A stretch of DNA of 57,259 nucleotides from Candidatus Glomeribacter gigasporarum BEG34 (lineage in GTDB: Bacteria > Pseudomonadota > Gammaproteobacteria > Burkholderiales > Burkholderiaceae). The position numbers and the translations under genes are program-made. The stretch lies in NCBI RefSeq assembly GCF_000227585.1, contig NZ_CAFB01000039.1:1-57259 (forward strand), given 5' to 3'. The notes under the pieces are model-generated. The model had not been told where the DNA came from. It saw nothing but the letters and a program-made list of their open reading frames with translations, and did not search any database. This document shows positions 1 through 57,259 of this stretch, one piece after another. Numbering within the stretch: the first letter of the stretch is position 1; the number at the start of each line of letters is the position of its first letter.

Positions 1-204
1 GGGGTTCCCGCGCATGTTCATCCGCATGTGTTGCGTCATTCATTTGCAACCCATGTACTGCAATCCAGCGGTGATTTACGCGCTGTACAGGAAATGCTCG
101 GCCACGCCAGCATTGCCGCAACCCAAGTCTATACCGCGCTCGATTTTCAGCATTTGGCAAAGATTTACGACCAGACTCATCCGCGCGCCAAAAAACAGAA
201 GTGA
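1..204 (+). CDS. xerC: Tyrosine recombinase XerC, C-terminal part (5' end outside window)
   Basis: The frame is open from base 1 and ends at TGA 202-204, giving the last 67 residues of a tyrosine recombinase. It contains [12 protein letters not shown], with the HxxR of the active site, then LGHAS, and the nucleophile tyrosine in TQVYTAL. The tail [17 protein letters not shown] is typical of XerC rather than XerD. XerC works with XerD at dif to resolve chromosome dimers at division. No start codon is visible, so the gene continues to the left of the window. It is followed after about 120 bp by the cell-wall and division cluster. Confidence 0.9.
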
Positions 205-250
205 TCTCTTCAAGTCGCAACGCTTGACCTACGCCCTGTCATTGCCATAA

Positions 251-287
251 AGTGGGAGAAAGTGTATTGAAGTGTAATTATGTGTAG
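251..287 (+). promoter_or_regulatory. Candidate MraZ operator repeats upstream of mraZ
   Basis: Four pentamers TGGGA, TGTAT, TGTAA and TGTAG start at 253, 263, 273 and 283, each separated by 5 bp, so they repeat exactly every 10 bp on one face of the helix. MraZ of other bacteria binds TGGGN boxes with 5-bp spacers ahead of its own gene. Only the first box here is a full match. Position and spacing support autoregulation of the cluster; the degenerate boxes are the weak point. Confidence 0.6.
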
Positions 288-325
288 ACTTCTGGCTTGA
301 ATCGGGCATTCAGGGAGACGGCAAA

Positions 326-754
326 GTGTTTCAGGGCGCATCCGCGCTTTCACTCGACGCAAAAGGACGAATGTCGATTCCCGCGCGCTACCGGGAGGCG
401 TTGAACGCGCAGGCGGAAGGGCGCATCACGCTGACCAAGCACCCCGACGGTTGTCTGCTGTTGTTTCCGGCGGCGGCCTGGGAAACATTCCGCCACAAGA
501 TTGCCGCATTGCCGATGGATGCGCATTGGTGGCGCCGGATTTTTCTAGGCAATGCATCCGAAGTGGAAATTGACGGATCGAACCGCGTGCTGATTTCTTC
601 CGAATTGCGAAGCGCGGCGGCGCTGGATAAAGAGGTGATGCTGCTGGGGATGGGCGGATGTTTTGAGATTTGGGATGCACACACCTATATCGCCAAAGAG
701 CGCATCGCGATGACGCAGGAAATGCCGGACGCTTTGAAGCACTTCACTTTTTGA
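326..754 (+). CDS. mraZ: Transcriptional regulator MraZ
   Basis: This 142-residue protein is the usual size for MraZ, with two SpoVT/AbrB-like halves. The N-terminal half has [23 protein letters not shown] and the second half has [22 protein letters not shown]. MraZ forms a ring-shaped oligomer that binds repeats upstream of the division and cell-wall cluster and represses it. The start is GTG 326, preceded by the purine-rich sequence CAGGGAGACG. It is the first gene of the cluster, 6 bp ahead of rsmH. Confidence 0.95.
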
Positions 755-760
755 CAGGGT

Positions 761-1732
761 ATGGAAAACACGGGGCGGGGCTCGGAAGGGAATCGGTATG
801 AACATCGTCCTGTATTGCTCAATGAGGCGGTGGATGCGCTCGTGTGGCGAACGGACGGTTTTTATATTGACGGCACCTTTGGGCGAGGCGGACATAGCCG
901 GGCCATATTGGCGCGGCTGGCGCCCGGCGGACGGTTGCTGGCCTTCGACAAGGACCCGGAGGCATGCGCAGCGGCGCAATTGATCACCGATGCGCGTTTT
1001 GAAATCGTTCATGGCGACTGCGCCGCGCTGCGCGAGCAGTTGAACCAACGCAACGCGCCGCGCGTATCGGGGGTTTTGCTGGATTTGGGTCTTTCTTCGC
1101 CGCAACTGGACAATCCCGCGCGCGGCTTTAGTTTTAGCGCCGACGGCCCGCTGGATATGCGCATGGATCCGAGGCAGGGAGAAAGCGCGGCGCAGTGGCT
1201 CGCGCGCGCATCACAACAGGAAATGACTGAGGTTATACGAAGATATGGAGAAGAGCGGTTTGCTGGGCAGATTGCAAAGGCGATTACAGCTCGCCGGATG
1301 CAATCGGATCGATATGGGCCGCTCGCGCGCACACGCGAACTGGCTGAACTCGTGGCGCGTGCAGTCAAAACCCGCCCGCTGGGGCGCCATCCCGCGACCC
1401 GCACCTTTCAGGCTATACGGATTTACCTCAATCAAGAGCTTCAGACGTTAAGCGCAGCGCTGGACGCAGCGCTGGAAATCCTGGAGCCAGGTGGACGGTT
1501 AGTCGTGATGAGCTTCCATTCACTTGAAGACCGAATTGTCAAACGCTTTATGCAGACCCATGCGCGCGCGCCGCAACCCGGCGCTGCGCTGCGTTATTTG
1601 CCGCTGCGCGCGCCCGCAGAGCCAGCGCCCGCGCTTAAGCTGGGGCCGCGCATCCGCGCGCGCGATGCTGAACGCAAAGCGAACGTGCGCGCGCGTTCTG
1701 CCGTGATGCGCAGCGCCGAGAAGCTGGGATAG
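761..1732 (+). CDS. rsmH: 16S rRNA (cytosine-1402-N4)-methyltransferase RsmH
   Basis: RsmH (MraW) methylates N4 of C1402 in 16S rRNA in the decoding centre, using S-adenosylmethionine. The 323-residue length fits. Near the N-terminus it has [13 protein letters not shown] and the SAM loop [10 protein letters not shown] (residues 37-45), then [12 protein letters not shown] and RGFSF. The C-terminal part has [14 protein letters not shown] and [12 protein letters not shown]. It is always the second gene of this kind of cluster and is probably cotranscribed with mraZ and ftsL. Confidence 0.97.
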
Positions 1733-1748
1733 AAAACTGTCACTGTTT

Positions 1749-2084
1749 ATGAGCCGTCTCAATATTGTGTTGCTGGTCGCGCTGATTGGATGCGCCTTAT
1801 CCGTAGTCCATACGGCGTACCAGCAAAGACGTTTATTCATTGCGCTTGAACGCGCGCGCGCGCAGCAGCAACAGTTGCAGCAGGAAGGCGCGCAGCTTTA
1901 CTACCAGCAAAGAGCGCTCTCAAAAACAGCGCGCATTGAACGCCTTGCGACGCATCGGCTCAACATGGTCCCGGTCACGAATGTCGTGACCCAATATTTA
2001 GGCGTGTCTAAAAGAAGTAACGCAGTGCAAGCCGCTGAAGAATGCTCTAAAACAGTGGCTGCGTTCTGTGGAGGCATGCAGTGA
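1749..2084 (+). CDS. ftsL: Cell division protein FtsL with repeat-derived C-terminal tail
   Basis: FtsL is a small bitopic membrane protein of the FtsQLB divisome complex. Here it is 111 residues. A short cytoplasmic start and a membrane segment (about residues 4-20) are followed by a periplasmic coiled coil rich in Gln, Arg and Leu (about 25-70). The core ends around QYLGV. The last roughly 24 residues, from KRSNAVQAAEECSK onward, are read from half of a family A palindromic repeat (2012-2049) and do not resemble FtsL. Its stop overlaps the GTG start of ftsI by 4 bp. The tail is probably tolerated because this end of FtsL is variable. Confidence 0.92.
   Translation: MSRLNIVLLVALIGCALSVVHTAYQQRRLFIALERARAQQQQLQQEGAQLYYQQRALSKTARIERLATHRLNMVPVTNVVTQYLGVSKRSNAVQAAEECSKTVAAFCGGMQ
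2012..2049 (+). repeat. Family A palindromic repeat, right half, inside ftsL
   Basis: The bases AAGTAACGCAGTGCAAGCC and the following arm CTGAAGAATGCTCTA match the right half of family A, with one change in the arm. No left arm is found, so this is a partial copy. It is read in the ftsL frame and codes for most of the extra C-terminal residues. Confidence 0.8.
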
Positions 2085-3850
2085 AACGCAGTTTGAGCCA
2101 ACATCTCTCCCGCACGGCGCGCACCGCTTTATCGCCGCGCTTACCGCTGTGGCGTTCAAAATTTCTTGTGTTCGCATTCTTCGCCGCCTTTGCCGCGCTG
2201 GCGGCGCGCGCGGCCTGGATTCAAGGGTTGAGCAACGATTTTTATCAGAAGCAGGGCAAAACCCGTTATCAGAGAACGCTTGAATTGGCTGCAACGCGCG
2301 GGAAAATTCTGGATCGGAATGGACGGATGCTGGCCACCAGCCTGTCAGCGCGCGCGATCTGGGCGATTCCTGAAGACGTTCACGCAGCTACGCCCGCCTC
2401 CAAAATGAAGGCGCTGGCGGCATTGCTGGGGATTTCTCCTTCCCTGTTGCGCGCCAAGCTCGCGCAATCCAGACGCTTCCTTTATCTCAAAAGGCAGATT
2501 CCAGTGGATGTAGCGGAGCAAATCGCGGCGCTCAAAATTCCAGGGATTTACCAGAGCAAGGAATACAGACGCTACTATCCCGAAGGCGAAATCGCCGCGC
2601 AGTTGATCGGTTTCACGAACGTTGAAGATGAAGGCCAGGAAGGCATCGAGCTGAGCATGCAGCCGCAACTGGCGGGCCTGCCGGGCTCGCGCCGCGTGAT
2701 CAAGGACCGGCTCGGACGCATCGTTGAAGATGTGCCGGAAATGATTGCACCGCGTGACGGGGAAGAGTTAAGCCTGTCCATCGACAACCGCTTGCAATAT
2801 ATTGCCTATACCGGTTTGAAAGAGGCGGTGAAACGCAATAAGGCCAAAGCGGGTGCGGTGGTGGTGCTGGATGTGCGCACCGGCGAGGTGCTCGCGCTGG
2901 CGAACGTCCCGACCTATAACCCCAATGACCGCTCACGGCTGTCCGGCGAACAACTGCGCAATCGAGCGCTGACCGATACCTTCGAGCCGGGTTCAATCAC
3001 GAAGCCAATCGTCATCGCGCGCGCGCTTGAGCTACGTCGCGTCACGCCATCCACTGTGTTTCATACTTCGCCAGGCCGTTACACCATCGATGGCGCAACG
3101 ATTACGGATACGCACGATAAAGGAACGCTCACCGTTTTCGGCGTGATTCAGAAGTCCAGCAATATCGGCACGGCCAAAATCGGCCTGATGCTCAAACCGC
3201 AGGAAATGTGGGACATGTTCAGCGGCGTCGGCTTCGGCCAAGCGCCGCATATTCATTTTCCGGGCGCGGTCGCTGGCCGGCTGCGCCCGTGGAAACGCTG
3301 GCGGCGCATTGAACAGGCCACGATGTCCTACGGCTATGGCGTTTCCGTCTCGCTCTTTCAGATTGCCCGCGCCTACACGGTGCTTGCGCGCGATGGGCAA
3401 TTGCTGCCTGTGACGATCTTCAAAAATGACGACGAACCGGTGTACGGCCCGCAAATTATTTCCCCGCGCACCGCGCAACAAGTCCGTAGCATGCTTGAAG
3501 CAGTGGTGAGTCCGGAGGGCACCGCGCCGTTGGCGCAAATTCCAGGCTATCGCGCGGGCGGCAAAACAGGCACGGCGTACAAATATACGGGTCGCGGCTA
3601 CGACAAATCCAAATATCGTGCTTCCTTTGTCGGCATCGCGCCGATGTCCGCGCCGCGCATTATTGTGGCGATTTCCATCGACGAGCCGCGCGCGGGCCAG
3701 CATTTCGGCAGCCGGGTCGCTGCGCCGGTTTTCGCGCGGATTGCGGGCGATACCTTGCGCGCGCTCAATATTGCGCCTGATAAGCCCATTCAGTCTGCGC
3801 GCCAAAAGCTTGTGGTCAGCGCGCAGCGCACGCCTGGAGTTGCGCCATGA
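2081..3850 (+). CDS. ftsI: Peptidoglycan D,D-transpeptidase FtsI (PBP3)
   Basis: FtsI is the septum-specific class B penicillin-binding protein that cross-links new peptidoglycan. The 589 residues show one N-terminal membrane anchor (about 28-50), a dimerisation or pedestal region starting near RGKILDRNGRMLATS, and the transpeptidase domain. The active-site serine is S305 in SITK, the second motif is SSN at 359-361, and KTGT begins at K495. It starts with GTG overlapping the end of ftsL, which suggests coupled translation, and ends overlapping murE by 4 bp. Nothing catalytic is missing. Confidence 0.97.
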   Translation: MKRSLSQHLSRTARTALSPRLPLWRSKFLVFAFFAAFAALAARAAWIQGLSNDFYQKQGKTRYQRTLELAATRGKILDRNGRMLATSLSARAIWAIPEDVHAATPASKMKALAALLGISPSLLRAKLAQSRRFLYLKRQIPVDVAEQIAALKIPGIYQSKEYRRYYPEGEIAAQLIGFTNVEDEGQEGIELSMQPQLAGLPGSRRVIKDRLGRIVEDVPEMIAPRDGEELSLSIDNRLQYIAYTGLKEAVKRNKAKAGAVVVLDVRTGEVLALANVPTYNPNDRSRLSGEQLRNRALTDTFEPGSITKPIVIARALELRRVTPSTVFHTSPGRYTIDGATITDTHDKGTLTVFGVIQKSSNIGTAKIGLMLKPQEMWDMFSGVGFGQAPHIHFPGAVAGRLRPWKRWRRIEQATMSYGYGVSVSLFQIARAYTVLARDGQLLPVTIFKNDDEPVYGPQIISPRTAQQVRSMLEAVVSPEGTAPLAQIPGYRAGGKTGTAYKYTGRGYDKSKYRASFVGIAPMSAPRIIVAISIDEPRAGQHFGSRVAAPVFARIAGDTLRALNIAPDKPIQSARQKLVVSAQRTPGVAP

Positions 3851-5475
3851 ATGCCGCGCATGCCGCGCAACCGCGCTGTGCGTCTGAAAATGGAATAAGG
3901 GCGCGCACCGTTCAGCATGCGCTGGCATGGCTCAGCCAGCATGTGTCCAGCGCGGCCAATCTGCATGCGGATAGCCGGGCGATCCAGCCAGGCGATGCGT
4001 ATCTGGCGTATGCGGTGCAGGGAGCGGATAGCCGGACTTATATCGATGACGCGATCGCGCGCGGCGCAGCGGCGGTGATCTGGCAACCGTCTTCTGAACA
4101 TGCAGCGCCCGCATGGACTGTTCCCAATTTCGAGGCGTCTGATTTACCCGATCTGGCCGGCTTCATTGCGCGCCAGTGGTATGGCGTGCCGAGCCGGAAG
4201 ATGCGCGTGATTGGCATCACCGGCACCAACGGCAAAACCTCATGCGCTCATTGGATTGCGCGCGCCTTGACGGCGGCGGGCACGCCTTGCGCGACCAGCG
4301 GAACGCTCGGCTTCGGCATGCCCGATCAATTGACCGCAATGGGATTTACCACGCCGCATGCGCCGCAAATGCAGCGCAATCTTGCGCAACTGGTTCAGTG
4401 CGGCGCTCGCGCCGTTGCGCTCGAAGTCTCCTCGCATGCGCTGCATCAGAGGCGTGTGAACGGCGTTATCTTCGATACCGCCGTGTTTACCCATTTATCG
4501 CGCGATCATCTCGATTATCACGGCACGCTTGAAGCCTACGAAACCGCCAAGGCGCATTTATTCGAGGGGCCGGATTTGCAAACGGCGGTCGTGAACCGTG
4601 ACGACCCAGTCGGCCAGCGGATCCTCGCACGTTTGCAGACAAATCGCGCGGTACGGAAAATTGCCTATGGCATTGGCGAACCAGGCGGCGCGCCGCCCGC
4701 CGATACCGTGCTGCGCGCAACCGCGCCGCGCACAACGGCCACCGGAAGCGCGTTTATGCTGATCTCCGACTGGGGACGCGGCGAAGTGGAAACCCATCTG
4801 TTGGGAACGTTCAATATTCACAATCTGCTCGCGGTCTGCGGCGCGCTGCTCGCCGCGGATGTGCCATTTGAGGCGGCGCTCGCGCAGTTGCCAAAGCTTG
4901 CGCCCATTTCCGGCCGGATGCAGTGCGTTGGCGGACGCAATGGAGCGCCGCTGGCGGTCATCGATTACGCGCATACGCCCGGTGCGCTGGGCGCGGCGCT
5001 CACCGCTCTGCAACCTGTTACACGCGCGCGCGGCGGCGCGCTGGTCTGCGTCTTTGGCTGTGGCGGCGACCGCGACCCAGGCAAACGGCCATTGATGGGG
5101 CGCATCGCCGGGCGGCTCGCCGACCGGCTTGTGCTGACGAGCGACAACCCGCGCTGCGAACCGCCGGAGGCCATCATCGATGATATTGTGAAGGGCATTT
5201 CGGAGCCTGCGCGCATCCAGCGCTTTGCAGACCGCGCGCGCGCGATTCTGCAAGCAATCCGCACCGCCGCGCCGGAAGACGTGGTGCTGGTCGCGGGGCG
5301 CGGTCATGAAACGATGCAGGACATCAACCGTAAGAAAGTGCCTTTTTCAGACCATGATCATGTTCGACTGGCGCTAGATGCGCGCATCACCGGCGCATTG
5401 ACGGCTGGGCCAGATCGTTTGACGCCGGGCAAGCCACTGAAGAATGCTTTAGGCGTACAGGGAGTACAGCGATGA
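3847..5475 (+). CDS. murE: UDP-MurNAc-L-Ala-D-Glu:meso-diaminopimelate ligase MurE
   Basis: MurE adds meso-diaminopimelate to the peptidoglycan precursor in the cytoplasm. The ATP loop GTNGKT has its lysine at 130. The motif DNPR (433-436) is the signature for meso-DAP rather than lysine, so the wall is of the usual Gram-negative type. LEVSSHAL and DYAHTPGAL are further Mur ligase marks. At 542 residues it is longer than common MurE proteins. The extra tail, from about [15 protein letters not shown], is read from a family A half repeat at 5420-5452. It overlaps murF by 4 bp. Confidence 0.97.
   Translation: MNAAHAAQPRCASENGIRARTVQHALAWLSQHVSSAANLHADSRAIQPGDAYLAYAVQGADSRTYIDDAIARGAAAVIWQPSSEHAAPAWTVPNFEASDLPDLAGFIARQWYGVPSRKMRVIGITGTNGKTSCAHWIARALTAAGTPCATSGTLGFGMPDQLTAMGFTTPHAPQMQRNLAQLVQCGARAVALEVSSHALHQRRVNGVIFDTAVFTHLSRDHLDYHGTLEAYETAKAHLFEGPDLQTAVVNRDDPVGQRILARLQTNRAVRKIAYGIGEPGGAPPADTVLRATAPRTTATGSAFMLISDWGRGEVETHLLGTFNIHNLLAVCGALLAADVPFEAALAQLPKLAPISGRMQCVGGRNGAPLAVIDYAHTPGALGAALTALQPVTRARGGALVCVFGCGGDRDPGKRPLMGRIAGRLADRLVLTSDNPRCEPPEAIIDDIVKGISEPARIQRFADRARAILQAIRTAAPEDVVLVAGRGHETMQDINRKKVPFSDHDHVRLALDARITGALTAGPDRLTPGKPLKNALGVQGVQR
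5420..5452 (+). repeat. Family A palindromic repeat fragment at the 3' end of murE
   Basis: The stretch GCAAGCCACTGAAGAATGC followed by TTTAG corresponds to the right arm of family A (GCAAGCCGCTGAAAAATGC then TCTA) with a few changes. It best matches the right arm of the murD copy, including the preceding GACGC-GGGC. It is in frame and codes for the MurE tail. It is an old, diverged partial copy. Confidence 0.65.
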
Positions 5476-6878
5476 GCCTGTTTTCACTGCGCGAAGCGGC
5501 GGCGTTGATTCCAGACGCGCGCATCATCGGCGATGCCAGTGTGCGTTTCGAGCGCGTCAGCACCGATAGCCGGACCGTTGCGCCGGGCGAACTCTTTGTC
5601 GCGTTGAAAGGGGAACGCTTCGATGCGCACGATTTTCTGCCGGAGGCGGTCAAGCGCGGCGCCGTCGCCGCGCTGGTCTCCCGCGACTTCCCGGAAATAC
5701 TGCTGCCCGCTTTGAAAGCGCCCGATACGTGCGCGGCGCTCGGTTTGCTCGCGCGCGGCTGGCGGCGGCGGTTCGCGCTGCCGTTGACGGCAGTGGTCGG
5801 CAGCAACGGCAAGACGACGGTCAAGGAAATGATCGCGTCGATTTTCGCCGCGGCGGTTGGCATGGAAGCATGCTTTGCCACGTATGGCAATCTGAATAAC
5901 CAGATCGGCCTGCCGCTCACATTGCTGCGTTTGAATCCCATGCACCGGTTGGGCGTGGTTGAACTTGGAATGAACACGCCCGGCGAAACGGCGGTTCTGA
6001 TGGAGATTGCTGAACCCACGATTGTGCTGGTGAACAACGCGCAACGCGAACATCAGGCCTTTATGAAAAGCGTAGAGGCCGTTGCGCACGAATACGCAGA
6101 CGCGATTGAGGCATTGCCTGCTGAGGGCGTTGCGGTATTTCCCGCCGATGACGTTTATACCGCGTTGTGGCGGAAGGCGGCGGGCGCGCGCCGCGTGATT
6201 GATTTCGCGCTCGATGATGAAACGGCCGGCGCCGCGGTGCGCGGTATTTGGCAGCCAGATAGTCAATTAGAGCCTTTTTCGATTCAAACTGAAATCGGGG
6301 CGTGCGCGCTCAAACTCCGCACGCTGGGCCGGCATAACGCGCGCAACGCCCTTGCCGCAACGGCGGCGGCGCTGGCGTCCGGCGTTGATGATCTGAAAAT
6401 CATCCAGAAAGGACTCGAAGCATTTGAGCCGGTCGCGGGACGTCTGACGTTAAAAATCGCATGCGTTGCGCCGCTGGCGGGCGCAACGGTGATTGATGAC
6501 AGCTATAACGCAAATCCCGATTCGCTGCGCGCGGCAATCGACGTACTGGCTGTGTGTTCACCGCCGCGCGCGCTGGTGATGGGCGATATGGGCGAGGTCG
6601 GCGAGGACGGCGCAGCCTTTCATCATGAGATCGGCGCGTATGCGCGCGCGCGGGGCATCGATGCGCTTTATGCGCTCGGCGAGGCATCGCGCGGCGCATG
6701 CGCCGCGTTTGGAGCGGGCGCGCATGCGTTCGACGACGCGGCTGCATTGGTCGAGCATTTATTGCGGGCGGGTTTGGATGCGCGCGCGACGATTCTGGTC
6801 AAAGGCTCGCGTTTTATGAAGATGGAGCGGGTGGTGAATGCATTGACCGATCCGCTCCACACCCGGACAGGGAATTAA
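5472..6878 (+). CDS. murF: UDP-MurNAc-tripeptide:D-Ala-D-Ala ligase MurF
   Basis: MurF joins D-Ala-D-Ala to the UDP-MurNAc tripeptide, the last cytoplasmic step of the peptide stem. The 468-residue protein has the ATP loop [11 protein letters not shown] (lysine 114), then [22 protein letters not shown] and the C-terminal [18 protein letters not shown]. Start and stop overlap or abut neighbours (4 bp with murE, 4 bp gap to mraY), consistent with one polycistronic message. Confidence 0.97.
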
Positions 6879-6882
6879 GGCC

Positions 6883-8052
6883 ATGCTGTTTGCGCTCGCG
6901 CAATGGTTGCAAGGCGATTTCCACTTGCTGCGCGTATTCAATTATTTGAGCTTTCGCGCGGTGATGGCGGCGCTGACGGCGCTGGCAATGGGTCTTGCGT
7001 GCGGGCCGCGGGTGATTCGCCTGCTGCACGCGCTCAAAGTCGGGCAGACGGTGCGCAACGATGGCCCCAGCGCGCATTTATCCAAATCGGGCACGCCCAC
7101 GATGGGCGGCGCTCTGATACTGATTGGCATTGCCGCATCGGTGCTGCTCTGGGCGAATCTGGACAATCGTTTCGTTTGGGTTGTGATGGCGGTGACAATG
7201 GGATTTGGATGGATTGGCTGGGTCGATGATTACCGCAAAATTGTCCATCAAAATCCGCGCGGGATGTCCGCGCGCGAGAAATATGGCTGGCAATCGCTGA
7301 TTGGCGCGCTCGCCGCGTTTTATTTGATGTTCGCGATCTCTGAACCGGGTGCGGCTGAGATGATCGAGCGCCTGATTGCATGGTGGCGCGGCGGATTTTC
7401 GATGACGCTGCCCGCGCATACGAATCTGCAATTGCCATTCATGAAATCCATCAGCTATCCGCTCGGCGCGGCGGGCTTTATCGCGTTGACCTATTTCGTG
7501 ATTGTTGGTGCGAGTAACGCCATCAATCTCACCGATGGACTCGATGGCCTGGTCATCATGCCGGTTGTGCTGGCAGGCGGCGCGCTCGGCGTTTTCGCCT
7601 ATGTGATGGGCAACGCGGTGTACTCGAAATATCTGTTGTTTCCTCATATTCCGGGCGCGGGCGAACTGCTGATTTTCTGCGCGGCGATGGGCGGCGCGGG
7701 CCTGGCATTCCTCTGGTACAACACGCATCCGGCGCAGCTTTTTATGGGCGATGTCGGCGCGCTCGCGCTCGGCGGCGCGCTGGGGACGATTGCCGTCATC
7801 GTCCGGCAGGAGATCGTGCTGTTTGTAATGGGCGGCGTGTTTGTCGCCGAAACGCTTTCGGTGATGCTGCAGGTCGTCTGGTTCAAATATACCCGCAGGC
7901 GTTATGGCGAAGGCCGCCGCCTGTTCAGGATGGCGCCGCTGCATCACCACTTTGAGCTGGCCGGCTGGAAAGAAACGCAGGTCGTCGTGCGCTTCTGGAT
8001 TATCACGCTGATGCTGGTTTTGGTTGGGCTTTCAACGCTGAAGTTACGTTAA
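6883..8052 (+). CDS. mraY: Phospho-N-acetylmuramoyl-pentapeptide transferase MraY
   Basis: MraY transfers phospho-MurNAc-pentapeptide to undecaprenyl phosphate, forming lipid I at the inner membrane. The 389 residues are mostly hydrophobic, compatible with ten membrane segments. The catalytic aspartates are D115-D116 in VDDYRK, the NLTDGLDGL motif begins at 215, and the triple histidine is at 354-356 in [19 protein letters not shown] is also present. Length and motifs are typical. Confidence 0.97.
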
Positions 8053-8057
8053 GAAAA

Positions 8058-9689
8058 ATGACTGTATTTGGCACACTCAATCAACCAGAGACACTGATTC
8101 TCGGACTCGGCATTTCGGGTCTGTCGATGGCGCGCTGGTGCGCGCGTCATGGCTGCCGGCTGCGGATTGCCGATACGCGCGCGACGCCGCCGAATCTGCC
8201 GCAACTCCGCGCGGAAGGGCTGGATGCGGAATTGATCACAGGCGCACTGAGACCCGCGCTGCTAGACGGAATTGAACTGCTCGCGATCAGCCCCGGCCTG
8301 TCGCCGCGCGCTGCCGAAATTGCGCTGCTGCTGGCCGAGGCGCGCGCGCGCGGCATCCCCGTTTGGGGCGAGCTGGAATTTTTTGCGCAGGCGTTGCGCG
8401 CAACGGAAGTCACCGCTTATGGTCAATCCAAAGTGATTGCCATTACCGGCACGAACGGCAAAACCACCACCGCTGCGCTCGTTGGACGATTATGCAAACG
8501 CGCTGGCTATCAGAGCTGTGTTGCCGGAAATATCGGTATGGCGCTGCTCGATGCGCTTGGCGTGGCAGTGGACAAGCAGAAAATGCCGGATATCTGGGTG
8601 CTGGAATTGTCGAGCTTCCAGTTGGAGAGCAATCAGACGTTTGCGCCGGATGTGGCGGCGGCGCTCAATATCACGCCCGATCATCTCGACTGGCACGGCA
8701 ATTTTGATGCCTATGCAGCGGCCAAAGGCCGCATCTTCGGCGCATCCGCGGTACGCATCCTGAACCGTGACGATGCGCATTCGATGCGGTTCGCGCTCAA
8801 TCGCGCGGGTCAAACGGACGTGGGGCAATTCACTTTTGGCCTAAGCGCGCCGCAACATGCGGGCGAATACGGATGGATGGAGACTGGAGATGGCGCGGCG
8901 TGGCTGGCGCTGGCTGAAGCGGCTGAAGCGGCTGAAACGTGCGCGGAAATATCCCCGGCGGCAAAACGCGCGCGCCGCGCGGCGGATCACGCGCCATCCG
9001 GAATCGTTATAAAACGCTTAATGCCCGCTTCAGCGCTGGCAATTCGCGGCAAGCACAATATTTCAAATGTGCTTGCCGCCCTCGCGCTGTGCCGCGCACT
9101 CGATATACCGCTCGCGCCGCTCTTGCATGGATTGCGCGATTATCGCGGCGAGCCGCACCGCTTCCAGTGCATCGCACGCATCAATGGCGTCGATTTTATT
9201 GACGACAGCAAAGGTACAAACGTCGGCGCGTTGCTTGCGGCATTGAAGGGCGCTGAAGCTCAAAAGATTGTGTTAATCGCGGGCGGAGTCAGCAAAGGGC
9301 AAGACTTTAGCCCGCTCGCTGAACCGGTCGCGCGCGTCTGCCGCGCGGTGATGCTGATTGGCCGGGATGCGTCGCTGCTGCGCGTCGCGCTTGAACCGTC
9401 GGGCGTATCCATCGCCGAATATGCAACGCTTGAAGAAGCGGTGCGCGCTGCGGCAAGCATCGCCGAACCTGGCGATACGGTGCTGTTATCGCCGGCGTGC
9501 GCCAGTTTCGATATGTTCCGCGATTACCGGCATCGCGCTGAAGTGTTCCACAGCGCGGTTGAAGCGCTAGAACCTAGAGCATTTTTCAGCGAGATTGCAC
9601 AAGGAACGAACGCGAAGACAGTATGCACAATACGGCGAGCGCGAAGTGACGCAGGGCAAGCCGATGAAAAATGCTCTAAATCATCATGA
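8058..9689 (+). CDS. murD: UDP-MurNAc-L-alanine:D-glutamate ligase MurD with repeat-derived tail
   Basis: MurD adds D-glutamate to UDP-MurNAc-L-Ala. The ATP loop [10 protein letters not shown] has its lysine at 135, ELSSFQLE and [11 protein letters not shown] are present, and the C-terminal domain has [10 protein letters not shown] and [15 protein letters not shown]. The recognisable protein ends near FHSAVEALE. After it, about 35 residues are read straight through a complete 104-bp family A repeat. A low-complexity insert [18 protein letters not shown] near residue 290 also lengthens it, to 543 residues against roughly 450-500 in relatives. It overlaps ftsW by 4 bp. Confidence 0.95.
9575..9678 (+). 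repeat. Family A palindromic repeat (104-bp form) inside murD
   Basis: It begins TAGAGCATTTTTCAG and ends CTGAAAAATGCTCTA through a one-base variation (GATGAAAAATGCTCTA), bounded by TA at both sides. The core contains GCGAAGACAGTATGC and ACGGCGAGCGCGAAG, modules shared with families A-long and C. It is open in the murD frame and forms the last coding bases of murD just ahead of the ATGA junction with ftsW. Confidence 0.92.
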
Positions 9690-10888
9690 TCCATTCAATA
9701 CGACAGTTTGCAGCGGGATTCACAGGCGCTGCGGGCGATCTCCGCACGCGCCGCGCGATGCGTAGTTACGATCAGGCGCTGCTGTGGGTCAGCCTCCTGC
9801 TGCTCGGTTTTGGGCTCGTGATGGTCTATTCGGCATCGATTGCACTGCCCGCCGCGCCAAAATACGCCGCTTACCAGGGGCATCATTTTCTGGTGCGGCA
9901 TTTAGCCGCGCTGATGATGGGCTTTACGCTCGCCTGGTGCGCGTTTCAGGCGCCGATGACGCAATGGGAAAAAGCCGCGCCGAAGCTCTTTATCGGCGCG
10001 CTGGTACTGCTTACGCTGGTCTTTGCGCCAGTCATTGGCAAAGGCGTCAACGGTTCGCATCGCTGGATTTCGCTCGGCATTGCGCATATCCAGCCGTCCG
10101 AGCTTATGAAGCTCGCCGCAACGCTCTATGCGGCGGATTACACGGTGCGTAAACAGGCGGTGATGCACAGCGTGCGCGAGGGCTTTCTGCCAATGGCGCT
10201 TGCAATCGGCTGCGCGGGCGCGCTGCTGCTGCTCGAACCCGATATGGGCGCGTTTATGGTGATTGCGGTGATCGCAATGGGCGTGCTGTTCCTGGGCGGG
10301 ATTAACCTCAAATGGTTCAGCGGGCTGGCATTGACGGTCGCCGCCACGTTCGGCCTGCTGATCTGGCTCTCGCCGTGGCGGCGCGCGCGCATTTTTGCGT
10401 ATCTTGACCCGTGGGACGCGCGCTACGCGCAAGGCAAGGCGTATCAACTTACGCATTCGCTGATTGCCTTCGGGCGCGGCGAATGGTTCGGCGTCGGTCT
10501 GGGTAATAGCGTGGAAAAACTGAATTATCTGCCCGAAGCGCATACCGATTTCATTCTCGCGGTGATTGGGGAAGAACTGGGATTTGTCGGCGTCTCAGGC
10601 GTGATGCTGCTATTTGCATGGCTGGTGCGGCGCGCCTTTTCGATTGGCCGGCAGGCGCTCGCGCTGGATCGCGTCTTTGCCGCGCTGACCGCCCAGGGCA
10701 TCGGACTGTGGATTGGCGTACAGACGTTCATCAATATGGGGGTCAATCTCGGTCTGTTGCCGACCAAGGGCCTCACATTGCCGCTGCTCAGCTATGGCGG
10801 CTCCGGCATTGTGATGAACTGCATTGCTCTGGCGCTGCTGATGCGGGTGGATTATGAGAATCGGGTAGTGATGCGCGGAGGAAGATGA
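9686..10888 (+). CDS. ftsW: Lipid II polymerase / division protein FtsW
   Basis: FtsW is the SEDS-family glycosyltransferase that polymerises lipid II at the septum together with FtsI. The 400 residues form about ten membrane segments. Family marks are [11 protein letters not shown] near the first segment, QPSELMKL, the stretch around [22 protein letters not shown], and [18 protein letters not shown] near the end. The start ATG overlaps the murD stop. The stop overlaps the annotated murG start, so the repeat inserted at the murG start did not damage FtsW. Confidence 0.96.
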
Positions 10889-12192
10889 TGAACGCTAGAG
10901 CCTTTTTCAGCGGCTTGCCCGGCGTCGCTTCTGCGTTTTCGGTATTCGGGATCGCTGCGGGGTCGCCTCCATCGCTTCGCGATGGAGACCTACTCCGCCC
11001 GCATCGAGCTCCATACTGTCTTCGCGCTTACTCCTTGTGCAATCTCACTGAAAAAGGCTCTAGGGCTTTTTGCAGCGGTGCGCCGGCATCGCGCCCTCTA
11101 ACGGTACTCATTGCCGCGGGCGGCACCGGCGGACATGTGTTTCCGGGGCTGGCAGTCGCGCAATCTCTTAAAGCGCGCGGCGCGAATGTGGTCTGGATCG
11201 GCAATCCATTAGGAATGGAGGCGAGGCTGGCGCCAAAACACGGCGTTGCGATGGAGCGGGTCGATTTTGGCGGCGTGCGCGGCAAAGGGCTGCGCGCCAT
11301 TCTGCTGTTGCCGTTTAATTTATTGCGCGCGTGCGTGCAGAGCGCGCGGCTGCTCGCGCGCATCCGGCCGAATATCGTGCTTGGAATGGGCGGGTATATC
11401 AGCGTTCCGGTTGGATTGATGGCGCTGGCGCGCCGTTGTCCGCTAATCATTCATGAACAGAATGCGATTGCTGGACTGGCGAATCGTTTACTTGCCAAAA
11501 TCGCGCGCCGCGCGCTCGTTGCTTTTCCAAATGCGCTGCCGCGCGCGCAGTGGACGGGCAATCCAGTGCGCAGCGCTTTTGTGCATTTGCCGCCGCCACA
11601 CGTCCGCACTGCGCAGCGCAGCGGGCCGCTGCGGATTCTGGTCGTCGGCGGGAGTCTGGGGGCGGCTGCGTTGAATGCGATTGTTCCGCGCGCACTGGCA
11701 TTGCTGCCGCGCGATGCGTTGCCTTCTGTCGTTCATCAATCCGGCGTTCAGCATTTGTACGCCTTGCGCGCGCATTACGCCGCCGCCGGTTTTTCTCCCG
11801 ATGCCGAAAACGCCAATATTGACTTAATCCCTTTTATCGACGATATGGCGGATGCGTATTGCAAAGCCGATCTGCTCATTTGCCGCGCGGGCGCGAGCAC
11901 AGTCGCTGAAATCTCCGCAGCGGGCGTGGCCGCGCTGTTTGTACCGTTCCCGTATGCGGCTGACGATCATCAGACGCGCAACGCGGCTTTTTTATCCGAA
12001 CGCGGCGCAGCGGCGCTGGTGCAGCAGAGCGAATTGTCGCCCTCATTTCTGGCGGACTGGATTCGCGCGCATCCGCGCGCACGGCTTCTGGAAATGGCAA
12101 CGCAGGCGCGCGCGCTTGCCATGCCGGGCGCGGCTGAACGCGTAGCGGAGATCTGCGTTGAAATCGCTGCGCGCCGTGGAGCGTCCGGATGA
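10885..12192 (+). CDS. murG: Lipid II synthase MurG with a repeat-encoded N-terminal extension
   Basis: MurG adds GlcNAc to lipid I at the inner face of the membrane. The family core begins at about residue 73 with [20 protein letters not shown], which holds the glycine-rich loop. It continues with [29 protein letters not shown] and the UDP-GlcNAc site [10 protein letters not shown]. MurG normally starts just before that loop. Here no ATG or GTG lies between the loop and a 167-bp family A repeat (10896-11062), and the only usable starts are ATG 10885 or 10888, or a weak TTG at 11035. About 71 extra residues therefore appear to be translated from the repeat. The start retains the usual ATGA overlap with ftsW. 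Confidence 0.94.
10896..11062 (+). repeat. Family A palindromic repeat (167-bp form) in the 5' end of murG
   Basis: It begins TAGAGCCTTTTTCAG and ends CTGAAAAAGGCTCTA, a perfect 15-bp inverted repeat in which the variant C is matched by G in the other arm. The interior carries GGGTCGCCTCCATCGC, its own inner palindrome CTCCATCGC-N3-GCGATGGAG, and CATACTGTCTTCGCG. A diverged left arm seems to follow directly (11061 to about 11097). It is read through in the murG frame without a stop. Confidence 0.93.
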
Positions 12193-13622
12193 AACACGTT
12201 GTCAAGCATTTACATTTTGTCGGCATCGGAGGCTCCGGCATGAGTGGCATCGCCGAAGTGCTGCTGAATCTGGGCTACCGCGTCAGCGGCTCCGATTTGA
12301 TTGGCAATACGGCAACCGAACGGCTGACCCGTTTGGGCGCGCGCATTGCGCACGGTCACGATGCGGCGCATATCGAAGGCGCGAACGCCGTCGTCGTGTC
12401 GAGCGCTGTGCGTGAAGACAACCCCGAAGTGCTTGCCGCGCGCGCGCGCCGTATTCCGGTCGTGCCGCGCGCGCTGATGCTTGCCGAACTGATGCGCTTA
12501 AGGCAGGGCATTGCGGTGGCAGGCACGCACGGCAAAACCACCACGACCAGCCTGATTGCGAGCGCGCTGGCCGAAGGCGGCCTTGATCCGACTTTCGTCA
12601 TTGGCGGACGGCTCAATAGCGCGGGCGCGAACGCGCGGCTCGGCGCGGGTGAATTTATCGTTGTTGAAACGGATGAATCCGATGCCTTGTTTTTAACGCT
12701 GTCGCCGGTGATTGAGGTCATTACCAATATCGACGCTGACCATATGGAGCGTTATGCGTACGACTTTGCGCAGCTTAAGCAGGCGTTCATCGATTTTACG
12801 CAGCGCTTGCCGTTTTATGGCATCGCTGTCCTGTGTATCGACGATCCCCATGTGCGCGACATTCTTCCCGGGGTTTCAAACAAGCAGATCGTGCGCTATG
12901 GATTGGCGGAAGATGCACAGGTGCGTGCAGTGAATGTGCGGGTGGAGGGCGCGCGGATGCGCTTTTCGGTATTGCGCCAGAACGGCGCGCCCGCCGCGCC
13001 GCTTGAGGTCGAGCTGAATCTGCCGGGTCTGCATAACGTGCGCAATGCGCTGGCCGCAATCGCGGTTGCGAGCGAGCTGGAAGTGGCGGATGAGGCGATT
13101 CTCGGCGCGCTGGCGCGCTTTACCGGCGTGGATCGCCGTTTCCAGCGCTATGGAGAAATTCCAGCCGCTGAAGGCGGGCATTACACGTTGATCGACGACT
13201 ACGGCCATCATCCGGCTGAAATTGCGGCCACGCTCGCCGCCGCGCGCGCCGCTTTTGACGGACGCCGTCTGGTTCTGGCGTTCCAGCCGCATCGTTATAC
13301 GCGCACCCGCGATTGCTTCGACGATCTGGTCAAGGCGCTCTCCAGCGTCGATGCGCTGGTGTTAACCGAGGTCTATTCCGCGGGCGAAACGCCGCTGATT
13401 GCCGCCGATGCGCATGCGCTGGCGCGCGCGGTGCGCGTCGCGGGCAAAGTCGAGCCGCTGTTTGTCGAGACGGTCGAAGAAATTCCGGAGGCGGTCATGC
13501 GCATTGCGCGGGATGGGGATGTGGTCATCACAATGGGGGCGGGGTCGATGGGCGGCGTGGCAGCGCAATTAAAACAACATACGTTAGAAATGAAAAAAAG
13601 AGATGTATTTAATCCATCCTGA
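12189..13622 (+). CDS. murC: UDP-N-acetylmuramate:L-alanine ligase MurC
   Basis: MurC adds L-alanine to UDP-MurNAc, the first peptide-stem step. The 477 residues open with [17 protein letters not shown], carry the ATP loop GTHGKTTT (lysine 116), EADES-type motif [11 protein letters not shown], and [10 protein letters not shown]. They end with [15 protein letters not shown]. It starts 4 bp before the murG stop and overlaps ddlB by about 20 bp. Confidence 0.97.
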
Positions 13623-14577
13623 AGCTTTTGGAAAAGTTGCGGTGCTGCTCGGCGGCGCTTCCGCCGAGCGCGAGGTGTCGCTGAATTCGGGGCGACTGGC
13701 GCTAGGCGCGCTGCGCGCGCGCGGCGTTGACGCGCATCCGTTCGATCCCGCCGAGCAACCGGTATGGCAATTGAAGCAGGAAGGTGTTGCGCGCGTCTTT
13801 AATACATTGCACGGCGGCGCTGGCGAGAACGGCCAACTGGCGGGCGCGTTGGATATGTTGGGTATTCCTTATACCGGTACGGGTGTGCTGGGCTGCGCGC
13901 TGGGGATGGATAAATGGCGCAGCAAACTCATCTGGCAGCAAACCGGCATTCCAACGCCGCCGTTTGAGATTGTGCAGTGCGCCGCCAATGCAGGCTGGAG
14001 ACCGGATGGAATGGCGGATCGGCTCGGTTTGCCGCTCTTTGTCAAACCGGTGCACGAAGGTTCGAGCGTCGGCATGACCAAGGTCAAGTCAGTCCAGGCG
14101 CTGGCCGCCGCGGTAGACGCAGCGGCGCGCTACGACTCAACCGTATTGGTCGAAAAAAGCATAGAAGGCGGCGGCGAGTACACCGTATCGATTGCGGGCA
14201 CGCTCGAATTGCCGGTGATCCGCATCGTGCCCGCCGGCGAGTTCTACGACTATCACGCGAAGTACATCGCCAACGATACGCAATACCGGATTCCGTGCGG
14301 CCTGGCCGCCCAGGAAGAACAACGCATCCAGCAACTTGCGCGGCGCGCGTTTGAGATTCTCGGCGGCAAGGACTGGGGGCGCGTCGATCTGATGATCGAT
14401 GCACAAGGCCAGCCCTGGTTCCTGGAAATCAACACCGCGCCGGGCATGACCGATCATTCGCTGCCGCCGAAAGCGGCGCGCGCCGTTGGCATTTCATATG
14501 AGGATTTGGTGATGCACCTGTTGGCGCTGACACTGCCTGATGCGGCGCAGATGGAGAGCAAGCGCAATGTGGCATAA
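13603..14577 (+). CDS. ddlB: D-alanine:D-alanine ligase DdlB
   Basis: DdlB makes the D-Ala-D-Ala dipeptide used by MurF. The 324-residue ATP-grasp protein has [14 protein letters not shown] near the N-terminus, [21 protein letters not shown], and the metal- and product-binding region [15 protein letters not shown]. The start chosen (ATG 13603) overlaps murC by 20 bp and keeps family-like residues [11 protein letters not shown]. It overlaps ftsQ by 11 bp. Confidence 0.96.
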
Positions 14578-15343
14578 CCCGCGCCAGCTCAATTTACTGG
14601 CTGCCGCGCTCACGGCAGGCGCAACGCTCGCGTTGTGTGCCGCCCTGGGGCACTGGCTGATGCGGCAACCGATGTTTGCGCTGCGGGTGATTCGCATCGA
14701 CGGCGATCTGGCGCATCTGAATCTGCCGAGCGTGCGCGCGGCAGTGAGCCAGCTCAGAAACCGCCGCCTATATACGCATTTTTTCAATCTCGATCTGGAG
14801 GAGACGCGCGCGATTTTTGAGGCGATGCCGTGGGTTCAGCGCGCGGCGCTGCGGCGGGTCTGGCCGGATCAGCTTGCGCTCACGCTGACGGAGTACCAGG
14901 CGCTTGGCATCTGGCGCGCGGACTGGCTGGTCAGCAGGGACGGCGAACGGTTTGCCGCGAATCTGGCCGAGGCGGGCGATGGGCTGCCTTCTTTAAGCGG
15001 CCCTGAGGGAAGCGAGAAGGAGGTCGTTGCGCGTTACCGGGATTTTGCGCGCTGGTTTGCGCCGCTTGGCCTGGCGCCTGTCTCGGTCAGCCTTTCGGAG
15101 CGGCGCGCCTGGACAGTGGAGTTGTCGAACGGAACGCGCGTTGAGCTGGGCCGCGATAAAGAAAGAGAAGGGGGAAGCAATGCAGGCGCGCTTGCGGCGC
15201 GCGGCGATGGTCTCGAGCAGCGCTGCCGGCGGCTCGCCGCTGCCTGGAAGGCAGTCACCGCGCAATGGGGAGAGGAGATTCAAAGGGTCGATTTGCGCTA
15301 TCCGAATGGATTTGCCATTTTGAGCACAGGTTCTAGGGCATAG
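14567..15343 (+). CDS. ftsQ: Cell division protein FtsQ
   Basis: FtsQ is a bitopic divisome protein. The start ATG 14567 gives MWHNPRQLN, a usual beginning in this group, and 258 residues. An in-frame ATG further up at 14540 lies deep in ddlB and is less likely. A membrane segment (about residues 10-30) precedes the POTRA domain ([17 protein letters not shown] to about [16 protein letters not shown]) and the beta domain. It sits between ddlB and ftsA as expected. Confidence 0.93.
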
Positions 15344-15365
15344 GAAGGACAGGGGATATTTCTTA

Positions 15366-16598
15366 ATGAAGCAGGATGATACGGATTTATTGGTCGCGCT
15401 TGATATCGGCACTTCAAAAGTGGCCGTGATGGTGGCCGAACAGCGCGGTGAAGGCGGCTACGAAGTGATCGGTGTCGGTCAAAGCGATTCCAACGGTTTG
15501 AAAAAAGGCGTCGTGATCAATATCGGAGCGACTGTGCAATCGATTCAGGGCGCGCTCGAAGAAGCCGAACTGATGGCCGATTGCAAGATTGCGCATGTAT
15601 ACGCCGGCATTGCGGGCCGTCATATCCGCAGCTTCAACTCCAGCGGCATGGTCGCGATCAAGGACAAGGAAGTTACGCCGGCCGATGTGACACGCGTGAT
15701 GGAAACGGCGAAAGCAATCAATATTCCGACCGACCAGCAGGTGCTGCATATTCTGCCGCAGGAATTTATCATCGACGGACAGGAAGATGTGCGCGAACCC
15801 ATCGGCATGAGCGGTATTCGTCTTGAGGTGCGGGTCCATATTGTGACCGGCGGCGTCTCCGCGGTGCAAAACATTGTCAAATGCGTGCGGCGTTGCGGCT
15901 TGGAGGTGAATGATTTGATTCTGCAGCCGCTTGCATCGAGCCTGGCCGTGCTGACCGAGGACGAGAAAGAACTCGGCGTTGTGCTGGTCGATATTGGCGG
16001 TGGCACGACCGATATCGCGGTATTTAGCGAGGGCGCGATCCGGCATACCGCGGTGATTCCAATCGCGGGCGATCAAATCACGAACGATATTGCAATGGCG
16101 CTACGCACGCCGACGCCGGACGCAGAAGTCATCAAGATCCGGCATGGCATTGCCAAGCAGGCGCTGGTTGCACACGACGAGATGATTGAAGTGCCGGGGC
16201 TGGGCGAACGCGGGCCGCGCATGTTGTCGCGTCAGGCATTGGCCGCGGTGATTGAGCCGCGCATCGAAGAATTGTTCGGATTGATACAAAACGCGGTGCG
16301 CGGATCGGGCTATGAGGGCGTGCTCGGTTCGGGCGTCGTGTTGACGGGCGGGGCCTCCTCGATGCCCGGCATGATCGAGCTGGGCGAAGACATTTTTTTA
16401 AAGCCGGTGCGGGTGGGCATGCCGCAATACGCGGGCGGGCTGGCGGACGTTGTACGCAATCCGCGCTTTGCCACCGCAATGGGACTCTTGCTTGAGGCGC
16501 AGGCGCAGCAATCGCGCGGGCGCAGGAAGGCAGTGCGCCTGAATTCCGCCAGGCAGATCTGGAAGCGGATGAGAGAGTGGTTTGTAAAGAGTTTCTAA
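15366..16598 (+). CDS. ftsA: Cell division protein FtsA
   Basis: FtsA is the actin-like ATPase that tethers FtsZ polymers to the membrane. The 410 residues begin with LLVALDIGTSKVAVMVAE (phosphate-binding loop), have the 1C domain typical of FtsA instead of actin subdomain 1B, then VLVDIGGGTTDIAVF and VLTGGASSMPGM. The C-terminal IWKRMREWFVKSF is the amphipathic membrane-targeting helix. A purine-rich AGGAAGGACAGGGG precedes the start. Confidence 0.97.
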   Translation: MKQDDTDLLVALDIGTSKVAVMVAEQRGEGGYEVIGVGQSDSNGLKKGVVINIGATVQSIQGALEEAELMADCKIAHVYAGIAGRHIRSFNSSGMVAIKDKEVTPADVTRVMETAKAINIPTDQQVLHILPQEFIIDGQEDVREPIGMSGIRLEVRVHIVTGGVSAVQNIVKCVRRCGLEVNDLILQPLASSLAVLTEDEKELGVVLVDIGGGTTDIAVFSEGAIRHTAVIPIAGDQITNDIAMALRTPTPDAEVIKIRHGIAKQALVAHDEMIEVPGLGERGPRMLSRQALAAVIEPRIEELFGLIQNAVRGSGYEGVLGSGVVLTGGASSMPGMIELGEDIFLKPVRVGMPQYAGGLADVVRNPRFATAMGLLLEAQAQQSRGRRKAVRLNSARQIWKRMREWFVKSF

Positions 16599-16667
16599 TA
16601 AAAAAGTGATGGGGGGGATATTTTGACTGGGTTAAATCAATTTCGATCGATTGACGGGGAGCAAATA

Positions 16668-17831
16668 ATGGAACTGGACTTTGAAATACTAGAAACGGAA
16701 ACCAGCGGCACAATCATCAAAGTCGTCGGCGTCGGCGGCGCGGGCGGAAATGCGGTGCAGCATATGCTTAACCGCGGCGTGCAGGGCGTGGATTTCTTGT
16801 GCATGAATACCGATGCGCAAGCGCTTGGACGCTCAAAAGCCGCAATGCTGATTCAATTGGGGCAAACGGGTTTGGGCGCGGGCGCCAAACCTGAAATGGG
16901 GCGCGCGGCGGCGGAAGAAGCGCGCGGGCGAATCAGCGATGCGCTGAGCGGAGCGCATATGGTCTTTATTGCGGCGGGAATGGGCGGCGGCACTGGCACC
17001 GGCGCGGCGCCCGTCGTCGCTCAGATTGCGAAAGAAATGGGCATTCTGACCGTTGGCGTGGTCTCAAAGCCGTTTGAGTTTGAGGGCGGCAAACGGATGC
17101 GGATTGCCGAAACGGGCGCGGCGCAGCTTGAGGAGCATGTGGATTCGCTGATTGTGGTGTTGAACGAACGGCTCTTTTCAGTGATGGGTGACGACGCTGA
17201 AATGGAGAAATGCTTCCAGTGCGCGGACGATGTATTGCATAACGCGGTCGCGGGCATTGCGGAAATTATTAATGTTGAAGGGCTGGTGAATGTGGATTTT
17301 GAAGATGTCAAAACGGTGATGGGCGAACAGGGCAAAGCGATGATGGGCACGGCGACCGTGTCCGGCATCGACCGCGCGCGCTTGGCTGCCGAACAGGCGG
17401 TGGCCAGCCCGTTGCTCGAAGGCGTCGATTTGTCCGGCGCGCGCGGCGTGCTGGTCAATATTACCGCGAGCCGCACATTGCGCCTGGCCGAGACGCGCGA
17501 AGTGATGAATGCGATCAAGCACTACGCCGCGAACGACGCGACCGTAATTCTGGGCGCTGTCTACGATGATGCGATGGGCGATGGACTGCGCGTGACCGTG
17601 GTCGCGACCGGCCTGGGGCGTTCGGCGAAAAAAACGCATCAGGTGTCCATGACCTTGCTCCACACAGGGACCGATCATTCAACCGGCGCTGGACTGGACT
17701 ACGGCGCGCTGGATACCCCGGCGGTCTGGCGCAGCGCGCGCGAAACTGCCTCGGCGCACGTCAGCGTGTTGCAGGAGAAGGGCGTGGATACCTACGATAT
17801 CCCGGCTTTTTTGCGCAAACAGGCGGATTGA
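16668..17831 (+). CDS. ftsZ: Cell division GTPase FtsZ
   Basis: FtsZ forms the cytokinetic Z ring. The start ATG 16668 follows GGGGA at 6-8 bp and gives 387 residues. A TTG at 16623 is possible but adds unrelated residues. The tubulin signature GGGTGTG is at residues 106-112, and the C-terminal peptide [14 protein letters not shown], which binds FtsA and ZipA, is intact. It closes the cluster; the lpxC gene that often follows is absent. The last 50 bp are repeated at 19875, on the far side of the restriction-modification genes. Confidence 0.97.
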
Positions 17832-17856
17832 AAGTTCGTCAAACAATGTATTATAT

Positions 17857-17876
17857 GCTCTGTTGAACGACAGAGC
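17857..17876 (+). terminator. Hairpin downstream of ftsZ
   Basis: GCTCTGT and ACAGAGC form a 7-bp stem around a 6-base loop, followed 8 bp later by a short T run in CATTTTTCT. It may end the division-cluster message, but the stem is short and the T run is displaced. TATTATAT just upstream could instead be a -10 element for the methyltransferase gene. Confidence 0.35.
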
Positions 17877-17946
17877 CTAAGCATTTTTCTGTAGAGCTTG
17901 TGTTCTATTTCCTTTGTAATGAGCTTTCGATATTTTGAAGTACCCA

Positions 17947-18762
17947 ATGATTCCTCAGGCTTTTACAAGTTCACCTGAACATATATTGCCTCAAGAACGT
18001 TCAACGCTGAACATTAAAGAAGCTCGAGGCGCATTGAATGCATATCTTGATCGCTTTATTTGCGGCGATGCTTTAGCGGTTATGCGCCAAATTCCGGATG
18101 CCGGCATTGATCTTGTTGTCACTTCGCCGCCCTACAATTTGAAAAACTCTACGGGGAATGGTTTAAAAGACGGCAGAGGCGGAAAATGGCAGCATGCTCG
18201 GCTTATAAATGGGTATGCAAGTCATCACGACAATATGCCTTATGGGGAATACGTCGCTTGGCAACGCGCTTGTCTGATAGAAATGCTCAGGCTTCTTCCT
18301 GAACACGGCGCCATTTTTTATAATCATAAATGGAGAGTTCAGGATGGTTTGTTGCAAGATCGTCACGATATTGTGGGTCAATTCCCGGTACGCCAGATTA
18401 TTATCTGGCGGCGTAAAGGAGGTATAAATTTTAACGCCGGATATTTTCTGCCTACTTATGAAGTGATTTATCTAATCGCGAAGTCAAAATTCAGATTGGC
18501 ACCAAAAGCGAATTCCCATGGCGATATATGGGAATTTGCGCAAGATATGAATAACCCGCATCCTGCGCCATTCCCTCAACCCCTGATAGAAAGGATTATT
18601 AGCAGCACATATGCAAAAGTTATTCTTGATCCTTTTATGGGCAGCGGAACAACCGCGATGGCGGCAAGAAAACTGAATAGGAATTTTATTGGTATTGATA
18701 TTTCAGAAGAATATTGCATCATGTCTGAGAAGCGTTTAAGAGGCGAGCCATGGAGAGTTTAA
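17947..18762 (+). CDS. Beta-class DNA methyltransferase (N4-cytosine or N6-adenine), modification enzyme of a type II system
   Basis: The protein (271 residues from ATG 17947; TTG 17935 is an alternative) has the catalytic motif TSPPYN at 59-64 ahead of the SAM motif DPFMGSGTT at 228-236. That order defines beta-class amino-methyltransferases. SPPY is common in N4-cytosine enzymes but also occurs in some N6-adenine ones, so the modified base and site cannot be told. It protects host DNA from the nuclease encoded 12 bp downstream. Codon and base use are clearly more AT-rich than in ftsZ or ubiE, which points to recent transfer. No good ribosome site is visible. Confidence 0.88.
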   Translation: MIPQAFTSSPEHILPQERSTLNIKEARGALNAYLDRFICGDALAVMRQIPDAGIDLVVTSPPYNLKNSTGNGLKDGRGGKWQHARLINGYASHHDNMPYGEYVAWQRACLIEMLRLLPEHGAIFYNHKWRVQDGLLQDRHDIVGQFPVRQIIIWRRKGGINFNAGYFLPTYEVIYLIAKSKFRLAPKANSHGDIWEFAQDMNNPHPAPFPQPLIERIISSTYAKVILDPFMGSGTTAMAARKLNRNFIGIDISEEYCIMSEKRLRGEPWRV

Positions 18763-18774
18763 AAGCTAAATAAA

Positions 18775-19842
18775 ATGCTACAGAAACATCGTGCCATTTC
18801 AGAAGAAATGAATCAAAATCCATGGGAAAATGCCTATTGGTTCGCGAGGATGTTAATTAATGGAGATAAATACGGGGCAATTGGCCGGCAGAGTAAATTT
18901 CTAACCGAGGTTTGTATTGCTTTACAGCAAATTGTTGAAGGGCCAGCTCAGAGCAAAGATATTAAGTTTGAGCTATCTAAAAATATTATTCAAAATTTAT
19001 TCGAAAAAAGGTTTTCGAGGAAGACGGCCAAAACTGAACGTATCAAATTGTTTCTTGAAGATTTATTCGTCAAGTTAAAAGATATCTGCGATATAAAAGT
19101 ATTCATTTTAACCGTACAAAATATTTTAATTCCTATTAATGTAGCGTTGGAAAGTATTCCGAATGACGATAAAATCTATACGGAAGAGGTTGCAAAGGCA
19201 TATCTTGATCGGTTAGGTAATGATGCTTTGTCTACAGTGGTTCAGTTATGGGATAACGCAGGTGTAATAGGATGCTTGAATGCAGAGCGCGGTTGCATTG
19301 TTCAAGGGTTTGCACATTTACGTCAGAGTATTCGACACATGTCTGAGCATGAATCCGATACGGTTCTGACAGCCTATGTGCAAGAATTCGAAAGGCGACT
19401 GGGACAAAAACGTAAAGGTAGAGCAGGCGGAAGTCTTGAAGATGTGACAAGTTTCTTATTTAAATATTTCAATATTAAGGCTGAAAATAAGCCTGATCAT
19501 TTTCAAGCAGATATTGAAATTGATAAGTGGATACTCCGCAGAGACAAATGGCTTATCGGTATTTCCTGTAAAAGGACGCTGCGTGAAAGGTGGAAGCAAG
19601 TCTCTAGCGCTCATCATGATGTACTGAACAAATTTAAAATATGGCAAGTGTGGCATTTAATTACTTATGATGAAGATTTAAGCGACGATAAATTAACTTT
19701 ATTGGGAATCCAGAGACATGTTTTCTATTTGCCGGATAATAGCCGCCGTTTAGAAAGTGCGCGGAATCATCTTGGCATGAAAGATTATGTCCGGCCGATG
19801 TCTCAATTTATCCATGATATTAAAAAAGAGCAAGGAACTTAA
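18775..19842 (+). CDS. Putative type II restriction endonuclease
   Basis: This 355-residue protein lies 12 bp behind the methyltransferase, in the same AT-rich segment. Most of it is unfamiliar. The C-terminal third has QADIEIDKWI and then ISCKRTLRERWKQV (I263 onward, K266). This resembles the PD-(D/E)XK-type nucleases of the EcoRII/PspGI kind, where an acidic residue and a lysine are followed by a conserved (K/R)-RW-Q segment. The context (methyltransferase partner, foreign composition) and this motif make a restriction enzyme the best reading. The cut site is unknown. Confidence 0.72.
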   Translation: MLQKHRAISEEMNQNPWENAYWFARMLINGDKYGAIGRQSKFLTEVCIALQQIVEGPAQSKDIKFELSKNIIQNLFEKRFSRKTAKTERIKLFLEDLFVKLKDICDIKVFILTVQNILIPINVALESIPNDDKIYTEEVAKAYLDRLGNDALSTVVQLWDNAGVIGCLNAERGCIVQGFAHLRQSIRHMSEHESDTVLTAYVQEFERRLGQKRKGRAGGSLEDVTSFLFKYFNIKAENKPDHFQADIEIDKWILRRDKWLIGISCKRTLRERWKQVSSAHHDVLNKFKIWQVWHLITYDEDLSDDKLTLLGIQRHVFYLPDNSRRLESARNHLGMKDYVRPMSQFIHDIKKEQGT

Positions 19843-19874
19843 AAAATGTCGACTCTTTCTATTAAATCTAGATT

Positions 19875-19926
19875 GGGCGTGGATACCTATGATATTCCGG
19901 CTTTTTTGCGCAAACAGGCGGATTAG
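19875..19926 (+). pseudogene. Second copy of the last 50 bp of ftsZ, right flank of the restriction-modification insert
   Basis: Bases 19875-19924 match 17780-17829 at 48 of 50 positions. The two differences are synonymous third-position changes (TAC/TAT, ATC/ATT). The copy still reads [16 protein letters not shown] but ends TAG instead of TGA, and that TAG comes from the family A repeat starting at 19924. Sequence to the left is unrelated to ftsZ. The two copies bracket the whole AT-rich methyltransferase and nuclease segment as a direct repeat. Confidence 0.93.
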
Positions 19927-19998
19927 AGCATTTTTCAGCGGCTTGCACTACGTCACTTCGCGCTTGTTCCTTGTGCAATCTCACTGAAAAATGCTCTA
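19924..19998 (+). repeat. Family A palindromic repeat (75-bp form)
   Basis: TAGAGCATTTTTCAG and CTGAAAAATGCTCTA form a perfect 15-bp inverted repeat bounded by TA. The interior is GCGGCTTGCACTACG then CACTTCGCGCTTG and TTGTGCAATCTCA. It starts exactly at the stop codon of the ftsZ copy and ends 12 bp before ubiE. Confidence 0.95.
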
Positions 19999-20010
19999 AG
20001 GCTGTGATGC

Positions 20011-20742
20011 ATGCCTAAAACCCATTTTGGTTTTCAGACCGTAGATGAAGAGGAAAAAAGCCGTCTGGTTGGTCGCGTGTTTGACTCGGTTGCGTCCAGA
20101 TATGATCTGATGAACGATCTGATGTCCGCCGGGCTGCATCGGCGCTGGAAGGCATTTGCCATTGCCCAGGCCGGCGTGCGCGCGGGCTTCAAGGTGCTCG
20201 ATGTCGCAGGCGGCAGCGGCGATCTGGCAAAAGCATTCGCAAAACAGGCGGGCGAATGCGGAGAAGTCTGGCTGACCGATATCAACGCGTCGATGTTGCG
20301 TATGGGTCGCGACCGGCTGCTTGATCAAGGCTGGATGATGCCAATCGCGCAGTGCGATGCTGAGCGGCTTCCATTTGCCGATCATTATTTTGATGTGGTC
20401 ACCGTTGCGTTTGGCCTGCGCAATATGACGTGCCCAGAGCGCGCGCTCGCGGAAATGCGTCGCGTACTCAAACCAGGCGGCAAATTGCTGATACTTGAAT
20501 TTTCCAAAATCTGGGCGCCGCTGACTCAACTCTACGATGTATATTCGTTCAAAATACTCCCTTGGCTCGGTGAAAAAATTGCGCGCGATGCTCAAAGTTA
20601 CCGCTATCTGGCTGAATCGATTCGCCGGCATCCCGATCAACAGATATTGAAAACGCATATGGAAGCGGCTGGGCTTGCACATGTGCGTTATCACAATCTG
20701 TCCGCGGGGATTACAGCGTTACACACAGCAACCAAATATTAG
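20011..20742 (+). CDS. ubiE: Ubiquinone/menaquinone C-methyltransferase UbiE
   Basis: UbiE is the SAM-dependent C-methyltransferase of ubiquinone (and menaquinone) synthesis. The 243 residues include [40 protein letters not shown], the SAM loop [13 protein letters not shown], and VAFGLRNMT with [14 protein letters not shown]. These are all close to the family. The stop TAG (20740-20742) is made by the first bases of the next family A repeat. Confidence 0.96.
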
Positions 20743-20812
20743 AGTATTTCCAGCGGCTTGCACGGGTAGCTTCGCGCTCGCTCCTTGTGCAATCTCGCTG
20801 AAAAATGCTCTA
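20740..20812 (+). repeat. Family A palindromic repeat (73-bp form) at the ubiE stop
   Basis: The left arm TAGAGTATTTCCAG is slightly decayed and the right arm GCTGAAAAATGCTCTA is intact. The TA boundary and the following G form the TAG stop of ubiE. The interior GCGGCTTGCACGG and TTCGCGCTCGCTCC is the common family A core. Confidence 0.92.
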
Positions 20813-20864
20813 ATTCTGAAGCCCTTTTCTGAAGCCCTTTCTAGCGAGAAGAAGGAGAAATTTT

Positions 20865-21341
20865 ATGCAAGGCGATTCCAAAGTCCTTGAACATTTGAAT
20901 GCACAGCTCAAAAATGAATTAACGGCGATTAATCAGTATTTTCTGCACTCCAGAATGTACAAGAACTGGGGATTTGAAAAATTGGGACAGCGTGAATATC
21001 AGGAGTCGATTGGCGAAATGAAACATGCGGACCAGTTGATTGAGCGTATTTTTGTGCTTGATGGTTTGCCTAATCTTCAGGATTTGCACAAGCTGCTCAT
21101 TGGCGAAGACGTTCCCGAAATTTTGAGCTGTGATTTAAAACTTGAGCAAGCGTCTCAAGCCTGTTGCAAGGAGGCCGTTGCGTATTGCGAATCGGTGCGC
21201 GATTTTGTGACGCGCGATCTTTTCGCGGCCATTCTCAACGATACTGAAAAGCATATAGACTGGCTTGAAACGCAGCTTGAGCTGGTGGACAAGCTGGGTC
21301 TCCAGAATTATCTGCAGTCAGGGATGAGTGCGCCCGTCTGA
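20865..21341 (+). CDS. bfr: Bacterioferritin
   Basis: Bacterioferritin is a 24-mer iron store with haem at dimer interfaces. The 158 residues align directly with E. coli numbering: ferroxidase ligands E18, E51, H54, E94 and H130 and the haem ligand M52 are present. Position 127, a glutamate ligand in E. coli, is threonine here ([11 protein letters not shown]), with a glutamate at 128. This may lower ferroxidase activity or reflect a subunit type that pairs with another. AAGGAG lies 9 bp before the ATG. It is separated from ubiE by a repeat and probably has its own promoter. Confidence 0.93.
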
Positions 21342-21350
21342 TCCTGACTA

Positions 21351-21424
21351 TAGAGCATTTTTCAGTAAGATTGCCACTGGTGCGAGCGCGAAGCGACACC
21401 GTGCAAGCCGCTGAAAATGCTCTA
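21351..21424 (+). repeat. Family A palindromic repeat (74-bp form) between bfr and a peptide-binding protein gene
   Basis: TAGAGCATTTTTCAG on the left and CTGAAAATGCTCTA on the right (one A shorter) are bounded by TA. Its right end supplies the stop codon TAG of the minus-strand gene ending at 21422. It lies between convergent genes and its hairpin could act on both messages. Confidence 0.93.
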
Positions 21425-23044
21425 TCTCAAGCTGACGCCATTAAACTGTGTAGGCCCAAAGGGATGAATTCTGAATCCGGTCACGTTCTTTCGGATGGGC
21501 TGGTAGACAATGGGGTAAGCGATTGGCGTAAACGGCTGTTCTTGCTTGAAGATTTTCTGTGCTTTTAAATAGCGCTGAGTGCGCTGATGGAGATCGGTGA
21601 TGTGTACCGCTTGTTGTACTAGATCATCAAAGGGTTTATAACACCAGAGCGAATAATTTGCAGTGCCTACTCCCCGGCAACCGTATTCCCCGAGCCAATT
21701 ATCAACATCGCCGTTATCAATAATTTTTCCGGCAAGCATTGCATCGTGCTCGCCTTTCCCGGTGCGTTTGATGTAATCTGCAAAATCATGGCGCTGAACG
21801 ATGTCCGCCTTGACGCCGATCTTTGCCCAGTCTGATTGAATCATTTCAGCCATCAGCTTTGGGCTCGGGTTATAAGGTCTCTGTAGAGAAGGCGCCCACA
21901 GCGTTATTTTAAACCCGTTTGGATAGCCGGCTTGCGTTAAAAAGGCTTTTGCCCGTTTAGAATTGCGCGGCGCATCCTTCAAGCTTTTATCGTAAGCCCA
22001 TTGCACGGGCGGCATGGGCGCGACCGCTGCTTGTGCGCGGCCTTCATACACTGCGTCGATTATGGCTTTCTTATTGATCGCCATATCCAGCGCACGACGC
22101 ACTAAAACCTTGTCCAAAGGTGGATGCGTGACGTTATAGGCGACATAACTCATCCCGAAGGCCGGTTTGCTCAGCACTTCAATATTCGGATCAGACTGTA
22201 GCGCGGCAATATCGACCAGACGCGGATAGACGCTGATTTGACATTCATTGCTTTTGAGTTTCTGTACGCGCACGGCGGCTTCGGGGATAATGGAAAAAAC
22301 GAGTTTCGACAGTTTGACATCCTCCGGTTTCCAATACTCTGGATTTCCCGCATAGCGTATGGATTCATCTTTCACATATTTTTCGAAGATAAAAGGGCCG
22401 GTCCCAACCGGCCTGCGGTTCATGTCGGAAGGCGCGCCAGACTTGAGCAATTGCGCCGCATATTCGGCGGAGAGAATCGATGCGGGGGGCGCAGCCAGAT
22501 TCGATAGAAAAACGGCGTTGGGAGACTTGAGCGTAAAACGCACGATATATGGATTGAACCGATCCGGCAGTTCGATTTTCTCAACCAGTTGATCAAAGCC
22601 TGTGTAATGCCAATACGGAAACTCAGCCAGATACGCTTTACGGAATGGCATCTCCAGGTTACGCATGCGTTCAAAAGTAAAAACGACATCCTCGCCATTG
22701 AATTCACGGCTGGGCATAAACCAGGGCGTGACGTGAAATTTCACGCCGTGACGCAACCAAAAGGTATAGACGCGTCCCTCTTTTGAAATTTTCCAGCGTT
22801 CAGCCAGACTGGGCTGGATTTTCGGCGTCTCGCTATTGAGATCAAAGTCGAGCAGTCTGTTAAAAACGGTTTCCGCAACTGCCGAGTATTCCACTCCGCT
22901 GGAGTATCGGCCTGGATCAAAGCCTGCCGGGCTGCCTTCAGAGCAATAGACGAGTGTCTTATTGGGTAATGTGGTATGTGCACTCAATAGGGAAGTCTTA
23001 CAGATGAGGCCCAGCATGACGCCGAGATTAGATAAACGGCGCAT
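21422..23044 (-). CDS. Periplasmic peptide-binding protein of an ABC importer (DppA/OppA family)
   Basis: This is a family 5 solute-binding protein of 540 residues. An N-terminal signal peptide (charged MRRLSNLG, a hydrophobic stretch, and a cut near SAHT) is followed by TLVYCSEGSPAGFDPG. Then come EDVVFTFERMRN, the long domain with ALDMAINKKAIIDAVYEGRAQ, and the C-terminal PFTPIAYPIVYQPIRKNVTGFRI. It resembles dipeptide-binding DppA. No permease or ATPase genes are adjacent. The gene starts inside the last 17 bp of a PAS/LuxR regulator gene, so the two are likely cotranscribed. The stop TAG is formed by a family A repeat. A related copy without a signal peptide lies at 39098-40660. Confidence 0.92.
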   Translation of the reverse strand: MRRLSNLGVMLGLICKTSLLSAHTTLPNKTLVYCSEGSPAGFDPGRYSSGVEYSAVAETVFNRLLDFDLNSETPKIQPSLAERWKISKEGRVYTFWLRHGVKFHVTPWFMPSREFNGEDVVFTFERMRNLEMPFRKAYLAEFPYWHYTGFDQLVEKIELPDRFNPYIVRFTLKSPNAVFLSNLAAPPASILSAEYAAQLLKSGAPSDMNRRPVGTGPFIFEKYVKDESIRYAGNPEYWKPEDVKLSKLVFSIIPEAAVRVQKLKSNECQISVYPRLVDIAALQSDPNIEVLSKPAFGMSYVAYNVTHPPLDKVLVRRALDMAINKKAIIDAVYEGRAQAAVAPMPPVQWAYDKSLKDAPRNSKRAKAFLTQAGYPNGFKITLWAPSLQRPYNPSPKLMAEMIQSDWAKIGVKADIVQRHDFADYIKRTGKGEHDAMLAGKIIDNGDVDNWLGEYGCRGVGTANYSLWCYKPFDDLVQQAVHITDLHQRTQRYLKAQKIFKQEQPFTPIAYPIVYQPIRKNVTGFRIHPFGPTQFNGVSLR

Positions 23045-23816
23045 ATCGGCCAGCCTCCGTTGGCAGTGAACGTAATTTGAGGATGATCTCGTGCAAATAA
23101 TGCGGTTGCAAACATTTATTTCTTAATTGGGAAATATGATTCGTAGCGGTTGCAGGAGAGGTATCCATCGCGCGAGCCACATATTTAATAGAGTTGTCTG
23201 CTCGCATTGTGCATAAAATCCGGATTTCTTTGAGTGTGGGTAGGTCGTATGGATGAAAGTAAATATCTATCTTCAGATGCTGCAAGAATTTTTTAATTGC
23301 TTCCTTTCCATGATAAAACTGCTGATAGAACTGAAGGAGTTTATGCAGTCCAAGTCGGCTGGTCATATCTTCAGAATAAGTGAGAATCGCAATGGTTTTT
23401 TGATTCTTCTGATCTTGAAGGGGGAATTTTATAGAGCGCTCAAATTGAAGGGCACCGCCGACCGTGAAATAAATGTGTTTAATTTGAAGCGCGCGTTTGG
23501 TTGATTTGACTTGATGGTCGATCTTTTCAGTATTTGCTAACTCACAATCTATCCAGGACAATATATTTGCGTTCAAATCAAGATTGCCATAAAAACGACA
23601 ATCCTGAGAAAGGATGTCTGCAGCGCTTAATCCTATTAGATGATCCACGGAATCAAGTTTTAGAGCGGCTGCATTAGAATAGTTGCTATAAATAAATTTT
23701 CCTGTCTGTGCGTCTTTTATATGAGCGCATCCGTTTAAATGCTCTACAAGATCATATAAAAAACTAACGTTAAAACGGATGCTTCCTAAATCATGCAGAA
23801 TCTGCGCTGTATCCAT
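23028..23816 (-). CDS. PAS-domain LuxR-type transcriptional regulator
   Basis: The start ATG 23816 is preceded by GAGGAAG at good spacing and gives 262 residues; an upstream ATG at 23852 lacks this. The N-terminal half is PAS-like (SFLYDLVEHLNGCAHIKDAQTGKFIYSN and HLIGLSAADIL). The C-terminal part, TLKEIRILCTMRADNSIKYVARAMDTSPATATNHISQLRNK, is a LuxR-type helix-turn-helix. The gene overlaps the downstream peptide-binding protein gene by 17 bp. The pairing suggests that it controls uptake of, or responds to, a peptide or amino-acid ligand; that is inference. A truncated paralogue is at 38769. Confidence 0.8.
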   Translation of the reverse strand: MDTAQILHDLGSIRFNVSFLYDLVEHLNGCAHIKDAQTGKFIYSNYSNAAALKLDSVDHLIGLSAADILSQDCRFYGNLDLNANILSWIDCELANTEKIDHQVKSTKRALQIKHIYFTVGGALQFERSIKFPLQDQKNQKTIAILTYSEDMTSRLGLHKLLQFYQQFYHGKEAIKKFLQHLKIDIYFHPYDLPTLKEIRILCTMRADNSIKYVARAMDTSPATATNHISQLRNKCLQPHYLHEIILKLRSLPTEAGRYAPFI

Positions 23817-23934
23817 AAGCTTCCTCAACCGATGCAATGAAAATGCTGTCATCGATTAAGGATAATCCTGTTTTTCTGTAATGGATGCTCTACTTCATTC
23901 TATAATTCACTTTTCTGGTTGAAAATAGTGACTT

Positions 23935-24363
23935 TCATTGCGGATTCTTCCAATAACGCTGAACCAGCCGTTCCAGAAAGGATTGACCCAGAACCCCCAG
24001 CGCCGAGCCAAGACCGACCAGCGCTGCCGGCGGTACATTGGGAATCATCATGAATGCAGTTGCCGCTGCCATGGAGAGTCCCGCGCCGATGATCAGACGC
24101 CCGGCGATCAAGCGCAGCGTGACTTGTTCTCCGCCTGCGAGCACTTTACCGAAAGCAATCGCCGCGCCCACGCCCGCCAACGTCAGCAGCGTTTTGTCGT
24201 GATCATCGAAATGCATGGCGCCCAGCGCTTCAACTCCAAACCACCGCCGCCGGATAAAGCCAATCAGCGCCGCGCAACCGAGCAGATACAAAGCGCCGAT
24301 CGCGGAATGGACGATCCATCGACGCCATGAATGGCGGAAGAGGCATTTCATCGCATTGTCCAA
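23935..24363 (-). CDS. LydA-like phage holin family protein
   Basis: The 142-residue protein has a basic N-terminus, a membrane segment at about 19-38, and a second region from LLTLAGVGAAIAFGKVLAGGEQVTLRLIAGRLIIGAGLSMAA to PPAALVGLGSALGVLGQSFLE. This pattern (loaded -R-GR-I-GAGLS followed by P-LALVGLGSALG-LG) is that of holin superfamily III (LydA type), which makes pores in phage lysis. No endolysin, spanin or other phage gene is nearby, so it is a relic or has been recruited. The gene ends 14 bp from ispH and is on the same strand as its neighbours. Confidence 0.7.
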   Translation of the reverse strand: MDNAMKCLFRHSWRRWIVHSAIGALYLLGCAALIGFIRRRWFGVEALGAMHFDDHDKTLLTLAGVGAAIAFGKVLAGGEQVTLRLIAGRLIIGAGLSMAAATAFMMIPNVPPAALVGLGSALGVLGQSFLERLVQRYWKNPQ

Positions 24364-24377
24364 AACAAAATCTATGT

Positions 24378-25319
24378 CTATAGCCCGCGCGGTAATGGAA
24401 ACGATATCGTTTCTTCCACGCCCTGCAGCAGACGCACGCGCTTAACCCCCAGTTCACGCAGCCGTTGAATCACCGCCTGCGCAAGCGCTTCGGGCGCTGA
24501 CGCGCCGGCCGTGAGTCCAATCCGGCGTTTACCTGTCAGCCAGCCTGGATTGATCTGTTCCGGCGCATCGATCTGATACGCTGGAATGCCGCGTTTTCCA
24601 GCTACTTCGCGCAGACGGTTCGAATTTGAACTATTCGGGCTGCCAACGACAATGACCATATCACATAGCGGCGCCATCCATTTGACCGCGTCCTGCCGGT
24701 TTTGAGAGGCATAACAAATATCCTGTTTTTTAGGCGCGCGAATCTCTGGAAAGCGCGCCTTGAGCGCTGCAATAATCCGCCACGTATCATCAACGGACAA
24801 AGTCGTCTGCGTCACATACGCCAGTTTCTTGGGATCAGCAATACGGAGCGCCGCCACATCGTGCACATCCTCAACCAGATAAACGCCGTCCTGGACCTGG
24901 CCCATCGTACCCTCAACCTCTGGATGTCCTGGGTGGCCAATCATCACAATTTCATCGCCGTCCGCGCGCATTTTTGCGATTTCAACGTGTACTTTTTTCA
25001 CCAGCGGGCACGTGGCATCCCATACGCGTAATCCAAGATGTTCGGCTTCTTTCTGAATTTTTTTTGATACGCCGTGAGCGCTGAAAATAAGCATGCCGCC
25101 TGCTGGGACCTGCTCAAGCGCTTCCACAAAAATCACGCCCTTGCGGCGCAGCTCATTGACCACCACCGTGTTATGGACAATCTCATGCCGTACATAGACC
25201 GGCGCGCCGAAACGCGCGAGCGCGCGCTCGACAATTTCAATCGCGCGATCCACGCCGGCGCAAAAGCCGCGCGGCTGCGCGAGCAGAACCTCAGGGTCGG
25301 TGGAGGAAAATTCTGGCAT
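24378..25319 (-). CDS. ispH: 4-hydroxy-3-methylbut-2-enyl diphosphate reductase IspH
   Basis: IspH is the iron-sulfur enzyme of the last step of the MEP isoprenoid pathway. The start ATG 25319 gives [26 protein letters not shown]; an ATG at 25361 would add unrelated residues. The three cluster cysteines are in [17 protein letters not shown] and the later [10 protein letters not shown] region ([12 protein letters not shown]). The C-terminal GASAPE is typical. It overlaps fkpB by 29 bp, the usual partner order fkpB-ispH. Confidence 0.96.
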
Positions 25320-25623
25320 GGCAATCACGCATCTGGAGAACGGCGATGATGTGTACTTCAAAAATCAGCCGCTGGCCGGCGAGCGGGTGTTCAGGCATGC
25401 CGAACCTCTGTTCCGGCCTTAGCTGAACGGTCGAATGGTCGCCCGCTTTCATCCCCGGCAGAATATCTTCAAGAAAAGGGGCCAACTGTCCCGCGCCTGA
25501 TAGCAGCGTTGCGGGGTGGCGCCCAAAGGTATGAAGAATATCCGCGCCCCTTGAAAAAGAGAGGCGGTCATGAAGGGTGACGTGCGAACCAGGTTCGATT
25601 TTAAACGGGCGGGAGCGGATCAT
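25291..25623 (-). CDS. fkpB: FKBP-type peptidyl-prolyl isomerase, SlyD/FkpB type, lacking the flap insert domain
   Basis: The part from about [16 protein letters not shown] to [19 protein letters not shown] is the N-terminal FKBP half of the SlyD/FkpB group, and [19 protein letters not shown] is its C-terminal strand. In relatives about 50 residues, the IF chaperone domain, lie between these two parts. Here [10 protein letters not shown] joins them directly and in frame. The product is about 110 residues from ATG 25623 (25638 is an alternative). The fold core could survive as a minimal FKBP, or the gene is decaying. Its 5' end overlaps the divergent radC gene. Confidence 0.75.
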
Positions 25624-26424
25624 GATGTGCACGAACATCCAGAAGTCAATCCGCGCTCCAATAGCGCGGCGCGTCAGCAAAGGCGCGCTGCTCAAGCGCA
25701 GGCGCATGGCATTGTAAATGAGCGCAGGCGCAAGAAGGCGCATCAAAACCATACCATTGACCGTTGGCCGAAGCTCGAACGCCCGCGCGAAAAACTTGCA
25801 ACGAATGGCGCAAGCACTTTATCGGATGCGGAATTGCTGGCGATTTTCCTGCGCGTTGGGGTGGAAGGCCAAAGTGCGGTTGACCTTGCGCGCGCCTTGA
25901 TCAGCCGTTTTGGCTCAGTGCGCGCGCTTCTGTCCGCGCCCAGCGATGAACTGAACGCGGTGCGCGGGATTGGGCCCGCGAAAATTGCCCAATTGCATGC
26001 AATCGGAGCGCTCACCCAGCGCGCGCTCGCGGAGGAGCTGCGCAGCACCGCATCCTTTGATTCTCCTGATGTCGTGCGGGATTATTTAAAACTTCTGATT
26101 GGCACGCGTTCCTATGAAGTATTTGTATGCTTATATCTGGACGCGCGTCACTGTTTGATCCGCGCAGAAGAATCGTCGCACGGCACGCTGACGCACACGG
26201 CTGTCTACCCGCAGAAGATTGCGCGGCAAGCGCTGCTATGCAATGCCGTGGCGCTGATTGTTGCCCATAACCACCCGTCTGGAAACGCTGAGCCGAGTCC
26301 CTCCGATTTCCACTTGACCAAACAACTTCAAGCCGCGCTCGCGTTATTTGATATTCGATTGCTGGACCATTTCGTTGTTTCGGCGAATTCGATCATGTCC
26401 TTTGTCGAACAGAAGATGCTTTAG
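25570..26424 (+). CDS. radC: DNA repair protein RadC (MPN/JAB family)
   Basis: The RadC part runs from about WPKLERPREKL through TLSDAELLAIFLRVGVEGQSAVDLARAL, a helix-hairpin-helix (VRGIGPAKIAQL), and the JAB metalloprotease-like motif HNHPSGNAEPSPSD. Precise function is unknown despite the name. The start is unclear. No ATG, GTG or TTG lies near the domain start; ATG 25570 (with AGAGAGG upstream) or GTG 25627 add about 60 basic residues that overlap the opposite-strand fkpB. The stop TAG overlaps the left end of a family B repeat. Confidence 0.88.
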   Translation: MKGDVRTRFDFKRAGADHDVHEHPEVNPRSNSAARQQRRAAQAQAHGIVNERRRKKAHQNHTIDRWPKLERPREKLATNGASTLSDAELLAIFLRVGVEGQSAVDLARALISRFGSVRALLSAPSDELNAVRGIGPAKIAQLHAIGALTQRALAEELRSTASFDSPDVVRDYLKLLIGTRSYEVFVCLYLDARHCLIRAEESSHGTLTHTAVYPQKIARQALLCNAVALIVAHNHPSGNAEPSPSDFHLTKQLQAALALFDIRLLDHFVVSANSIMSFVEQKML

Positions 26425-26567
26425 AACCTGTTTACGATCTGTCACGAGCGCCCGTCAGACAGGGAAGGAAGGAGCGCAGGAACCGGAGCATATTTGATAT
26501 ATGTGAGGATTCCGAGCACCGCCCGACCCTGTATCACGGGTGCGCAGTAAGATCGTGAACAGGTTCT
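26423..26567 (+). repeat. Family B palindromic repeat (145 bp) at the radC stop
   Basis: Left arm AGAACCTGTTTACGATCTG and right arm AAGATCGTGAACAGGTTCT are imperfect inverted repeats. Inside are GAGCGCAGGAACCGGAGCA and GAGGATTCCGAGCACCGCC, which also occur in the family B copy at 50216 in reverse order. It lies tight against the radC stop on one side and a family A arm on the other. The whole 440-bp gap to hipB (26425-26864) consists of repeats plus the hipBA promoter. Confidence 0.9.
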
Positions 26568-26630
26568 TAGAGCCTTTTTCAGCGGCTTGCATAGCGTTGT
26601 GACTTCGCCGCTCCGCCCGCATCGATCCCA
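26568..26630 (+). repeat. Family A left arm, truncated by a family C element
   Basis: TAGAGCCTTTTTCAG and the core GCGGCTTGCATAGCG then GACTTCGCCGCTCCG are family A, but no matching right arm follows. At 26631 a family C element starts instead. This looks like C inserted into, or recombined with, an A element. Confidence 0.8.
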
Positions 26631-26797
26631 TATAGCCAAACGACTTTAGTTCGATCCGGCGTCATCGCCGCTCGCCGTATGGTCCCGCTGCGGGGTCGCC
26701 TCCATCGCTGCGCGATGGAGACCTGCTCCGCCCGCATCGGTCCCCATACTGTCTTCGCGGCTGCTTCCTTGTCTCAAATTAAAGTCGCTTGGCTATA
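26631..26797 (+). repeat. Family C palindromic repeat (167 bp)
   Basis: TATAGCCAAACGACTTTA and TAAAGTCGCTTGGCTATA are terminal inverted repeats with one mismatch. The interior GGGGTCGCCTCCATCGC, GCGATGGAGACCTGC and CATACTGTCTTCGCG is the same core as in the 167-bp family A elements, so A and C share modules. Its right end stops one base before the -35 box of hipBA. Confidence 0.9.
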
Positions 26798-26826
26798 TTG
26801 ACTCTCCAAGGTTTTCTCCTTATATT
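26798..26826 (+). promoter_or_regulatory. Sigma-70 type promoter of hipBA
   Basis: The -35 box TTGACT (26798-26803) and the -10 box TATATT (26821-26826) are separated by exactly 17 bp. Transcription would start near 26833, about 30 bp before the hipB ATG and inside the inverted repeat that follows. Confidence 0.75.
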
Positions 26827-26828
26827 TT

Positions 26829-26856
26829 TGAATAAGATTTCTTTGAAACTTATTCA
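26829..26856 (+). promoter_or_regulatory. Candidate HipB operator
   Basis: TGAATAAG and CTTATTCA form a perfect 8-bp inverted repeat with a 12-bp spacer. It directly follows the -10 box and covers the expected transcription start. HipB proteins repress their own operon by binding such palindromes. The sequence differs from the E. coli TATCC-N8-GGATA site, so assignment rests on position and symmetry. Confidence 0.65.
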
Positions 26857-26864
26857 ATTCGATC

Positions 26865-27170
26865 ATGTGCACTCTCATCGAGCAGCTCCGCCGGCGCCGC
26901 TCGGATTTAGGATTCAGCTTAACCACGCTTGAAAAACGGACCGGTTTTGCACTGCCTCGGCTTTCGGTCATTTTTAACCGGCCAAAGGCCGTTGACCTGC
27001 GCCTGAGCAGCGTCGAAGCGCTGGCGGATGCGCTTGACGCCAGGGTCATGGTGGTCCCGAAAGAATCGGTTGCGCTGGTGCAGTCGTTGCTGTCTTCCCA
27101 CGCCTCGCTGATGGCGGTTGAACAAACCCCGTCAGCGCTTGAACGCGCGCTTTCCAGACGCGGTAAATGA
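26865..27170 (+). CDS. hipB: HipB-type antitoxin, helix-turn-helix DNA-binding protein
   Basis: This 101-residue protein starts with TLIEQLRRRRSDLGFSLTTLEKRTGFALPRLSVIFN, a Cro/C1-type helix-turn-helix. It continues with VEALADALDARVMVVPKES, the region that contacts partner subunits in HipB-like proteins. It overlaps the hipA start by 4 bp, as usual for these pairs. HipB neutralises HipA and represses the operon. No strong ribosome site precedes the ATG. Confidence 0.85.
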   Translation: MCTLIEQLRRRRSDLGFSLTTLEKRTGFALPRLSVIFNRPKAVDLRLSSVEALADALDARVMVVPKESVALVQSLLSSHASLMAVEQTPSALERALSRRGK

Positions 27171-28498
27171 TGAGCGTGCGGTTTCAGTTCCTCGATGTGT
27201 ATCTCGGCGCGACGCTGGTTGGCCGTCTATCGAAGACGGGCGATATTGTGCAATTTTTAGGCGATGAGTCTTATTTGGAAAATCCCCATCGTCCCACGCT
27301 TTCGCTTTCCTACAACAGCCTGGACGAGATCACCGGAGACGCGGATACGCGCGAGATTTTCACCAAATCGGGCACGCGCTGGACGCGCTCGCTCGGCGCT
27401 GTGCCCGCGTTCTTTGAGAACCTGCTGCCTGAGGGCGCGCTGCTCGACTGGATTGCGGACCAGCGGCAGGTCTCGACGCACGACGCATTCGAGCTTCTGG
27501 CGGCGACCGGAAGTTCGCTGCCAGGCGCGCTCGTGATCCGGCCCAGCGATATAGAGCGCCTTGGCGCGCGGCTTGAACGTCACGCAGCCGCCCTGCAGGA
27601 AGGCGGCCGCCGCGATGTGGTTGCAACGCCGGTGGCAGCGCCGGTCGAAGGCGCGTTCAGCCTGGCCGGCCAACAAATGAAACTGGCCCTGTCTATGGTC
27701 GAGAAGGGCCGGCGCTACACCTTAAAGACGCATGCCGATACTGGCCAGGAGATCGTCGCGAAATTGCCTTCGCTTACGCGCCGCGACAGCGTGGAAGTGG
27801 AATACGCGGGGATGCGCCTTGCTCGGCTCGCGCACGTGAATGTGCCCGACTTCTGGATCGAGCGCACGGATACCCTCGATATCGGCGGCATTGAGCAACT
27901 ATGTCCATCCGACTATTTTCTGGCCGTTGCGCGCTTCGACCGCGTTGCCGGTCAGTCGCCGGTTCATATCGAAGATTGGTGTCAGGTCAACGGCCGGCGC
28001 CCCAAAGACAAATACGGGCCGCAGTCCGCCTACATCGCCGCGCTGGCAGCCCTTCACGCCTATTCGCCCAACCGGTACGAAGATGCGGCGCAGTTTTTCC
28101 GTCGGCAGGTGGTCAATGTGATGATGGGAAATACCGACGCCCATTTGAAAAATTTTTCCTTTATTTATCCGGATGGCCGCTATCCCCGCCTTTCTCCCGC
28201 ATACGATATGGTGCCGGTGATTGCCTATCTCGGCGCTGGACGATATGCGCTGAACGAAGAGGTTGAAAAAATGTATCAGAGCATGAGCCTGGACGATTTT
28301 CTGCGCGTTGCCAAAGCGGCGCATTTCGCGCCCCGCGCCGTTGCGCGGGAGATCAGACAAACGCTGGAGCGCATCTGTGATGTATGGCCGGCGGCGTTAA
28401 AGGATTTGCCTGTACCGGATGAGTTGCGCATGAAAATCCTGGCGCGCATCGATGGCATCGCGCTGCTTAGGTCCGCATTACCGCGAAGATTTGCTTAG
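27167..28498 (+). CDS. hipA: HipA-type serine/threonine kinase toxin
   Basis: HipA kinases cause growth arrest and persistence by phosphorylating glutamyl-tRNA synthetase in E. coli; targets differ among relatives. The 443 residues have the N-terminal couple domain with the ejecting loop region GDADTREIF and PAFFENLLPEG. The kinase motifs follow: GNTDAHLKNFSF with the catalytic Asp at 324, and SPAYDMVP with the metal-binding Asp at 347. All key residues are kept, so it is probably active. The stop TAG is made by the left end of a family A repeat. Confidence 0.92.
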   Translation: MMSVRFQFLDVYLGATLVGRLSKTGDIVQFLGDESYLENPHRPTLSLSYNSLDEITGDADTREIFTKSGTRWTRSLGAVPAFFENLLPEGALLDWIADQRQVSTHDAFELLAATGSSLPGALVIRPSDIERLGARLERHAAALQEGGRRDVVATPVAAPVEGAFSLAGQQMKLALSMVEKGRRYTLKTHADTGQEIVAKLPSLTRRDSVEVEYAGMRLARLAHVNVPDFWIERTDTLDIGGIEQLCPSDYFLAVARFDRVAGQSPVHIEDWCQVNGRRPKDKYGPQSAYIAALAALHAYSPNRYEDAAQFFRRQVVNVMMGNTDAHLKNFSFIYPDGRYPRLSPAYDMVPVIAYLGAGRYALNEEVEKMYQSMSLDDFLRVAKAAHFAPRAVAREIRQTLERICDVWPAALKDLPVPDELRMKILARIDGIALLRSALPRRFA

Positions 28499-28662
28499 AG
28501 CATTTTTCACTGATTTTCCCTATGTCGCTTCGCCGTTCTGTGTATTCGGGATCGCTGCGGGGTCGCCTCCATCGCTGCGCGATAGAGACCTGCTCCGCCC
28601 GCATCGATCCCCATACTGTCTTCGCGCTCGCTCCGCGGGCAAATCGACTGAAAAATGCTCTA
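28496..28662 (+). repeat. Family A palindromic repeat (167-bp form) that supplies the stop codons of hipA and dcd
   Basis: Left arm TAGAGCATTTTTCACTG and right arm GACTGAAAAATGCTCTA are bounded by TA, with the long core (GGGGTCGCCTCCATCGC, CATACTGTCTTCGCG). Bases 28496-28498 are the hipA stop on the + strand. Bases 28660-28662 are the dcd stop on the minus strand. The element therefore fills the entire gap between these convergent genes. Confidence 0.95.
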
Positions 28663-29229
28663 GGTTCTTGGCAGTGTCACCCCATTTTGCCCTTGATATT
28701 TACCGCCGCGATCCTGATACGACACCGCGCAGACTTCATCGCTTTCAAGAAACAGCACCTGCGCGACGCCTTCATTGGCATAAATCTTTGCAGGCAGCGG
28801 GGTGGTATTGGAAAACTCCAGCGTGACGTAGCCTTCCCACTCAGGCTCGAAAGGTGTCACATTGACGATAATGCCGCAGCGCGCATAGGTTGACTTGCCA
28901 ACGCACAATGTCAACACATCGCGGGGAATGCGGAAATATTCAACCGTGCGCGCGAGCGCGAACGAATTCGGCGGAATGATGCAGACATCACCGCGAAAAT
29001 CGACAAAGGATTTTTCGTCAAAGAACTTAGGATCAACAATCGTCGAGTTGATATTCGTGAAAATTTTGAATTCATCGGCGCAACGGATATCGTAGCCATA
29101 GCTTGAGGTGCCATAACTGATCATTTTTTGTCCGTTCGGGGCGACGCGGACTTGCTCCGCCTCGAATGGCTCTATCATCCCGTGCGCGTGCGCCATGCGC
29201 CGGATCCATTGATCGGATTTGATACTCAT
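28660..29229 (-). CDS. dcd: dCTP deaminase
   Basis: Dcd converts dCTP to dUTP, feeding dTMP synthesis. The 189-residue protein has [13 protein letters not shown] near residue 40, [23 protein letters not shown] with the catalytic glutamate, and [10 protein letters not shown] with the C-terminal lid [12 protein letters not shown]. Length and motifs match bacterial Dcd. The stop TAG is formed by the right end of the repeat it shares with hipA. Confidence 0.96.
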
Positions 29230-29241
29230 TTGCGCCTCATT

Positions 29242-30750
29242 TTAAGCAGCAGCCTTCAAGCAATGCGTGTTCAGCGCGCTATGGTGGCGGCCATATGCGA
29301 AATAGATCGACAGTCCAAGCGCCATCCAGAGCACGAGCCGAATCCAAGTATCGGCGGGCAGACCAGACATCAGAAACAGCGCCGAGAGCGCGCCCATTGG
29401 CGCAACCAGATAAATCGCCGGCGTTCTGAAGGCGCGCGGCAATTCAGGCTGCCTGATGCGCAGCGCCAGAACGCCGATACATACCAGAACAAAGGCGGAT
29501 AAAGTGCCAATACTGACCAGTTCGCCCGCCAACCCGATAGGTAAGATGCCTGCCAGCGCTGTCACCGCCGCGCCAATCCACAATGTCGTCAAATAAGGCG
29601 TATGGAAACGCGGGTGAATTTTCGCGGCGAATTCCGGCAATAGCCCATCTTGGGCCATCACATAGAAAATGCGCGATTGCGCCATAATCAGCACCAGAAT
29701 CACCGAGCTCAGCCCGACCAGCGCCCCCAGCTTGACCAATGGCGATAACCAGGGCATGCCGATGGCATCGATGCCGACCGCAATCGGGTCCGGCACGTGC
29801 AGCCGGTTGAAGGGCACCACCCCGGTCAATACATAGGACACGAGCACATACAGAACCGCGCAGATCGCAAGCGAGCCGAGCAGTCCAACCGGAATATTGC
29901 GGCGCGGATTTTTTGTTTCCTGCGCAACGCAGGACACGGCATCGAAACCAATATAGGCGAAGAATACGACCGCCGCGCCGCGCAGTACGCCGCTGAAGCC
30001 AAACTCGCCGAGTTGCCCGCTATTCGGCGGAATAAAGGCGCCATTTGGGTTGGAAGGCGTCACCCAATTGGCAGTGTCCACATATCCAATGCCTGCCGCG
30101 ATAAAAATCAGCACAATCGCCACTTTGATCACGACCATCCAGTTATTCACGCGCGTCGACTCCTGCACCCCCAGGGTCAGCAGCAGTGTCGCCGCCGCTA
30201 CAATCAGCATCGCGGGCACGTTCAGCCAGGCGCCCGTGCGGCTCCATCCGGCCACCGCATCGTAGACAAATGGAGACTCAGACCACCGTTCAGGCAATAC
30301 AATGCCGAAATTCCTCAAAATACTTCCCGCGTAGCCCGACCAGCCAATGGCGACCGTCGTTGCGCCGAGGCAATATTCCAGAATCAGATCCCAGCCAATC
30401 ATCCAGGCAACCAACTCACCGAGCGTTGCATAGGCATAGGTATAGGCGCTGCCTGAGACTGGCACAATCGAGGCCATCTCTGCATAGCACAGGCCGGAAA
30501 GCGCGCAGACCAATGCGCCGAGCGCAAAGGAAAGCATGATCGATGGCCCTGCAAAAGCCGCTGCCGCATGTCCGGTCAGCACAAAAATCCCCGCGCCAAT
30601 CACGCAGCCAATGCCGAGCAGTACCACATCCAGACCCGATAAAGTGCGCCGCATCCGGTGCGCCGAATCAGCGCCGGACAACGCTTCAGGCATTTCTAGC
30701 GTCTCAGTTTCCAATGCTGGAATGGATTTTTTTTGCCAGAGTGTTTTCAT
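29242..30750 (-). CDS. APC-family amino-acid permease
   Basis: About 12 membrane segments in 502 residues. The first segments read [26 protein letters not shown], the substrate-binding GIGxGIF pattern of the APC superfamily, followed by [24 protein letters not shown]. The length and C-terminal pattern suggest the cationic amino-acid (CAT/YfnA-like) group, but the substrate is uncertain. The start is ATG 30750 (another at 30756). Ending 13 bp from dcd, it could be cotranscribed with it. In a host-dependent bacterium such a carrier would import host amino acids. Confidence 0.9.
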
Positions 30751-30961
30751 ATACAAGAAAAGAGGTATGGGTGAACGCGCAGGGAAAATGCAAAATATGC
30801 ATCATCCGAATTATGACTCATGCGCAGCAGGCGGTCTCTGTTGTTTAACAACAACGCCCGTGTGCGCATTCAGCACATATTGAGCAATAAATTGCGTATG
30901 ATGCCTGTGCGTTTTAAACGTATTTTTGATTGATCAACTTTGAAAGGACGAGGTATTGACA

Positions 30962-32275
30962 ATGAGAAAACTGAATTCTGGACGCGGCGCGCTTCCCTTT
31001 AAATTACGCGCGATTCCCGTCATCGCGGCCTGGATGGCAGGCGCAGGCGCGCTGAGCTTGCCGGGGATTGCATCCGCGCAGCCAGCCCCGCTAGCCTCCA
31101 ATGGGGGATTGCAGTTATGCGGAACAGACTCAAAAGGAAAAGCAATTGGACCCGACGGCGCAGACCACACAGTCACCTTGGAATGTAAGGAGGCGTCACC
31201 GCAGTTTGCTTTGAAAACGAACGGTAATGCAAATGGCACGGGCGACCCTACCCTTGCCGCTTCGCGGATCCTGGGCTATCAAGACAGGATTGAGATCAAC
31301 ACAAATCAGCTCAACGTCAGAGCTCCAAGTACTTTCTACTACGATGTGAATTTAAATGACAACAAAATTACCAAACTGAAGAACGGTACCGAGGATCAGG
31401 ATGCTGTCAACGTCGGTCAGCTGCGCGGCATCCTCACGGCATTGGGCGGCGGCGCGGCGATCGATAAAGACGGTGCGATCCATGCGCCGACCTATATCAT
31501 CGGCAACGAAAACTTTCACGATGTCGGCGCTGCACTGATCGGTGTCAACAACATACTGACCCAGGGCTTGAAAGATATCACCAGCCTCACGGCCCAGGTG
31601 GCCAAAAACACGCAGGATATTGGCAAGCTACAGCAGGGCGGCGGTGGCGGTGGTGGCGGCGGCAAGGACAGCGGTAATAAAGATGAGGACAGCGGTAATA
31701 AAGGTGAGGACAGCGGTAATAAAGGTAAGGGCAGCGGCAATATTGGCTGGGGAGTGCGTAATGGCCCGGATGGCTCCATGACTGTTGGCAACGATTCAAC
31801 CGCATCTGGCAAGAATGCGTCCGCCTTTGGCCAGGGCGCACAGGCAACCGCGAAGGATTCGGTCGCGTTGGGTCAAGGCTCGGTCGCGGACCGTCCCAAC
31901 ACGGTTTCGGTCGGTTCCAAAGATCATGAGCGGATCATCTCCAATGTCGCGCCGGGCGTTCAAGGCACCGATGCGGCGAATATGGATCAATTAAATGCAG
32001 TGCTCAAGGACACCGACAATCGCCTGCTTGATCTGGATAGAAACACCCGGCGCGGGATTGCGGCGGCTGCGGTTCTGCAAAGCGTCACGCCCTATCTGCC
32101 TGGCCGCGCTGTGGTCAGCGTGAATGGCGCAACCTACCGCGGTCAGCAGGCGGTCGGTCTTGGCCTTTCATACTGGAGTCCAAAAGGCAATGTGAACTTT
32201 AATGCGGCCGCAGGTCATGCCAGAGGCCCGAATACCGTTGTCAGAGTCGGGCTTGCCTTTACGCTTGGACAATAA
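30962..32275 (+). CDS. Trimeric autotransporter adhesin, short (YadA-like)
   Basis: The start ATG 30962 follows AAGGACGAGG. A long signal peptide (basic LNSGRGALPFKLRA, then AVIAAWMAGAGAL-type stretch ending IASAQ) precedes the passenger. EDQDAVNVGQLRG is a neck motif. A nine-glycine run and three DSGNK repeats follow (31638-31735). Then come YadA head turns (GNDSTASGKNASAFGQGAQATAKDSVALGQGS), a second neck (VAPGVQGTDAANMDQLNAV) and the 12-stranded anchor ending with VVRVGLAFTLGQ. At 437 residues it is small for the family. It would attach to host surfaces or inner host membranes. An OmpA-like gene follows past a terminator. Confidence 0.88.
   Translation: MRKLNSGRGALPFKLRAIPVIAAWMAGAGALSLPGIASAQPAPLASNGGLQLCGTDSKGKAIGPDGADHTVTLECKEASPQFALKTNGNANGTGDPTLAASRILGYQDRIEINTNQLNVRAPSTFYYDVNLNDNKITKLKNGTEDQDAVNVGQLRGILTALGGGAAIDKDGAIHAPTYIIGNENFHDVGAALIGVNNILTQGLKDITSLTAQVAKNTQDIGKLQQGGGGGGGGGKDSGNKDEDSGNKGEDSGNKGKGSGNIGWGVRNGPDGSMTVGNDSTASGKNASAFGQGAQATAKDSVALGQGSVADRPNTVSVGSKDHERIISNVAPGVQGTDAANMDQLNAVLKDTDNRLLDLDRNTRRGIAAAAVLQSVTPYLPGRAVVSVNGATYRGQQAVGLGLSYWSPKGNVNFNAAAGHARGPNTVVRVGLAFTLGQ
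31638..31735 (+). repeat. Poly-glycine run and 21-bp tandem repeats within the autotransporter gene
   Basis: A GGC/GGT run coding nine glycines is followed by three 21-bp units starting at 31667, 31688 and 31709, each coding DSGNK plus a charged pair, and a fourth diverged unit at 31730. Units differ by one or two bases. Such repeats can gain or lose copies and so change linker length without a frameshift, because the unit is a multiple of three. Confidence 0.85.
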
Positions 32276-32300
32276 TTTTGCACATCCATAGGCCCTCCAG

Positions 32301-32330
32301 CGGCCCGGCTAAAGGCCGGGCCGTTATTTC
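32301..32330 (+). terminator. Rho-independent terminator after the autotransporter gene
   Basis: CGGCCCGGC and GCCGGGCCG form a perfect 9-bp GC stem around a 5-base loop, followed by TTATTTC. It lies 25 bp after the stop and 15 bp before the ATG of the next gene, so the OmpA-like gene would need read-through or its own promoter. Confidence 0.85.
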
Positions 32331-32345
32331 ATAGCGAGATTTCCA

Positions 32346-33410
32346 ATGAAACGAACCCTGATTTCCACGGCCTGCGCGCTGGCGCTCTGCGCTACGCACG
32401 CAACGGCCCGGGACACGCTGGGGATTACCGACCCCACAGTCCTGCAAAGAGGCTTCGGCGCGGAACAGAGTTTTGAAGCCGGCGCGCCCGATCGCGTCTG
32501 GTTTGACAAATACGGCACCTCCGTTCCCGCCGGCTCGATTTCCGCGATGCAGCAGCGCTGGGATGCGCTCAAAGCCAAATATCCTGATGCCGCATATTTC
32601 TCTGCCAAGGCGCAGTGCTGGATTGACGCGGCGCGCGCTGAACGCGCGGTGCGCAACCAGTGGGGCTTTGTGCAGGAAGCGCTGGGCGAAGCCGACCGTC
32701 TGATCTCCGCGATGGAAGGCGGTCGCAGTCCTGAGCTCAGCAACCCGCCGCTGCGCACCGTCCGGCAGGTGCGCCCGGATCTGTGGACGAAAATCCAGCA
32801 ATTGCAACAGGATCCCAAAATGCGGGATTGCCTGCCTGCGCAGCGCACGCTAGCCTGCACGGAAGTTGTCCTGTCGCACGCGGGACACGAAGCCTGGTCG
32901 CGTTTGTTCTCCGCGGCGGAAAAACGGGTTGCCACGGCTGAACAGATGCTCCAGCAGGCCGAACAGGAACTGCAAAGCTGCACGCCGCCCGCCCCGCCTC
33001 CGCCATCTCCAATCACCAGCCAGAAAGTCAAATATCAGGCGGAGACCCTGTTTGATTTTGATAAAAGCATGCTGAAACCGGAAGGCCGGGCGAAACTCGA
33101 TGATCTTGCCGCAAAAATCAAAGGCATTGATCTTGAAGTCATTGTGGCGACGGGCCATACTGATCGAATTGGTACCGACAAATACAATGACGGGCTTTCT
33201 GCGCGGCGCGCCCAGGCAGTGAAAGCCTATCTGGTCCACAGAGGCATCGATGCGAAACGCACGTATACCGAAGCAAAAGGCAAACGCAATCCGGTGACGA
33301 CGGGCTGCAATCAGAATCTGAAAACGCAGCGTCAAGCGTTGATTGCCTGCCTTGCGCCAGATCGCCGGGTGGAAGTGGAAGTGGTTGGAACGAAAAGCGC
33401 TTCTGAATAA
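32346..33410 (+). CDS. OmpA-like outer-membrane or periplasmic protein
   Basis: The 354 residues begin with a signal peptide (KRTLISTACALALCATHATA). A helical periplasmic region of about 200 residues with paired cysteines (QCWIDAARAERA, RDCLPAQRTLACTE) follows, then a proline linker (CTPPAPPPPSP). The C-terminal OmpA domain has ETLFDFDKSMLKPEGRAKLDDLA, GHTDRIGTDKYNDGLSARRAQAVKAYL and the closing DRRVEVEVVG. That domain binds diaminopimelate in peptidoglycan. No N-terminal beta-barrel is seen. Lying behind the adhesin gene, it may anchor or assist the adhesin; this is inference. Confidence 0.88.
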   Translation: MKRTLISTACALALCATHATARDTLGITDPTVLQRGFGAEQSFEAGAPDRVWFDKYGTSVPAGSISAMQQRWDALKAKYPDAAYFSAKAQCWIDAARAERAVRNQWGFVQEALGEADRLISAMEGGRSPELSNPPLRTVRQVRPDLWTKIQQLQQDPKMRDCLPAQRTLACTEVVLSHAGHEAWSRLFSAAEKRVATAEQMLQQAEQELQSCTPPAPPPPSPITSQKVKYQAETLFDFDKSMLKPEGRAKLDDLAAKIKGIDLEVIVATGHTDRIGTDKYNDGLSARRAQAVKAYLVHRGIDAKRTYTEAKGKRNPVTTGCNQNLKTQRQALIACLAPDRRVEVEVVGTKSASE

Positions 33411-33424
33411 GCTTGCACAGGTTC

Positions 33425-33499
33425 TAGAGCATTTTTCAGTGAGATTGCACAGGAGCAAAAGCGCGAAGTGACAAGTGCAAGCCGCTGAAAAATGCTCTA
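33425..33499 (+). repeat. Family A palindromic repeat (75-bp form)
   Basis: TAGAGCATTTTTCAG and CTGAAAAATGCTCTA form a perfect inverted repeat with TA at both ends. The core is in the opposite orientation to the copy at 19924 (GTGAGATTGCACAGGAG, then GCGCGAAGTGAC). It lies between the OmpA-like gene and a terminator. Confidence 0.95.
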
Positions 33500-33513
33500 A
33501 CGTGCGTGCTTCG

Positions 33514-33551
33514 AGCGCCGGATGGCATTGTGCCATGCGGCGCTTTTTCTT
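33514..33551 (+). terminator. Rho-independent terminator upstream of rpsP
   Basis: AGCGCCG then ATGGCA pairs with TGCCAT then CGGCGCT around a 3-base loop, with one G-G mismatch, followed by TTTTCTT. It ends transcription arriving from the OmpA-like gene before the ribosomal operon. Confidence 0.85.
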
Positions 33552-33562
33552 GAGCAATCCGA

Positions 33563-33568
33563 TATAAT
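33563..33568 (+). promoter_or_regulatory. Candidate -10 box of the rpsP operon
   Basis: A perfect TATAAT lies 43 bp before the rpsP ATG and just after the terminator. No convincing -35 box is found at 16-18 bp. Its position at the head of a ribosomal operon supports a promoter. Confidence 0.45.
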
Positions 33569-33610
33569 TCCGCGATCCATTTCATTCATGCAACACACGA
33601 AAGAGTTTTC

Positions 33611-33895
33611 ATGCTAACCATTCGCCTTGCGCGCGGCGGCGCAAAAAAACGTCCTTTTTACAATATTGTGGTGACCGATTCGCGCCACCGCCGCGATGGC
33701 CGCTTTATCGAACGGATCGGTTTTTATAATCCCTTTGCAAGCAAAAACGACTGCGCACTGCGCCTTGCGCAAGATCGCCTTGCCTATTGGAAAAATACCG
33801 GGGTGCAGTTATCCGAAACGGTAGCGCGTCTGGTGAAACAGGCGCGCAGAGCGGCGGCTTCATCCGAAGTTTGCGTGCCTGAAACAGGGGATTGA
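33611..33895 (+). CDS. rpsP: 30S ribosomal protein S16
   Basis: The 94 residues begin [40 protein letters not shown], almost the family consensus. It is the first gene of the rpsP-rimM-trmD-rplS operon and overlaps rimM by 4 bp. Confidence 0.97.
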
Positions 33896-34500
33896 ACACA
33901 ACTGGAACACGCGCGGATCGCTTCATTGAGGTCGGCAGGATTACCGGCGCGTACGGCATACGGGGATGGGTCAAGGTGAAGCCTTATGCAGCGCGCCATT
34001 TAAGCGGTCGCGCGCTCCTCGCGGCCAAGCGCTGGCAACTGATCAAAGAGCGTCCGCTTCGCCCGGCGCAGCACAGCGCCCGCGCAGTAGATGCGTGGAC
34101 AGGCTCCAGGGTTACGGTATTGAACGCAAAACCGCGCCACGACGCCCTGATTGCGCAGTTCGCTGAATGCGCCGAACGCGAGACTGCGCTTACGCTGAAG
34201 GGCGGGAGGGTGTTCGTGCGCCGGGCTGATTTCCTGGAATTGCCAAAGGATGAATATTACTGGACCGATTTGATCGGGCTTCAGGTCATCAATACTGCAG
34301 GGGAAATACTCGGCATTGTGCGCAATTTACTCGATCATGGCGCGCATGCGGTGTTATGCGTCGAACCGCATGCGTCCAACGCAGCCAGCGCTGGACAAAA
34401 CCGGGAATTACTGATTCCATTTGTCAATGCCTATATTCTGGAAGTTGATCTAGGTCATCATCAGATGATTGTGGATTGGCGGAGCGATTGGGATGGATAG
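33892..34500 (+). CDS. rimM: Ribosome maturation factor RimM
   Basis: RimM helps assemble the head of the 30S subunit and binds S19. The 202 residues start with [22 protein letters not shown] (RimM domain). The PRC-barrel part is [34 protein letters not shown], ending with [20 protein letters not shown]. The start is TTG 33892 within an overlap with rpsP. Confidence 0.95.
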
Positions 34501-34530
34501 GAAAGAAACAGGCGCCTGTGATATTCAACC

Positions 34531-35319
34531 ATGCAACTGGATGCCATTACCCTCTTTCCGGACATATTCCGCGCGTTGACTGGCTGGGGCGTGACCGGAC
34601 GCGCGGCGCAGCGGCAGCGCTATCATTTGCGGACCTGGAATCCGCGCGATTTCACACAGGATCGGCATCGGACAGTGGATGACCGTCCTTACGGGGGCGG
34701 GCCTGGCATGGTCATGCGGGCGCCCCCGCTCGCCGCAGCGATTCAGGCGGCAAAAAACGCGCAAGCGGCAAGCGGCAATGTTGCGGCGCGCGTCATTTTG
34801 ATGAGCCCGCAAGGCAAGCCGCTCACGCACGCGGATGTCGTACAACTGGCGGCGGAATCCGGGTGGATTGTGGTATGCGGACGTTATGAAGCCATCGATC
34901 AACGTTTGATCGATGGCGCGATCACAGACGAAATCAGCGTCGGTGACTTTGTGGTGTCAGGCGGAGAGCTGCCGGCCATGATGCTGATGGACGCCGTCAT
35001 CCGCTTATTGCCCGGCGCGCTGAATGATGCACAATCGGCGCAACAGGACAGTTTCAGCGATGGGCTGCTCGATTGTCCGCACTACACGCGCCCGCAGGAA
35101 TACAATGGCATGTGCGTTCCTGAAGTGCTGCTTGGCGGACATCATGCGCGCATCGGACAATGGCGGCGCAAACGGGCGCTGGCCAATACGCAGTTCAGGC
35201 GGCCCGAATTGATTAGAGCGGCGCGCGTACAGGGCCGCTTGACTCAAACGGACGAGGCATGGTTGGGACAATGCAGTGGAATAGCGCCTAATGGGGAATA
35301 TGAAAATGCACTTGATTGA
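34531..35319 (+). CDS. trmD: tRNA (guanine-37-N1)-methyltransferase TrmD
   Basis: TrmD makes m1G37 in tRNAs, preventing frameshifts. The 262-residue SPOUT protein has [24 protein letters not shown] and the knot region [22 protein letters not shown], with PHYTRPQEY later. It overlaps rplS by 14 bp. Confidence 0.97.
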
Positions 35320-35674
35320 AGAACTCGAACGGGAAGAAATAGCGCGCCTGACAAACGGCAAATCAATTCCGGACTTTGCGCCGGGCGATACCGTAGTGGT
35401 TAACGTGAATGTGGTTGAAGGGAATCGCAAACGTATTCAGGCATATGAAGGGATCGTGATTGCAAAACGCAATCGCGGCCTGAATTCATCGTTTATTGTC
35501 CGGAAAATCTCTTCGGGCGAAGGTGTCGAACGCAGCTTTCAGACCTATTCGCCGCTTCTGGCGAGCATCGTGATCAAGCGCCGGGGGGATGTGCGCCGCG
35601 CGAAACTGTATTATTTGCGTCACCGCTCCGGTAAAGCTGCGCGCATTAAGGAGAAATTGCCGCGCCGCGCCTAA
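35306..35674 (+). CDS. rplS: 50S ribosomal protein L19
   Basis: The best start is ATG 35306 ([14 protein letters not shown]), although ATG 35291 and 35300 are in frame. The product of 122 residues contains [35 protein letters not shown] and [27 protein letters not shown], as in L19. The stop TAA lies directly against a family B fragment. Confidence 0.96.
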
Positions 35675-35743
35675 GAGCCTGTTCACAATCTTACTGCGCG
35701 GCGGGCAGCATGCTGCGTAGGGCGGCGCTCGGAATAGATTCTA
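35674..35743 (+). repeat. Family B repeat, left part only, after rplS
   Basis: AGAGCCTGTTCACAATCTTACTGCGC and GGCGGCGCTCGGAAT match the left portion of the family B copy at 50216. No right arm is present. The fragment begins at the last base of the rplS stop codon. Confidence 0.8.
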
Positions 35744-35761
35744 TCCATTAGGAATATTCAA

Positions 35762-36733
35762 ATGACTTTCCTATCTGTCTTGCTGGCCCTCATTCTTGAG
35801 CAGAAGCGCGCATTACCGTTCAATAATCCTGTGACTGGACTGTTGCGCTACCACGCGCTGCGCATCCGGCAAGCGCTGGATGTTGGCAAATCCAAATATG
35901 AGGCGATGGCGTGGTTAAGCGTCGCGCTGCCCTGGACGCTCGCTGCCGCGCTGATTTACATCGCGCTGTACCGTTTGCATTTTCTGTTCGCTTTTGCGTG
36001 GAATGTTGTCATTCTGTATTTCACGCTCGGCTTTAGAAAATTCAGTCATCACTTCACCGATATTCAGCGCGCGTTAAATCATGACGATATCGGGCGTGCG
36101 CGCGAGACTCTGCACATATGGACAGGCATAAAGATCAGCGATATGCCAGCGTCTGAAATTGTCCGTCAAACCCTGGCGCATGCTGTGATTGCCGTACACC
36201 GCCACGTATTTGGCGTTTTTTTCTGGTTTCTGATGCCGCTTGGACCTGCGGGCGCGGTCCTGTATCGAATTGCGGAGACTCTGGCGCGCACATGGAGCAA
36301 ACCTTCCGGCGCTTTATTGACACCACATGACACGAACGCGCCGCCCTCCGCTTCATTTTCCCGCTTTGCGCAACGGGCCTTTTATTGGATCGATTGGCTC
36401 CCGGCCCGTTTAACGGCATTCGGTTTTGCAGTAGTGGGTAATTTTGAGGATGCCGTTCATACATGGCGCACTCTGCGCCAGCCCTGGATTGCTGCAAACG
36501 ATACGGTTCTGGCGACGGTCGGCGGCGGCGCGTTGGGCGCGCCGCTGACTGCGCCGCATACTGCTGAGTATCCAGATATGGATGCGCTTCCCATCGGATG
36601 GGTATCCTCACCGCTTCCCGATGCAACGTACTCCCCCGCTGCACTGCAACGGGCGGCAGGTCTGGTCTGGCGCGCCGTGGTTCTGTGGATGGTATTGTTG
36701 CTGATGTTGACGTGCGCGGTCTGGCTTGGGTAG
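35762..36733 (+). CDS. CobD/CbiB-family membrane protein
   Basis: The 323 residues hold several membrane segments (about 40-75 and 170-190, and one at the end). LVILYFTLGFRKFSHHFTDIQRAL, AHAVIAVHRHVFGVFFWFLMPLGPAGAVLYRIAETL and ERFAQRAFYWIDWLPARLTAFGFAVVGNFEDA-like stretches match the CobD/CbiB (cobinamide-phosphate synthase) and AmpE-like family common in betaproteobacteria. No other cobalamin gene is in the window, so a role in cobalamin synthesis is doubtful. It sits ahead of rsgA. Confidence 0.8.
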   Translation: MTFLSVLLALILEQKRALPFNNPVTGLLRYHALRIRQALDVGKSKYEAMAWLSVALPWTLAAALIYIALYRLHFLFAFAWNVVILYFTLGFRKFSHHFTDIQRALNHDDIGRARETLHIWTGIKISDMPASEIVRQTLAHAVIAVHRHVFGVFFWFLMPLGPAGAVLYRIAETLARTWSKPSGALLTPHDTNAPPSASFSRFAQRAFYWIDWLPARLTAFGFAVVGNFEDAVHTWRTLRQPWIAANDTVLATVGGGALGAPLTAPHTAEYPDMDALPIGWVSSPLPDATYSPAALQRAAGLVWRAVVLWMVLLLMLTCAVWLG

Positions 36734-36742
36734 CCTTTCTGC

Positions 36743-37651
36743 ATGACGGCGCGCGAAGATGGCCTTGTGGTGGCTGCGCATGGCCGTCATTATTTGGTTG
36801 CTCCCGCTCGTTCGGAATCCGCCTGTCCATTTCTACATTGTTTCCCGCGCGGAAAAAAAAGCGAAGCGGCCGTCGGTGACTGCGTCAGCATCGAACGCCG
36901 CGCGCGCGATCAAGGCGTCATCATCAAAATTTTGCCGCGCCGCGCCTGGCTGTGCCGTTCAGACCGGTTTAAATCCAGAATCTTTGCGTCGAATTTCGAC
37001 CAGCTCCTGTTTGTGCTCGCTGCCGTTCCCCGGGTGAGCGAAATGCTGCTTGGCCGCGCGCTGGTTGCCGCGCATGCGCATCGCGTGCGTGCGTTGATCG
37101 TGTTGAACAAAACCGATCTTGAAGCGGCTGCGCGGGTTGCCCGTGCGCGTCTTGATCTGTATCGGAGTCTCGGCTATACGGCGCTTGAAATTTCAGCAAA
37201 AACGCAGCCGGAAGCGGCCCGTTCACAACTTGAAATCCGGCTGAAACATCAGATCACGCTTCTGCTCGGCCCCTCCGGAACGGGAAAATCCACCCTGGTG
37301 AATCTGCTCGCGCCCGGCGCGCAGGCCAAAACACAAGAGATTTCCACTGCCCTGCGTACAGGCAAACACACCACGGCGTTTACGCGGCTCTATCCGCTGA
37401 AGAACGGCGGCGCGCTCATCGATTCGCCCGGCTTTCAAAACTTTGGTTTGCATCATGTGTCTGAAAAGGTGTTCGCACAGGCTTTTACCGAATTCCAGCC
37501 TTTTGTATCCCAATGCCGTTTTTCGGATTGCCGTCATTTGCATGAACCGGAGTGCGCTGTGCGGACTGCGGTTGTAGCGCGGAAAATCGATACACAGAGG
37601 TACGCCCTCTACGCGCAACTGCTGCGCGAAGCGCAATTGACTCGTTTCTGA
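36743..37651 (+). CDS. rsgA: Small ribosomal subunit GTPase RsgA
   Basis: RsgA is the circularly permuted GTPase that checks late 30S assembly. In the 302 residues an OB fold ([22 protein letters not shown]) comes first. The GTPase motifs follow in permuted order: NKTD, the P loop GPSGTGKST (176-184), then DSPGFQNFG. The zinc-binding C-terminal region [18 protein letters not shown] comes last. Its 3' end overlaps the convergent dusA gene by 43 bp. Confidence 0.96.
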
Positions 37652-38613
37652 CGGTCAGGATTGATCTGCAAACCCGCCGCTGCATCCAGCAATGGTGCGG
37701 GTCCATCTGTCCATCGCTCTGTGTCGGATAAAGTGCGCCGCCAGCGGCGCGCGCCGGGCACGCCGTGGTACAGGCCGAGAATGTGGCGGGTCACCGCCTT
37801 CAAAGGCGCTCCGCGCGCGCTTTCGCGCGCATAATAGGCTTTGAGCGCTGGAATCACATCCGCGCGCTGCGCAACTGGCGCATTGGCCTGATAAAAACGG
37901 TGGTCAATCCCGGCCAGTAACCACGGGTTGTGATACGCCGCGCGGCCCAGCATAACGCCATCGATATGCGCGAGATGGCGTTCAACCTGCGCAAGCGTCG
38001 TGACACCGCCGTTCAGAATGATTTCAAGAGCTGGAAAATCGCGCTTGAGCCGGTACGCGACCTCGTAGCGGAGCGGCGGCACGCTCCGGTTTTCTTTTGG
38101 ATTGAGGCCATGCAATACGGCGCTGCGCGCGTGCACGATAAAGGTTTGGCAGCCCGCGTGTGCGACCGTGCCGATAAAATCACGCACAAAGGCGTATTCT
38201 TCAATATCATCGAGCCCGATCCGGTGTTTGACCGTGACTGGAATCGACACTGCATCGCGCATCGCGCGCACGCACTCGGCAACGCGCAAGGGCTGTGCCA
38301 TCAGCGCCGCGCCGAATACCCCGCGTTGCACGCGCGCGGAAGGACAGCCGCAATTCAGGTTAATTTCATCGTAACCCGCCGCTTCACCGCGCTTGGCGCA
38401 ATCAGCCAGTTCATCTGGATTGCTGCCGCCTAACTGCAACGCGACCGGGTGCTCACTTTCGTCAAACGCAAGATGACGGGCCGCGTCTGAATGCAACAAT
38501 GCGCCCACCGCCACCATTTCCGTATAAAGCCATGCGCGGCGGGTCAGCAATCGGTGAAAGTAGCGGCAATGCCGGTCGGTCCAGCCCATCATTGGCGCGA
38601 TGCAAAGACGCAT
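37609..38613 (-). CDS. dusA: tRNA-dihydrouridine synthase DusA
   Basis: DusA reduces uridines 20 and 20a in the tRNA D loop with FMN and NADPH. From ATG 38613 the protein has 334 residues and starts [22 protein letters not shown]. It contains [21 protein letters not shown] with the catalytic cysteine, [31 protein letters not shown] and [14 protein letters not shown]. Upstream in-frame residues are hydrophobic and unlike the family, so a longer start is rejected. Convergent overlap with rsgA. Confidence 0.95.
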
Positions 38614-38768
38614 CAGGTCGGTACGGAAGAAGAGAAAGAAGATATTGAGAGTAAAACCATTCTTTTTTCTACTCAAAAAGTTAATTATTGAATGATAAGT
38701 TGAAACATTACTAAAAAATGGGAGTAGCCTCAACAGCTCAAAGAATTTTCATCGGTTAGGCACTCCCT

Positions 38769-39101
38769 ATGAATACTGTTTTAGATTCTGAGGATTTAAG
38801 AAGACGGATCAGTCTTGACGGTAGTCTTTTATATGATTTCGTAAAAGTTTTTCCAGAGTCATGCAATCTAAGAGATGCACGTTCAGATAAATATCTATGC
38901 GTCAACTATTACATGGCTAGTCTTTGTGGAGCGCAATCTACTGATCAAATTATTGGAATGAAGCGACATGACCTCTGGATAAATAAAACAAGTCATAGAA
39001 ATCTGAATTTAAACCAAATCATTCTATCCAATCACAAAAATGCCGTGCAATGGCACAGAAAAATAGAGAACAAAATTCTTATAACAAAACATCCATTATG
39101 A
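38769..39101 (+). pseudogene. Truncated PAS-domain regulator (lacks the LuxR DNA-binding half)
   Basis: The 110 residues match the N-terminal PAS half of the regulator encoded at 23028-23816: LLYDFVKVFPESCNLRDARSDKYLCVNYYMA against FLYDLVEHLNGCAHIKDAQTGKFIYSNYSNA, then IIGMKRHDLW against LIGLSAADIL. It stops where the linker to the helix-turn-helix would start. The sequence before the ATG (CATCGGTTAGG) resembles that before the intact gene (CATCGGTTGAGG). It has no DNA-binding domain. Its stop forms an ATGA overlap with the next gene. Confidence 0.78.
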
Positions 39102-40660
39102 ATACATCGAACAGCATCGCTGCAATACCGGATAAAACCCTCAACTATTGCTCTGAGGCTAGCCCGATAGGGTTCGACGCGAACCAGGCCAGAACCATTC
39201 CGGATCACACGGCAAGCTCGGTGAGCCTTTATAACCGATTGCTTGAATTTGAGCGCGGCGGGACGAAGCTTGAACCGGGCCTTGCTGAAAGTTGGGACAT
39301 TTCAAAGGACGGGAAAGTCTACACATTCCATCTACGACGCGGCGTAAAATTTCACAGTACGCCCTGGTTCAAGCCAACGCGCGAATTCAACGCAGAGGAT
39401 GTGCTCTTCACTTTTGAGCGGATGCGCAATCCGAATATGCCGTTCCGTAAAGCCTATCCGGTCGAATTTACGGATTTTCATCATCTTGGTTTAGACAACC
39501 TCATTTCCAGGATTGAAGCGCTGGATGAAGGGCACGCCATACGATTTACTTTGAATACTGTGCATGCGCCCTTTTTAGTGAAGCTGGCAGCGCCTGTGAT
39601 CTCAATTCTCTCTGCTGAATACGCCGCGAAATTGCTGAAGGAGGGCAACCCCTCTGATATCAGTTGGAAACCGATTGGCACAGGCCCGTTTATTTTTCAG
39701 GAATACATAAAGGATGCAACGATTCGGTTTAGGGGCAACCCTGAGTACTGGAAACCCGATGAGGTGCAGTTGTCCAGGCTGATCTTTGATATCGTGCCAG
39801 ATGCCGCTGTGCGTGCGCAGAAGCTCAAGGCGAATGAGTGTCAGGTTGTGACGAGCTTGCGTTCGACGGATATCCCCGTGCTTAAACATGATCCAGGTCT
39901 TCGGGCGCTCAGTCAGCCAGGTTTCAATGTCCGCTATCTGATATATAACACCGCCCATAAACCTTTGGATGATGTGCGGGTGCGCCGTGCACTGGAGATG
40001 GCAATTGATAAGAAAGCCCTTATAAATCAAGTGTATGAAGGGCGCGCGCAAATTGCCGTTGCGCCGCTGCCGCCGTTGCAGTGGTCGTATGACAAAACAT
40101 TGCAAGATGCGCCGCGTGATCTGAAACAGGCAAAAGCCCTGTTAGCGCAAGCGGGCTACCCGAACGGATTTAAATTTTCTTTGTGGATACCGCATTCTTC
40201 AATTGGGACGAATGTAAATCCACGGTTGACAGCCGAAATCATTCAGTCAGACTGGAAGGAAATGGGTGTTGAAGCAAAAATCGTCGGCTATGAATGGGGA
40301 GAGTTTATTAAGCGCGCAATCAATGGCAAACACGATGTATTGCTTATCGGAATAATCAGCAATATTCCTGATCCTGAAAACCTGTTGAAAGTGTTCAGTT
40401 GCACTGAAATAGGTCATGGTTTTAATCTATCAAGATGGTGTCATTCATCATTCGACGACTTGATTCAGCGCGCCGCTCAAACACTGGATATTGCTGAACG
40501 CTCTCAGCTTTATACACAAGCACAAAAGCTGTTGAAACGCGAGCAGCCGGTTACCCCCCTCGCCTACGCGATCAACTACCAGGTTGTCAACAAGCATGTG
40601 ACGGGCTTCAAAATCAATCCGCTTGGCCCGACGATTTTTTCCGGGGTTGGCCTGAAATAA
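39098..40660 (+). CDS. Peptide-binding protein of DppA/OppA family without a signal peptide
   Basis: This is a close paralogue of the protein at 21422-23044. The similarity starts at KTLNYCSEASPIGFD and runs to the end (PVTPLAYAINYQVVNKHVTGFKI). The first residues are only NTSNSIAAIPD, with no hydrophobic stretch, so it should remain in the cytoplasm and not serve transport. The start used here, ATG 39098, forms an ATGA overlap with the truncated regulator; ATG 39050 only adds polar residues. The reading frame is otherwise intact over 520 residues. It is either a recent, still open pseudogene or has a new role. Confidence 0.85.
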   Translation: MNTSNSIAAIPDKTLNYCSEASPIGFDANQARTIPDHTASSVSLYNRLLEFERGGTKLEPGLAESWDISKDGKVYTFHLRRGVKFHSTPWFKPTREFNAEDVLFTFERMRNPNMPFRKAYPVEFTDFHHLGLDNLISRIEALDEGHAIRFTLNTVHAPFLVKLAAPVISILSAEYAAKLLKEGNPSDISWKPIGTGPFIFQEYIKDATIRFRGNPEYWKPDEVQLSRLIFDIVPDAAVRAQKLKANECQVVTSLRSTDIPVLKHDPGLRALSQPGFNVRYLIYNTAHKPLDDVRVRRALEMAIDKKALINQVYEGRAQIAVAPLPPLQWSYDKTLQDAPRDLKQAKALLAQAGYPNGFKFSLWIPHSSIGTNVNPRLTAEIIQSDWKEMGVEAKIVGYEWGEFIKRAINGKHDVLLIGIISNIPDPENLLKVFSCTEIGHGFNLSRWCHSSFDDLIQRAAQTLDIAERSQLYTQAQKLLKREQPVTPLAYAINYQVVNKHVTGFKINPLGPTIFSGVGLK

Positions 40661-40947
40661 TTTCCAGCGTTTCATTTTTCCAAAGCGCCTCAATTTGTGA
40701 AGCCTCTAAAAAAATCTTGCTTAAACCTTGCGCGTATTCGGTTCCCAAACGTTACATCCTCTTCATGCCAATATTGATGAATGAGGGATGCAAGCAGAAA
40801 GTCCATATTTCCCCCCAGATTCAATGTTCAAAACAGAGTGCCCAGGTGGCTATCGTCAACTTGATCTGGATAAAGGGACACAGAGGAAAATATGGGTTGA
40901 TCGTGCTGAAACAGGCAACCTGCAGAAGTGAATATGTAAAACATATC

Positions 40948-41778
40948 TTAAAACCGCTGACAACGCGGACAGTAATAAGTAACGCGCTGGCACTGCACGA
41001 TTCTGCGGATCACAGCGCCGCACTGTCGGCAGAGTCGTCCAGCGCGGCCATAGACAAAACAATCGAGCTGAAAACAGCCGCCTTCCCCAAAGCTATCCTT
41101 AAAGTCACGCAAGGTGCTGCCGCCTTTTTCAATCGCTTCCGCCAGCGTTGCCCGAATCGCACCGGCCAGTTTTATATAACGAGGCGCTGAAATGCGCGCA
41201 GCGGTCTTTGCCGGATGAATACCTGCGCGGAACAGACTTTCGCATGCGTAGATATTCCCGACGCCGGCAACTATCTTCCCGGACAGTAGCGCTTGCTTGA
41301 TCGAGATCTGGCGTGCACGCGTATGCTGATAAAGATGCACGCCGTGAAAGGCGGCGGATAAAGGTTCGACCCCAATGCTGGAAAGGCGCGGATGCAGCAG
41401 AATATCGCCCGCGTTGCGCGGATGCCATAAGAGCGCGCCAAAGCGGCGCGGGTCCCGGAAACGCAAGAGGCAATCTTCAAATATCCAGTCCACATGATCG
41501 TGCCGATCCGTGACGGCCTGCGCATGGCGCGGCCATATCCGCAGCGTGCCGGTCATGCCAAGATGGATCAGCAGATAACCCTGGCTGCATTCGACATACA
41601 GGTATTTGCCGCGGCGCCCGACATCCTGGATAATTTCGCCTGTCATCAGCAGACCCAGTTGCGGAGGAATTGGCCAGCGCAGCCGGGCAGTGCGTACAAT
41701 GACCCGTTCAACGCGCTGTGCAATCAGACACGTTGCAATCCCATTTCGGATCACTTCGACTTCTGGCAATTCAGGCAT
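40948..41778 (-). CDS. mutM: Formamidopyrimidine-DNA glycosylase MutM
   Basis: MutM removes 8-oxoguanine and formamidopyrimidines. The 276 residues start with MPELPEVEV, in which the N-terminal proline is the nucleophile and Glu3 is catalytic. It has the internal HLGMTG and [18 protein letters not shown], and a C-terminal zinc finger (CRQCG and CPRCQ). The 287 bp between the preceding gene and mutM contain nothing that I recognise. Confidence 0.96.
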
Positions 41779-41923
41779 GAGCTAAACTTGAGCATCAGTC
41801 TTCCAGCGTATTGAGATGTTGCACAGGCGCAGCAATATGAATCCTCCATGCGGCTGCGCTGCGCCACCGAGAGTGTTTAGAATGATCGTCGTTTAAACCA
41901 CCGATAAGGAATAAGGAAATTGT

Positions 41924-42202
41924 ATGAACAAACAGGAACTCATCGAAGCCATTTCCTCAAAAACGGGCGCCAGCAAAGCCTTAACGGGTGAAATACTGGA
42001 CGCATTGCTGGAAACGATCAAAAAGTCCGTCTCCAAAGGAAATCCAGTGCAGCTGGTTGGCTTTGGCAGCTATACGCTGGGTAAACGGGCCGCGCGTACC
42101 GGACGTAATCCCAAAACCGGAGAGTCTATCCGCATTGCTGCGTGCAAAACGGTCAAATTTACTGCCGGCAAGGCATTTAAGGATGCGGTCAATAAACGCT
42201 AG
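41924..42202 (+). CDS. hupB: DNA-binding protein HU
   Basis: The 92-residue DNABII protein [27 protein letters not shown]..., with [26 protein letters not shown] in the DNA-binding arm, is HU. The start follows AAGGAATAAGGAA. HU bends and compacts DNA. Confidence 0.95.
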
Positions 42203-42214
42203 GCGTAGAGTCCC

Positions 42215-42697
42215 ATGCAAAACACTGCCCCCGCCATTGATATCGGCATTCGGGAGATGGATCGTAAAAATATCGCTGAGGGTTTGTCCCGCCTGCTGGC
42301 CGATACCTATACCCTGTATCTGAAAACGCATCACTTTCACTGGAACGTGACCGGCCCGCAGTTCAATACGCTGCATGCGATGTTTGAGGCCCAATACACT
42401 GAGCTCGCCGTTGCGGTTGATGTCATCGCCGAACGCATCCGTGCGCTCGGTTTTCCTGCGCCAGGCAGCTATCGGGCGTATGCGAAGCTCTCGTCGATTC
42501 CGGAAGCCGAAGGCGTCCCACGCGCTGAACACATGGTCCGGCAATTGCTCGAAGCCCAGGAAACCGTCGTGCGCACGGCGCGCGCAGTCTTCCCGCTTGT
42601 CGAGGCTGCCAATGACGAACCGAGCGCGGATTTACTGACACAACGAATGCAGGTTCATGAGAAAACCGCCTGGATGCTGCGCTCAATGCTTGAATGA
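42215..42697 (+). CDS. dps: Dps-family ferritin-like DNA-protection protein
   Basis: Dps forms a 12-mer that oxidises and stores iron and shields DNA. The 160 residues have [45 protein letters not shown], with the histidine and acidic residues of the inter-subunit ferroxidase site, and [21 protein letters not shown] at the end. It lies 12 bp after hupB, so the two are probably cotranscribed, and overlaps proC by 4 bp. Confidence 0.95.
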
Positions 42698-43506
42698 AAA
42701 TCGCGGTGATTGGCTGCGGCCATATGGGTTGCGCGTTGCTCGCTGGGCTATTGAAGAGCGGCATTTCCGATGCGCATCTGATTCCCATCGATCCGGACGA
42801 GCGGGTGCGCGCGCAGCTTGAACAGAGGTTGAAGTTGCATTGCGGCTCAGCGCCAGATGCGGGGCTGCGCGCCGTTCAGGCGCTCATTCTGTCGGTGAAG
42901 CCTGATATATTGGCAGATGTTGCGCGCCAAATTGCGCCGTATTTGCAGACGCAGCTTGTGATCAGCGTTGCAGCGGGTATCCGGATTGCCGCGCTTGCGC
43001 GCTGGCTCGGCGGTTATTCGCGCATTGTGCGCGCGATGCCGAATCTTCCCGCTTCTATTGGTCTTGGCATCACGGGGCTGGCCGCGCTGCCCAGTGTGCG
43101 GGAGGCAGATCGCGCTTGTGCAGAGCGTATCCTGTCGGGCGTCGGCCAAATCGTCTGGTGCCTGGACGAAGACCAGCTGGATGCCTTGACTGCGCTGTGC
43201 GGCAGCGGCCCAGCCTATGTATTTTATTTTATCGAGGCGCTTGAAGACGCGGCGCGCCGGCTCGGATTCGATGATACCCGGGCGCGTACATTGGCGCGGA
43301 CGACCTTCACTGGCGCGGCAGCGCTCGCCGCGCAGTCCGGCGCCGCCGCCTCCGCTTTGCGTGCGCAGGTTAGCCCGCCAAATGGCACGACTGCCGCCGC
43401 GCTCGCTTTATTTGACGCGAAGCGGATGAGAGAGGCCATAGTGCGCGGCGTTCTGGCGGCGCACCAGCGCGCCATTGAAATTGCCAGCGCGCCCGGCCAG
43501 GATTAA
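42694..43506 (+). CDS. proC: Pyrroline-5-carboxylate reductase
   Basis: ProC reduces pyrroline-5-carboxylate to proline. The 270 residues begin [19 protein letters not shown] (Rossmann fold). They continue with [17 protein letters not shown] and the signature [26 protein letters not shown], ending with the helix that includes [12 protein letters not shown]. It overlaps dps by 4 bp. The window therefore shows proline synthesis still in place. Confidence 0.96.
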
Positions 43507-43556
43507 AATTTCCCCCAGACTGTTACAATTTCACGTTTTAATCCAAGGAATTCTTT

Positions 43557-43838
43557 ATGGCTAACTCTGCACAAGCGCGTAAGCGCGCGCGCCAGGCTGC
43601 CAAGGCCAATGTCCACAATTCCGCGCTGCGTTCAAAACTGCGCACTGCCATCAAGGCGACGCGGCGCGCCATAGAAGCGGGTGATACATCTAAAGCGTCT
43701 GAAGTATTCAGACATAGCTGCAAGACCATCGATATCATTGCGGACAAAGATATCATTCACAAAAATAAGGCGGCGCGCCATAAAAGCCGGCTTGCGGCGG
43801 CGTTGAAGCGTTGTTTGCCGGCAGCGAATGCTGCCTGA
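43557..43838 (+). CDS. rpsT: 30S ribosomal protein S20
   Basis: The 93-residue basic protein starts [33 protein letters not shown] and ends [17 protein letters not shown], the S20 pattern. CCAAGGAATT precedes the start. Confidence 0.96.
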
Positions 43839-43842
43839 AGCG

Positions 43843-45183
43843 CTAGAGTATTTTAGCGGCTTGTGCGGCGTGATGTCGCGCTTGGCTATAGCTCAGCGCG
43901 TCTGCCGGTAAACGCGCCTCGCCCGCAAACAACTGTTCAACGGTCTCTCTTTCCCGTATCAGATACGCCTGTGCGCCGTCTACCATCACTTCTGCCGCGC
44001 GGGGACGTGTATTGTAGTTGGAACTCATCACAAAACCGTAAGCGCCCGCGCCGTGCACGGCCAGCAGGTCGCCGGGCTGTACCGCGAGCCGCCGCGCTCG
44101 CCCCAGCCAGTCGCCGCTCTCACAGATAGGGCCAGCGACATCGTACAGGGCTGGCATTGCGTCCTTCCGTTGAATCACGGGGGTGATATCATGGTACGCT
44201 TGATACATCGCTGGACGCATTAAATCATTCATCGCTGCATCGACAATCGCGAAACGCTTTTCTCCACTCTGCTTTAAATATTCAATCCGCGTCAGAAGCG
44301 CGCCGGCATTTCCCGCCAGCGAGCGTCCTGGTTCAAATAAAAGCGTGCGGTGCGCGTGACCGCGTTGTGCAACATGATCGAGCACGCTCGAGACGAAATG
44401 TTCAATTCCAGGCGGCGGTTCTGCATTTGTCTCTCCTGCGGGGCGATAATGAATGCCCAGTCCGCCGCCGATATCGAGATGGGAGAGCGCGGCGCCGTCT
44501 GTTTCAATCGCTTCGATGAGCGCCAGCATTTTGTCGAGCGCATCCAGATAGGGAGCGGTTGCCGTGATTTGCGAGCCGATATGACAGGCCAGTCCAACCA
44601 GTGTCAGATGGGAAAGCGCGGCGGTAATGCGCGCGGCGGCGCGCGCTTCATCAAAAGCGATGCCGAATTTATCGGTTTTAAGCCCGGTTGCAATATACGG
44701 GTGCGTGCGCGCATCGATATCGGGATTCACGCGCAGCGCAACGCGCGCCTGCGCGCCCGTTTGCGCTGCGATTTCATTGAGGCGATGCAGTTCCGGCGCG
44801 GATTCAACATTAAAACACTGCACCTTCGCGCACAGCGCGGCGCGTATCTCATGCCTTTGTTTGCCAACGCCTGAGAACACGATCTGACCGGCGCGTCCGC
44901 CCGCCGCCAGCACGCGCGCGAGCTCTCCGCCCGATACGATATCAAAGCTCGCGCCCAGACGCGCGAAAACATCCAGCACGGCCAGGGCGCTGTTCGCTTT
45001 GACTGCGTAATAAATGCGCGCATTGCGGCCCGCGCATGCGCGGGCATACGCGCAATACGCATGGGTCAGCGCGGCGCGCGAATAAATGTACAAAGGCGTG
45101 CCGAACCGTTCGGCAAGCGGCGCGAGCGGGAGATCTTCAACGCTCAAATGACCGTTGATGAAGCGGAAAAAATCGGAAGGCAT
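43843..45183 (-). CDS. lysA: Diaminopimelate decarboxylase LysA
   Basis: LysA decarboxylates meso-DAP to lysine using PLP. From ATG 45183 (PSDFFRFINGHLSVEDLPL) the protein has 446 residues. The PLP lysine is in YYAVKANSALAVL, and HIGSQ, GGGLGIHY, EPGRSL and the substrate cysteine in ICESGDWLG follow. The in-frame sequence upstream of this ATG belongs to a family D repeat and is unlikely to be translated. The last residues (AAQAAKIL) and the stop are read from a family A fragment. Confidence 0.95.
   Translation of the reverse strand: MPSDFFRFINGHLSVEDLPLAPLAERFGTPLYIYSRAALTHAYCAYARACAGRNARIYYAVKANSALAVLDVFARLGASFDIVSGGELARVLAAGGRAGQIVFSGVGKQRHEIRAALCAKVQCFNVESAPELHRLNEIAAQTGAQARVALRVNPDIDARTHPYIATGLKTDKFGIAFDEARAAARITAALSHLTLVGLACHIGSQITATAPYLDALDKMLALIEAIETDGAALSHLDIGGGLGIHYRPAGETNAEPPPGIEHFVSSVLDHVAQRGHAHRTLLFEPGRSLAGNAGALLTRIEYLKQSGEKRFAIVDAAMNDLMRPAMYQAYHDITPVIQRKDAMPALYDVAGPICESGDWLGRARRLAVQPGDLLAVHGAGAYGFVMSSNYNTRPRAAEVMVDGAQAYLIRERETVEQLFAGEARLPADALSYSQARHHAAQAAKIL
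43844..43884 (+). repeat. Family A repeat fragment at the lysA stop
   Basis: TAGAGTATTTTAGCGGCTTG, then TGCGGCGTGATGTCGCGCTT, equals the left arm and core of family A with one missing C in the arm. The right arm is absent. The TA end provides the minus-strand stop TAG of lysA, and the fragment codes for the lysA tail. Confidence 0.75.
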
Positions 45184-45213
45184 AGAATTTGGATAGTTGC
45201 GAATGAATTCTGG

Positions 45214-45320
45214 GCAGGCTTTTCGCACAGCCGCGCTGGCAAGGCGCGCCGACGCAGACAGTACAAGTCAGTACGGCAAGGAGGCGCAACGCCGCCAGAG
45301 CGGCTGTGCGAAAAGCCTGC
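45214..45320 (+). repeat. Family D palindromic repeat (107 bp) between engB and lysA
   Basis: GCAGGCTTTTCGCACAGCC at 45214 and its exact complement ending at 45320 form a 20-bp perfect terminal inverted repeat. CGCTGGC/GCCAG and further GC-rich inner pairs extend the stem. It directly touches the engB stop TAA at 45321-45323 and fills most of the gap before lysA. It is the only copy in the window. Confidence 0.9.
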
Positions 45321-45944
45321 TTAAGCAAGCCAGCGCTCAATCACCTGATATACCGTGTCCAGGCCGGAGCGCTTCAGAGCGGAAAAGAGTTGCACGCTGA
45401 GCATGCTGCGTGTATCGGAGCGCGCATATTTATCCAGGCGCTGTTGCGTGGCACGCTGCGCCGCCAGTCCCTGCTGCCGGCTGAGTTTATCGGCCTTGGT
45501 CAACAGGATATGAATGGGGTTTCCAGTGGGGATGAACCATTCGATCATTTGCGTATCGAGCGCGGTACAGGGATGACGCGCATCCATCAGCAGAATCAGT
45601 CCGCGTAACTGACTGCGTGTCCGCAAGTAATGGCTCAGCAATTGCGCCCAGTGCGCTTTCGCGGCAGCGGGAACGCGCGCATAACCGTAGCCGGGCAGAT
45701 CGACTAAATGCCCGGCAATGCGATCTGCGCCGCCAAGCGAAAAATAATTGATCTGCTGCGTTCGACCTGGGGTTTTGCTGGTAAAAGCGAGCCGCTTCTG
45801 CTGGCAAAGCGTATTGATTGCGCTGGACTTTCCGGCGTTTGAGCGTCCGGCGAAGGCGATTTCCGGCGCTTCCGAGGTTGGAAGGCCGTGCGGATGGTTT
45901 ACCGACATCAGAAAACGGGCGGTATGGAGCAGGGCAGGGGACAT
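45321..45944 (-). CDS. engB: Ribosome biogenesis GTPase EngB (YsxC/YihA)
   Basis: EngB is an essential small GTPase needed for 50S assembly. From ATG 45944 the 207-residue product has the P loop GRSNAGKSS (33-41), [24 protein letters not shown] and LTKADKLSR. The start lies inside the 3' end of birA. Its stop abuts the family D repeat. Confidence 0.95.
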
Positions 45945-46621
45945 GATTCGCAATCGGCGCGCCATGCGCGTTGAAAAGGCGCAAAACCATGCGCGCTGAA
46001 AATTTCGAGCATGTCGGCGAGTGCATGAAGCACGTGCGCGAGCGCCTGGGTAAAATCGATGTCCGCCAGGATGCGCTTGAGCGCCGCCGGCGGACGAGCG
46101 CGCGCGTCGAGTTGCGCGGCAAGCGCGTGTTCGCCGTCCATATTGATACCTGCGCCAATCACTACGATACTGGCCTTGTGTGTGACCTGGATCGTTTCGA
46201 CTAGGATGCCCCCAAGCTTTGCGCCGTCGAGCAAAAGATCATTCGGCCATTTCAGCGCAAGCCGGCGCGGTTCGGTCAGCGGGAGCGCGCGCAATCCGTT
46301 CAGAACCGCCACGCTTGCGGCCAGACTCAGCCCAGCCAATGTATTGACCGGGCGGGGTATGGAGAATGCAACTGAAAAAAGCAGCGCGTCACCGCTTTGC
46401 GCAAGCCACCGCCGACCACGCTGGCCGCGCCCGGCGGTTTGCCGGTAGGCAATGCGCGCAATGGGTTGTTCAAGCATTTTGGATGCGCGAAGGCGCGTCA
46501 TTAAATCCGTATTGGTCGAACCTGTTTCGGGAACGATTTCAATCTTGAAAGGATGTGGAAGCGCGGTAAGTTGCGCTGCCAGTCGGTCTGGATCAATGCT
46601 CCGCCCGGCGCTTCCGTACAT
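45908..46621 (-). CDS. birA: Biotin-protein ligase BirA, truncated at the C-terminus
   Basis: The catalytic domain is present: [53 protein letters not shown] and IGAGINMDG. It has no N-terminal helix-turn-helix, so it is the non-regulatory type. After FQRAW the usual small C-terminal domain of about 45-50 residues is missing; the frame runs into the engB leader and ends [18 protein letters not shown] deletion that fused birA to engB explains this. The C-terminal domain matters for ATP binding and transfer in E. coli BirA, so activity is uncertain. The coaX gene that often follows birA is also missing. Confidence 0.85.
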
Positions 46622-47000
46622 ATTTGAACGTTCCCAGCGCTTTTGCGATCAATGCTTTCTGGGGATTGCGCACTTCGCCTTCACAGTAAGCCAGCGTGGC
46701 GGTTTTATGCAACACGCGCGCCAGCGCGTGCAGACACCCTTGCCCAGGCTGCATGAAATTCGTTTTCAGTTCAACGGTAACCACATTGGCGTGCGTGACT
46801 GAAAGGCTACTTGCGGCGGCGACAAGCGCGCAATCAAGCACAGACATAATCACGCCGCCGTGTGCTATGCCTAAACTGTTCATATGATGTGCCTTGAGCA
46901 TCAGCATCAATTCGCTCTCGCCATTTTCAGCGCGCAGAAACTGAATGCCGAGCGCTTCTGTAAATGAATTTTCGTCTGAGATGTGAATCGATAGCGCCAT
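46593..47000 (-). CDS. PaaI-family hotdog-fold thioesterase
   Basis: The 135-residue protein has LGIAHGGVIMSVLDCALVAAAS, the hotdog helix motif in which an Asn/His-Gly-Gly segment and an acidic residue form the active site. VVTVELKTNFMQPG follows. Relatives hydrolyse acyl-CoA thioesters; the substrate is unknown. It overlaps the birA start by 29 bp. Confidence 0.85.
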   Translation of the reverse strand: MALSIHISDENSFTEALGIQFLRAENGESELMLMLKAHHMNSLGIAHGGVIMSVLDCALVAAASSLSVTHANVVTVELKTNFMQPGQGCLHALARVLHKTATLAYCEGEVRNPQKALIAKALGTFKYVRKRRAEH

Positions 47001-47003
47001 AAT

Positions 47004-47069
47004 AGCTCCGCTTCCTGCGCTCCATCCTCCAGGCTTCCGGGCGCTCGGATATAGATCGTGAACAGGCGC
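47004..47069 (+). repeat. Family B repeat, right part only, at the rpoD stop
   Basis: GCTCCGCTTCCTGCGCTCC, GGGCGCTCGGATA and AGATCGTGAACAGGCGCT match the right half of the family B copy at 50216 (GCTCCGGTTCCTGCGCTCC then AGATCGTGAACAGGTTCT). It ends directly at the rpoD stop codon. Confidence 0.8.
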
Positions 47070-49166
47070 TTAACCGCCTTCGAGAAAAGGCTTCAATTTA
47101 TCAGAACGGCTTGGATGACGCGATTTACGCATCGCCTTGGCTTCAATCTGACGAATCCGCTCGCGCGTGACATCAAATTGCTTGCCGACTTCTTCGAGCG
47201 TATAGTCTGTACTCATCTCAATACCGAAGCGCATCCGCAATACTTTCGCTTCGCGCGGGGTAAGCGTCTCGAGCAGTTCCTTCACAGCATCCTGTAGACC
47301 CGCCTGCAACGCGGCATCCGCTGGCGCAACGGTATGGGTGTCTTCAATGAAATCGCCCAGGTGCGAGTCTTCATCATCTCCGATTGGGGTTTCCATCGAG
47401 ATCGGCTCTTTTGCGATCTTCAGGATTTTGCGGATTTTGTCTTCCGGCATTTCCATGCGCGCCGCCAGCGTCGAAGAATCGGGTTCAGCCCCCGTCTCCT
47501 GAAGAATCTGGCGGGAAATACGGTTCATTTTGTTGATCGTTTCGATCATATGAACCGGAATCCGGATGGTGCGCGCCTGATCGGCAATCGCGCGCGTAAT
47601 GGCCTGGCGAATCCACCAGGTGGCATAGGTTGAGAATTTATAACCGCGACGGTATTCAAATTTATCGACCGCCTTCATCAAGCCTACGTTGCCTTCCTGA
47701 ATCAGGTCGAGAAATTGCAGACCGCGGTTGGTATATTTTTTTGCAATGGAAATCACCAGACGCAGATTCGCCTCGATCATTTCGCGTTTCGCCCGACGCG
47801 CCTTTAATTCCCCGGCGTTCATTTGACGCGAAATTTCCTTCAGATCTTTCAGCGGCAACACGATACGCGCTTGCAGTTCAATCAGCTTTTGCTGATGCTC
47901 ATGAATTTCCGGAAGATAGCGCTCAAGCGCGACGCTATAAGGGCGGCGGGCATGAATCAGCGAAGGCGCCCAGTCAAGATTTGTTTCATTGTCCGGGAAG
48001 CTGGCGATAAATTCATCGCGCGGCATCCGGCATTTATCGACCACGGTATGCAGGGTGCGCCGTTCGATCACGCGCACTTCCTCCACCTGCGCGCGCAAGG
48101 TATCACACAGACGTTCAATGGTGCGCGCAGTAAAGCGGATCAATTCAAGTTCATTCTGAATGGTCTTCTGCGCTTTTAAATACGCTTTGGATTGATAACC
48201 TTCTTTCTCGTACGCGCGGCGCATTTTGTCGAACCAGCGGCCGACGCGAGTGAATCTATCCAGCGAGACGCGCTTCAATTCGGCCAGTTGCGCGGCATTG
48301 GCGCGTTCAGCCGCCTCTTCATCGTCCTCATTTTCATCTTCCGAGAAGTCAGCCGAGAACCCGTCCGCATCCTCTTCCAGATCGATTAAACCGTCGACCA
48401 GTTCCTCAATGCGTAGTTGGTCCTGTTTGACATGCGCGGCGAGTTCGAGAATCTGGGCGATGGTGGTCGGGCATGCGGAAATCGCCTGAATCATATGTTT
48501 CAGGCCGTCTTCGATGCGTTTGGCGATTTCGATCTCGCTTTCCCGGTTCAACAGTTCGATAGAACCCATCTCGCGCATGTACATGCGCACTGGATCGGTC
48601 GTTCGTCCAAATTCCGAGTCGACGTGAGTCAGCGCAACTTCGGCTTCCTCAACCTCATCATCGCTGGTCGCCGCGGGCGCGTTATCATTGAGCAGCAATG
48701 CTTCAGCATCGGGCGCTTGATCGACCACGGCAATGCCCATATCACTGAATGTGCCGATAATTGTATCGATCGCTTCAGTTTCAACAATATCTTCCGGCAA
48801 GTGATCGTTGATTTCAGCGTGGGTCAAGAAGCTACGTTCTTTCCCTAGCTTGATTAGGGCGCGTAATTTGGCGCGCCGCTCCTCAAGTCCGGCGGCGTTG
48901 TTCGCTGCATGCAATGCGAATGCTTCTTTTAGAAGCGCCTTTTCACGGGCGCGCCGTTCCCGCGCTTTTAATTTTTCAGTTTTTGCAGGTATATTGGAGC
49001 GCGCGCGCCGCTTGATGTCCGCGCCCTTTTTTGAATCCTTAGCGGCTTTAACCGGATGCCCCGCGGCTGCGGCGCTTTTGGCGGTTTTCAACACAGTATG
49101 ACGCGCAACGCGCGTTTTACCCGCCGCGCTCCTTTGCGCTAATTTTCCATCCGCCGTTTTTGCCAT
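47070..49166 (-). CDS. rpoD: Primary sigma factor RpoD (sigma-70)
   Basis: The 698-residue protein has a basic Ala/Lys-rich leader (about 1-80) and region 1.1 (about 95-165). An acidic non-conserved segment ([12 protein letters not shown]) follows. Region 2 is the family consensus ([79 protein letters not shown] in order). Region 4 is [26 protein letters not shown]. It directs general transcription. The rpsU-dnaG partners usually found upstream are absent. A family C repeat lies in its upstream region and a family B fragment at its stop. Confidence 0.97.
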
Positions 49167-49289
49167 TGCGATCTGCCCTGACCCGAAATAATGCGCTGCC
49201 CATCAAAATTTTCAAAGTATAACATGCGCGCGCTATTGAGAGTGGTTTATTCTGTAGAGATTGCATGACTTTAAGGCGGCGCCCATTGC

Positions 49290-49395
49290 TATAGCCAAGC
49301 GCATTTAATTTGAGACAAGGAAGCAGCCGCGAAGACAGTATATAAATACGGCGAGCTTTGAAGCCGCCGTATCAGATGAAATGCGCTTGGCTATA
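49290..49395 (+). repeat. Family C palindromic repeat (106 bp) between rpoD and a Bax-inhibitor-1 gene
   Basis: TATAGCCAAGCGCATTT and its complement ending at 49395 are a 17-bp perfect terminal inverted repeat. Next to the left arm lies TTTGAGACAAGGAAGCAGC, then CGCGAAGACAGTAT. This is the reverse complement of the right half of the family C copy at 26631. The inner AATACGGCGAGC also occurs in the murD family A copy. It fills the middle of a 284-bp gap that holds nothing else I recognise. Confidence 0.9.
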
Positions 49396-49450
49396 CATGA
49401 AGAGGGCTTGTGCTCAGGCCCTCTATGTCTACCAGATTTATGTATCGTAT

Positions 49451-50152
49451 TTATTCGCGATGGCCGCCGAAAATGCCCAGAAGCGCCAACAGGTTGGTGA
49501 ATACATTATATAGATTGAGATAGATCGCCAGCGTTGCGCGCACGTAGTTTGTTTCCCCGCCACTGACGACGCGCTGCACGTCGAACAGCATGAAAGCGGA
49601 GAAAATGACGATGGCCATCACCGATACCGTCAGCATTAAAGCGGGCAGCTTCAGCCAGATATTGGCGACAGAGGCAATGATCAGCACAATCGCGCCCATA
49701 AAGAGCCATTGACCCAGGCCGGAAAAATCCCGTTTTGAAACGGTTGCGATGGTTGCCATCGTTGCAAAAATCGCGCCGGTGCCGCCAAATGCCAGCATGA
49801 TGAGCGATGCGCCATTTGAAAAACCCAGTATGAAGCTGAGCAGGCGTGAGAGCATCAGGCCCATGAAGAAAGTGAACCCCAGCAATAAGGCAACGCCAAT
49901 GCCGCTATTTTTAAAGCGCTCAATCGCAAACATGAAACCGAACGCAATGCCCATAAACAACAGCATGCTCATGCCTGGGCTTGTGGCGGATAGCAGGGAA
50001 AACCCGGCCGAGACGCCGAGCCACGCGCCGAAAACGGTCGGCGCCATCGAAGCAGCCAACAACCAGTAGGTATTCCGCAATACTGTATTACGCGCAGTGA
50101 CGTTTGAGATCACGCCATTGCCGCTTAGATCATAGATTTGATCATTCCTCAT
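49451..50152 (-). CDS. Bax inhibitor-1 family membrane protein
   Basis: The 233 residues contain seven hydrophobic segments. RNTYWLLAASMAPTVFGAWLGVSAG begins the first, and the last is FTNLLALLGIFGGHRE. LFDVQRVVSGGETNYVRATLAIYLNLYNVF is the conserved C-terminal stretch with aspartates linked to proton/calcium sensing in BI-1 proteins. E. coli YccA of this family interacts with FtsH. Function here is not defined. Confidence 0.9.
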   Translation of the reverse strand: MRNDQIYDLSGNGVISNVTARNTVLRNTYWLLAASMAPTVFGAWLGVSAGFSLLSATSPGMSMLLFMGIAFGFMFAIERFKNSGIGVALLLGFTFFMGLMLSRLLSFILGFSNGASLIMLAFGGTGAIFATMATIATVSKRDFSGLGQWLFMGAIVLIIASVANIWLKLPALMLTVSVMAIVIFSAFMLFDVQRVVSGGETNYVRATLAIYLNLYNVFTNLLALLGIFGGHRE

Positions 50153-50215
50153 TTCCCCTCCTCACAAAAATATAATGACGCAGCATACCTTGTTCTCAAT
50201 CCAATTTCCAATCTC

Positions 50216-50359
50216 AGAACCTGTTCACGATCTTACTGCGCGCCCGTGAGCCCGCGTCGGGCGGTGCTCGGAATCCTCACATATTACGTATATGCTCCGG
50301 TTCCTGCGCTCCGTCCTCCTTGGCTGACAGGCGCTCGTCACAGATCGTGAACAGGTTCT
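50216..50359 (+). repeat. Family B palindromic repeat (144 bp)
   Basis: AGAACCTGTTCACGATCT and AGATCGTGAACAGGTTCT are an 18-bp perfect terminal inverted repeat. Inside lie CTTACTGCGCGCCCGTGAG, GCTCGGAATCCTCACATAT and GCTCCGGTTCCTGCGCTCC. It lies between the Bax-inhibitor-1 gene and fliO, 43 bp past the fliO stop, and this is the most intact copy of the family. Confidence 0.93.
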
Positions 50360-50401
50360 CAGAAGTCATTGACAGCCTTTCGTCTATTGATGAAATGATT
50401 T

Positions 50402-50785
50402 CTATCCATTTTTATGCTCCGGCGCGGCTGGAAACTGATGCAAGAGACGGACGCTGCCCTGGGCAACGCCCAGCACCAGCCAGGTGTTGCGCACTTCGAC
50501 GATCACGACCCTTTCCCGCTGCGTGAGTGCCATTGCGTCTATCCATTTGATAAGGCCGGTGCGCCGCAAACCAGGCCGGAGCCCGAAACGGCGCACTATC
50601 CATGCACAGACGAAAATCAGCCCCAATACGGTCAATAAGCCAATCACCGTGCGTACCATTGCGCCGGCGCCTGTTTCAACCATCAACGCGCTGGATGGCT
50701 CGGCAAGGAGGGGAGATGAAAAAAGGCAGGCGCTGAGCGCGCCTATTTTCCAGCAGGACGAAAATTTGGACAGGAGTTTGAGCAT
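50402..50785 (-). CDS. fliO: Flagellar biosynthesis protein FliO, orphan
   Basis: From ATG 50785 the 127-residue product has a signal-like N-terminus (LLSKFSSCWKIGALSACLFSSPLLAEPSSA) and a membrane segment MVRTVIGLLTVLGLIFVCAWIVRRFG. The cytoplasmic FliO domain includes IKWIDAMALTQRERVVIVEVRNTWLVLGVAQGSVRLLHQF. FliO helps assemble the FliPQR export gate of flagella. No fliP, fliQ, fliR or other flagellar gene is in the window, so it is an isolated remnant or part of a dispersed set. Confidence 0.82.
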   Translation of the reverse strand: MLKLLSKFSSCWKIGALSACLFSSPLLAEPSSALMVETGAGAMVRTVIGLLTVLGLIFVCAWIVRRFGLRPGLRRTGLIKWIDAMALTQRERVVIVEVRNTWLVLGVAQGSVRLLHQFPAAPEHKNG

Positions 50786-50816
50786 GCAGCACAATTGAAG
50801 CGCGACAAATGGCCCA

Positions 50817-51569
50817 TCAAGACGAAGGGCGCTGATGCGCCGCCGCATCCATCAGATTGACTTTGCCTGTTCCAATATCATACACAGCCCCGACCACTTT
50901 CACCTTCCCTTGCTGCACAAAGCGCTTGAAGACCGGTTCGGCGGTTTTGAGACGTTGCGCATTCAGCCGGACATTTTCAACTATTGCGCGTTCAACCAGA
51001 TCGGGCGCGGAAGGGTCTGTTTTTTTTACATTCCTGACCGCTGGCTTGAGGGACTGGATCAGATGAGGCAAGTGTCCCGGCAGCGCGGTATTCTCCTGGA
51101 TGACTTGCAGGGCCGCCTTGATCGCGCCGCAGTTGCTATGTCCCAGAATCATCACCAGAGGGACGGATAAAAACTGGATCGCATATTCCAGACTGGCCAG
51201 GCCATCCTCATTCACAAAATTGCCCGCCAGACGGACCAGAAAAAGATCTCCTGGGCCTTGATCAAACATCAGCTCAGGCGCAACGCGCGAATCAGCGCAC
51301 GCCAGAATCGCCGCAATCGGATGCTGCGCTTTCGCGCGGGCGGCGCGACCGGCAGAAAAGTCCTTGTGCTTCGATATGTTCGACACATAACGCGCATTGC
51401 CTTCCATTAAGCGCTGCAAGGCCGCATCCGTTGTGATTGCATTTTGCGGCGTCGAGCCTTCTTCTTGCGCCGCAAAAGCGCGGCCTAAGGGCAACACAGA
51501 GACGGATAGAGCAGCCGCGCCTGTCAGCAGGAAATGGCGGCGGGAAACGGATGACATCACAGAGTGCAT
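50817..51569 (-). CDS. Exported beta-class carbonic anhydrase with Tat signal
   Basis: From ATG 51569 (AGGGAGA 9 bp upstream) the product has about 250 residues. It starts with a twin-arginine signal SVSRRHFLLTGAAALSVSVLPLGRAFAA. The zinc and catalytic motifs ACADSRV and GHSNCGA are intact. It interconverts CO2 and bicarbonate, here probably in the periplasm. No Tat genes are in the window. Confidence 0.92.
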   Translation of the reverse strand: MHSVMSSVSRRHFLLTGAAALSVSVLPLGRAFAAQEEGSTPQNAITTDAALQRLMEGNARYVSNISKHKDFSAGRAARAKAQHPIAAILACADSRVAPELMFDQGPGDLFLVRLAGNFVNEDGLASLEYAIQFLSVPLVMILGHSNCGAIKAALQVIQENTALPGHLPHLIQSLKPAVRNVKKTDPSAPDLVERAIVENVRLNAQRLKTAEPVFKRFVQQGKVKVVGAVYDIGTGKVNLMDAAAHQRPSS

Positions 51570-51599
51570 AACAGTTCTCCCTATTGGCAAGTGTGCAAA

Positions 51600-52415
51600 T
51601 CAAATATGGCTTCTAATCGTATCGCGCATCCGTTGCGCGGCGCGCGCGGCGGCAAGCGCAAAGTCTGCGTCATTTCCCGCATACAGAATTGCGCGCGACG
51701 CATTGATCAACAGACCGTTTCCCTGCCGCGTGCAACCCGCCTGAACCGCTGCTCTGATCTCTCCCCCTTGCACACCGGCGCCCGGTATCAGCAGCGGCAC
51801 CTTATCGCCCGCAATCCGGCGTACGATAGCGATGTCTTTGGGAAAAGTGGCGCCCATGACCAAGCCCAATTGCCCGTTCGCATTCCACTGCTTAACCGCG
51901 CGCTGTGCAATGATCTGGTAAATGTAAGCATTCCCCGCTCTTTGCAACTGTACCTCAGCGCCGCCCTCATTGGAGGTGCGGCATAAAACAATGACCCCTT
52001 TATCCGGATGCGCAAAATACGGCGCGATTGAATCTGTGCCCAGATAGGGATTCACCGTGAGCGCATCAGCGCGGTAGCGTTCAAAGGCTTCGCGCGCATA
52101 GAGCGCCGCCGTGCTGCCAATATCGCCGCGTTTCGCATCCAGAATGACCGGAACGCCTGGGTATTGCGTATGGATATACGCAATCAGTTTCTCTAACTGC
52201 GCCTCGGCGCGATACGCCGAGAAATACGCGATTTGCGGCTTGAAGGCGCATGCATAGGGGGCGGTTGCATCGACAATGGCGCGGCAAAATTCAAGAATGG
52301 TATCGGCGCGGCCCGTGAGCGGCGGCGGAAAACGCGCCGGTTCCGGATCAAGACCGACGCATAGCATGGAGTCGGTTCGCCGCCATGCTGCATTAAGCAT
52401 TTGAATAAAGTTCAT
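51600..52415 (-). CDS. pyrF: Orotidine 5'-phosphate decarboxylase PyrF (type 2)
   Basis: PyrF makes UMP from OMP. The 271 residues have MLCVGLDPEPARFP, FKPQIAYFSAYRAEAQLEKL and the catalytic VILDAKRGDIGSTA with its Asp-Lys-Asp array, and LIPGAGVQGG near the end. These belong to the longer type 2 enzymes of mycobacteria and betaproteobacteria. Confidence 0.96.
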   Translation of the reverse strand: MNFIQMLNAAWRRTDSMLCVGLDPEPARFPPPLTGRADTILEFCRAIVDATAPYACAFKPQIAYFSAYRAEAQLEKLIAYIHTQYPGVPVILDAKRGDIGSTAALYAREAFERYRADALTVNPYLGTDSIAPYFAHPDKGVIVLCRTSNEGGAEVQLQRAGNAYIYQIIAQRAVKQWNANGQLGLVMGATFPKDIAIVRRIAGDKVPLLIPGAGVQGGEIRAAVQAGCTRQGNGLLINASRAILYAGNDADFALAAARAAQRMRDTIRSHI

Positions 52416-52439
52416 GAGAAGTCATTTCATAAATGGCTG

Positions 52440-54101
52440 CTATTTCCCTGCTCTGAGCATTTCTTCCGCATGCTGGCGAGTCGTTTGAGTGATCTGGATG
52501 CCGCCGAGCATCCGGGCGATTTCCTCAATCCGTCCGCTTTGGTCTAGCCGGACGATATCGCTGACCGTTTGGCCGTCTGCGCGTTCCTTGGCGGCGCGCC
52601 AATGCGTATCTGCACACACCGCGACCTGCGGCAGATGCGTGACGCATAATATCTGCTGGCGCTGCGCGAGCTGGCGCAGTAATCGTCCTACGACTTCAGC
52701 GACGGCGCCGCCGATACCGCTATCGACTTCGTCAAAGATCAGCGTCGGGTTTGGATTGACAGAACGGGCAATCACCGCCAGCGCCAAACCAATGCGAGCC
52801 AGTTCGCCGCCGGACACGATTTTTGCAAGTGGACGCAACGGCGCGCCTGGATGCGCGGCGATGCGGAACTCAATCTGTTCCAGCCCGTGCGCATTGCCTT
52901 CGGGCAGCGGAATCAGCGCCGCTTCAAAGCATCCGCCGGGCATTGCGAGCGTCTGCATGCTCTGGGTCACGGCTGCGCTTAACGTGCGTGCAGCCTGCGC
53001 GCGTGCATTGGATAAACGTTGGGCAACTGCGTTGTACCGCTCCTTCGCCTGCGTGCACGCCGTTTGCAACGCATCGGTATCGACCGCCGCGTCAAGCACA
53101 GCCAGACGCGCCCGACGCGCCGCGTGTTCGGCGGACAGTGTTCCTGGCGGTATGCGCAGTTTGCGCGCGCACATATGAAGCGCCTCAAGCCGCGCGCTCA
53201 GTTGCGCGAGTGGCTGCGGATCGGGTTCGACGCGGCGCGAATAATGGCTCAATACATAGACCGCTTCGCGCAACTGGATTTCAGCCGACTCCAGCGCTGC
53301 GAGCGCCTCATTCAATGCCTCGTCTATCTGCGCCAGTTCGCGTATGCGCGCAATCCATGCGCCCAGGCGCGCAAGCAGCGCGTGATCGGCATTGGAAAGC
53401 GCATCGAGCGCGCCGTGCAGGCCGGCGCTTAAATCCGCCGCATGCGATAGACGCCGGTGCTCGGCATTGACCGTCTCCCATTCGTTGGGAGCGGGCGCGA
53501 GCGCGTCCAGTTCAGACAATTGCCAGACAAGCTGCTCGCGTTCCAGTTGTGTCTCGCGCACCGCGTCGGCGGCGCGCCGCAAAGCGTCAAGCGCCGCCCG
53601 CCAGGCGCGCCACGCATGGGCCGTTTCCTCCGCGAGCGTCCACGCATTCGCATAATCGTCCAGCAGCGCGCGCTGCACCTGCGCGCGCAGCACCTGCTGA
53701 TGCGCGTGCTGGCCGTGAATATCGACCAGAAAAGCGCCGATTTCACGCAGTTGTGCGAGCGCCACCGGCGTGCCGTTGATGAACGCGCGCGAACGGCCAT
53801 TGCAGTCAATTGCGCGCCGCAATTGAATGGCGTTAGGCTCGGTCTCTGTATCCAGCGCCTGCGCGGCCAGACAGCGGCGGGCCGGTTCAGTCAGCTCAAA
53901 CTCCGCGCTCAATTGCGCGCGCGCGCAGCCTGCGCGGATGACATCGGCTTCGGCGCGCGCGCCGCAGAGGAGAGAAAGCGCATCGATCAGAATGGATTTG
54001 CCCGCGCCCGTCTCGCCGGAGAATACGGTCAATCCCGCCTCAAATTCCATGTCAAGCGCGGTCACAATCACAAAATCCTGAATCGATAGGCGGCGCAGCA
54101 T
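52440..54101 (-). CDS. recN: DNA repair protein RecN
   Basis: RecN is an SMC-like ATPase acting at double-strand breaks. The 553 residues start with the ABC half LRRLSIQDFVIVTALDMEF and Walker A GETGAGKS (29-36). A long coiled coil follows, then the signature region KIVSGGELARIGLALAV and Walker B TLIFDEVDSGIGG. It follows nadK by one base, so the two form an operon. Confidence 0.96.
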   Translation of the reverse strand: MLRRLSIQDFVIVTALDMEFEAGLTVFSGETGAGKSILIDALSLLCGARAEADVIRAGCARAQLSAEFELTEPARRCLAAQALDTETEPNAIQLRRAIDCNGRSRAFINGTPVALAQLREIGAFLVDIHGQHAHQQVLRAQVQRALLDDYANAWTLAEETAHAWRAWRAALDALRRAADAVRETQLEREQLVWQLSELDALAPAPNEWETVNAEHRRLSHAADLSAGLHGALDALSNADHALLARLGAWIARIRELAQIDEALNEALAALESAEIQLREAVYVLSHYSRRVEPDPQPLAQLSARLEALHMCARKLRIPPGTLSAEHAARRARLAVLDAAVDTDALQTACTQAKERYNAVAQRLSNARAQAARTLSAAVTQSMQTLAMPGGCFEAALIPLPEGNAHGLEQIEFRIAAHPGAPLRPLAKIVSGGELARIGLALAVIARSVNPNPTLIFDEVDSGIGGAVAEVVGRLLRQLAQRQQILCVTHLPQVAVCADTHWRAAKERADGQTVSDIVRLDQSGRIEEIARMLGGIQITQTTRQHAEEMLRAGK

Positions 54102-54102
54102 G

Positions 54103-55011
54103 TCAGTTCAAATCGGGACAACGCGCCCCGCGCGCAGGATGTTCATGCCAGCCCAGTTTGTTGCGCAGGGTGGCGTAATGACTATGGCCGGCCGGATGCA
54201 GAAAGGGCACGGTATAACGCGAGCGGCTTACTTCCACCACATCTTTCAGCTGAAGTTGAGTCAACGATTGGGTATCGAAATTCACGTTCATTTCGCGCCC
54301 GTCGACGATCTGGATCGCAATCCGCGCATGATCTGGCAAGACGATCGGGCGGTTCGATAAAGTATGCGGCGCAATTGGAACCAGTACAATGCCCGCCAAC
54401 TGCGGATGCAGAATTGGCCCCTGCGACGATAAGGCATAGGCGGTTGAACCCGTCGGCGTTGCGGCAATCAGTCCATCCGAACGTTGCCGATACATAAAGC
54501 AGTCGTCCACATATACGCTGAGTTCCACCATGCCGGAGATGCCGCTGCGGTTCACGACGACATCATTAAAAGCAAGCGCATGATAAACCGGGCTGCCTTT
54601 GCGCAGCACGCGCGCGTCGAGCAGCGTGCGTTCTTCGCGCTCAAACCGCCCTTCGAGCATAACGGGCACCACGCGCAACATGTCACGGATTGGAATATCG
54701 GTGACAAAGCCGAGCCGTCCGCGGTTCACGCCAATTAATGGCGTGCCATACGGCGCCAACTGACGCCCCATTCCCAGCATCGTGCCATCTCCGCCAATGA
54801 CCACTGCCACATCCGCGCGCGTGCCGATTTCGCTGGCTGAAAGCAGGGAATACTCAGTCAGGCGGGCGGCCTGTGCAGTTTGCGCTTCGCACACCACTTC
54901 AAATCCGCGCTTCCGGATGCAACGCGCAAGCAGGATAAGCAATTCGCGCAAATCCGGAATATCGGCGCGGCCAATGAGTGCAATGGTTTTAAACGAACGG
55001 ATGTTTTTCAT
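54103..55011 (-). CDS. nadK: NAD kinase
   Basis: NadK phosphorylates NAD to NADP. The 302 residues have the [11 protein letters not shown] motif near residue 73, [25 protein letters not shown] and [16 protein letters not shown]. It is the first gene of the nadK-recN pair. Its 5' end faces the divergent trxA. Confidence 0.97.
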
Positions 55012-55113
55012 CTCTCTGCATGAGCCATGCCTTTCAGAGCTTTTTTGATGTATTGTATGGATGTATTGTGATAGATTTATCTCATCTGCTTACGAGTGAA
55101 AAAACGGAATACT

Positions 55114-55449
55114 ATGAGTGAACACAACGCGGTTAAAACCGTCAGTGATGCCTCCTTTGAGAGTGATGTGCTCCAGGCCAGCCAGCCCGTTCTGCTGGAT
55201 TTCTGGGCGCAGTGGTGCGCTCCCTGCAAGCAGATCGCCCCCATTCTTGAAGAACTTGCGCAGACTTATCAAGGCGTGCAGATCGCGAAAATCAATGTTG
55301 AACAGCATCCAGCCACGGCGGCGCGATTTGGCGTGCGCGGCATTCCAACGCTCATCCTGTTCAAGAACGGCGCAGTTGTCGAACAGATTGTAGGCGCGCC
55401 TTCAAAGGCCAAACTGGAGGCTTTTCTTGAGCAGCATTTATCGCTATAA
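55114..55449 (+). CDS. trxA: Thioredoxin
   Basis: From ATG 55114 the product has 111 residues and the thioredoxin fold LLDFWAQWCAPCKQIAPILEEL, then IAKINVEQHPATAARFGVRGIPTLILFKNG with the cis-proline. The active site is WCAPC instead of the usual WCGPC of thioredoxin 1; this variant is known in other active thioredoxins. An upstream GTG at 55096 is in frame but less family-like. It precedes rho, as in many betaproteobacteria. Confidence 0.94.
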   Translation: MSEHNAVKTVSDASFESDVLQASQPVLLDFWAQWCAPCKQIAPILEELAQTYQGVQIAKINVEQHPATAARFGVRGIPTLILFKNGAVVEQIVGAPSKAKLEAFLEQHLSL

Positions 55450-55592
55450 AGGCGGCTGCTTGATTTCATCGGATGCTGCTACTTCTTGTTCCTGTTTGTG
55501 CCCAGCGGTAGAATTCTGTTTATTCTGAATTTCGAGCGCTCGCTCGGTTCTCTTTTTCTATCTTCTTCCCTCCATCTTCCCTGCCCAATTCT

Positions 55593-56855
55593 ATGCACTT
55601 ATCCGAGCTGAAGTCTTTGCACGTGTCGCAATTGATCGAAATGGCGTATCGCTTGGAGATCGAGAGCGCCAATCGCCTGCGCAAACAGGAACTGATGTTT
55701 GCCATTCTGAAAAAACGCGCGCGCACTGGCGAGACCATTTTCGGCGATGGCACGCTTGAAGTTCTGCCCGACGGGTTTGGGTTTCTGCGTTCGCCGGAAA
55801 CTTCCTATCTGGCAAGCCCTGATGATATTTATATCAGCCCGTCGCAAATCCGGCGCTTTAATCTGCATACCGGCGATACGATTGAGGGCGAAGTGCGCAC
55901 GCCTAAAGACGGCGAGCGCTATTTCGCGCTGGTCAAGGTTGACAAGATCAACGGTTTTCCGCCTGAGGCCTCAAAACATAAAATCATGTTTGAGAACCTC
56001 ACACCGCTGCATCCAGATACGCCTTTGATTCTCGAACGCGATTTGCGCGGCGAAGAAAATAACACCGGCCGCATCATCGATATGATCGCGCCGATTGGCA
56101 AAGGCCAGCGCGGCCTGATTGTCGCTTCGCCCAAATCGGGCAAAACGGTCATTCAACAACATATCGCGCACGCGATTACCACCAACTCTCCTGGGGTGAC
56201 GCTTTTTGTTCTTTTAATCGATGAGCGTCCTGAAGAAGTGACCGAAATGCAGCGCTCGGTCAAAGGTGAGGTGATTGCGTCGACCTTCGACGAGCCGGCG
56301 CTGCGTCATGTTCAGGTGGCGGAAATGGTCATTGAAAAAGCCAAGCGCCTGGTTGAAATGAAGCGGGATGTCGTGATTCTGCTGGATTCGATTACCCGTC
56401 TCGCGCGCGCGTACAACACGGTCATTCCAACTTCAGGCAAGGTGCTCACCGGCGGCGTGGATGCCAATGCGCTGCAGCGTCCCAAGCGCATTTTCGGCGC
56501 CGCGCGCAATATTGAAGAAGGCGGCTCGTTAACGATGATCGGCACCGCGATGATCGAAACAGGCAGCCGGATGGATGATGTGATTTATGAAGAATTCAAG
56601 GGCACTGGCAATATGGAAGTGCACCTTGAACGCAAACTTGCCGAGAAACGGGTCTATCCGGCCATCAATTTGAATAAATCGGGCACACGGCGTGAAGAAT
56701 TATTGATTAAGCCGGATATCCTTCAAAAAGTCTGGATATTGCGCAAGCTCATCCATGATATGGGTGAAATTGAAGCGATGGAATTCCTGCTCGACAAAGT
56801 AAGGCAAACCAAGAATAACGCTGAATTTTTTGATCTGATGCGCAGAAGCGGCTAG
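55593..56855 (+). CDS. rho: Transcription termination factor Rho
   Basis: The 420-residue helicase starts with [23 protein letters not shown]. It has the RNA-binding cold-shock-like domain ([38 protein letters not shown]), Walker A in ASPKSGKT, and Walker [19 protein letters not shown]. The final part is [27 protein letters not shown]. The length is standard. The stop TAG is formed by the left end of a family A repeat. Confidence 0.97.
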
Positions 56856-56927
56856 CGCATTTTTCAGCGGCTTGCCCTGTGTCGCTTCGCGCTCGCTCCT
56901 TGAGCGATCTCACTGAAAAATGCGCTA
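56853..56927 (+). repeat. Family A palindromic repeat (75-bp form) at the rho stop
   Basis: TAGCGCATTTTTCAG and CTGAAAAATGCGCTA are a perfect 15-bp inverted repeat in which GAGC is changed to GCGC on both sides. TA bounds the element, and TAG at 56853-56855 is the rho stop. The core GCGGCTTGCCC and CTTCGCGCTCGCTCC is as in other copies. Confidence 0.95.
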
Positions 56928-57259
56928 GCGCAGTTTTTTTTGGGGTCGCGTCACGCAACGGACGACAGAGTACGCTAAGCCTGAGGGAAGGGCCGCGAGG
57001 AGTCTAAATGAGGTTGCCCCAGAAAACGGACACCAGAGTGCGTTAAGACTTGCAGTAATTGATACAGGCAGAGAAGCAGCGGGCACCCAACGATAAAGCG
57101 TCGGGACAGAAACGCCCAGATTTCGGGCCACCTCCCGTGGGGCTACTCCGTTGACCAGCAGCTTTTGAGCAGATTTTAGTGTGCTGTCTGTCATTTTTCG
57201 CTTGCGTCCCCTCTTCGCCCCTGTTGACGGGCGGCTTCTAGGCCTGCTTTAGTGCGTTC
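56925..57259 (-). pseudogene. Serine recombinase (resolvase), C-terminal part, frameshifted and truncated by the window edge
   Basis: On the minus strand, bases 57259-57212 read ERTKAGLEAARQQGRR. After a one-base loss in the G run at 57208-57211 the frame resumes as GRKRKMTDSTLKSAQKLLVNGVAPREVARNLGVSVPTLYRWVPA, down to about 57072. This is the end of the catalytic domain and the helix-turn-helix of Tn3/Hin-type resolvases. Beyond VPA the frame runs on into unrelated bases and stops at 56925. It is a remnant of a transposon or IS-associated resolvase; the rest lies outside the window. The remaining bases, up to the rho repeat, show no gene that I recognise. Confidence 0.75.

Follow-up and report, generated by a model that had tools for sequence, protein, structure and literature searches.

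The periplasmic dipeptide-binding protein DppA of Escherichia coli is described as holding the carboxyl and amino ends of its ligand through R383 and D436, residues that also contact DppB (PMC12136057). Proteins of this type can occur as paralogues; in Pseudomonas aeruginosa, DppA1-A5 are reported to share one DppBCDF (PMC12728205; PMC4206461). VqmA, a quorum-sensing receptor known from Vibrio cholerae and phage VP882, combines a PAS domain with a LuxR-type helix-turn-helix (HTH). According to PMC8284805, the PAS domain of VqmA is required for both dimerisation and DNA binding. Here we describe a gene pair in which a regulator resembling VqmA lies upstream of a relative of DppA, with a part missing from each.

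Members of Candidatus Glomeribacter are endosymbionts of arbuscular mycorrhizal fungi; the bacterium studied here is an obligate one and has a reduced genome. The draft genome of Ca. Glomeribacter gigasporarum analysed here (G000) comprises 1,726,950 bp in 124 contigs, and the published genome size is 1.72 Mb (PMC4285135). G001 is the sole genome of the same genus among the relatives compared. The window, that is the whole stretch of DNA analysed, consists of positions 1-57259 of contig C86 (57,259 nucleotides). It contains two pairs of genes of the same family, one broken, hereafter the focal pair, and one intact (Table 1).

Table 1. Features of the focal pair (38769-40660, + strand) and of the other pair in the window
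Feature	Position	Strand	Basis
Leader and presumed promoter region of the focal pair, homologous to the leaders of intact pairs	38664..38768	+	blastn
Regulator remnant, 110 codons; N-terminal part of a PAS-HTH regulator, ends within the PAS fold, HTH absent	38769..39101	+	ORF, alignment, model of intact regulator
Presumed deletion junction	39087..39097	.	502 bp gap against C91, 512 bp against G001:C56
ATGA, where the remnant and binding-protein frames overlap	39098..39101	+	
DppA-like solute-binding protein, 520 codons, without signal peptide	39098..40660	+	ORF, Pfam, NCBIfam, PDB, hydropathy
Intact family regulator of the other pair, 274 aa, PAS and HTH	23028..23852	-	
Intact DppA-like binding protein of the other pair, N-terminal hydrophobic stretch kept	21422..23044	-	

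The binding protein of the focal pair matches SBP_bac_5 in Pfam (4e-95). Its best NCBIfam model is DppA (2e-152), at 508 bits, which is below the model's cut-off of 1005. Dipeptide-binding proteins in the PDB are matched at E about 1e-140, and the homology to E. coli DppA (1dpp, 8z1y) and to SBP_bac_5 is full length, covering residues 13-519. The frame can be read from the ATG of the overlap or from an upstream in-frame ATG at 39050, which would give 536 aa, and hydropathy shows no hydrophobic N-terminal stretch from either start. The maximum 11-residue hydropathy is 0.33 (0.88 from ATG 39050) against 1.88-3.03 in 12 relatives. The first residue of mature E. coli DppA (1dpp) aligns to K13, which places the ATG within the last residues of a former signal peptide. 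The earlier note on this DNA, made from the sequence alone, had described a binding protein that lost its signal peptide and begins near the mature part, joined to the regulator by an ATGA overlap, and in these respects it was right.

The remnant aligns along almost its entire length to the N-termini of intact regulators, with 50% identity to that of C91 and 61 of 104 residues identical to that of G001:C56. It corresponds to residues 25-122 of the intact regulator of the window. A structure model of the latter (28-sequence alignment, mean pLDDT 87.5, pTM 0.81) places the PAS strands at 42-47, 53-56, 122-129, 135-146 and 153-162, followed by helices and then by a four-helix HTH (207-262). Judged by this model, the remnant ends inside the PAS core before three of the five strands, and a complete PAS fold is not present. 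The regulator had been said to stop after the PAS region and to have lost its DNA-binding half. The stop lies earlier than that; the HTH is indeed gone, and the extent of the loss was understated, as half of the PAS fold is missing too. Pfam detects no C-terminal GerE-type HTH in the remnant, and the HTH of two paralogous regulators scores 28.6 bits (L009) and 32.2 bits (L020) at a cut-off of 23.5.

Intact members of the family bear the PAS and LuxR-type HTH architecture, as indicated by the model and by structure matches, and on this evidence they resemble VqmA. In a Foldseek search with the intact regulator model, VqmA was the best full-length match (E 2.5e-10, query TM 0.43). In a second structure comparison VqmA reached Z 13.9 with an rmsd of 7.4 over 186 residues, tied with PAS-only structures. 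A sequence profile of the regulator matched only LuxR/GerE-type HTHs among solved structures, with VqmA chains at E 0.002-0.01. The Glomeribacter regulators differ from VqmA in sequence (16-21% identity) and in being linked to transport genes, and the focal copy differs further through the loss of half the PAS domain and of the HTH.

The regulator homology of the focal pair extends to AAACATCC at 39087-39094, and that of the binding protein starts by 39097. In the relatives that possess both genes the equivalent points are 502 bp (C91) or 512 bp (G001:C56) apart; G001:C56 carries unread bases at the breakpoint positions and its binding-protein gene stops early, at 5853. With a single gap, the sequence on either side of the junction can be aligned to intact pairs. 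What is missing is the last part of the PAS domain with the linker and the HTH behind it, followed by the stretch where the regulator overlaps the binding-protein start and by the signal peptide's hydrophobic portion; intact relatives do not have this lesion. A single deletion that removed both the HTH and the signal peptide, as had been proposed, therefore fits the base alignments. C91 has ATGAAT at the equivalent position, inside its signal-peptide region, so that the ATGA of the focal pair need not have arisen for coupling. An overlap of 4 bp is also found in one intact pair (C67 at 17.4 kb). Upstream of the regulator, blastn aligns 38713-38778 to C88 at 79% and 38664-38777 to C76 at 72%, and 38744-38957, a stretch that includes coding sequence, to C91 at 70%.

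Recent conversion of the focal copy from another copy is rejected because a near-identical block is absent: megablast against 22 other family stretches found no 60-bp block at 93% identity or above. The longest exact match to any of them is 44 bp, to C91. The intact locus was sought in G001 by synteny, as the earlier note had suggested, and was not found there. The flanking dus pieces match C541 and C101 and mutM matches C381, a scatter over three contigs that leaves no syntenic site for comparison. The mutM gene of G001:C381 adjoins a cassette of a family regulator and a gene of the major facilitator type (MFS). In G001:C541 (L128:1848-2879) the dus piece runs into MFS-like sequence while the remaining dus matches C101, which may represent rearrangement or misassembly.

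The focal pair belongs to a large family. Matches, fragments included, number 25 in G000 and 17 in G001 for the binding protein, and 23 in each genome for the regulator. At 15 loci in G000 a binding-protein gene lies downstream of a regulator gene in the same orientation. The focal pair had been taken for the second copy of a pair; it is one of these 15, and it is not a close copy of the pair at 23 kb (30% amino-acid identity in the regulator, 55% in the binding protein). At ten loci the regulator is unbroken (259-304 aa) and the binding-protein frame is open, three of these pairs (C39, C58 and C114 at 25 kb) being cut by a contig end. The five broken loci are the focal pair, C67 (5.6 kb), C81 (33 kb), C83 and C114 (13.8 kb). 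The break in C67 falls on an unread base and could be a sequencing error. Breakage is thus a common event here, the four loci other than the focal pair being damaged in differing ways. In eight of the ten intact pairs the end of the regulator gene runs over a possible start of the binding-protein gene; in C39 and C58 the genes are separated by about 0.1 and 0.8 kb. C55 and C58 are identical over the 225 bases where their contigs end and, to judge from this match, probably form two parts of one locus, in which case C55 should not count as an extra copy. The earlier note had held that a relative with the same short form, if strongly conserved, would point to functional design. In G001 the five pairs read (C7, C18, C45, C56 and C67) have unbroken regulators; two further regulator fragments (C132 and C594) lie at contig ends and do not allow a judgement.

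Several other copies deserve description. The C114 copies at 9.1 kb and 25.5 kb (L016 and L020) are equal at 678 of 678 coding bases and 99.3% identical over 709 bp; this identity reaches the contig end and may be a true conversion or an assembly effect. In the broken pair L016 (G000:C114:9059-14155), frames that by eye are transposase-like and restriction/methylase-like follow the regulator end, and the binding protein beyond them is without its first part. L024 (G000:C88:124834-126150) is an open binding-protein frame of 438 aa with about 100 internal residues missing and no regulator match nearby. The frame behind the family regulator at L148:1495-3268 (G000:C89) resembles a D-Ala-D-Ala dipeptidase rather than a transporter.

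One set of dpp permease genes was found in each genome. In G000 it consists of DppC (cut), DppD and DppF at the start of contig C63, and in G001 of DppB, DppC and DppD preceded by two binding proteins. A search for DppB yielded a single match, in G001; the G000 draft gave none, and its dpp operon breaks off inside dppC at the contig end. The BPD_transp_1 matches number seven in G000, a C88 pair among them; inspection covered the C84 pair, which is PstC/PstA, and the C80 pair, which is PotH/PotI-like. G001 has twelve such matches, and inspection covered the DppB/DppC pair and the C830 pair, which by eye is PstC/PstA-like. As with DppA1-A5 of P. aeruginosa, several binding-protein paralogues exist beside one dipeptide permease set. 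P. aeruginosa has five paralogues, whereas Glomeribacter has about 15 loci with a regulator gene upstream of each, and here use of a shared permease would be presumed. Among the Glomeribacter papers found by literature searches, which do not include the original genome paper, no title or abstract opening concerns this gene family.

Regulators of the family also occur linked to MFS genes, in G000 and G001 as well as beyond the genus. In the two Glomeribacter genomes, metabolite/H+ symporter-like MFS genes directly follow regulators at L147:2803-4837 (G000:C87), L026:1338-3326 (G000:C71) and L127:1621-3571 (G001:C381), the three cases tested by Pfam. In the 28-sequence alignment the HTH region of MFS-linked regulators looks shorter or degenerate compared with that of regulators linked to binding proteins. 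Profile searches outside the genus found the regulator in 11 of 297 other Burkholderiaceae genomes and in two of 368 other genomes of the class. One of the two class-level matches (G155) is a 665-aa PAS protein and was rejected as a true relative on its architecture. Copy numbers outside the genus are lower bounds, at most 7 or 8 candidates per genome having been scored; within this limit, ten of the 11 Burkholderiaceae genomes with a match show one copy each. Neighbouring genes were identified by eye from their N-termini, with six transporter genes tested by Pfam. By this measure an MFS gene adjoins the regulator in 11 of the 16 stretches from outside the genus (the three tested by Pfam are MFS), and no binding protein was seen beside the regulator among the listed neighbours of the 16. 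The Burkholderiaceae cassettes are thus like the Glomeribacter pairs in regulator family but differ in the partner, which is an MFS transporter in the former and a binding protein, in many copies, in the latter.

The ligand anchors of DppA are altered in much of the Glomeribacter family. The focal protein differs from DppA in having Ile and Asn at the positions of R383 and D436, an assignment that is approximate because loop lengths differ. Arg and Asp are both present in the two Burkholderia/Paraburkholderia proteins compared. Of three further proteins, the two of the G001 dpp operon and that of G000:C82, all have Asp and one has Arg, the others having Pro and Ser at the Arg position. Scoring of the regulator-linked copies was limited to those that cover the position, 12 for Asp and 13 for Arg. 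Asp is replaced in 11 of the 12, once by Glu, and the only scored copy to retain it is the binding protein of the window's other pair. Arg is replaced in three of the 13, by Ile in each case (the focal copy, C76 and C88), and these three alone have a SIGTN motif at this anchor. Among copies without a linked regulator Asp is often lost too (C55, C73 and w76) or gapped (three in G001). The loss thus extends beyond the copies that have a regulator beside them. From these two positions, which lie in loops of variable length, it appears probable that ordinary dipeptides are not bound in the usual manner by most regulator-linked binding proteins.

Codon models, run with custom scripts, gave no sign of relaxed constraint on the focal binding-protein gene. 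With 13 sequences (519 codons; G001:C45 left out), a separate omega for the focal copy (0.194 against 0.198) did not improve the fit (2dlnL 0.06). With 18 sequences the omega of the focal terminal branch was 0.179 (CI 0.13-0.24) against 0.224 overall; this set used C55 as a separate tip and was without G001:C45, C114a, C67a, C83, C58, C71, C42, C64 and C56. The two halves of the gene, each on its own tree, gave 0.24 (0.15-0.39) and 0.21 (0.13-0.34). The focal copy has private changes at eight of 155 otherwise invariant columns, compared with 1-18 in the nine other tested copies. For the regulator remnant (109 codons) omega was nominally 0.15 (0.05-0.30) on a saturated branch, with five of 11 pairwise fits hitting bounds. 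The fraction of the focal branch that could have been neutral at its end is at most about 0.07 (2dlnL 3.2 at 0.06 and 4.6 at 0.08), about 0.055 on a tree that pairs the focal copy with G001:C56, and about 0.16 under the permissive assumption of a pre-deletion omega of 0.11. The intervals of the 18-sequence, half-gene, remnant and neutral-fraction fits hold other branches fixed, and C114a was left out of the neutral-fraction fit and of the whole-gene AU trees.

The broken copy C81b has an elevated omega (0.51, 0.32-0.89, 2dlnL 8.5). Values are also raised in other members of its clade, namely the unbroken C67b (0.33) and C39 (0.39) and the contig-cut C55 (0.35). For two other truncated copies, at 0.29 and 0.32, the family value lies within the interval; the power of the rate test is therefore only partly demonstrated. 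A mosaic structure was significant in six of six triples of binding-protein genes on all positions (p 0.0002-0.04) and in three of six on third positions. Because of this mosaicism the rate figures are approximate. The focal rates fit a young lesion or continuing use alike. Either a recent deletion or a useful cytoplasmic product had been offered as the explanation of the long open frame; both agree with the rates, and the data do not separate them.

We consider it likely that the focal pair arose by a recent deletion in a partly decaying birth-and-death gene family. The intact unit consists of a gene for a cytoplasmic, VqmA-like PAS-HTH regulator and, usually overlapping or abutting its end, a gene for a DppA-like protein that carries a signal peptide. 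A small molecule is presumably sensed by the regulator, which would govern the unit's own promoter, and the exported binding protein presumably captures a solute for delivery to the Dpp permease. A single deletion of about 0.5 kb would have begun inside the PAS domain, removed the rest of the regulator with its HTH, and reached into the signal peptide of the binding protein, taking the peptide's start and hydrophobic core. If transcribed, the leftover would yield an incomplete PAS fragment and, via the ATGA, at best a cytoplasmic binding protein unfit for uptake. We infer both the loss of function and its recency. We favour a recent loss on three counts: the export signal is missing at the same point as half of the sensor fold, no other pair examined shares the form, and a third of the G000 loci are broken, each differently. 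The low neutral fraction and the omega of 0.18 are as expected of a young lesion. Against a recent loss count the 520-codon open frame without excess changes, as a still useful protein would show, and the mosaic genes, which blur the rates and could refresh a dead copy.

The strongest rival is recombination between paralogues, by which a regulator like that of C91 or G001:C56 was joined at the junction to a binding protein like those of C76 and C88; the product would be equally broken. We judge this unlikely, although the two genes do differ in their affinities. For the remnant, which groups with G001:C56, a relationship to C76/C88 is rejected (AU p 0.002). The binding protein, by contrast, is placed with C76 and C88 in two of three whole-gene trees (0.99; UFBoot 84) and has the Ile and SIGTN motif in common with them. 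C76 and C88 themselves show discord between regulator and binding protein, and the mosaic nature of the binding-protein genes agrees with such exchange. However, grouping of the binding protein with G001:C56, G001:C45 or C114b is not rejected (AU p 0.18-0.31), that with C91 is nearly rejected (0.06), and the C76/C88 grouping is not recovered in the 18-sequence tree. For the 5' part of the gene, trees without C76/C88 (AU p 0.03) and, nearly, those with them (0.06) are worse than a pairing with C88 alone; for the 3' part nothing is rejected (p 0.24). An older conversion within the gene would also explain the discord without involving the junction.

That the short forms have been retained because a cytoplasmic binding protein or a PAS fragment is useful seems very improbable to us. 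The 520-codon open frame, an omega like that of intact copies and the preserved shared leader are in keeping with such a design, but the form is absent among the five G001 pairs read, and the signal peptide and half of the sensor fold were lost at one point. Both DppA dipeptide anchors are missing as well; most paralogues are also without the Asp, so this is not a mark of death. Fusion of two different family loci in the assembly is more doubtful still and scarcely to be expected, since the junction sits within a 106,908-bp contig and no repeat of a length that would readily mislead an assembler was found there. What speaks for such an artefact is that draft contigs do end inside family genes (C39, C55, C58, C73 and C114) and that the regulator and the binding protein have different affinities. 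A recent deletion remains the preferred account of the focal pair.

Taken alone, the focal copy is ordinary gene-family decay, a degenerate gene copy of a known kind; its use is to illustrate how a lesion can leave a long frame open and, to all appearance, normally constrained. The novelty resides in the family, in which a VqmA-like regulator is coupled to a DppA-like protein. About 15 sensor/binding-protein loci beside apparently one dpp permease set, in the reduced genome of an endosymbiont, are of greater interest than the broken copy. As a speculation, and one that we think improbable as a whole, a regulator that is elsewhere MFS-linked may in Glomeribacter have gained duplicated dppA genes as its new partners and spread into a repertoire in which each receptor has one binding protein. 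The binding proteins, which shed the Asp anchor and recombine, may then read many non-standard host compounds, and copies lacking the signal peptide or the regulator, the focal one among them, would serve as silent donors or be cast-off variants of this diversifying repertoire. Should every pair read a host compound of its own, the family would be a list of what the fungus feeds its bacterium.
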